38,087 nucleotides of DNA, from assembly GCA_002084135.1 (NCBI GenBank), contig MUIB01000089.1, positions 1 to 38,087 of the forward strand, in the 5' to 3' direction. A model generated the notes under the pieces. The model did not search any database and had not been told where the DNA came from. It was given only the letters and a program-made list of their open reading frames with translations. Each line of letters starts with the position of its first letter. The first letter of the stretch is position 1. Shown one piece after another: positions 1-38,087 of the stretch. This DNA comes from Spirochaeta sp. LUC14_002_19_P3. Its GTDB lineage: Bacteria; Spirochaetota; Spirochaetia; DSM-2461. Made by a program: the position numbers and the translations under genes.

Positions 1-1
1 G

Positions 2-55
2 GCGGGATCTGAAGATGATGCCCTGGCGGTGTTTAATGTATTTAATCAGGAATAG
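2..55 (+). CDS. 3' end of a CDS truncated by the window edge (...AGSEDDALAVFNVFNQE*)
   Basis: Open frame from base 2 to TAG at 53-55; too short to identify. Confidence 0.3.
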   Translation, partial: AGSEDDALAVFNVFNQE

Positions 56-133
56 TTGCTGCTGACACCTTTTTCAGGCTGGAGACTTTAGGCTGGAGGT
101 TTCAGATTCGGGGGATGGGTTTTCCTTTTTTGG

Positions 134-214
134 TTTGGAACCACCAGCCTGCGCCGAGGCTTCGGCAGGTAGGCGAAAGGCTTCAAGAGACAATCTTTTT
201 TAAGAAGACCACAT
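134..214 (+). repeat. 81-bp dispersed repeat B containing a GC-rich palindrome (CCTGCGCCGAGGCTTCGGCAGG)
   Basis: Near-identical inverted copy at 27558-27638; shorter palindrome-only copies near 31730 and 38041. Confidence 0.85.
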
Positions 215-469
215 TCCATCCTTCTATTATCAATTATCTCAAGCATTCATCATCAACAAAGCATTCTTTCGCCCCTTTCGTGGCCCCTCCCTCCCCCGAA
301 GAGCTATCTCCAGCCTCAAATCTCAAATCCCCCCTGCATTATCCCAAAATTTCCACCTGAATTTTTGATGAATTTATCAAAAAATTCACTAAAAATTGCG
401 GATTAAATAATTCGTTTCCATTGTGCTTAATTTTTTATCATAAAAAGAGACAATTGCGTTATTTTGTCA

Positions 470-498
470 TTGACACATAGAGAAAAATCCATTACCTA
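470..498 (+). promoter_or_regulatory. Possible sigma70 promoter for gltBD (TTGACA-N17-TACCTA)
   Basis: Perfect -35 hexamer; weak -10; 30 nt before the gltB start. Confidence 0.35.
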
Positions 499-527
499 TA
501 CAGTTCAAGTCAAATTTGGAGAAATAT

Positions 528-3500
528 ATGCTGCAAGCCCACGGGCTCTATAATCCCGATCAGGAACACGATGCCTGTGGTGTCGGGTTCATTGCCAGAA
601 TTAACGGCGAGAAGTCCCACGATATTGTGGAAAAAGGCGTGGAGATACTCTGCAATCTCGAACACCGCGGTGCGGTTGGCGGCGATTTGAAAACGGGAGA
701 CGGTGCCGGGATGCTCATTCAGCTTCCTCACCGCTTTCTCGACAAAAATACCTCCTTCCCCCTGCCTGGGGCGGGAGAATATGGGGCTGGAATCATCTTC
801 CTCCCTCAGGAGGAAAAAAAGTGCGCGGAGGCCATTGCCCTAACTGAAAAAATCTGTGCCGAAGAAGGGTGGAAATTCCTTGGCTGGCGGGAGGTGCCGG
901 TGAATCCCGACTGCCTCGGGGAATTCGCCCTTCGGGAAATGCCTGGCATTCGTCAGTTTTTTGTAAGGAAATCCGGCCTTAGCGGAGATTTACTGGAACG
1001 CGCCCTCTATATTTTGCGCAAATGCCTCATCCGTGCGGGGAACCAGGCCAAATACACCATAGAGGAGTATTATATTCCCTCGCTTTCGGGGCGTACTATG
1101 GTATACAAGGGCATGTTTGTCGCCCGTCAGTTTTTATCCTTCTATCCCGATCTTACCGATAAGGACATGGAAAGTGCTCTGGCTCTTGTGCACCAGCGCT
1201 ACAGCACGAACACCTTTCCCTCCTGGCCTCTGGCCCATCCTTACCGCTACATTGCCCACAACGGGGAATTCAACACCATCAAGCGTAATTTGAACACCAT
1301 GCACGCCCGTCAGGCCAGTCTCTCTTCGGATTTATTTGGAGACGAGCTGGAAAAACTCTATCCCATCGCCGTATCCTCCGGCAGCGATTCCATGGTATTC
1401 GATAATGTATTCGAGCTTCTTGTGCAGGCCGGACGCGAACCGGAACATGCCTTAATGATGATGATTCCCGAAGCCTTTGGCGCACGGTATCATATATCCG
1501 AGGACAAGCGGGCCTTCTATGAGTATCATGCCGCGATAATGGAACCCTGGGACGGCCCGGCCGTTGTGGCCTTTACCGATGGCAGACGCATCGGTGCCAC
1601 CCTCGACCGCAATGGCCTGCGGCCCGGACGCTACACCGTTACCAAAGACGGCTTGGTGGTAATGGCCTCGGAAACCGGTGTTCTCGACTTTGAAGCCAGT
1701 CAGATAGTGGAACAGGGACGCCTGGCACCGGGCAAGCTGTTCGTGGTAGACGTGGAGAAAGGCCGTTTGGTGCGCGATAGCGAGGTAAAAAGCCGGGTAA
1801 GTCGCAGAAGTCCCTACCGCCGCTGGCTCAGCGAGGAGAAAATTGAGCTTTCCGGGCTGCTCCAGGCACCGCGCCGCGCCCGATACAACCCGCAGAATTT
1901 GAGCGGCATCCTCCGCGCTTTTTCCTATAGCTATGAAGATATACGCAAAATCATCATTCCCATGGCGGTGAATGGTCAGGAGCCGGTGGGCTCCATGGGC
2001 AATGATTCGCCGCTGCCAGTGCTCTCGGAAAGGCCGGTGTTATTATATGACTTTTTCCGTCAGCACTTCGCGCAGGTAACCAACCCGCCCATCGATCCCT
2101 ACCGGGAAAATCTGGTTATGTCGCTCATGAGCTTTGTAGGCCGGGAGCGCAATCTTCTCGGGGAAACCCCGGCCCATTGCCGTCAGCTTACACTTGCCCA
2201 TCCGGTGCTTACCAACGATGACATAAAATATCTGCGGAAAATGAAACTGAGCAATTTTTCCGTTGCCTCGGTAAGCCTGCTTTCGCCCGCCAATACGGTT
2301 GAGGGCGGCATGGAAAACCGGTTAAAGGATTTATGCACAGAGGTGGAGTCTGAAATAGACAGGGGGGCCTCGCTGCTTATCATTTCCGACCGGGGAGTGG
2401 ACCGGGAGTTTGCCGCCATACCCGCGCTTTTGGCCATTTCCACCGTCCACCACTATCTTGTCCGCGTTGGAAAACGCCATCTGGCGGGGCTCATCCTGGA
2501 ATCTGGCGAGGTGAGGGAAGTGCATCACTTTGCCGTTCTTGTTGGCTTTGGATGCAGCGGCATCAATCCCTACCTGGTATTTGAAACCCTTTCAGAGCTC
2601 TGGCACCGGGGGCTATTGCCGGAGAACATTTCCCTGGAAAACGCCATGGAACACTATATTACCGCGGTAAAGAAGGGACTGTTGAAGGTTATGTCGAAGA
2701 TGGGCATTTCCACCCTCCGCAGCTACCGTGGTGCGCAGAATTTTGAAGCTGTCGGAATAGGTCAGGCTATTATAGATAAATACTTTCCAGGCACAGTATC
2801 CCGCCTTGGCGGGCTGGACATGGCCGGCCTGGAGAAGGATGTTTGCGCCCGCCATAAAGCCGCCTGGGCCGAGGACGATGCCCATACCGATATATTGCTT
2901 CCCGGAAGCGCATATTCCTCACGGACAAGCGGAGACAGGCATCTGTTCAATGCCGAGGCCATTGTGGCCCTGCACAAGGCGGTACGCGGCAAGGACTATG
3001 CCGCCTTCAAGGAGTATTCATCCATTATAAATGACAAGGCCCGCGGCCTGAACACTCTGCGCAGCCTGTTTCAATTTTGCAAGGGCAAGTCCATACCCCT
3101 CGCCAAGGTGGAAAGTGCCGCGGAAATTGTGAAGCGCTTCACCACCGGAGCCATGTCCTTCGGGTCCATTAGCCGTGAGGCCCATGAAACCATGGCCATT
3201 GCCATGAACGGGCTGGGTGCCCGAAGTAACTCCGGGGAAGGCGGCGAAGACGAGGCCCGCTACACCCCCGGCCCCGATGGCACTGACCGAAAAAGTCATA
3301 CCAAACAAATCGCCTCCGGACGCTTCGGGGTTAATGCCGCCTATCTGGCCAACTGTAGCGAGCTACAAATTAAAATGGCTCAGGGAGCCAAACCCGGCGA
3401 AGGGGGGCAGCTTCCGGGGCACAAGGTGAACGAAGAGATAGCCAAAGTGCGCTTTACCACTCCGGGAGTAATGCTGATAAGCCCGCCGCCCCACCACGAT

Positions 3501-5051
3501 ATTTACTCCATTGAAGATTTGTCCCAGCTTATTTTCGATCTGAAGAATGCCAACCCGGAAGCCCGCATATCCGTAAAGCTGGTATCCACGATGGGAGTGG
3601 GAACGGTGGCCGCCGGGGTGGCCAAGGGCAAGGCCGATATGGTGCTTATTTCCGGCTGCGATGGCGGCACCGGTGCCAGCCCCTTAAGCTCCATCAAGTA
3701 TGCCGGTACCTGGTGGGAAGTGGGGCTGGCCGAAACCCAGCAGGTGCTGGTAATGAACAAACTGCGCAGCCGCATCCGGGTGCAAACCGATGGTCAGTTA
3801 AAAACCGGACGGGATGTGGCCATTGCCGCGCTGCTGGGGGCCGATGAATTCGGTTTCGGTACTGCCTCGCTGGTGTCTCTCGGCTGTGTTATGATGCGCG
3901 CCTGCCATACCAACGCCTGTCCGGTGGGCATTGCCACCCAGAATGCCGATTTGCGCAAACGCTTTACCGGAAAACCGGAGCATCTTCAGAATTTCATGCT
4001 CTTCATTGCCGAAGAGCTACGGGAAATTATGGCCAGTTTGGGCTTCAAAACATTGGACGACATGATTGGACGCATCGACATGCTGGAAGTGGGCGAGGCT
4101 GTGGATCACTACAAAGCCAAAGGGCTGGACTTCTCCGGCATCCTTACACCGCCGCTGCGCACGGACAATGAGCCGCTGCACTGCACCTCCTTCCAAACCC
4201 GCGATTTCTCCCGTTCCCTGGATCCCCTGCTTGTAGAAGAATGCACCGAGGCCATTGCCTCCAAAAAGAAAGTGGTTCTGGAACGGAAAATCCGCAACTG
4301 CAACCGCACGGTTGGGGCGACTTTGAGCTATCACGTAACCAAAGCCCACGGTTCCGCGGGGCTGCCCGATGAAACGATTACGGTGAATTTCAGCGGATCG
4401 GCGGGCCAGAGTTTCGGGGCCTTTTTAACACGGGGGATTACCTTCAATCTGGTTGGAGATGCCAACGACTACTTCGGGAAGGGGCTTTCCGGCGGCTGTC
4501 TTTCTATTCGCCCGCCCAAAGGAGCAGGGTTTTCCGGTTTCCGCAACATTATTACCGGCAATGTGAACTTGTTCGGTGCCTCCGCCGGGGAAGCCTATAT
4601 TAACGGTATGGCCGGGGAACGTTTCTGCGTGCGCAATTCCGGTGCTACGGCGGTGGTGGAAGGAGTGGGTGATCATGGCTGTGAATACATGACCGGCGGC
4701 ATTGTGGCGGTGTTAGGGACAACGGGCGTAAACTTCGCCGCGGGAATGTCTGGCGGTGTGGCCTATGTCTACGATGAAAACCAGCTTTTCGACACCCGCT
4801 GCAACCTGGAAATGGTGGATATAGAACCCTTAACGAAGGAAGACGCGAAAACGCTTCATAAACTCATTACGCGGCATATTCACTACACCAACAGCATCGT
4901 TGCCCGGCGGATTATGGAATCCTGGGATGAATCCCTGCCGCGCTTTGTCAAGGTTATGCCCATTGAGTACCGTCTGGCACTGGAAAACATTCGGAACCGC
5001 GAAACCAAGAACACGGAAAACACGGCACTTACCGAGGAGGTATTTGTATAA
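528..5051 (+). CDS. gltB: Glutamate synthase large subunit
   Basis: CGVGFIARINGEKSH N-terminal Cys amidotransferase, central FMN domain (GEGGEDEARY), C-terminal GXGXG domain; ATG at 528 preceded by TTGGAGAA. Confidence 0.97.
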   Translation: MLQAHGLYNPDQEHDACGVGFIARINGEKSHDIVEKGVEILCNLEHRGAVGGDLKTGDGAGMLIQLPHRFLDKNTSFPLPGAGEYGAGIIFLPQEEKKCAEAIALTEKICAEEGWKFLGWREVPVNPDCLGEFALREMPGIRQFFVRKSGLSGDLLERALYILRKCLIRAGNQAKYTIEEYYIPSLSGRTMVYKGMFVARQFLSFYPDLTDKDMESALALVHQRYSTNTFPSWPLAHPYRYIAHNGEFNTIKRNLNTMHARQASLSSDLFGDELEKLYPIAVSSGSDSMVFDNVFELLVQAGREPEHALMMMIPEAFGARYHISEDKRAFYEYHAAIMEPWDGPAVVAFTDGRRIGATLDRNGLRPGRYTVTKDGLVVMASETGVLDFEASQIVEQGRLAPGKLFVVDVEKGRLVRDSEVKSRVSRRSPYRRWLSEEKIELSGLLQAPRRARYNPQNLSGILRAFSYSYEDIRKIIIPMAVNGQEPVGSMGNDSPLPVLSERPVLLYDFFRQHFAQVTNPPIDPYRENLVMSLMSFVGRERNLLGETPAHCRQLTLAHPVLTNDDIKYLRKMKLSNFSVASVSLLSPANTVEGGMENRLKDLCTEVESEIDRGASLLIISDRGVDREFAAIPALLAISTVHHYLVRVGKRHLAGLILESGEVREVHHFAVLVGFGCSGINPYLVFETLSELWHRGLLPENISLENAMEHYITAVKKGLLKVMSKMGISTLRSYRGAQNFEAVGIGQAIIDKYFPGTVSRLGGLDMAGLEKDVCARHKAAWAEDDAHTDILLPGSAYSSRTSGDRHLFNAEAIVALHKAVRGKDYAAFKEYSSIINDKARGLNTLRSLFQFCKGKSIPLAKVESAAEIVKRFTTGAMSFGSISREAHETMAIAMNGLGARSNSGEGGEDEARYTPGPDGTDRKSHTKQIASGRFGVNAAYLANCSELQIKMAQGAKPGEGGQLPGHKVNEEIAKVRFTTPGVMLISPPPHHDIYSIEDLSQLIFDLKNANPEARISVKLVSTMGVGTVAAGVAKGKADMVLISGCDGGTGASPLSSIKYAGTWWEVGLAETQQVLVMNKLRSRIRVQTDGQLKTGRDVAIAALLGADEFGFGTASLVSLGCVMMRACHTNACPVGIATQNADLRKRFTGKPEHLQNFMLFIAEELREIMASLGFKTLDDMIGRIDMLEVGEAVDHYKAKGLDFSGILTPPLRTDNEPLHCTSFQTRDFSRSLDPLLVEECTEAIASKKKVVLERKIRNCNRTVGATLSYHVTKAHGSAGLPDETITVNFSGSAGQSFGAFLTRGITFNLVGDANDYFGKGLSGGCLSIRPPKGAGFSGFRNIITGNVNLFGASAGEAYINGMAGERFCVRNSGATAVVEGVGDHGCEYMTGGIVAVLGTTGVNFAAGMSGGVAYVYDENQLFDTRCNLEMVDIEPLTKEDAKTLHKLITRHIHYTNSIVARRIMESWDESLPRFVKVMPIEYRLALENIRNRETKNTENTALTEEVFV

Positions 5052-6493
5052 TGGGCAAAATTAACGGCTTTTTGCAGTTCGACCGCACAGAAATTGCCTA
5101 CCGGGACATAAAGGAACGCCTGGGGGATTACAGGGAGGTTACCCTGGACAAAACAGTGGAAGAGCTTGTCCAGCAGGGCGGACGCTGCATGGACTGCGGT
5201 ACCCCCTTTTGTCATACTCTGGGCTGCCCGGTTGTAAACCTTATCCCCGAGTGGAACGATGCCCTGTGGCGGGGGCAGTGGAAGGAGGCCTATGAGCGGC
5301 TGGAGATTACCAACAACTTCCCGGAGTTCACCGGACGGGTGTGTCCCGCACCCTGCGAAACATCCTGTACCCTCTCCATAAATGATGCCCCGGTAACGAT
5401 TAAGCAGAATGAGCGGGCTATTATCGAAAAGGCATTCGCGGAAGGCTGGGTAGTACCCCGTCCGCCGAAAAGGGAATCGGGCCGCTCCGTGGCGGTTATT
5501 GGCTCCGGGCCTGCTGGAATGGCGGCCGCCCAGCAGCTGCGCCGCGCCGGGCATAAAGTAACCCTCTTCGAGAAGAACCGCAAATTGGGCGGCCTGCTCC
5601 GTTACGGCATCCCCGACTTTAAACTCGACAAGAGCATCATCGACCGGCGGCTGGAACAGCTTGCCGCTGAGGGCATAATGTTTGAAACCGGTGTAACAGT
5701 GGGCGAAGACATTTCCGTGCGCTACCTGAGGGAGAAATTCAACGCCCTGCTGTTTGCCATGGGTGCCGGAAGCCCCCGCGATCTGCCTGTACCGGGCCGT
5801 GAGCTAAACGGCGTTCACTTTGCCATGGACTTTCTGGGCCAGTCCAACCGCCGGGTAAGTGGCGAAGACTATCAGCAGAAAGACATTATCGCCAAGGGAA
5901 AACGGGTGCTGGTTATCGGCGGCGGCGACACCGGAGCGGACTGTGTCGGCACGGCCCGCCGTCAGGGAGCCAAAGAGGTGTATCAGTACGAAATTATGCC
6001 CAAGCCCATGGAGTGGGACAAGCCCTGGAACCCGGTTTGGCCCCAATGGCCCTCCATTCTGCGCACCTCGTCCAGTCACAAGGAAGGTGCCGAGCGGGAA
6101 TGGAACATCGAAACCCTCGCCTTTGAAGGCAGCGAGGGCAAACTCGGCGCGGGCCAATTCCGCCGCATCGAATGGCAGCCCGGCGAAAAAGGTGCCCGCC
6201 CCTCCATTGTGCCCGTAAAGGGCAGCGAATTCACCCTCAAAGTAGACCTTGTTCTTCTGGCCATGGGCTTTGTCCACGTGGAGCATGGCCGCGCCGTAAG
6301 CACTCCGCAACTGGCCTTAGACGAACGGGGCAACATCCTTACCCAAAACTATCATACCAGTGTGGAAGGCATATTTGCTGCCGGCGATGCCATGTCCGGT
6401 GCCTCATTGGTGGTGAGGGCTCTTAATCATGGCCGTTTAGCCGCCGCCGCGGCACATGAGTGGCTGGGAGGGAGTGGGGTGCGCCAGTTATAA
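5051..6493 (+). CDS. gltD: Glutamate synthase small subunit (NADPH)
   Basis: Cys clusters (CMDCGTPFCHTLGCPV, CPAPCETSC), two Rossmann motifs; TAATG overlap with gltB stop. Confidence 0.97.
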   Translation: MGKINGFLQFDRTEIAYRDIKERLGDYREVTLDKTVEELVQQGGRCMDCGTPFCHTLGCPVVNLIPEWNDALWRGQWKEAYERLEITNNFPEFTGRVCPAPCETSCTLSINDAPVTIKQNERAIIEKAFAEGWVVPRPPKRESGRSVAVIGSGPAGMAAAQQLRRAGHKVTLFEKNRKLGGLLRYGIPDFKLDKSIIDRRLEQLAAEGIMFETGVTVGEDISVRYLREKFNALLFAMGAGSPRDLPVPGRELNGVHFAMDFLGQSNRRVSGEDYQQKDIIAKGKRVLVIGGGDTGADCVGTARRQGAKEVYQYEIMPKPMEWDKPWNPVWPQWPSILRTSSSHKEGAEREWNIETLAFEGSEGKLGAGQFRRIEWQPGEKGARPSIVPVKGSEFTLKVDLVLLAMGFVHVEHGRAVSTPQLALDERGNILTQNYHTSVEGIFAAGDAMSGASLVVRALNHGRLAAAAAHEWLGGSGVRQL

Positions 6494-6620
6494 AAAAATT
6501 CCTCGGCACAGGTGCAAGAATGTCAGAACGCCCACTATACATTTTTTGGATGCTGTGATAGAGGTAAGTATATAGATCGGTTTTTCAATACCGAAAGTAA
6601 ACAAATCAAGGAGGTCTTAA

Positions 6621-7373
6621 ATGACCGTATTTCTTATTGTGCTGGGTTCACTCGTGTTGCTGGCGGTGCTCATTTATTTTATTGAGCCGTTTATTTATGC
6701 GCTGTTGTTTTCAGGCATCATCAGTCTTTTTACAAAAAATAAACCCTATGTAAATGTGGAAGACGAGTTTCCTGAAGGAAAAATCCTGAAGGAGAATTGG
6801 AAAACTATTCGTCAGGAGCTGGACAAGCAGCTGGAAAACATTGACAGTATTCCAAAATTTCATGAGGTGGATGGACTACAGAAGGGTATTTCAGCTAAAG
6901 ATGGGGTGGCATGGCGAACCTTTATTATCAAAGGCTTTGACAAATGGATTCCCGCAAATGCGGAAAAGGTGCCCGAAACAACCAAATTGCTGGAAAAGAT
7001 ACCACGGGTGTCTTTAGCCATGTTTTCCATTATTGACGGGGGAAAGCATATTCCACCGCATTACGGCTTCTTTAAGAGCGTGTTGCGCTATCATCTTGGC
7101 TTGATGATACCGGCAGGCGAGTGCTACATTGTTGTAGACGGAGAAAAGTATTCATGGTCTGAAGGGGATCATGTCCTGTTTGACGACACCTACAGGCATG
7201 AGGTTTGGAATAAAACCAGTGAGCGGCGTGCTGTGCTGTTTTTGGATATTCTGCGCGATAAGGATCTTCCGGGATTTATGAAAACGCTCAATCGCTGGAT
7301 GTTCAAAATGTTGCAGAGTTCAAGGAAACTGCGTGCGGCAGCCCGTAAGGCCGAAGTGACCAAAGATATTTAG
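6621..7373 (+). CDS. Aspartyl/asparaginyl beta-hydroxylase family protein (LpxO-like)
   Basis: N-terminal TM, 'HIPPHYGFFKSVLRYHLGLMIP...DDTYRHEVWN' motif; strong SD aaggagg. Confidence 0.85.
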   Translation: MTVFLIVLGSLVLLAVLIYFIEPFIYALLFSGIISLFTKNKPYVNVEDEFPEGKILKENWKTIRQELDKQLENIDSIPKFHEVDGLQKGISAKDGVAWRTFIIKGFDKWIPANAEKVPETTKLLEKIPRVSLAMFSIIDGGKHIPPHYGFFKSVLRYHLGLMIPAGECYIVVDGEKYSWSEGDHVLFDDTYRHEVWNKTSERRAVLFLDILRDKDLPGFMKTLNRWMFKMLQSSRKLRAAARKAEVTKDI

Positions 7374-7376
7374 CCC

Positions 7377-7418
7377 AATGCCCGTTTCCTCCGCCAGCAG
7401 GTGGAGGCCGGGCATTGC
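7377..7418 (+). terminator. Stem-loop (CAATGCCCG..CTCC / GGAG..CGGGCATTG) after the hydroxylase gene
   Basis: Inverted repeat starting a few nt after the stop; no T-tract. Confidence 0.5.
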
Positions 7419-7531
7419 GGGATGATTAGCGTACCGTAAGCCAGGGGACGGGGAAAGCACCTGCCTTGTGCGGTGCCCCCGCTTCATCAGTCAGTAATTT
7501 TGCCGGGCAGGGCGAACCGCCTCCCCATCCC

Positions 7532-7586
7532 AGTAGCGGCGGAAAAGATTGAGTCAAGAACTAAATGGGGGTTTTTAGAGGTGCCC
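7532..7586 (-). mobile_element. Truncated copy of the MITE-like element (one terminus)
   Basis: AGTAGCGGCGGAAAAGATTGAGTCAAGAACTAAATGGGGGTTTTTAGAGGTGCCC matches the copy at 25776-25943. Confidence 0.85.
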
Positions 7587-8342
7587 GATAGTATAAAAGG
7601 ACTGGGAATTCCCGCGGCTGCGGCGACAGGAACCATTCTCTATGCCTATTTTGCTCCTGAAGGGGGAGCTGAATTGTATCTGAGCGGATTGGCGCCGTTC
7701 AGGGCATTATCCGAAGACCTTTTGGGGTATTTTCAGCGCTTTGCTGCATCATTTCTGTTTTTGGGGCTGCTACCTTTTTTGAGTTTCATCGTCCTGCGGC
7801 CAGGACGCGCAGGCTTCAAAGGCACGGCAAGACAGGTAGGACTGTGCCGCCCATCGGAAAAATTGTTCTCACAGCCATACTTTGCCGTTATTCTTACAGT
7901 ATCAATTCTTATGGGTGCTCTTGGAGCTTTCGATCCCGGGCTCTCCAGCTTTTATCCCTATTCCAAAGCTCTTACAGTTCATTCAGCGAACAAAATCAGT
8001 TTCCTGCTCCATGCCTTGTGCTATCTTGTGTTTTACTACATTCCATGGGAACTGCTATTCCGGGGGATACTCCTGCTGGGGCTGCTGCCCCTATTCTTTG
8101 GCGAAGACTGGAGCCGCAATCCCTGGAAACTTTCCGTGCTGGTGTTCGCCTCCCTGCAATCCATACCTTCCGCGCTGCTGCATTTTGGGCACCCTCTAAG
8201 CGAATCTCTGAGCGCGGTGCTGTTCGGTATCGTTTCAGCAGGCTTAACACTTCACTATAAGTCTATCTGGCCAGCATTTATCGTACACGGCTGCACCGGA
8301 TTGGCACTTGATGCCGCTATTGTGCTCAGGACAATGCTGTGA
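7581..8342 (+). CDS. CPBP-type intramembrane metalloprotease-like membrane protein
   Basis: Multiple TM segments, WELLFRG (ExxxR) and LLHFGH motifs; likely start GTG 7581 (ORF track extends to 7473). Confidence 0.6.
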   Translation: MPDSIKGLGIPAAAATGTILYAYFAPEGGAELYLSGLAPFRALSEDLLGYFQRFAASFLFLGLLPFLSFIVLRPGRAGFKGTARQVGLCRPSEKLFSQPYFAVILTVSILMGALGAFDPGLSSFYPYSKALTVHSANKISFLLHALCYLVFYYIPWELLFRGILLLGLLPLFFGEDWSRNPWKLSVLVFASLQSIPSALLHFGHPLSESLSAVLFGIVSAGLTLHYKSIWPAFIVHGCTGLALDAAIVLRTML

Positions 8343-9367
8343 AAAGCGCAAAAGTCCTGGTTACAGGTGCTTCGGGCTTTGTCGGCGGAGCTCTCAGCAG
8401 CCGCCTGCTGGAAAATTCCATTCCGCTGCGCTGCCAGTATCGGCGCGGCAACAATACATTGAAGCAGCTGGAACACAGGGGGGCGGAATTGGTGCAGACC
8501 GATTTAAGCCCGCCGTTAAACAGCACCCCGCAGTATCAGGCCATGCTGGAGAATTTGGTTCAAGGCGTGGAAACACTCTATCATTCCGCCGCTTATGTTT
8601 CGGACTGGGGCCCTAAAGAAGCATTTGTGCGCACTAACTTTGAAGCGACACGGCTCTTGTTTGAAGCGGCCCAAAAAGCCGGTGTAAAACGCTTTATCTT
8701 TGTTAGCTCCCTCGCGGTTCACGGCTTTGGCCGCCACAGAGGCAGCACGGAAGAGGGGCCATGGTATCCGCTTGTATCGCATTACCAAAGCAGCAAAAAA
8801 ATGGCTGAAGACTATATTTTGAACCGCTCAGAAAAAAATGCCCCCATGGCCTGTGTCATAAGACCCGGAAATGTCTATGGTCCCGGCGATACAACAACCA
8901 CCTTCAAGATTTTTGATGCCATGCGCAAAGGAATTATGGGCTACATTGACGGCGGAAGAGCGTTAACTTCCCCCATTTACATTGATGATTTGCTCAATGT
9001 CCTGCTTATAGCTGGCAGCCGCGATGATATTGCCGGTGAGGCCTTCAATATTACCAGTGGTGAGGTTATAAGCTGGCGGGAATACCTGGAGCTTGCAGCC
9101 GGGGCACTGCATGTACGAAAGCCGTCTATCAATCTGCCAAAATGGATTGCCAAACTCGCAGGGCACCTCATGAACGGCTTGTGGACGGTAGCAAGAGCCA
9201 ATAAGGGGCCTGCCTTAACGCCCTACCGGGTGGATATGGTTATCAATGATTATAACTTCGACACATCCAAGGCCAGAACCGTGCTGGGGTTTAATGCGGA
9301 AGTTTCATCCCGGGAAGGCATGATAAAAACCGCTGAATCCTATTGGAACACTCGCGGGAATCCCTGA
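8339..9367 (+). CDS. NAD-dependent epimerase/dehydratase (extended SDR, 3beta-HSD-like)
   Basis: VTGASGFVGGAL Rossmann motif, YQSSKKMAE active site; GTG start overlaps upstream stop. Confidence 0.88.
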   Translation: MKSAKVLVTGASGFVGGALSSRLLENSIPLRCQYRRGNNTLKQLEHRGAELVQTDLSPPLNSTPQYQAMLENLVQGVETLYHSAAYVSDWGPKEAFVRTNFEATRLLFEAAQKAGVKRFIFVSSLAVHGFGRHRGSTEEGPWYPLVSHYQSSKKMAEDYILNRSEKNAPMACVIRPGNVYGPGDTTTTFKIFDAMRKGIMGYIDGGRALTSPIYIDDLLNVLLIAGSRDDIAGEAFNITSGEVISWREYLELAAGALHVRKPSINLPKWIAKLAGHLMNGLWTVARANKGPALTPYRVDMVINDYNFDTSKARTVLGFNAEVSSREGMIKTAESYWNTRGNP

Positions 9368-9382
9368 GGGCACCTCTAAAAA
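9368..9382 (+). repeat. Solitary MITE terminus GGGCACCTCTAAAAA abutting a stop codon
   Basis: Matches termini of the MITE family; stop TGA at 9365-9367. Confidence 0.65.
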
Positions 9383-9419
9383 GCCCGGAATATTTGAATT
9401 GAATACAAACATTCCGGGC
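9383..9419. terminator. Bidirectional intrinsic-terminator-like hairpin between convergent genes
   Basis: GCCCGGAATATTTG ... CAAACATTCCGGGC, A-rich/T-containing flanks. Confidence 0.75.
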
Positions 9420-9438
9420 ATTAAATCAGGCGGATAAA

Positions 9439-12105
9439 TCAGTTTTTAGCCATTACCACGGCCTGGGCTGCCGCCAGCCGGGCTATGGGCACCCGGTAAG
9501 GGGAACAGGACACGTAGTTCAGACCCGCTTTGTAGCAGAAGTGAATGGAATCCGGATCGCCGCCGTGCTCGCCGCAGATACCGGTTTTCAGCTCCTTCTT
9601 CACGGATCGGCCTTTCGACACGCCCATCTCCACCAGCTGGCCAACGCCTACAATGTCCAGAGACTGGAAGGGGTCAGTTTTAAGAATCTTCTTTTCAACA
9701 TACTCCGGCACGAAGCTCCCCACGTCATCGCGGCTGTACCCAAAGGCCATCTGGGTAAGATCGTTGGTGCCGAAAGAGAAGAAGTCGGCGTGCGGTACGA
9801 TAAGGTTGGCGGTGAGCGCCGCACGGGGAATTTCTATCATTGTACCGATGAGATATTCCACTTTTACGTTCAGCTCGGCGAGAACCTTGTCGATTACCTT
9901 CTGAGCATTGGCGCGCAGAATTTCCAGCTCGGCGGTGGTGCCCACGAGTGGAATCATAATTTCCGGGTGCACTTTTACGCCAGCCTTGGCAACAGCGGCG
10001 GCGGCGCGCATAATGGCTTCCACCTGCATATCGTACACTTCGGGATAGGTTATGCCCAAACGGCAGCCGCGGTGTCCGAGCATGGGATTGAGCTCCTTGA
10101 GGCTTTCCACCCGCTTAATGAGTTTCTCTGCATCCTTGTTGAGCTCCTTTGCCAAATCCCGGATATCCTTTTCGCTGTGCGGAACAAATTCATGCAACGG
10201 CGGATCGAGGAGGCGTACGGTAACCGGACGACCGTCCATGGCTTCAAATATGCCCTTGAAGTCGTCAATTTGGAGTTTGAGGATGGGCTTGAGGGCTTCC
10301 AGACGCTCTTCCTTGCTATCGGCGACAATCATGCGGCGGAAGGGAACAAGTTTGGCCTCATCGAAAAACATGTGCTCGGTGCGGCACAGGCCAATCCCTT
10401 CGGCGCCGAATTCCACCGCCAGGCGGGCATCTTCGGGCAAATCGGCGTTTGTGCGCACAAAGAAGCCGTCCGCCATGCCGGAGCGCTTGGCACCGCGGCG
10501 AATTTCATCCGCCCAGGCCAGAAGCTCGCTGAGTTCGCCGCCGAGTTCGGGCTGTTCCAGGTCTACGGCACCAGCATAGACGCTGCCGTCGCTGCCATCG
10601 AGGGAGATAATAGCTCCTTCCTGATAATCGGTGCCGCCGACGGAGAAGATTTTCTTCTTCTCGTCGATGAGTATGGCCTTGCATCCGGCTACGCAGGGCG
10701 TGCCCATGCCCCGCGCCACAACGGCTGCGTGGCTGGTCATGCCGCCGGTGGAGGTGAGTATGCCCTCGGCGACATGCATGCCCCCTATGTCTTCGGGGCT
10801 GGTTTCCCTTCTTACCAGGATAACTTTCTCGCCGCGGGCGGCCCATTCCTCGGCGTGGTCGGCGTTGAATACCACTTTTCCTACGGCGGCGCCGGGGGAG
10901 GCGTTCAAACCGACAGCGAGGGCCTTGAGGGCTTTCTTGGCTGCGGGTGTTATCATGGGATGAAGAAGCTGATCCATCTGATCGCCTGTTACGCGGGTAA
11001 CGGCGGTTTCCCTGGTAATCATCTTCTCATGCACCAAATCGACGGCAATTTTTACCGCGGCTTTGCCGGTGCGCTTGCCGTTGCGGGTTTGAAGCAGGAA
11101 GAGACGACCGTCCTGAATGGTGAATTCCATGTCCTGCATATCGGTATAATGCTTTTCGAGAAGCTCTTTCAGGCTGGAGAGCTCTTTATACACGGCGGGA
11201 TTGGCCTTTTCCAGAGCACTCAAGGGTTCCGGGGTGCGGATACCGGCCACCACATCTTCGCCCTGAGCGTTCATTAAATACTCGCCGTAGAAATAGTTTT
11301 CGCCAGTGGAAGGATCGCGGCTGAAGCATACCCCGGTGCCGGACTTGTCAGACCAGTTGCCGTAAACCATGGATTGAACGTTCACGGCGGTGCCCAAAAG
11401 ATCACCTACTTTATTGATAACCCGGTATTTGATGGCCCTTTCGTTGTTCCAGGAGCCGAATACCGCATCAATGGCACCCCAAAGCTGTGTACGGGGGTCT
11501 TGAGGGAATTCCGAGCCAACAGCTTTTCTGTACACTTGCATGTAGGCATCGACAACTTTCTTCAAATCTTCGGCATCGAGATCGGTATCGTTTTCTACGC
11601 CCTTGGCCCGCTTAACGGTGTTAAGGGCTTCTTCGAAATCGTGGTGGGGGACATCCATTACCACATCGCCGAACATTTGAATGAAGCGCCGGTAGGAATC
11701 CCAGGCAAAGCGGGCATTGCCGGTGTTGCGGGCTATGCCTTCGACGGCCTTGTCGTTAAGGCCCAGGTTGAGCACGGTATCCATCATGCCTGGCATGGAT
11801 ATGGCCGCGCCGGAACGAACCGATACCAGAAGCGGGTCTTCCGAATCGCCGAGGGTTTTGCCCATCTCTTTTTCCAGACGCTCCAGAGTGGCCGCCACCT
11901 GGCTTTTTACATCGCTGCTGTGAGATTTATTGTTCTTGTAATACTGATCGCAGGCCTCCGTGGAAATTGTGAAGCCGGGAGGAACGGGAATGCCCAGGTT
12001 GGTCATTTCAGCCAGATTGGCTCCCTTGCCTCCTAAAACTTCCTTCATCTGCGCCCGTCCGTCGGCCTTGCCGCCGCCGAAATAAAATACGTACTGTTTA
12101 CTCAT
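9439..12105 (-). CDS. ppdK: Pyruvate, phosphate dikinase
   Basis: VYYFGGGKADG...GGKGANLAEM, GGMTSHAAVVARGMG phospho-His, C-terminal GICGEHGGDP. Confidence 0.98.
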   Translation of the reverse strand: MSKQYVFYFGGGKADGRAQMKEVLGGKGANLAEMTNLGIPVPPGFTISTEACDQYYKNNKSHSSDVKSQVAATLERLEKEMGKTLGDSEDPLLVSVRSGAAISMPGMMDTVLNLGLNDKAVEGIARNTGNARFAWDSYRRFIQMFGDVVMDVPHHDFEEALNTVKRAKGVENDTDLDAEDLKKVVDAYMQVYRKAVGSEFPQDPRTQLWGAIDAVFGSWNNERAIKYRVINKVGDLLGTAVNVQSMVYGNWSDKSGTGVCFSRDPSTGENYFYGEYLMNAQGEDVVAGIRTPEPLSALEKANPAVYKELSSLKELLEKHYTDMQDMEFTIQDGRLFLLQTRNGKRTGKAAVKIAVDLVHEKMITRETAVTRVTGDQMDQLLHPMITPAAKKALKALAVGLNASPGAAVGKVVFNADHAEEWAARGEKVILVRRETSPEDIGGMHVAEGILTSTGGMTSHAAVVARGMGTPCVAGCKAILIDEKKKIFSVGGTDYQEGAIISLDGSDGSVYAGAVDLEQPELGGELSELLAWADEIRRGAKRSGMADGFFVRTNADLPEDARLAVEFGAEGIGLCRTEHMFFDEAKLVPFRRMIVADSKEERLEALKPILKLQIDDFKGIFEAMDGRPVTVRLLDPPLHEFVPHSEKDIRDLAKELNKDAEKLIKRVESLKELNPMLGHRGCRLGITYPEVYDMQVEAIMRAAAAVAKAGVKVHPEIMIPLVGTTAELEILRANAQKVIDKVLAELNVKVEYLIGTMIEIPRAALTANLIVPHADFFSFGTNDLTQMAFGYSRDDVGSFVPEYVEKKILKTDPFQSLDIVGVGQLVEMGVSKGRSVKKELKTGICGEHGGDPDSIHFCYKAGLNYVSCSPYRVPIARLAAAQAVVMAKN

Positions 12106-12250
12106 GTTATCCGCCTTATCAGGTTAATTTTTTTGATTCTGATTATAAGGATAATACGCTGGTGAAAAGATGTCAACCCCTGGTAAAGGGGCCACCACAG
12201 AAGGGCTGCCTGTATACTTTTGTTGGCTTCATCACTATTATGCAGGTATG

Positions 12251-12799
12251 ATGTTTTATATTTTCACGGGATTAAAGCATTGTGGCAAAACCTCTCTTGG
12301 CAGAGCGGCCGCTTCAGAATTGCATTACAGCTTTTTCGATCTCGATCAGCTTGTTCTTGATTTGTCGCCGAATAAGTGGAAGTCGGTCCGTGAGTTATGG
12401 ATGAATTCAGGACGGGAGGAATTCCTCAGGCTGGAAGAACTCGCGGCGCAGAATTTTATCAGGCTAACACTGCCTTCTCTTGAAGGCCGGGGTGTGATAC
12501 TCTCCCTTGGAGGGGGAAGCATTGAGAATGACGGTGCGCTACACTGGTTGCGCGGGCCGGGACTAAGGGTATACATTCGGGCGGAGGCCAATCTGCTGTT
12601 CCAGAGAATCATGGCAAAGGGGAGGCCGCCGTTTCTCTCGGAGGATGCTCCTGAAAAAGATTTTTCTGTTCTTTACCAGAAACGCGACAAACTCTATCGG
12701 AAATTTGCGGATATTATACACGATGTAGACAACTCCCCCCGTGAAATTAATACTCAGCGCCTGCTGAAGACATTGGAGGCCTATCATGCCGGGAAATAG
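12251..12799 (+). CDS. aroK: Shikimate kinase
   Basis: FTGLKHCGKTSLGRAAA P-loop, FFDLDQLV, LSLGGGSI; likely start inside the ORF-track model. Confidence 0.8.
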   Translation: MFYIFTGLKHCGKTSLGRAAASELHYSFFDLDQLVLDLSPNKWKSVRELWMNSGREEFLRLEELAAQNFIRLTLPSLEGRGVILSLGGGSIENDGALHWLRGPGLRVYIRAEANLLFQRIMAKGRPPFLSEDAPEKDFSVLYQKRDKLYRKFADIIHDVDNSPREINTQRLLKTLEAYHAGK

Positions 12800-13847
12800 T
12801 TTTGGACGATTGCTAAGCATTACCACCTTCGGGGAATCTCATGGAGCCGCGGTTGGGGTTATTGTTGACGGCCTGCCGCCGGGGATGGAAATTTCCGAAG
12901 CGGATATTCAAACGGAACTGAACCGGCGCAGGCCGGGTCAGTCTGAGCTTTCAACACCCCGGGACGAAGCGGACAGAATTGCCATTCTTTCAGGAATTTT
13001 TGAAGGGCGAACTACCGGCGTTCCTTTGGCCATGATGCTGCACAACACCAATATCCGCTCATCCGATTACAATGATATTGCCGATAAATTCAGGCCGGGG
13101 CACGCGGATTTTACCTATCAGGCAAAGTATGGCCTGCGGGACTGGCGCGGCAGCGGAAGGGCCTCGGGCCGGGAAACGGCAGCCCGGGTGGCGGCTGGAG
13201 CCATAGCGAAAAAATGGCTGAAAGCGAAAGGCGTTCATATTCTGGCCTGGACGCAGATGGCTGCCGGCATAAACTGCGAGGGTTTTGATGCGGAAGTTAT
13301 AGAAAAAAATCCTCTTAGGGCCTGTGATTTGAAGGCTGCGGAAAAGATGGCCGAACGCATTCGCCGCCTTATGGAGCAGGGCGACAGTGCCGGGGGAATT
13401 ATTCAATGCCGGGTAAGCGGCCTGCCCGCGGGGCTGGGCAATCCTGTATTTGATAAACTCGAAGCGGAGCTGGGCCATGCCATTCTCTCTATCGGAGCAA
13501 TTCGCGGCTTTGAAATAGGCGCCGGGTTTGCCGCGACCGCCATGAAAGGCAGTGAGCATAATGATGCCATGAACGCCGATGGGTTCATAAGCAATCATGC
13601 CGGCGGTGTAATCGGCGGCATAAGCACCGGGCAGGAGCTGGTATTCCGTGCCGCGGTAAAACCTACCAGCTCCATAAGCCTGCCCCAAAGCACCCGCAAC
13701 ATTGCCGGTGAAACGGTGGAAATCCGCACCGAAGGCCGCCACGATCCCATTATATGTCCGCGCATAGTTCCCGTTATCGAGGCCATGACGGCCCTGGTAC
13801 TGATGGATGCCTGGCTGATTCAAGCCGCCCAGAGAGGATTAAAATAA
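12786..13847 (+). CDS. aroC: Chorismate synthase
   Basis: FGESHGAAVGVIVDGLPPG, RRRPGQS, GRASGRETAARVAAGAIAKK; overlaps shikimate kinase by 14 nt. Confidence 0.98.
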   Translation: MPGNSFGRLLSITTFGESHGAAVGVIVDGLPPGMEISEADIQTELNRRRPGQSELSTPRDEADRIAILSGIFEGRTTGVPLAMMLHNTNIRSSDYNDIADKFRPGHADFTYQAKYGLRDWRGSGRASGRETAARVAAGAIAKKWLKAKGVHILAWTQMAAGINCEGFDAEVIEKNPLRACDLKAAEKMAERIRRLMEQGDSAGGIIQCRVSGLPAGLGNPVFDKLEAELGHAILSIGAIRGFEIGAGFAATAMKGSEHNDAMNADGFISNHAGGVIGGISTGQELVFRAAVKPTSSISLPQSTRNIAGETVEIRTEGRHDPIICPRIVPVIEAMTALVLMDAWLIQAAQRGLK

Positions 13848-13885
13848 TCCCGCGAAGCTGCCGCCAGGAACACCGCCCCACATAA

Positions 13886-13919
13886 AAATAAAAGCCCGCA
13901 TACAGGCAGGCTTTTATTT
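13886..13919. terminator. Bidirectional terminator
   Basis: AAATAAAAGCC/GGCTTTTATTT stem, A and T tracts, between convergent genes. Confidence 0.85.
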
Positions 13920-13940
13920 ATGCGCGTAATTATTTGCCGG

Positions 13941-14105
13941 TTAGTCTTCCATTTTTGAAAACTCGGATTTTTCCGCGCCGCAGAGCGGGCAGACCCAGTC
14001 TTCCGGCAGGTCGGCAAACGCTGTGCCGGCACTGATACCGTTATCCACATCGCCTTCCGATGGATCGTAAATGTAACCGCATACCTCACAAACATATTTT
14101 TGCAT
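13941..14105 (-). CDS. Rubredoxin
   Basis: [19 protein letters not shown]...[21 protein letters not shown]. Confidence 0.97.
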
Positions 14106-14260
14106 ACAATACCTCCTTGTAATCAGCATTCCAAATTGCTGGCCAGCTCATTTTCTATATTTCCAGCCCCGCTTTAGCCGATACTTATTTCAGCCATTGT
14201 TAGCTATTAGCTGAAATGTGTCAATCCCCTTTCAAACATACTCGTAATGCTTTTGTATGG

Positions 14261-14423
14261 GGGCCCTCTAAAAAACCCATTTAGTTCTTGCCTGCCTGTA
14301 GCAGACAGGACTCGATCTTTTCCGCCGCCCTTAAGTTGTCAAAATGCTCACGTAGCTTAAGCTTTTGCCGCCCGACAAAAAATTTTTCCGTCAATTTCCT
14401 AAAGCGGTTTTTTAGAGGTACCC
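14261..14423 (+). mobile_element. MITE-like element, copy 1 (163 bp) with imperfect terminal inverted repeats
   Basis: Termini GGGCCCTCTAAAAAACCcaTTTAG / CTAAAGCGGTTTTTTAGAGGTACCC; homologous copies at 18012, 25776; no ORF. Confidence 0.85.
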
Positions 14424-14446
14424 TACAGTTTCCTTGCAATACGGAC

Positions 14447-15415
14447 TTAACCCTTTATTGCTTTCACATACTGGAGACGCTGATAGAAATCGTTGCGTTG
14501 ATCGTCCTTCATGCTCAATTTACCGCGAAAATCGTTGAGAGACTGGAACTTATGGGAGATCATCCATTCTTTTAAGCTATCCAGAAATTGCTGAATAACC
14601 TGTAGCCCGTTGCGATAGAGCACACTGCAAAGCTGGGCCGCACTGCCGCCAGCCAGAAGTACCTTAATGAGACTGGATGGATCATAAATGCCGGTTGAGG
14701 CGGAAAAATCAAGATTCGGAGTTTCCGCCAGAATACCAATCCAGCGCAGAACTGTACTGAATTCTTCCGCCGCGGAAAGTGTATTGCCCGATTTTAATTC
14801 CATCGTGTCAATATTAATATCCATTGTATAGTAGCGGTTGAAAAGAGTAAGGGCATTGGCACCGGCATCTCTCAGGCGAATTGCCAGATTCGGTAGGGCG
14901 GAATAATGCGGTCCCAGCTTTACCGCTAGCGGAATGCTAACAGTATTGCGGGCCTGAACTACCATATCCACCAGCTTATCCTCTATTTTTTGCGCAGAGG
15001 TTTTATAATCCAGTGCTATCGGCGAAAGATTCAGCTCAATGGCATGCGCTCCTACACCGGCAATACGCTCGACATAATCCACCCACCAGCGGACGGAATT
15101 GCAGTTCAGACTGGCAATAACGGGAATATCAACAGACTGCACACAGCCCTCTACCAGATTCAGATAGGTATCGGGTTCATACAGCATGTTCATCTGTTCG
15201 AGATAGAGCAAGGCTTCCGGGTCCATACCCTCATCCATCCGGTCACTGCTGTTTGCCTTGGCAATATCCTCCTCGAATAGCGACTTGAGCACGACAGCTC
15301 CAGCCCCGGCCCTGCATGCTTCCTGCACCCCTTTAACACTGGCGGTGAGCGAGGAAGATGAAACGATAATCGGATTGGGAAGTTTGATTCCCATATATTG
15401 TGTACTAATGTCCAT
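14447..15415 (-). CDS. Dihydroorotate dehydrogenase-like protein
   Basis: MDISTQYMGIKLPNPIIVSSSSLTA...; FMN TIM-barrel pattern including IELNLS and STGIYD. Confidence 0.85.
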   Translation of the reverse strand: MDISTQYMGIKLPNPIIVSSSSLTASVKGVQEACRAGAGAVVLKSLFEEDIAKANSSDRMDEGMDPEALLYLEQMNMLYEPDTYLNLVEGCVQSVDIPVIASLNCNSVRWWVDYVERIAGVGAHAIELNLSPIALDYKTSAQKIEDKLVDMVVQARNTVSIPLAVKLGPHYSALPNLAIRLRDAGANALTLFNRYYTMDINIDTMELKSGNTLSAAEEFSTVLRWIGILAETPNLDFSASTGIYDPSSLIKVLLAGGSAAQLCSVLYRNGLQVIQQFLDSLKEWMISHKFQSLNDFRGKLSMKDDQRNDFYQRLQYVKAIKG

Positions 15416-15430
15416 AACTTACTGTACCTG

Positions 15431-15459
15431 TTGACAGGATTTGTGTCTATGCCTTAATT
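15431..15459 (+). promoter_or_regulatory. Putative promoter P1 (TTGACA-N17-TTAATT)
   Basis: Perfect -35, 17-bp spacer. Confidence 0.5.
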
Positions 15460-15504
15460 ATCAATTCAGGCAATCAAAAATTCCGAAAATTCCCCATGCT
15501 TTAC

Positions 15505-15533
15505 TTGACATTTTTTGTAAAGCCCATTTAACT
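15505..15533 (+). promoter_or_regulatory. Putative promoter P2 (TTGACA-N17-TTAACT)
   Basis: Perfect -35, 17-bp spacer, just before the leader peptide. Confidence 0.5.
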
Positions 15534-15540
15534 AAGCGGT

Positions 15541-15597
15541 ATGAGAAATGCCCCTGCTCTGAATAGTGTTATTTTTTTCGCAGCCGCAGCCCCTTAA
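15541..15597 (+). CDS. Putative leader peptide MRNAPALNSVIFFAAAAP*
   Basis: 19-codon frame with GCA GCC GCA GCC Ala run, located in segment 1 of an attenuator fold. Confidence 0.6.
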   Translation: MRNAPALNSVIFFAAAAP

Positions 15598-15659
15598 TTG
15601 GGTCGCGGTGTAAATTTATCCTGAAACCGCGGCAATACAGCAGCCGCGGTTATTTTTTG
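15584..15659 (+). promoter_or_regulatory. Transcription attenuator: competing 1:2, 2:3 and 3:4 hairpins ending in an intrinsic terminator
   Basis: 3:4 AACCGCGGC/GCCGCGGTT followed by ATTTTTTG; 2:3 GTCGCGGT/ACCGCGGC; 1:2 CCGCAGCCC/GGGTCGCGG. Confidence 0.7.
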
Positions 15660-15682
15660 TTCAGAGGGCATAAGGAGAGTGT

Positions 15683-16987
15683 ATGAGACGGAATATTGTT
15701 CACGTTGGAGCGGATCAACTTCGCTATGAGATACGGGAAATTGTAGAAAGAGCGCATGAAATCAGAAAGCTCGGGGTTCCTGTTACCTGGGAAAACATTG
15801 GCGACCCCGTGCAGAAGGGGGAATCGGTTCCGGAATGGATTAAGGCCATTGTTCACGAGCTGGTAGACAAAGATGCCGCCTATCAGTACACCGATTCCGC
15901 AGGGAGCAAGGCAACGAGAGACTTTCTCGCGGAGCAGGCTAATAAACAGGGGGGAGTCAATATCCGCCCCGAAGATATTTTGTTCTTCAATGGGCTGGGC
16001 GATGCCGTTTCCACCCTTTTTACCCACATGCGCCGCGAAGCAAGAGTTCTTGGCCCCAGCCCCGCCTATTCCACGCTGTCCTCCGCCGAAGCCTCCCATT
16101 CCGGATATGAGCACTTCACCTACATGCTTGACCCCGACAATGGCTGGCAGCCCAACCTTGCTGACATTAAGAAAAAAGTCCGCTACAACGATTCCGTGGC
16201 CGGCATTTTGCTGATCAACCCCGATAACCCCACTGGAGCTGTGTATCCTGCCTCCATCCTGGAAGAAATCGTTGCAATTGCCCGCGAAGAGAAACTGTTC
16301 GTGCTGGCCGATGAAACCTACCGCAACCTCGTCTATCCCGGCAGCGACACGGCTCCTTTGAGTCAGGTAATAGGCGATGTTCCCGGCATATCCCTGCGCA
16401 GCATATCCAAAGACTTCCCCTGGCCCGGTGCTCGCTGCGGCTGGATGGAGGTTTACAATCAGGATAAAAATTCCACATTCCGGCGCTACATTGCCAGCCT
16501 GCTGGATGCCAAGCGTCTCGAAGTCTGCTCCACCACCCTGCCGCAAATGGCCATTCCCAAAGTTATGTCCCATCCCCAATTTGCCGGACACCTTGCAAGA
16601 AGGGCGGAAATGTTCTCCAAACGGGCCGATGAAGCCATGGCCATCCTCGGCAGCGTGCCGGAAATCAGCGTTGTAAAACCGGGCGGAGCCTTCTTTCTCA
16701 CTGTAACCTTTAATATCGATCTGCCCAGCAGCGGCCCCCTTCCCCCCATAGCCAACAATCAGGTTTATCGCTATGTTACCGAGCTGGTAAAAGATGTTCC
16801 CCCCGACAAACGCTTCGTTTACTGGCTTCTCGGAGCAGTCGGCATCTGCACCGTTCCCCTGAGCGGCTTCTGCAGCAGCCTTCCCGGCTTTAGAAGCACC
16901 CTGCTGGAAACCGATGACGCAAAACGCCGCCGCACTTACGAAACCCTGGCAGCCGCGATAAGGGAGTACTGTTCGTATCAGGCCTGA
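15683..16987 (+). CDS. PLP-dependent class I/II aminotransferase
   Basis: NPDNPTGAVYP, ADETYRNLVYPG, SISKDFPWPGARCGW (PLP-Lys region); SD aaggaga. Confidence 0.92.
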   Translation: MRRNIVHVGADQLRYEIREIVERAHEIRKLGVPVTWENIGDPVQKGESVPEWIKAIVHELVDKDAAYQYTDSAGSKATRDFLAEQANKQGGVNIRPEDILFFNGLGDAVSTLFTHMRREARVLGPSPAYSTLSSAEASHSGYEHFTYMLDPDNGWQPNLADIKKKVRYNDSVAGILLINPDNPTGAVYPASILEEIVAIAREEKLFVLADETYRNLVYPGSDTAPLSQVIGDVPGISLRSISKDFPWPGARCGWMEVYNQDKNSTFRRYIASLLDAKRLEVCSTTLPQMAIPKVMSHPQFAGHLARRAEMFSKRADEAMAILGSVPEISVVKPGGAFFLTVTFNIDLPSSGPLPPIANNQVYRYVTELVKDVPPDKRFVYWLLGAVGICTVPLSGFCSSLPGFRSTLLETDDAKRRRTYETLAAAIREYCSYQA

Positions 16988-17042
16988 GGCTGCTTATTTA
17001 CACATATCATGTATCTGATTATAATATTTCAGGAGGAACATT

Positions 17043-18011
17043 ATGAAAGCGGTTGTTGTAGATAAATACGGTGGGCCTGAAGTCTTAAGAGTTAAAGACG
17101 TGGAGAAGCCGTACCCCAAAAAAGGTGAACTTCTTGTAAAACTTTATGCTGCCGGGGTTAATCCTGTCGATACATATTTAAGAAACGGGACTCAGGGTTA
17201 TGCGCCGAAACTGCCCTGGACACCGGGGCTGGATGGGGCTGGTGTGCTTGAGGCGATAGGAGCGGAAACGCCTGTGCCGGAGGGCATTCAGGTTGGTTCA
17301 CGGGTTTATACCGCAGGTTCCCTCAGCGGCACCTATGCCGAGTACTGCCTGTGCGGGCCGGATCAGGTTTTTCTTCTGCCGGAGGAATTGGATTGGCGGG
17401 AAGGTGCTTCTCTGGGAATTCCCTATTTTACCGCGGCGAGGGCCTTGTTTACGAAAGGGAATGTCTCTGCGGGCGAATCATTGCTGGTGCACGGCGCCAG
17501 CGGGGGAGTGGGGCTGGCGGCGTTGCAGTTGGCGGCTGATATCAATGTTCGCGCTGCTGGTACAGCCAGCTCCGATTCGGGCAGAAAGCTGGTTGAAACA
17601 TGCGGTGCGGCGTGCTTCAATCACCATGATGCGATGCATATTGCCCAAATTCAGGACTATTTCGGCGGTGCTGTGAACATCATTATAGAGATGCTTGCCG
17701 ATGTCAATTTAGCCGATGATTTAACTCTGCTGAGCAGTGGCGGCAGGGTTGTGGTAGTAGGCAGCCGGGGTAAAATTGACATTGAACCACGCTTTCTTAT
17801 GACAACCGAAAGTATGGTTGTTGGTGTGCGGGTTTTGCAGGCTACGAAAGAAGAGAAGAAGCAGTATGCCAGGCGCATCGCCGCCGGGGCAAAGACGGGC
17901 AAAGTAAAGCCGCCTGTCGCAAAGGAGTATTCCCTTGAACAGGCTGGCGAAGCCCACCGGCAGATTATAAAGGGGCCTCATGCCGGGAATTTTCTTATCT
18001 CTATCGGATAA
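17043..18011 (+). CDS. Zinc-type alcohol dehydrogenase / NADPH:quinone reductase-like
   Basis: GASGGVGLAALQLA cofactor motif, MKAVVVDKYGGPEVL N-terminus. Confidence 0.92.
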   Translation: MKAVVVDKYGGPEVLRVKDVEKPYPKKGELLVKLYAAGVNPVDTYLRNGTQGYAPKLPWTPGLDGAGVLEAIGAETPVPEGIQVGSRVYTAGSLSGTYAEYCLCGPDQVFLLPEELDWREGASLGIPYFTAARALFTKGNVSAGESLLVHGASGGVGLAALQLAADINVRAAGTASSDSGRKLVETCGAACFNHHDAMHIAQIQDYFGGAVNIIIEMLADVNLADDLTLLSSGGRVVVVGSRGKIDIEPRFLMTTESMVVGVRVLQATKEEKKQYARRIAAGAKTGKVKPPVAKEYSLEQAGEAHRQIIKGPHAGNFLISIG

Positions 18012-18168
18012 GGGCAGCTCTAAAAAAACCATTTAGTTCTTGACTCGAACTTTTCCGCCGCTCTTAAGTTGTCAAAATGCTCACGTAGCTTAGGCTGGCT
18101 TAAGCTTTTGCCGCCCGACAAAAAATTTTTTCGTCAATTTCCTAAAGCTGTTTTTCAGAGATACCCTT
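18012..18168 (+). mobile_element. MITE-like element, copy 2
   Basis: GGGCAGCTCTAAAAAAACCATTTAG ... CTAAAGCTGTTTTTCAGAGATACCC; same core as copy 1; abuts stop of upstream gene. Confidence 0.85.
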
Positions 18169-18227
18169 GATTAAAATACAAATAAATGTTATGTATTTGG
18201 TCATATAAAAACTGGAAAGTGGGGAAT

Positions 18228-21200
18228 ATGGATAAGTCTCTGGGAATTTGTATCGGTGCTTCAATGATTAAGGTGGCTGTTATAGATGAGAATCGGCGCG
18301 TTATTGATACGCGCATTGTAAGCCACGACTGCCATCCACAGCAGGCGCTTATGAGTATCTTTGAGGATGTGAATCTCAAGGAGTATCGATATGCGGCAGT
18401 TACCGGGCGGAGGTTCAAGGAGCTTTTGAATCTTACCGCTATTACCGAGCCCGTGGCGGCTGAATATGCGCTCCGCTATATGCCGCACAGGAACTGCCGG
18501 GCGCTTATAAGCCTCGGGGCGGAAAATTTCATTCTCTATGCGCTCAATGATCAGGGTAGCATTATCAATGTACAGACTGGCAACAAGTGCGCTTCGGGTA
18601 CAGGAGAGTTCTTTTTGCAGCAAATCCGCCGCATGGATATTTCTCCCGAAGAGGCCATTGCGCTTGCCAAGGATTCCGAACCCTACACGGTGTCCGGGCG
18701 TTGCAGTGTGTTCTGTAAAAGCGACTGCACCCATGCTTTGAACAAGGGCATTCCCAAAGGCCGGGTAAGTGCCGGCCTAGGCAATATGATTGCCGATAAG
18801 GCCATTGAGCTACTCAAGTCCATCGAAAAGAACAACATTATGATCGTAGGCGGGGTTACCAAAAACGATTATGTCGTTGGTGCCTTAAGAAAACACATTG
18901 ACAATTTGGTTATACCGGAACATGCCGCGGTATTCGAGGCATTAGGTGCCGCAGTTTATGCGCTGGAGCAGCAGATACCGGCGGGCGAAGAGTTAATTTT
19001 CGCTACCGATCACTGTTCGTTCAGCAGCCTGCCGCCCTTGCACAGTGCCGAGCATCTGGTTAATTTCAGGGATTCCATCCGTGAACAGCCCACTGTGGGA
19101 GATGAATACATACTGGGACTCGATGTGGGGTCAACAACAACAAAAGCTGTATTGATTCGACTGCGCGATGAGACAATCGCCGCTTCTGTTTATTTGAGAA
19201 CCAACGGGAACCCCATAGCGGCATCCCGAAACTGCTACCGGGACATACTGGCCCAGCTTCCGGTGGAGGAGGGCGCGGATGTTGCGGAGAGCTATAAAAT
19301 TGTTGGCCTGGGGGTAACCGGCTCCGGGAGGCAGATTGCCGGGCTGCATGCCGCCACGGACGGTATCGTGAACGAGATTATCGCTCATGCGGCAGGTGCG
19401 GCCCATTTCGACCCTGAAGTGGACACCATTTTCGAAATCGGCGGGCAGGATGCCAAGTACACCTTCCTTATAAACGGGGTGCCCTGCGATTATGCCATGA
19501 ACGAAGCCTGCTCCGCCGGAACCGGCTCCTTCCTTGAGGAGTCGGCCAAGGAATCCCTGAATATTAATTATTTGGATATCCAGGATATAGCCATAAAGGC
19601 GCAGAGTCCGCCGAATTTTAACGATCAGTGCGCGGCCTTTATCAGCTCGGACATTAAAAACGCTTCCCATGAAAACATTTCCCGCGAGGACATTGTCGCC
19701 GGGCTGGTTTATTCCATCTGCATGAACTACACCAACCGGGTTAAGGGCAGCCGCAAGGTTGGGAACAAGGTTTTTATGCAGGGGGGCGTGTGCTACAACC
19801 GGGCGGTGCCTCTGGCTATGGCGCAGCTCATAAAAAAAGAGATAATTGTGCCGCCCGATCCGGGTTTGGTGGGGGCTTTCGGGGTTGCCCTGGAAATTAA
19901 AAACCGCCTTGAAAGCGGCATGATGAAGAAAGGCCAGTTCGACTTGAGCGAGCTCAGCGAAAAGGAGGTGGAGTACGGCAAGAGCTTTATCTGTGCCGGA
20001 ACCTCAGAGAACTGCGATAGAGGCTGTTCGATTAACATTATAAAAATAAGCGGAAAAAAATATCCCTTTGGGGGGGTCTGCAATAAATACTACAACCAGC
20101 TTCATCATCTGAACATCGATCCCCTGCCGTTGGACTACATTGCCCGGCGTCAGAAGCTGCTGTTTGAACGGCACAGCCGCTGCGACTCCGGTAAAACCAT
20201 CGGGCTGCCCAAAACCCTCTACACGCACGTACTCTTTCCGCTCTACTATCATTTTTTCACAGGTTTGGGCTATGAAGTTATGCTCTCTGATACGGTAGAC
20301 CCAGAAGGCATTAAAAAGACCTCCTCCTCATTCTGCTTTCCGGTGGAGATAGCGCACGGGATGTTTGAGAACCTTGTAAAGAAAAATCCTGACTTCATAT
20401 TCCTGCCCCATGTTACCCGGCTGTACAGGCCGAACACGGGTTCCATCCGCGAAGGCAATAACTGCACCTGCGTTTTGGCTCAGAGCGAGCCGTATTACAT
20501 AAAAAGCGCTTTCCATAAATCCATTCCGAAAATTATCAGCCCTGTTCTCGATTTTTACCACGGATGGGAATCCATGAAAGAGGAATTCATAAAAATAGCC
20601 CAGCAGCTCGGCTGTGATAAACAAACGGCAGAAACAGCCTACGCGGATGGTGTTCAAAAACAGTACGATTTTTACACCGCCAAAAAGCAGCTTGGCAAGG
20701 AAATTCTCGAAAAGCTCCAAATGGAACCCAACAGCATTGCCGTAGTTGTTTTTGGGCGACCCTACAATGCTTTTTCCGGGGAAGGGTGCATGGGCATACC
20801 CCGCAAATTTGCCTCTCGCGGCGTTTATGTTATTCCCTTTGACTGCCTGCCCTATGCCGATGAGCCTACCATGGAAAACATGAACTGGGCCCTCGGCCAC
20901 GAAATTATCCAGGCCTCCCGCTACGTAAAAAGGCATTCCCAGCTCTACGGAGCATTCATTACCAACTTCAGCTGCGGCCCCGATTCCTTCATACTCGGGT
21001 ACTTCCGCGACATTATGAAAACCAAGCCCTCCCTAACCCTGGAATTAGATTCCCACAGTGCCGATGCCGGTATAAACACCCGCATAGAAGCCTTTCTGGA
21101 CATCGTAAACCGCAGCATTCGTCTCAAACTCCAGGACAGCCCCGAGGGTGAGTTCAGCCCGGCCCGCATTGTCCGAAACAAAGGAAAACACTACTACCTT

Positions 21201-22487
21201 ACGAGCGAAGGCAGGCAAGTTCCCCTTAAAAGCCGCCGCGTAAAACTGCTCATCCCCTCCATGGGGCGTCCCATCAGCGAATTCACCGCCGCCGCGTTCC
21301 GGGGCATAGGCTTCAACGCCGCCGCCGTGGAACGCCCTACCTTTGAAACCCTTATGACAGGCCGCGCCCATTCCTCCTGCAAGGAATGTATGCCCCTTAT
21401 TATGACAACAGCCTCCCTCGTGAACCATGTTAAGCAAAGGGCCGACGATGAGCTCTCCCTCTACTTCATGCCCTCCACCGGCGGCAACTGCCGCTTCGCC
21501 CAGTACCATGTCTACATTAAGGGGCTTATTAAAAAACTCAAACTGAAAAACACCGCCCTGCTCACCCTAAGTGCCGAACAGAACTACGCCGGACTCGGCG
21601 GATTCGATCAGATTCATATTCTGCGCTCTATTATCCTTGCTGACATTATGGACGACATTGGGAACGCCCTTCTGGTGCTGCCCAAAGATAAACACAAGGC
21701 CCAGCAGATTTTTAAGGCCCAGTGGGAAAAAATAATCGCTTCCCTGGAACGCGGCACCGATGATATTTACCACGTTCTGGAAGAGGTGGCTGCGAAGCTC
21801 GCCGAAATTGAACTTACCCACACCCTCGCCGAAGCGAAAAAAGTGCTCCTGTCCGGGGAAATTTACGTGCGTAAGGACGAATTCGCCTCCGGGGAAGTTA
21901 TAAAACGGCTCGCCGCCAAAGGATTCATTGTAAAACGTGCCCCCGTGCTCGAATGGACATACTACATTGATTACATTTCCAAAAACATTTTGCACACCCA
22001 TTTTACCCTGCGGGAACGGCTTGAAACCTTCATAAAAAACACCGTGGAACACCACATCGAAAAAAGAATAAAAAGCACCCTCGCTAAATCCGGTCTCTAC
22101 GAATTTGAAAAAATCGACATTCAGCAAGTTTTTGAAGCCGGAAAGGAATTCATAGACCCCCGCATGACAGGTGAAGAAATCCTTGTAATCGGCTCCTTCT
22201 TCCGCGAAGTTGCCCGGCACGTTCACGGCGTTATTTCCATTGGCCCCTTCGCCTGCCTCCCTACGCGGGTATGCGAAGCCATACTCAACGTAGAATCCAG
22301 GGTGCAAGACAACTTCCGTATCGCCCACCTCGACAACGCCGATCAGCTTAAGGCCTATCACACACTTCCCTTCCTTAGCATCGAAGCCGACGGCAACCCT
22401 TTTCCCCAGGTTATCGAAGCCAGGATAGAAGCCTTCTCCCTCCAGGCTAACCGCCTCTATCAGCAAATGCCCAAAAAAGCGGGGTAG
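18228..22487 (+). CDS. Large 2-hydroxyacyl-CoA dehydratase activase fusion (two BadF/BcrA ATPase-like modules plus DUF2229-like region)
   Basis: Repeated activase motifs (KCASGTGEFF; GLDVGSTTTKAVLI...FEIGGQDAK...NEACSAGTGSFLEE), long C-terminal region. Confidence 0.9.
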   Translation: MDKSLGICIGASMIKVAVIDENRRVIDTRIVSHDCHPQQALMSIFEDVNLKEYRYAAVTGRRFKELLNLTAITEPVAAEYALRYMPHRNCRALISLGAENFILYALNDQGSIINVQTGNKCASGTGEFFLQQIRRMDISPEEAIALAKDSEPYTVSGRCSVFCKSDCTHALNKGIPKGRVSAGLGNMIADKAIELLKSIEKNNIMIVGGVTKNDYVVGALRKHIDNLVIPEHAAVFEALGAAVYALEQQIPAGEELIFATDHCSFSSLPPLHSAEHLVNFRDSIREQPTVGDEYILGLDVGSTTTKAVLIRLRDETIAASVYLRTNGNPIAASRNCYRDILAQLPVEEGADVAESYKIVGLGVTGSGRQIAGLHAATDGIVNEIIAHAAGAAHFDPEVDTIFEIGGQDAKYTFLINGVPCDYAMNEACSAGTGSFLEESAKESLNINYLDIQDIAIKAQSPPNFNDQCAAFISSDIKNASHENISREDIVAGLVYSICMNYTNRVKGSRKVGNKVFMQGGVCYNRAVPLAMAQLIKKEIIVPPDPGLVGAFGVALEIKNRLESGMMKKGQFDLSELSEKEVEYGKSFICAGTSENCDRGCSINIIKISGKKYPFGGVCNKYYNQLHHLNIDPLPLDYIARRQKLLFERHSRCDSGKTIGLPKTLYTHVLFPLYYHFFTGLGYEVMLSDTVDPEGIKKTSSSFCFPVEIAHGMFENLVKKNPDFIFLPHVTRLYRPNTGSIREGNNCTCVLAQSEPYYIKSAFHKSIPKIISPVLDFYHGWESMKEEFIKIAQQLGCDKQTAETAYADGVQKQYDFYTAKKQLGKEILEKLQMEPNSIAVVVFGRPYNAFSGEGCMGIPRKFASRGVYVIPFDCLPYADEPTMENMNWALGHEIIQASRYVKRHSQLYGAFITNFSCGPDSFILGYFRDIMKTKPSLTLELDSHSADAGINTRIEAFLDIVNRSIRLKLQDSPEGEFSPARIVRNKGKHYYLTSEGRQVPLKSRRVKLLIPSMGRPISEFTAAAFRGIGFNAAAVERPTFETLMTGRAHSSCKECMPLIMTTASLVNHVKQRADDELSLYFMPSTGGNCRFAQYHVYIKGLIKKLKLKNTALLTLSAEQNYAGLGGFDQIHILRSIILADIMDDIGNALLVLPKDKHKAQQIFKAQWEKIIASLERGTDDIYHVLEEVAAKLAEIELTHTLAEAKKVLLSGEIYVRKDEFASGEVIKRLAAKGFIVKRAPVLEWTYYIDYISKNILHTHFTLRERLETFIKNTVEHHIEKRIKSTLAKSGLYEFEKIDIQQVFEAGKEFIDPRMTGEEILVIGSFFREVARHVHGVISIGPFACLPTRVCEAILNVESRVQDNFRIAHLDNADQLKAYHTLPFLSIEADGNPFPQVIEARIEAFSLQANRLYQQMPKKAG

Positions 22488-22488
22488 G

Positions 22489-22509
22489 GGAGTCGGCTTT
22501 GCCGACTCC
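22489..22509 (+). terminator. Perfect 9-bp stem-loop GGAGTCGGC-TTT-GCCGACTCC immediately after the stop
   Basis: Perfect inverted repeat, no T-tract. Confidence 0.6.
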
Positions 22510-22631
22510 AGCTATGCTTTGGGGCTCTTTGCGCCTTTCCATGGGCATTTTCCCCATCGCCGATAATTTCCCCGATACCCTTTTTTACTTCCCCTTTTTA
22601 GGTTACAATAGCACTATTGCAGGAGATATCT

Positions 22632-25283
22632 ATGAACACAAACAGCATGCCAACAGCTTACAATCCCAAAGAATTCGAAGATCGGATTTATAAAGAATGG
22701 AAGGAGGGGGGCTGTTTCGCGCCCAGGAAAGAGGGGAAAAATCCCTTTGTTATTGTTATACCGCCGCCCAATGTAACCGGAATTCTGCACATGGGGCATG
22801 GCTTGAACAACACCCTGCAAGATTTTCTTATTCGTTACTGGCGCATGAAAGGGCGCCCCGCTCTGTGGATACCGGGCACCGATCATGCGGGAATTGCTAC
22901 CCAGAATGTTGTAGAGCGGCGCTTGAAGGAACGGGGGCAGAACAGGCACAGTTTGGGGCGGGAGAAATTTTTGGAGGAAACATGGAAGGTAAAAGAGGAG
23001 CATCACGGCATTATTTCCCGGCAGCTTGAAACCATTGGAGCCTCCTGCGACTGGAGCCGCGAACGCTTCACCATGGACGAAGGCTGTTCCCGGGCGGTGC
23101 GCGAAGTGTTTGTGTCGCTCCATGAGCGGGGACTGCTGTACCGGGGCGAGTATCTGGTAAACTGGTGCCCCTCCTGCGGCACGGCCCTGGCCGATGATGA
23201 AGTGGATCATGGAGAGAAAAAGGGCGGGCTTTGGGAAATCGACTATCCCCTTGCAGACGGCAGCGGGGTGCTTACCGTGGCCACCACCCGGCCTGAAACC
23301 ATGTTTGGCGACACCGCCGTGGCCGTTCACCCCAGCGATGCGCGTTATAAGCACCTCATCGGGAAAATGCTTACCCTGCCCATCGCCGAACGGACCATCC
23401 CGGTTATAGCCGATGCCTATGTCGACCGCGAATTCGGCACTGGCTGCCTAAAGGTAACCCCCGCCCACGACACCAACGACTACGAAATAGGCCGACGGCA
23501 TGAACTGGAAATGATCAATGTGCTCAACAGCGATGGAACCATGAACAGCACCGCACCAGAATTTATTCAGGGAATGCCGGCAAAACAGGCCCGCAAAGCG
23601 GTTGTGGAGAAACTGGAAAGTCTTGGTGCCTTAAAAAGTTACAAGGAACATATCCATCAGGTAGGACACTGCTACCGCTGTTCCGCCGTCGTGGAGCCCT
23701 TTCTCTCTGAGCAGTGGTTTGTACGCATGAAGCCGCTGGCCGAAAAAGCCCTGGAGGCCTGGCGGGAGGGCAAGGTGGTATTCTATCCCCGCAAGTGGGA
23801 AAACACCTACAGTCACTGGCTGGAAAACCTCCGCGATTGGTGCATAAGCCGCCAAATCTGGTGGGGACATCAGATACCCGCCTGGACATGCGCCGCCTGC
23901 GGCAAGCTCCATGTTCTGCGCGAAAACCCGGAATGCTGCCCGGACTGCGGCGGGGAATTAACGCGAGACCCGGACGTGCTCGATACCTGGTTTTCCTCCT
24001 GGCTCTGGCCCTTCAGCACCTTGGGCTGGCCTAACACAACACCCGATCTCACCCGCTTCTACCCCACCACCACCCTGGTAACCGGCTACGACATCATCTT
24101 CTTCTGGGTGGCCAGAATGATAATGGCCGGACTGGAATTCCTCGGTCAGGTTCCCTTCCGCGACATCTACATTACCGGCCTTATTCGCGACAAGCTGGGG
24201 CGCAAAATGTCCAAAAGCCTCAACAACGGCATAGACCCCATCGAAGTAGTGAACACCTACGGTGCCGATGCCCTCAAATTCACCCTCGTGTACCTCTCGG
24301 CCCAGGGCGAGGACATTCCCCTCGACATGGAAACCTGCAAGTTAGGTTCAAAATTTGCCAACAAAATATGGAATGCCGCCCGCTTTGTGCTTATGAATTG
24401 TGAAGATATGGACAATCTCCTCCCGGAAGCGAACATGGCGAATTCCGGCCTCAGCCTGGCGGACAGGTGGATCCGCAGCCGATTCAATACCGCAGTGAAA
24501 AAAGTGGAAACCGCCATGAATTCGTACCGTTTCGATGACATGGCTCATGCAGTGTATGAATACTTCTGGAACGACTACTGCGATTGGTATCTCGAAGCCG
24601 CCAAGCTGGGGCTGTACGGCAAGGATGAAGCCGAAAAGCGCCGCAGCATCGCCATGCAGCTTTGCATGCTCGAAGAGTCATTGAAACTGGTACACCCCTT
24701 TTTGCCCTTTGTAACCGAAGAAATATGGAGCCGCCTGCCTGCCCGCTCGCAGCAGCTCATAAGCACCTCCTACCCCGAAGCGAACCCGCTTTGGGACGAT
24801 GCCGCCGCCGAAACCGCCTTCAGCGGCTTACAGGCACTGGTAAGCGCCATTCGCACCTTACGGAGCGAATTCACCATCCCCCCCGCCCAGCAGATAAAAG
24901 TTCGCGTAGAAATTACCGATGAAAGCGCTAAATCCCTGGAAGACTCCGTAGAACTCACGGCCATGCTTGTGCGCTCAAACGATTTGGGCATCGCCGCCCA
25001 TGGCGAAAGCCATGAAGGTGCCATAGCCGCCGTTGGCAGAGGCTTCACCGCCCATATTTACATAAAGGACGCCATCGACATCGATGCTGCCATTGCCAGG
25101 TTCCGCAAGTCAGTGGAAAAAACAAAAAAAACCATTGAGGCCAAACAGAAAAAACTCGCCAACCAGAACTTTACCTCCCGTGCCCCAAAAGACGTTATAG
25201 ACAGGGAGAAAGCCCAATTAGCAGAACTGGAAGACAGCGCGAAGCGCAGTATGGATTATCTATCCGCTTTGGAACGCCGATAA
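22632..25283 (+). CDS. valS: Valyl-tRNA synthetase
   Basis: PPPNVTGILHMGHG (HIGH), GRKMSKSLNNGIDP (KMSKS), C-terminal coiled coil; SD gcaggag. Confidence 0.98.
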   Translation: MNTNSMPTAYNPKEFEDRIYKEWKEGGCFAPRKEGKNPFVIVIPPPNVTGILHMGHGLNNTLQDFLIRYWRMKGRPALWIPGTDHAGIATQNVVERRLKERGQNRHSLGREKFLEETWKVKEEHHGIISRQLETIGASCDWSRERFTMDEGCSRAVREVFVSLHERGLLYRGEYLVNWCPSCGTALADDEVDHGEKKGGLWEIDYPLADGSGVLTVATTRPETMFGDTAVAVHPSDARYKHLIGKMLTLPIAERTIPVIADAYVDREFGTGCLKVTPAHDTNDYEIGRRHELEMINVLNSDGTMNSTAPEFIQGMPAKQARKAVVEKLESLGALKSYKEHIHQVGHCYRCSAVVEPFLSEQWFVRMKPLAEKALEAWREGKVVFYPRKWENTYSHWLENLRDWCISRQIWWGHQIPAWTCAACGKLHVLRENPECCPDCGGELTRDPDVLDTWFSSWLWPFSTLGWPNTTPDLTRFYPTTTLVTGYDIIFFWVARMIMAGLEFLGQVPFRDIYITGLIRDKLGRKMSKSLNNGIDPIEVVNTYGADALKFTLVYLSAQGEDIPLDMETCKLGSKFANKIWNAARFVLMNCEDMDNLLPEANMANSGLSLADRWIRSRFNTAVKKVETAMNSYRFDDMAHAVYEYFWNDYCDWYLEAAKLGLYGKDEAEKRRSIAMQLCMLEESLKLVHPFLPFVTEEIWSRLPARSQQLISTSYPEANPLWDDAAAETAFSGLQALVSAIRTLRSEFTIPPAQQIKVRVEITDESAKSLEDSVELTAMLVRSNDLGIAAHGESHEGAIAAVGRGFTAHIYIKDAIDIDAAIARFRKSVEKTKKTIEAKQKKLANQNFTSRAPKDVIDREKAQLAELEDSAKRSMDYLSALERR

Positions 25284-25290
25284 TAAGAAT

Positions 25291-25327
25291 GGGTACCTCT
25301 AAAAACAGCTTTAGAGGTGCCCTTTAG
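25291..25327 (+). repeat. MITE-derived hairpin GGGTACCTCTAAA-aacagc-TTTAGAGGTGCCC
   Basis: 13-bp stem with one mismatch; 37-bp match to the start of the copy at 25776. Confidence 0.8.
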
Positions 25328-25383
25328 AGACACCCAGAATATCAGCGGAGATACGGCTCCGTCCTGAAGCAGGAGGCTATACC

Positions 25384-25761
25384 ATGAGTAAATTCAAATT
25401 ACTGCTGATTGTTCTCGTCGCAGGATTTATCGCCTACACCATTTTTTCCGATCCCAACAAGCGGGATAAGTTCTTTGATGTTGTTGAAAACTCCACTGGC
25501 ATAAAGGTGGATAAAAGCACGAAAAAAGCATTAACCAAAACCGCAGATAAATTAGGCGACAGCACGGAACAGCTTTGGACACGGCTCTCCGACTCAATTC
25601 AGGACAAGAAATTTCAGCAGGCCATGGAAAAATGGGGAGCCGCCGCAATGGAAAAGCTCGACAGCAAAAAACTGTCCCGCTTAATGAAAGACCTCAAAAA
25701 AGAAGCGGCGCGGGGTACGGGCAACTATGATAGAATCTTCAAAAAATATCTCGATGCGTAG
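25384..25761 (+). CDS. Small protein with N-terminal TM/signal segment and helical charged domain (unknown)
   Basis: SD caggagg; KLLLIVLVAGFIAYTIF hydrophobic N-terminus. Confidence 0.7.
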   Translation: MSKFKLLLIVLVAGFIAYTIFSDPNKRDKFFDVVENSTGIKVDKSTKKALTKTADKLGDSTEQLWTRLSDSIQDKKFQQAMEKWGAAAMEKLDSKKLSRLMKDLKKEAARGTGNYDRIFKKYLDA

Positions 25762-25775
25762 GAACCCATACTTCA

Positions 25776-25943
25776 GGGTACCTCTAAAAAACAGCTTTAG
25801 AGGTGCCCTTTAGGAAATTGACGAAGAAATTTTTTGTTGGGCGGCAAAAGCTTAAGCCAGCCTAAGCTACGTGAGCATTTTGACAACGTAGTAGCGGCGG
25901 AAAAGTTCGAGTCAAGAACTAAATGGGTTATTTAGAGGTGCCC
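25776..25943 (-). mobile_element. MITE-like element, copy 4, inverted relative to copies 1 and 2, with duplicated terminus
   Basis: GGGTACCTCTAAAAAACAGCTTTAG[AGGTGCCCTTTAG]GAAATTGACG...TTTAGAGGTGCCC. Confidence 0.85.
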
Positions 25944-26738
25944 TTAAGGTTTAAGTCGTTTAAGATGCTTTAGCCTAAAGTCTTCAATGATAGTCTTTAT
26001 ATACTGAACGGCCTCTTCCACCCGTGCATCAGATCCATACAGTTGGGCGGCTTTTTCGCAAACTTCCAGCAATTCATGCAGAAAAAATGCCAACACTTTA
26101 ACAGCTTCCCTTACTTCCTGAGCCTTCTCTCCATTCAAAGTACCCGGCGTTTCAAGAATGCGCTTATACTGTTCAAGAGCATTGGGAGGCCTGTCATCCC
26201 TGGAAGATACGAAGCGCCAGAACCGCTGTTCAATGCTCATGCGGTCTAACTGACCCGGCTGAGGAAAGGCGCGTCTTAAATAGGTTTCAACCACATCCCA
26301 ATAATGCGTATCGAAATAGGCCATAGCTCCGTAGAGTTTGACAACTTCCCTGTCAGCCTCTGGATGCAGATTTATTGCCTTGTAATTCTCAATACGGCTT
26401 TGAATATCATTGATAATCTTGTCCGCAAAGGTATCCCTATCGCGATACCGCTGAAGAGCATCTTCCTTCATCTGGTTATCCCGATGTTTCTGATGAATCA
26501 TTTTTTCAAGATTGTGGCATTCCTTTAATTCTTCTTCAAAAAACTCTTCCGGGTTGCGGCCTCCGTATTTCGCTGAAACAAGCCGCTTGTTAAAAGATTC
26601 AATAAATTTTGCGTCCAGCTCATAGTCGGCTGTTAACACTTGATAGCGTTTGGTAAGCTCCTCCGCTAATCTTTTGTACTCAGGCCATTCGAAGTTCTGT
26701 TTCCCTTTCCCCCTATCTTTTCCAAACATACCAACCAT
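25944..26738 (-). CDS. Hypothetical protein, charged/coiled-coil
   Basis: Long ORF; likely ATG start near 26738 (MVGMFGKDRGKGKQ) rather than TTG 26765; no family recognised. Confidence 0.65.
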   Translation of the reverse strand: MVGMFGKDRGKGKQNFEWPEYKRLAEELTKRYQVLTADYELDAKFIESFNKRLVSAKYGGRNPEEFFEEELKECHNLEKMIHQKHRDNQMKEDALQRYRDRDTFADKIINDIQSRIENYKAINLHPEADREVVKLYGAMAYFDTHYWDVVETYLRRAFPQPGQLDRMSIEQRFWRFVSSRDDRPPNALEQYKRILETPGTLNGEKAQEVREAVKVLAFFLHELLEVCEKAAQLYGSDARVEEAVQYIKTIIEDFRLKHLKRLKP

Positions 26739-26763
26739 TATAATCGCTTTTCCAAACAATGAC

Positions 26764-26813
26764 AAGCAGGAAGCCGGATAATTTGTATATTATCCGGCTT
26801 CCTGCTTTTTTAG
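26764..26813 (+). terminator. 19-bp perfect stem-loop followed by T6 (on + strand)
   Basis: AAGCAGGAAGCCGGATAAT-ttgtat-ATTATCCGGCTTCCTGCTT then TTTT. Confidence 0.85.
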
Positions 26814-26815
26814 CA

Positions 26816-27220
26816 CTAATATGCGGGTACAGCCTCCTTTCTCACAGTTCTTTCATTTCTACTGGATTCAGAAGCGGATGTGTCTTCAGCCCGCGGCCGG
26901 GTTTGAAATTCGACATGCTCGCCGACAATATGAACCCGCGAACGCGGTGAGCCGTCCGTGTTTGTCCAGCGATCCTGCTTGAGCCTGCCTACTACGCGCA
27001 CTCCGCGGCCTTTGGCGAGATACTCCTGACAGGTTTCCGCCAACCGTGCCCACACCTCGACATCGAAAAAGCCCACTTCTTCCTGCCGTCCGTCATCAGA
27101 CTTGTAGTACCGGTTTGAAGCCACGGTGAAATGGCATACCGCCGTTCCTTTGGGAGTCTTTTTGAACTCCGGGTCCTTGGTGAGATTCCCCTCAAGAATG
27201 ATGGAATTAAGATTGTTCAT
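26816..27220 (-). CDS. ssb: Single-stranded DNA-binding protein
   Basis: MNNLNSIILEGNLTKDPEFKKTPKGTAVCHFTVASNR OB-fold signature; SD AGGAGG. Confidence 0.95.
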   Translation of the reverse strand: MNNLNSIILEGNLTKDPEFKKTPKGTAVCHFTVASNRYYKSDDGRQEEVGFFDVEVWARLAETCQEYLAKGRGVRVVGRLKQDRWTNTDGSPRSRVHIVGEHVEFQTRPRAEDTSASESSRNERTVRKEAVPAY

Positions 27221-27255
27221 CGCTTACCTCCTATTGTTAAGCGTTTACATGATAT

Positions 27256-27346
27256 TTCAGGGCTTATTACCCTGAATATGCGGGCATATCCATGCACCCG
27301 CGAACACCTCCAAAAAAAATTTTTGGAAGCGTCTATATATATAGAC
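27256..27346 (-). promoter_or_regulatory. Structured ssb leader with four consecutive inverted repeats
   Basis: TTCAGGG/CCCTGAA; GCGGG/CCCGC; TCCAAAAA/TTTTTGGA; GTCTATATATATAGAC. Confidence 0.5.
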
Positions 27347-27507
27347 TGCGAGTAAGGGCTTCAAAATTCAAAAATTATAAAAAAAAATGAAAAATTTTCA
27401 AATAAATGAGAATTCAGGGAGAATTTTGCGGCAGAACCATCAGAATGCTTACTGTAATTGACATGTACAGCCGGGAAAGTCTGGCCGTTGGGGAGGGGGG
27501 AGATTTG

Positions 27508-27541
27508 AGAATTGAGAATTGAGAATTGAGAATTGAGAATT
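27508..27541. repeat. Tandem repeat of the 9-mer GAGAATTGA (about 4 copies)
   Basis: gagaattgagaattgagaattgagaattg... Confidence 0.9.
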
Positions 27542-27557
27542 GGGGACGGGGGATTGG

Positions 27558-27638
27558 ATGTGGTCTTCTTAAAAAAGATTGTCTCTTGAAGCTTTTCGCC
27601 TGCCTGCCGAAGCCTCGGCACAGGCAGGTGGTTCCAAA
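27558..27638 (-). repeat. 81-bp dispersed repeat B, inverted copy of 134-214
   Basis: Near-identical over 81 bp. Confidence 0.85.
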
Positions 27639-27652
27639 CATCCCCATCCGTG

Positions 27653-28723
27653 TCAATCCGTGCCCATTTCATCTTTACCTGCCGCATCCCTTACAAGCTG
27701 GGATTTCCCCCTACGGCAAATCAGTATCCGGTCGTTAGCAGAGACAACGATAAGATTTTCAACTCCGCACAAGGCCACCGGGCGATCAGCATAGACAAAG
27801 TTTCCATTGGACTCACAGGTATAGACTGGCGCATTCGGTGATATATTCAAATCGGCTATAACATCCCAGCTTCCTACATCGTTCCACTGGAATTGTGCTT
27901 TTACCATCTGTATTCTGGAAGTTTTTTCCATTACCGTGTAGTCCACGGATAGAGACGGACAGTTCTGATAGCGGGTTCGCAGTTCCTGAGTCGGCTCCAA
28001 TAGCAGTATGCCGCTCTCTTCACGCCGCTTGAACCAGGCATGTTCCGGAGTTTCAAATGCCGCGGCAACTTCGGGGCTGCATATCCGCAGTTCCTCCATG
28101 AAGACCGTATTGACATAGGTAAAAAGACCCGCGTTCCAGAAATACCGGCCTGAATCGAAGTATTTCTTGGCGGTTTGCTCATCGGGTTTTTCCCTGAAGG
28201 AAAGCACTTCAAAACCGCTGCCCACGGCATTGCCGACTTCGATGTAGCCGTATCCCGAAGCGGGATGGGTGGGGACAATGCCGTAAGGAACAATGAAGCC
28301 TTTACGGGCCTCAATCGATGCGGCTTCCACGGAAGCCGAAAAAGATTCAATCGGGGAGATAAGATGATCCGCCGCCATAACCAGGCTTGTTTCCTGCCGC
28401 TTTCCATCCAAACCCATCCAGGCCGCGGCCAGAGCCAGGGCGGGGGCGGTATTGCGTGCCATCGGCTCCGCTAGTATAACAATGCGTTCTCTGAGATTTT
28501 TTTCCATGTCCCGACATTCGTCCAGCATCGCCGCCGTACAATCTTCGTGGGTTACAACACAGACAGTTCCTTTCATGCCTAAAGCAAATGCTCTCTTTAG
28601 GGTTAAGCGGAATAAACTCCGATTACCGCCTACCTTCATAAACTGCTTTGGCCGGGCACCCAGAGAAGCAGGCCAAAGCCGTTTCCCCGCACCGCCAGCC
28701 ATAATAATAACATTTTCAACCAT
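27653..28723 (-). CDS. Mannose-1-phosphate guanylyltransferase
   Basis: IIMAGGAGKRLWPASLGARPKQF signature, VMEKTSR. Confidence 0.93.
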   Translation of the reverse strand: MVENVIIMAGGAGKRLWPASLGARPKQFMKVGGNRSLFRLTLKRAFALGMKGTVCVVTHEDCTAAMLDECRDMEKNLRERIVILAEPMARNTAPALALAAAWMGLDGKRQETSLVMAADHLISPIESFSASVEAASIEARKGFIVPYGIVPTHPASGYGYIEVGNAVGSGFEVLSFREKPDEQTAKKYFDSGRYFWNAGLFTYVNTVFMEELRICSPEVAAAFETPEHAWFKRREESGILLLEPTQELRTRYQNCPSLSVDYTVMEKTSRIQMVKAQFQWNDVGSWDVIADLNISPNAPVYTCESNGNFVYADRPVALCGVENLIVVSANDRILICRRGKSQLVRDAAGKDEMGTD

Positions 28724-28812
28724 AATTTTAAAAATCTCCCCGCTTGAAGACTTAACATTTCATGCAAATCAGAGTATCATTGCCATATTACTAATTATTA
28801 CAAGGAATGAAT

Positions 28813-29889
28813 ATGCCTTTTAAGCTTTCAATTTACCCTTGGGTGCATTGTTGTCGGTGCAATGATAATCAATGGAAAGGGGAATTCATAGAGCATGAAC
28901 ATTGTTCGCCGGAGGAAGAGGCGCGGCTTGGCGCAGAGGATGATTTGCTAACCCGCAGAAATCATATTCCCGGTGTGCCGATGGTGAATTTTACCAGCCA
29001 GTACGGACTGGGCTGTTTCGAGGGATTAAAAGCCTATCCTCAGAAAGACGGAACACTCAAGCTGTTCAGGCCGGAACGAAACTGTGCGAGAATGGCCGTT
29101 TCCATGCGCGGTTTGCGTATGCCCCCCATACCAGAAGACCTTCTTCTTGAAACTATATTTGAAATTGTTCGCCGCAATAAGGTTTTGGGATTCGCTCCAG
29201 AGTACGATGCAGCCTGGGAAAAGGATATATGGCAGAATGCCGCAACTGTGTATGTTCGCCCCTTCGCGATATCCGAGCCGGGTATCGGGGTGAACCTTTC
29301 TGTCACGCCTTGGGTTATTACAATATGCACCACGGTATCCGCTTATTTCCGACTGGGTGAAAATAACGCGGTGGTATCCAAAAGGATACGGGCCACTCCC
29401 GGCGGAACAGGCTGGATTAAAACCGCCGCCAACTATGTTACCTCTACTCTGGCTAAAGCCGAAGCCTTAGACGAAGGGTATATGGAAGCCATTTTTCTTG
29501 ACTGCACAACAGGAAAAAATATCGAGGAAGGATCATCCTGCAATTTTTTTGCTGTATTGAAAGACGGCACTGTTGTAACTCCCGAGCTGCACGACACCAT
29601 TCTTCCAGGCATAACCCGCGATTCCGTAATGGTTTTGGCCCGGGACATGGGCATGAAAACGCAGGAAAGAGACCTCTCTCTGGAAGAGGTATTCGATGAT
29701 GCTTCTGAATGCTTCGTTACGGGCACTGCGGCCGGTGTTACTCCGCTGAGTTCCATTACCCGCGAAGGAAAAACAAAACGCTTTGCCAGCCTTGAAGCGG
29801 ATTCCGTTTCCAACCGCTTTCTCAAGCAATTAAAAGGCATTCAATTCGGTGCCCTTAGCGACAAGCATGGCTGGATGCGGGATGTTTAG
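28813..29889 (+). CDS. ilvE: Branched-chain amino acid aminotransferase (class IV)
   Basis: QYGLGCFEGLKAY, TAANYVTSTLAKAEA, EGSSCNFF. Confidence 0.92.
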   Translation: MPFKLSIYPWVHCCRCNDNQWKGEFIEHEHCSPEEEARLGAEDDLLTRRNHIPGVPMVNFTSQYGLGCFEGLKAYPQKDGTLKLFRPERNCARMAVSMRGLRMPPIPEDLLLETIFEIVRRNKVLGFAPEYDAAWEKDIWQNAATVYVRPFAISEPGIGVNLSVTPWVITICTTVSAYFRLGENNAVVSKRIRATPGGTGWIKTAANYVTSTLAKAEALDEGYMEAIFLDCTTGKNIEEGSSCNFFAVLKDGTVVTPELHDTILPGITRDSVMVLARDMGMKTQERDLSLEEVFDDASECFVTGTAAGVTPLSSITREGKTKRFASLEADSVSNRFLKQLKGIQFGALSDKHGWMRDV

Positions 29890-29935
29890 CGTCTTGCGGC
29901 ACCCTTTTAGCCGCAGGGAGCCAGGGGAATTGCAT

Positions 29936-29963
29936 CGGAAAACTCCAAAAATGGAGTTTTCCG
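29936..29963. terminator. Perfect 12-bp stem-loop between convergent genes
   Basis: CGGAAAACTCCA-AAAA-TGGAGTTTTCCG. Confidence 0.75.
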
Positions 29964-29979
29964 AGCTTCCCAATTCTTC

Positions 29980-30318
29980 TTACTTGCCAGACTTAAGTTG
30001 CCTGTCGGGAATGCTTTCCGGCTCTTTTCCCAAAGCGGCCACTTCCTCTGTAACAAACAGCCCGCAATAGCATTGTCCGTATTCCGTCATATCGGCATGA
30101 GCGTAAACACAGGGACAAATAATATCCTTGTCTTTTGCCTCATCTGTATCGCGGCAGGGACAAAAAAGAGCACCATAAATAACGAGATTCTGTTCCAGGC
30201 CAGTCTCAATCAATTCCCGAAAATCCTTTAAGGGCTGTACTGTCCAGTTGTGTTTCTTTGCAATCTGTTCAATCTGACTTGATATTTCCATGATTAAAAG
30301 TAAATCTCCTTTTCCCAC
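29980..30318 (-). CDS. Ferredoxin-thioredoxin reductase catalytic (beta) chain family
   Basis: CPC-X12-CPC-X12-CYC cysteine pattern. Confidence 0.88.
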   Translation of the reverse strand: MGKGDLLLIMEISSQIEQIAKKHNWTVQPLKDFRELIETGLEQNLVIYGALFCPCRDTDEAKDKDIICPCVYAHADMTEYGQCYCGLFVTEEVAALGKEPESIPDRQLKSGK

Positions 30319-30593
30319 TGCTGTTTATTAAAGCCTACCAGAATTGTGCTATCATTAAGTACCAGGCTTGGATAAGCGGGAGGCTTTCCAAATTTTTCTT
30401 TAAACTCGTTTTTAATGGCCAGTTTATCTTCTTTTGGAATTGTATCCATATCAAGATAGCGAAACGCGAGTTTCCTGGCACTTAAGTATCCTCTGGCTCG
30501 AACACAGTGCACACACGTGGTAAGGCTGAACAATGTAAGATTCTTAACCTTACCGCTTCCGGCGGCCACAATCCAGTAATTATTATCGAACAT
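30294..30593 (-). CDS. Glutaredoxin-like protein
   Basis: LFSLTTCVHCVRARGYL (CxxC); overlaps the FTR ORF by 25 nt; SD AGGAAG before ATG at 30593. Confidence 0.8.
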   Translation of the reverse strand: MFDNNYWIVAAGSGKVKNLTLFSLTTCVHCVRARGYLSARKLAFRYLDMDTIPKEDKLAIKNEFKEKFGKPPAYPSLVLNDSTILVGFNKQQWEKEIYF

Positions 30594-30638
30594 AGACTTC
30601 CTCATTCTCCAGAGGTATCATTAATATGACCTTTTTAC

Positions 30639-30644
30639 TATAAT
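30639..30644 (+). promoter_or_regulatory. Consensus -10 TATAAT for the thioredoxin gene, about 7 nt before its ATG
   Basis: TACTATAATCAACGAATG. Confidence 0.45.
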
Positions 30645-30650
30645 CAACGA

Positions 30651-30980
30651 ATGAAAAATATTCAAGCCATTGAAGAATTTCAGGCACTGATCCGTGGAGA
30701 AATGCCTTTTTGCGCGGTTTTTTCTGCGGATTGGTGTAAGGACTGCCTGGTTATAAAGACCGTACTCAAGGAAATTGAAGAAGAGTACCGGGGAAAATAC
30801 ACCTTTGCGGTTGTAGACCGGGACAAATTTATAGATATTTGCCATGAGTACGATGTGCTGGGCATACCCAGTTTCATTATTTTCAAATCGGGGAAAGCCC
30901 TCAGCACCTTCATTAGTTCCAGGAGAAAAACCAGAAAGGAAATTACAGATTTCCTTGATAATGCGGCTGCCGGGCAGTAA
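30651..30980 (+). CDS. Thioredoxin-like protein (WCKDC active site)
   Basis: FSADWCKDCLVIKTVL, cis-Pro motif GIPSF. Confidence 0.9.
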   Translation: MKNIQAIEEFQALIRGEMPFCAVFSADWCKDCLVIKTVLKEIEEEYRGKYTFAVVDRDKFIDICHEYDVLGIPSFIIFKSGKALSTFISSRRKTRKEITDFLDNAAAGQ

Positions 30981-31000
30981 AGGGCACCTCTAAAGCAGCC
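30981..31000 (+). repeat. Solitary MITE terminus AGGGCACCTCTAAA abutting a stop codon
   Basis: Matches family terminus. Confidence 0.6.
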
Positions 31001-31010
31001 TAAACGTTTT

Positions 31011-31619
31011 CTATGCGGATTGTATGAAACCACGAATGCCCTGAAGCAGCGATTCATGGGTGTCGGCCACGGGAAAATGAGGGTATTCCTTCCTTATGGC
31101 CTCGGGTGCCCGAAAAAACATTCCGGCATGGGCGGCCTTAAGCATGGAAACATCATTATAAGAATCCCCGGCGGCAAAAACCTGCAGGCCCATGGCCCGC
31201 AAACTTTCCACGGCCTTACGCTTTCCGTCCTGCTGACGCAGCCTGTATCCGACAATACGGCCACCGTTGTCCACCTCCAGAGTGTTGCAGAACAGCGTAG
31301 GCCAATCCAGCTTCTTCATAAGGGGGGCGGCAAATTGTTCAAAAGTATCCGAAAGTATAATGAGCTGAGTTTCTGACCGCAGCTTCGCGGTAAACTCGGC
31401 CGCTCCATCCAGAGGCTCAAGACCGGCAATAACGGCCTGAATATCGCCAAGGTGAATCTTCTCCCTGTCGAGAATCTTCAACCGGTAATTCATGAGTTCA
31501 TCGTAATCGCTTATATCCCTGGTAGTGAGCTTAAGTTCGTCCAGTTTGGTTTTTTGAGCAACCGCAATCCAAATTTCCGGAACAAGAACTCCTTCCAGGT
31601 CCAGGCAAACCACTTCCAT
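31011..31619 (-). CDS. thrH: ThrH-type phosphoserine phosphatase / phosphoserine:homoserine phosphotransferase
   Basis: MEVVCLDLEGVLVPEIWI...AAGDSYNDVSMLKAA HAD motifs in ThrH context. Confidence 0.9.
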   Translation of the reverse strand: MEVVCLDLEGVLVPEIWIAVAQKTKLDELKLTTRDISDYDELMNYRLKILDREKIHLGDIQAVIAGLEPLDGAAEFTAKLRSETQLIILSDTFEQFAAPLMKKLDWPTLFCNTLEVDNGGRIVGYRLRQQDGKRKAVESLRAMGLQVFAAGDSYNDVSMLKAAHAGMFFRAPEAIRKEYPHFPVADTHESLLQGIRGFIQSA

Positions 31620-31729
31620 AAATGCTCCTTTGAGAGTGTTATCAAGGGGTATCTTACCCTAAAAATGCGGGTGCGTCTATGTATCTGAAGGGAGGCCTGG
31701 GGAGGCTGTATGAACCACACCGGGGGTGT

Positions 31730-31768
31730 AACCACCTGCCTGCGCCGAGGCTTCGGCAGGCAGGCGAA
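31730..31768 (+). repeat. Palindromic core of repeat B
   Basis: AACCACCTGCCTGCGCCGAGGCTTCGGCAGGCAGGCGAA. Confidence 0.85.
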
Positions 31769-31882
31769 TGGGCACGGATAGGGTCTTTTGGAGAGGAAGC
31801 GGGATGCAGCTCGGCTGGCCCATAAACTTTGAAACTTATCCAAAATCAACGATTACAGGACTAGCACTTTAATCTTTAGCAA

Positions 31883-31912
31883 TTTTCGCGTCTTTCGCGC
31901 CTTTCGCGGTTA
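31883..31912. repeat. TTTCGCGYC-type 9-bp simple repeat, copy 1
   Basis: ttttcgcgtctttcgcgcctttcgcggtta; second copy at 31959-31986. Confidence 0.8.
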
Positions 31913-31958
31913 AAACAAAAGGATTTTAGATATATTATACGAATTGTAGATACACCCC

Positions 31959-31986
31959 TTCGCGATTTTCGCGCCTTTCGCGGTTA
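31959..31986. repeat. TTTCGCGYC-type simple repeat, copy 2, immediately upstream of the mod SD
   Basis: ttcgcgattttcgcgcctttcgcggtta. Confidence 0.8.
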
Positions 31987-32003
31987 GAAACAGGAGATTT
32001 ACA

Positions 32004-33992
32004 ATGGAAAAACTCAAAATGCACAGCCCTAACTTTGCAGAAGAGAATATTGCAAAGCTGGTAGCCCTTTTTCCGGGCTGCGTTACCGAATCGACCGATG
32101 AAGAAGGCAAGCCCAAACAGGCTATCGACTTTGATTTGCTGCGGCAGGAGCTGGCAAGTTCAATCGTGGAAGGGCCGCAGGAGCGTTACCACCTGAACTG
32201 GCCCGGCAAGCGGAAAGCTCTGCTTGCCGCCAATGCACCCATTGCCAAGACACTGCGCCCCTGCCGTGAGGAAAGTATGGATTTCGATACCACTGAAAAT
32301 CTTTTTATCGAAGGTGACAATCTCGATGCCCTGAAACTCCTGCAGGAAACCTACCTCGGCAAGGTGAAGATAATCTACATCGACCCGCCGTATAACACGG
32401 GGAAGGATTTTATTTATGCCGATAAATTTACAATGGAAAATGGACAATGGAAAATGGACAGTGGGGATTACGATAAAGAAGGTAACCGCCTCGTAGCCAA
32501 TACCGAATCCAATGGCCGCTTTCATTCAGACTGGCTGAGTATGATGTATTCGCGGTTAAAATTAGCCAGAAACCTCCTGAAGGATGATGGGGTTATTGTT
32601 ATTCACATTGATGAAAACGAGTATCCAAATCTTGAAAAAATACTCAGTGAGATTTTTGGTGAAGAAAACAATCTGGGAACAATTGTTTGGGATAAAAGAA
32701 ACCCAAAAGGAGAGGTTGCAGGTGTTGCACAGCAGCATGAGTTGCTTTCAATTTATAGCAAGAACAAAACCTTTTTTAAGGAGTTAAGCGAACTAAAAAG
32801 GCCCAAAGAAAATGCCCAACAGATACTGAAAAAGGCATCGGATTTGATTAGGCGATCAGAAGGTATCAATGAAACGATTAGAGAGGATTTTAGAAAATGG
32901 ATTTCGGCAAAAGATTTTAGCGGAGGCGAAAAAGCTTATAGTTTAATTGATGATGATGGCAAAGTGTATCAGTCGGTATCAATGGCAGCGCCTGATAAAC
33001 CTGAAACGCGATCACATAGACCGCTTATTCATCCTGTCACAAAAAATCCTTGTTCGGTTCCAGCAAAAGGCTGGCGTTTTCCTGATGAAACGATGGATAT
33101 ATTGTTAGAAAGAAAGGAAATTGTATTTGGTATTGATGACACTACCCAGCCTAGAAGGAAGTATTTGTTATCGGAAAATCTTTACGAGAATGTTCCATCA
33201 CTGCTTTATTTTGGTGGAAGCGATGATGCACTCGGGTTACCATTTGATAATCCAAAGCCTGTTTTGGTTGCCAAACAACTTCTCGAATCAGTTTGCAAGG
33301 CAAATGACATCATCCTCGACTTCTTCGCCGGCTCCGCCACAACCGCCCACGCCGTCATGCAACTCAACGCCGAAGACGGAGGCAAACGCAAATTCATCAT
33401 GGTTCAGCTCCCGGAAGCCTGTAATGAAAAAACCGAAGCCTTCAAGGCAGGCTACAAAACCATTGCCGAAATCAGCAAAGAACGAATCCGCCGCGCCGGG
33501 AAGAAAATCAAAGAAGAGCATGCCGCAAGGGCTCCCAATCTGGACACCGGCTTCCGTGTACTCAAAATCGACTCTTCCAATATGGCCGATGTGTATTACA
33601 CACCGGACGCCGTTAAACAAAACCAGCTCAAGCTACTCAGCAACAACATTAAAGACAACCGCAGCCCCGAAGACCTGCTTTTTCAGGTTCTGCTCGACTG
33701 GGGGGTTGATTTAACTTTGCCGATTTCTCGCGAAATCATCAAAGTTAAGAAGGATGAAGGCGGAAGGATGAAGGATGAAGAGTTTGAAGTGTTTTTTGTT
33801 GATGGAAATGCGCTTGTAGCTTGCTTCGAGAAGGATGGAAAGATCACCGAGGATTTCTGTAAAGAGCTCGCTGGAAGGCAGCCGCTGCGTGTTGTGTTCA
33901 GGGACTCCGGCTTCAAAAACGACAGCGTAAAAATTAACGTTGAGCAGATTTTTAAGCTCATGAGCCCGCACACGGATGTGAAGGCCATTTAG
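32004..33992 (+). CDS. mod: Type III restriction-modification DNA methyltransferase (adenine-specific, Mod)
   Basis: IYIDPPYNTGKDF (DPPY) and DFFAGSATTAHAVM motifs, type III architecture; SD caggag. Confidence 0.95.
   Translation: MEKLKMHSPNFAEENIAKLVALFPGCVTESTDEEGKPKQAIDFDLLRQELASSIVEGPQERYHLNWPGKRKALLAANAPIAKTLRPCREESMDFDTTENLFIEGDNLDALKLLQETYLGKVKIIYIDPPYNTGKDFIYADKFTMENGQWKMDSGDYDKEGNRLVANTESNGRFHSDWLSMMYSRLKLARNLLKDDGVIVIHIDENEYPNLEKILSEIFGEENNLGTIVWDKRNPKGEVAGVAQQHELLSIYSKNKTFFKELSELKRPKENAQQILKKASDLIRRSEGINETIREDFRKWISAKDFSGGEKAYSLIDDDGKVYQSVSMAAPDKPETRSHRPLIHPVTKNPCSVPAKGWRFPDETMDILLERKEIVFGIDDTTQPRRKYLLSENLYENVPSLLYFGGSDDALGLPFDNPKPVLVAKQLLESVCKANDIILDFFAGSATTAHAVMQLNAEDGGKRKFIMVQLPEACNEKTEAFKAGYKTIAEISKERIRRAGKKIKEEHAARAPNLDTGFRVLKIDSSNMADVYYTPDAVKQNQLKLLSNNIKDNRSPEDLLFQVLLDWGVDLTLPISREIIKVKKDEGGRMKDEEFEVFFVDGNALVACFEKDGKITEDFCKELAGRQPLRVVFRDSGFKNDSVKINVEQIFKLMSPHTDVKAI
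32430..32466 (+). repeat. 14-bp tandem repeat CAATGGAAAATGGA inside mod
   Basis: Two full copies plus partial third; translated as TMENGQWKMDSG. Confidence 0.85.
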
Positions 33993-34004
33993 GAGGTGTG
34001 TAAT

Positions 34005-34868
34005 ATGCCAAAGAAAAAGACCATTCCAGTTGCTATCTGCTATGATTTTGATGGGACGCTTATACGCGGGAACATGCAGGAAAATAGCTTTATCCCCGAA
34101 TTGGGAGTGGAGAAGGATGATTTTTGGGATGAGGTTAAAAAGGAGAAAGAAAAGCATGATATGGACGAAGTCCTGGCATATATGAAATTAATGGTGCGCA
34201 AGGCAGGAGAAAAAAATCAGCCTTTTAACAAGCAAAGCCTTACAAAGCATGGGGAATTCGTCTCCTTGTTTCCGGGAGTAAAAGATTGGTTTGCCGCAAT
34301 TAACGAGTTCGGTGAGAAAATCGGTTTAGACCTTGAGCACTATGTTATTTCTTCAGGTATTGATGATATGATTAAGGGCTCGCCTATTGGGGGAGAATTT
34401 AAATGTATATTCGCATCTGGATTTGTTTATGATGCCAATGGCGTTCCTTCTTTTGCTGCACGATCCATAAACTATACAACAAAAACACAGTATCTGTTTC
34501 GCATTAATAAAGGGATACTGAATAGCTGGGACAGTAATGTCAACAAAGTGATGCCGGAGAACAAGCGCCCCCGACCTTTTTCACGAATGATTTATTTGGG
34601 GGATGGTGAAACAGATGTACCTACCATGAAAATGCTGAATTATCAGGGAGGCTATTCCATTGCCGTTTACCCTCCCCCAAAAGGGAAATATAGAACAAAA
34701 GAAGAAGCGGAAAAGAAGCAGTTGGCTGAAAATCTTCAAAAGGATAATCGTGCACAATTTGTTGCGGAGGCAGATTATTCAAAAGAGAAGAATCTTTTTA
34801 AACTTGTTTCTGCACTGCTGGAACGTATCGCAAACGAAGAAAATTTTGGGATGAACAGGAAAGCTTAA
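34005..34868 (+). CDS. HAD-superfamily hydrolase-like protein
   Basis: ICYDFDGTLIRGNM (DxDGT), YLGDGETDVPTMK; SD overlaps mod stop (TAGGAGGTG). Confidence 0.85.
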   Translation: MPKKKTIPVAICYDFDGTLIRGNMQENSFIPELGVEKDDFWDEVKKEKEKHDMDEVLAYMKLMVRKAGEKNQPFNKQSLTKHGEFVSLFPGVKDWFAAINEFGEKIGLDLEHYVISSGIDDMIKGSPIGGEFKCIFASGFVYDANGVPSFAARSINYTTKTQYLFRINKGILNSWDSNVNKVMPENKRPRPFSRMIYLGDGETDVPTMKMLNYQGGYSIAVYPPPKGKYRTKEEAEKKQLAENLQKDNRAQFVAEADYSKEKNLFKLVSALLERIANEENFGMNRKA

Positions 34869-34871
34869 CCG

Positions 34872-35429
34872 ATGAGTCATTCTGAAAATCACGAAATGGA
34901 ACCCTCCAAAGGACAGTTTTTGATTTATCAGGCTGAAGACGGCAAACTCAACCTTGATGTCCGGTTTGAAGATAAGTCCGTCTGACTCACTCAGTAGCTA
35001 ATGGCGGAGTTGTTTCAGACGACACAACTAAGTCAGCATGTATTAAATATTTATGAGGAAGAGGAATTGCTTCCAAAAGAAACTCACAAGAAATTCTTGT
35101 GAGTTCAAACGGAAGGACAGCGCAAAGCTAAGCGTCTGCTCGATTACTACAATCTGGATATGATTATTTCCGTTGGCTACCGGGTAAAAAGTCGTCTGGC
35201 AACCAGATTCAGGATATGGGCAACACAACAACTCGCCGAGTTTATTAAAAAAGGATTTCTACTTGATGATGAACGTCTGAAGAATCCGGATCAGCCCTTC
35301 GATTACTTTGAAGAGTTGGAGTGTCGCATTCAGGATATCCGAACATCAAATGAGAAACCCGCCGGAAGACCGGCGGGTAAGGAATTAAAAACGGAAAGAA
35401 AAGCTTTAAACACCCACGAGAAAAGCTGA
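34872..35429 (+). pseudogene. RhuM-family (virulence RhuM-like) pseudogene with three in-frame stops and a repeat-replaced C-terminus
   Basis: Single frame reads ...FEDKSV*LTQ*LMAELFQTT...KKFL*VQTEGQRKAKRLLDYYNLDMIISVGYRVKSRLATRFRIWATQQLAEFIKKGFLLDDERLKNPDQPFDYFEELECRIQDIRTS; stops at 34983, 34995, 35100. Confidence 0.88.
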
Positions 35430-35511
35430 GCAATCCGAAAACATGGAAGACTATAAATCATAAAAATAAAAATGTCAATACTGGATTTCATTATTTTTAT
35501 GAAATATTTCT
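35348..35511 (+). repeat. Direct repeat D, copy 1 (about 164 bp near-identical, then diverged homology)
   Basis: AAATGAGAAACCCGCCGGAAGACCGGCGGGT...GAAATATTTCT repeated at 35607. Confidence 0.95.
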
Positions 35512-35606
35512 GAACTCGCTATTTTTACCCTTCTTCGATTGCCGAACATCTGATAATCCGGCTATTCTCTCGGATACTCCTCTTGAAAATAGAACTTTTA
35601 TGCCCT

Positions 35607-35770
35607 AAATGAGAAACCCGCCGGAAGACCGGCGGGTAAGGAATTAAAAACGGAAGGAAAAGCTTTAAACACCCACGAGAAAAGCTGAGCAATCCGAAAA
35701 CATGGAAGACTATAAATCATAAAAATAAAAATGTCAATACTGGATTTCATTATTTTTATGAAATATTTCT
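35607..35770 (+). repeat. Direct repeat D, copy 2
   Basis: Offset 259 bp from copy 1; both contain hairpin ACCCGCCGG-AAGA-CCGGCGGGT. Confidence 0.95.
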
Positions 35771-35859
35771 AAATTTGACATTTCCACACTCCTTTGATTG
35801 TCCATCACTTGATAATCCGACTATTCTCTTGGATACCTCTTTATCGTTTTTTGGGGATT

Positions 35860-35946
35860 CCCCCCCTTCCTTGAAACAATAAAGGGGGGGCGGGCTTTCC
35901 GGGGGTACCGTCCGGCAAGCCGGACCGCCGACGAAGCCGCCGCCCC
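35860..35946. repeat. GC-rich nested palindromes (REP-like)
   Basis: CCCCCCCTT/AAGGGGGGG; GTCCGGC-AA-GCCGGAC; outer GGGGCGG../..CCGCCGCCCC. Confidence 0.7.
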
Positions 35947-36004
35947 TACAATCCCTAACTCAGGATAAAAATAGTAAACCTACGGTTATCGAAACAATTA
36001 ATAG

Positions 36005-36164
36005 TATATTCCTGGCTGGGCAGGAGGGGAAAATGTTTGACCGTTGTTTGACTAGAAGCGACAATTTAGTGAATTACACGGACCTTAACCATTTACTCTA
36101 TAATGTTTTAAGTGTTTTGAATTTGTTTGACTGTTGTTTGACTGGAACAAGCTCAAAAAGCATC
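36005..36164 (+). repeat. Direct repeat E, copy 1 (160 bp); begins with the 3' coding end of an AlbA_2-type gene
   Basis: Matches 37870-38018 apart from an 11-bp indel and substitutions. Confidence 0.93.
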
Positions 36165-36198
36165 CGTATCCATCCATGGTTAAAAAAGGAGACCCACC

Positions 36199-36417
36199 AT
36201 GAAACTCAAATTCAAGCAACAGCCCTACCAGACACAAGCCGTTGAATCGGTTGCAGACTGTTTTAAGGGCCAACCCAATGCAGCCGGTCTCAGCTACCGG
36301 ATTGCCCCTGGAGTAACAAAATCCGGTGCACAGGGATACACGCAGAAGAGACTGTTTGAAGAATCCGGCTTTAAAAGATATTATTCTCACTGTCACACAG
36401 ATGTGAAGGCCATTTAA
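36199..36417 (+). pseudogene. Type III restriction endonuclease (Res) N-terminal fragment fused to a Mod C-terminal tail
   Basis: [39 protein letters not shown]... then ...HTDVKAI*, identical to the Mod C-terminus at 33969-33992. Confidence 0.8.
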
Positions 36418-36429
36418 GGGGAAAGATAC

Positions 36430-37905
36430 ATGAACAATACCGACTATTTGAAAAGTTTAGTTCACGAGCTTTGTCGATTACCTCAAAAGGAGTGTGAATG
36501 GGTTGAATTTAAACATAATCATGCCAATGCGGATGAGATTGGGCAATACATCTCTGCTTTATCCAACTCGGCACTATTATCCGGTAAAGACAAAGCCTAT
36601 ATTGTTTGGGGAATTGACGACAAGGCACACTCCATTATTGGCACTGATTTCTCATTGGATAGAGCCAGGGTTGGCAATGAAGAATTAGAAAATTGGCTAT
36701 TACAACGATTGAATCCCAAGATAAATTTTAAGTTTGAGAGCATTGAGATCGATGACAAAAATGTAGTGATATTGCAAATCAACGCCGCCAGTAAGCACCC
36801 CTCATCTTTCACCAATGAAAAATATGTGCGCATCGGCTCTTACAAGAAAAAGTTAAAAGATTTTCCGGAAAAAGAGCGTGAACTTTGGCGCTTATTGGAT
36901 CAGGTTCCATTTGAGAATCAGTTATCTTTGGAGAGGATTAGCAAAGATGAGGTACTGGAACTGCTTGATTATTCATATTACTTTCATCTTGTAAAAATGC
37001 CAATCCCTGATGGACATCAGGTAATATTAGAAGCCCTAACTTCGGAAGATATTATTCAACGGGATGATTCTGGCCTCTACAATATCACCAACCTGGGAGC
37101 GATTCTTTTCGCTAAAGATTTAACGCATTTTCCTAATTTAAAAAGAAAAGCGGTTCGTGTTATTCAGTATAAAGGAAAAAACAAACTGGAAACTGTCAGG
37201 GAGCAACAAGGCACTAAAGGTTATGCACTGGGATTCAATGGACTGATTGACTATATCATGACTTTAATGCCAGCAGAAGAAAACTTGAGCTCACCTATTC
37301 GCAAAGAGACAACAATGTTTCCTAAACTGGCTGTTCGTGAATTAGTGGTTAATGCACTAATCCATCAGGACTTCTTTGAAGCAGGCAGTGGCGTGATGAT
37401 TGAGCTGTTTGCTAATCGCCTGGAAATTTCCAATCCCGGAGTGCCTCTTGTCAGTGTTGAACGTTTTTTGGATACACCGCCAAAATCCAGAAACGAAAAA
37501 CTGACTTCACTCTTACGCCGCTTGGGAATATGTGAAGAGCGCGGGTCTGGAATAGATAAAGTTATATTTGAGATAGAGATAAACCAATTGCCAGCACCAG
37601 TATTTGAAATACCAGAAAAATCGACTCGTGTTATCCTGTTTTCGCATCGTAAGTTGAAACACTTAACAAAACAAGAGCGGGTATGGGCTTGCTATTTTCA
37701 TGCTTCACTCAAGTATATTGAGCGTGAATATATGACAAACTCCAGTTTACGCGAACGCTTTGGTATTGAGGTTAAAAATGGAGCAATGGCCACTCGTATT
37801 ATTAATGATGCGCTAGAGAGTGGACTCATCCGTGTTTATGATGAAAGCGTTGGTGCCAAGGCTCGAAGATATATTCCTGGCTGGGCAGGAGGGGAAAATA
37901 TTTGA
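36430..37905 (+). CDS. AlbA_2 (Schlafen-like) domain / ATP-binding transcriptional-regulator-type protein
   Basis: EWVEFKHNHANADEIGQYISALSNSALL; LVVNALIHQDF; RRLGICEERGSGIDKV. Confidence 0.88.
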   Translation: MNNTDYLKSLVHELCRLPQKECEWVEFKHNHANADEIGQYISALSNSALLSGKDKAYIVWGIDDKAHSIIGTDFSLDRARVGNEELENWLLQRLNPKINFKFESIEIDDKNVVILQINAASKHPSSFTNEKYVRIGSYKKKLKDFPEKERELWRLLDQVPFENQLSLERISKDEVLELLDYSYYFHLVKMPIPDGHQVILEALTSEDIIQRDDSGLYNITNLGAILFAKDLTHFPNLKRKAVRVIQYKGKNKLETVREQQGTKGYALGFNGLIDYIMTLMPAEENLSSPIRKETTMFPKLAVRELVVNALIHQDFFEAGSGVMIELFANRLEISNPGVPLVSVERFLDTPPKSRNEKLTSLLRRLGICEERGSGIDKVIFEIEINQLPAPVFEIPEKSTRVILFSHRKLKHLTKQERVWACYFHASLKYIEREYMTNSSLRERFGIEVKNGAMATRIINDALESGLIRVYDESVGAKARRYIPGWAGGENI

Positions 37906-38018
37906 CCGTTGTTTGACTAGAAGCGACAATTCAGTGAATTACACGGACCTTAACCATTTATTCTATAATGTTTTAAGTTTTTTGAATTTGTTTGACTGGA
38001 ACAAGCTCAAAAAGCATC
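37870..38018 (+). repeat. Direct repeat E, copy 2 (149 bp)
   Basis: Contains last codons of the AlbA_2 gene (IPGWAGGENI*) plus about 115 bp downstream. Confidence 0.93.
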
Positions 38019-38040
38019 TGCGCCCATCCGTGTCCATCCG

Positions 38041-38079
38041 CCCGCCTGCCGAAGCCTCGGCGCAGGCAGGTGGTTCCAA
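38041..38079 (-). repeat. Palindromic core of repeat B at window end
   Basis: CCCGCCTGCCGAAGCCTCGGCGCAGGCAGGTGGTTCCAA. Confidence 0.85.
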
Positions 38080-38087
38080 CCCGTTCA

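Follow-up and report, generated by a model that had tools for sequence, protein, structure and literature searches.

The window, a stretch of 38,087 nucleotides, is a contig from an incomplete (78%) genome. Its plus strand carries a gene for an aminotransferase, preceded by a short leader with a promoter-like sequence, a small open reading frame (ORF) containing consecutive alanine codons and an intrinsic terminator (Table 1). The terminator occupies 15625-15658, with the hairpin at 15625-15651 followed by A and T6, and the aminotransferase ATG at 15683 lies 24 nt past its end at 15658. The leader ORF, the four Ala codons, the terminator and the 24-nt gap had been described in a first-pass annotation of the window, which also described the upstream neighbour as divergent; all of these features are present as described. 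Elsewhere in the window, positions 18186-22487 encode a protein of 1433 aa that belongs to the 2-hydroxyacyl-CoA dehydratase activator type and carries BcrAD_BadFG in two copies together with DUF2229.

Table 1. Features of the leader and its flanking genes in the window; the last line gives a leader region from a different locus.
Feature	Position	Strand	Basis or remark
Dihydroorotate-dehydrogenase-like gene, divergent upstream neighbour	14447-15415	minus	
-35 element TTGACA	15505-15510	+	TTGACn at a fixed distance before nearly every leader in the class
Putative -10 element TTAACT, weak, 17-bp spacing	15528-15533	+	sequence and inference; spacing conserved in the class
Leader ORF, peptide MRNAPALNSVIFFAAAAP	15541-15597	+	sequence; counterpart in 34 other Spirochaetia leaders; probably leaderless
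Four consecutive Ala codons GCA GCC GCA GCC, predicted sensing codons and segment 1	15580-15591	+	
TAA stop of leader ORF	15595-15597	+	
Segment 2, GUCGCGGU	15602-15609	+	duplex with segment 3
Segment 3, AACCGCGGC	15625-15633	+	common to antiterminator (with 15602-15609) and terminator
Segment 4, GCCGCGGUU, 3′ arm of terminator	15643-15651	+	hairpin energy; same helix covaries in 20 relatives
U tract of terminator (T6)	15653-15658	+	sequence
Shine-Dalgarno AAGGAG of aminotransferase	15672-15677	+	sequence
PRK06855-type PLP aminotransferase, predicted alanine-forming, predicted attenuator target	15683-16987	+	NF005334
Ile leader region, L184 (G485)	1460-1720	minus	

The aminotransferase scores 623 bits against the NF005334 model (PRK06855), for which the cut-off is 443, and the next best NCBIfam model, the alanine aminotransferase PRK08363, is matched well below its own cut-off. 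The closest solved chains by sequence are the putative transaminase 1xi9 and AlaA of Escherichia coli (4cvq), and the nearest named orthologues, from Spirochaeta sp. and Spirochaetaceae MAGs, share 69-72% identity. Among 14 diverse members, the lysine of SKDFPWPGARCGW, the NPDNPTG motif and a GFR at the C terminus show no or almost no variation. From its sequence, we infer that the PRK06855 enzyme forms alanine. An alanine dehydrogenase scores over its cut-off in 8 of the 10 genomes checked, including that of the window; therefore, most of them have another possible source of alanine, and a role of the enzyme as the sole source is ruled out. No Ala leader was seen before an AlaA-like second aminotransferase in five relatives. 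A search of a plasmid collection for the aminotransferase returned only distant aminotransferases, and no useful result came from looking for characterised PRK06855 members by way of MJ1479.

The upstream regions were collected for orthologues from 61 relatives, from two broad class and phylum surveys and from 80 named genome contigs. A leader was counted when a short ORF that starts with ATG and contains four or more Ala codons in a row was located upstream of the aminotransferase orthologue. Such an ORF occurs at 35 of the 49 Spirochaetia orthologues and at none of the 93 orthologues from outside the class, which represent other classes of the phylum, Desulfobacterota, Planctomycetota, Hydrogenedentota, Acidobacteriota and others. 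Its chance rate is 0.26% of shuffles that were meant to keep dinucleotides. The first-pass annotation had named beforehand a lack of conservation in orthologues as grounds for giving up its reading; the run and the stems recur in 35 distinct leaders from 11 families (f1, f6, f13, f14, f19, f24, f27, f30, f32, f33, f36). The run is four to eight codons long and begins at residues 11-17 in all 35 leaders. The third bases of the 184 Ala codons vary freely (A 61, C 60, G 46, T 17) and the peptide outside the run is unconserved among the leaders, which indicates that the run is kept as codons and not as an RNA sequence. No residue other than Ala forms a run of at least four in the upstream ORFs of Spirochaetia, and the Phe-Phe of the window's leader is found in no other leader. 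As a result, alanine, proposed earlier as the sensed residue, is well supported in this role. Such a codon run may also serve as functional annotation, by which PRK06855, generically annotated as a 'pyridoxal phosphate-dependent aminotransferase', is predicted to form alanine.

The start of the leader ORF stands at a nearly constant distance from the promoter. In 31 of the 35 leaders the ATG follows TTGACn at 29-31 nt, and in the other four at 32-35 nt. A -35 element, 17 bp, a -10 element and 6-7 nt add up to this spacing, and for this reason the transcript of the window is predicted to start at 15539-15541, with the leader ATG at about +1, a position that the first-pass annotation had not remarked on. 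Such spacing leaves no room for a Shine-Dalgarno sequence before the leader ATG. Since it is conserved, the leader ORF is probably leaderless, with its ATG at or next to +1. The promoter proposed in the first reading stands in part: the TTGACA hexamer and the 17-bp spacing are there, while the -10 hexamer TTAACT matches TATAAT at only three of six bases and was not flagged by a promoter scan of the window.

Downstream of the Ala codons, the RNA can pair in several alternative ways. The terminator hairpin AACCGCGGC/GCCGCGGTT has a folding energy of -16.6 kcal/mol (z -4.7), and none of 200 shuffles is as stable. The 1:2 stem, within 15580-15612, reaches -14.9 kcal/mol, and the 2:3 pairing of 15602-15609 with 15626-15633 reaches -13.5 kcal/mol; as a duplex, segments 2 and 3 give -14.2 kcal/mol. 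An intrinsic terminator is located between the leader ORF and the gene in 34 of the 35 Ala-run leaders; in the exception, L063, a U tract could not be recognised. In 26 of 34 leaders segment 2 starts 3-9 nt past the last Ala codon, at or across the stop codon, and in the window it starts about 9-10 nt past it. Therefore, a ribosome stalled on Ala would leave segment 2 largely free, and a ribosome at the stop codon would cover it. The covariation of the terminator, a check proposed with the first reading, was examined in the 20 alignable leaders. In their 12-pair helix, 93% of cells are paired compared with 40-50% in slid controls, and six pairs have changes on both sides, a value that none of 500 shuffles attains. 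In more distant leaders, segments 2/3/4 change together (GUCGCGGU/ACCGCGGC/GCCGCGGU in the window, GCUGCGGU/ACCGCAGC/GAUGCGGU in L006 and ACUGUGGUU/AACCACAGU/GGCUGUGGUU in L023).

The leader of the window on its own is modestly non-random, and it is the conservation in other genomes that lifts it above chance. In one alternative explanation, the ORF would be incidental, with the hairpin serving simply as a terminator or as a 5′-UTR stability element and the GCN run forming the 5′ part of a G+C-rich structure. Such an arrangement is very unlikely: although the G+C-rich Ala codons can pair with segment 2 and the whole-region fold of the window has a z of only -3.0, the first two codon positions and the reading frame are preserved in 35 leaders with third positions free, the run keeps a constant distance from an ATG close to +1 and ends shortly before segment 2, no upstream gene on the plus strand is there for the hairpin to terminate, and the 93 same-gene orthologues outside the class lack the run.

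The effect of a ribosome on the leader was modelled by folding transcripts that stop short of terminator arm 4; the ribosome was taken to cover the RNA as far as 11 nt, counted from the first base of its A-site codon. The median probability that segment 3 is paired upstream is 0.85 at an Ala stall, 0.15 at the stop codon and 0.57 for shuffled spacers. The corresponding values for the window are 0.89, 0.35 and 0.53, and none of its 60 shuffles is as high. The pairing at the Ala stall ranks within the top 3 of 60 shuffles in 28 of 36 leaders; in L018, L060, L159, L066 and L067 the 2:3 pairing exceeds that of shuffled sequences slightly or not at all. In the ribosome-free transcript before arm 4, the 2:3 pairing has a probability of 0.81 in the window and a median of 0.80 over the leaders. 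The three alternative stems of the first-pass annotation all exist, but 1:2 is not clearly favoured over 2:3 when the ribosome is absent. Since 2:3 is predicted under such conditions, the protective 1:2 stem, real in the window, is weakly supported by the models as a general element.

The addition of arm 4 changes the balance between the structures. At equilibrium the terminator is favoured in most leaders, and in the window it forms with a probability of 0.98 whatever the position of the ribosome. The antitermination in these leaders must therefore be kinetic, which is also the assumption for classical attenuators. Equilibrium folding of the full leader was discarded as a test of switching, being uninformative where the terminator always wins, that is in the window and most leaders, and the truncated transcripts described above took its place. 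In about eight leaders, e.g., L006, L019, L098, L145 and L160-L162, the terminator is lost at an Ala stall even under equilibrium conditions, and a ribosome further on restores it.

Given the observed anatomy, conservation, geometry and foldability of the leader, it is highly probable that a ribosome-mediated transcription attenuator senses charged tRNA-Ala and controls the biosynthetic aminotransferase. The trp/his/leu-type logic suggested at first reading is supported by the recurring Ala run, the terminator, the antiterminator and their geometry. The model predicts that the promoter is used, that the leader ORF is translated, that termination takes place in vivo, that the gene responds to alanine and that the enzyme produces it. 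Transcription would begin at or next to the leader AUG, and the ORF would be translated as a leaderless message by a ribosome moving close behind the RNA polymerase. When alanyl-tRNA is plentiful, the ribosome would pass the Ala codons to the stop codon and cover segment 2, so that segment 3 pairs with segment 4 and transcription terminates ahead of the aminotransferase, releasing a leader RNA predicted at about 118 nt. When alanyl-tRNA is scarce, the ribosome would stall on the Ala codons, whose run stops shortly before segment 2. This segment would then capture segment 3 while segment 4 has yet to be synthesised, and transcription would continue into the gene.

In another alternative, the leader would be a general sensor of stalling, caused by an antibiotic or by nascent-peptide arrest as in the erm or whiB7 type, with poly-Ala as the arrest sequence. 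The controlled gene is, however, an aminotransferase close to AlaA/AlaT and not a resistance gene, and this sensor is about as improbable as the incidental ORF, even though several stresses, alanine starvation among them, elicit a response from whiB7-type uORFs (PMC10727445), and a leaderless start could make the leader sensitive to the state of the ribosome. The residues before the run, which are relevant to nascent-chain arrest, are unconserved.

For an independent retrieval of the leader, a covariance model, R1, was built from the 20 alignable leaders, from which the window was excluded. In the window's own genome, the leader site is its sole significant match (E 6.6e-5; the next has E 0.8). 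Over 297 genomes of the class, all matches with E below 1e-10, mostly training loci, are located just upstream of PRK06855, and no strong match stands before any other gene. R1 also recovers leaders outside the training set in G055, G030 and G302, with E values of 4e-5 to 5e-4. Those of the weaker matches that were inspected were rejected as Ala leaders and comprise tRNA-gene terminators, unrelated genes and one Ile leader. Control of the gene by a metabolite riboswitch or a T-box, with the ORF secondary, would suit a terminator in the 5′ UTR of an amino-acid gene, and T-boxes for alanine exist in Firmicutes, but it is extremely improbable, given that Rfam searches gave nothing at the gathering score for the window and nothing above chance for seven representative loci with lax filters, a chance-level NsiR1 match (E 0.19) being the only one, the leader RNA has only about 118 nt, and the conserved core consists of the codon run and the terminator only.

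The distribution of the alanine attenuator within the class probably includes losses. The Ala run is absent at 14 of the 49 Spirochaetia loci, four of which belong to the window's genus and one of which is cut by a contig end. In L002-L005, from the window's genus, and in L010 there is no leader, and the aminotransferase ATG is located 30-31 nt from TTGACC. Because this ATG takes the spacing of the leader ATG, the attenuator was probably deleted between the two start codons, and the enzyme gene there is probably leaderless. In the protein tree, all Spirochaetia sequences used form one group (SH-aLRT 92) with two sequences of another class, and the attenuator-less members are scattered over it as tips and small clades. 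Such a pattern fits one origin and several losses, although the tree cannot prove the direction, and the attenuator is probably ancestral in Spirochaetia. The wider proposal, an ancestral, class-wide, Ala-specific attenuator with a leaderless ORF, which exerts feedback on an alanine-forming PRK06855 enzyme and whose loss in some lineages placed the aminotransferase ATG at +1, is considered likely.

Variants of the leader were also observed. In the AT-rich L024 and L025, a leader of the same layout contains Ala-x-Ala only (SASAKA, SAKAS) and retains the set of segments 2/3/4; it is possibly a weakened or degenerating sensor. In L022, L065, L066 and L067 (f24) and in L062, an extra hairpin stands between the Ala-run ORF and a separate terminator, which suggests an attenuator with more than four segments.

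A leader with other codons occurs in L184 (G485) and L190 (G539), in which the peptide MFEATHGLIIDVRSIIILPQCGRSRGV, with Ile-Ile-Ile, and then a strong terminator are located upstream of a citramalate synthase gene. The product of this gene (TIGR00977, 552 bits) is an isoleucine-pathway enzyme, and the leader is a probable isoleucine attenuator in another spirochaete family. The Ile leader before an isoleucine-pathway gene was counted in favour of an amino-acid-matched logic in Spirochaetia.

According to a survey from 2010, leader-peptide systems were known only in Proteobacteria and Actinobacteria, to which a bacillar hisS case was added (PMC2965389). The classical attenuators of Proteobacteria (trp, his, leu, thr, ilv, phe) share with the Spirochaetia leader a run of codons for the product, a 2:3 antiterminator and a 3:4 terminator before a biosynthetic gene. 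In both, segment 2 is masked once the ribosome reaches the stop codon, which is predicted here by folding. Unlike the classical systems, the Spirochaetia leader would sense alanine, its ORF is probably leaderless and has no Shine-Dalgarno sequence, and its 1:2 protector is weak or variable.

An example of a proposed Ala-dependent leader peptide is alaL, located before alaS in Streptomyces lividans TK24 and described in 2021 from RNA-seq of one genome (PMC8079986). Its peptide MNVIGRNIFATARATSSPVAAA contains six Ala, three of them in a row, and its authors state that this type had not been described before (PMC8079986). The alaL leader precedes the gene of an alanyl-tRNA synthetase in an actinobacterium, whereas the Spirochaetia leader precedes a biosynthetic gene, contains 4-8 Ala and is spread class-wide. 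The mycobacterial polycysteine sORF attenuators (Canestrari et al. 2020, cited in PMC9031893) are also leaderless short ORFs with contiguous codons of one amino acid that control downstream genes. Their codons are for cysteine, and the citing review (PMC9031893) describes an effect on downstream translation, in contrast to the intrinsic terminator and antiterminator of Spirochaetia. Stalled ribosomes induce the uORF attenuator of whiB7, a gene that is required when alanine runs out and that drives aspC, a gene of alanine biosynthesis (PMC10727445, PMC13236596). The whiB7/wblC system is alike in its uORF, antiterminator and Rho-independent terminator, but it controls a transcription factor in response to many translation stresses and is not a dedicated alanine feedback on an enzyme gene.

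The first-pass annotation had named no classical Ala-specific attenuator as precedent. This holds for biosynthetic genes, for which none was found in the literature searched, and has to be narrowed by the precedents of Streptomyces alaL (PMC8079986) and of whiB7 in alanine starvation. The literature search, with subscription papers outside its scope, returned no alanine attenuator in spirochaetes or on an alanine-biosynthetic aminotransferase, and no paper on classical attenuation in spirochaetes. Because of this scope, the novelty is likely rather than proven. To our knowledge, alanine was without a dedicated leader-peptide attenuator on a biosynthetic gene. The approximately 35 natural variants, probably leaderless, are a good set for the study of 5′-terminal AUG initiation coupled to attenuation. 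The mechanism itself is a known one. What seems new compared with the described systems is that an attenuator of a biosynthetic gene would be specific for alanine, that its leader ORF is probably leaderless and that it extends across the class Spirochaetia.
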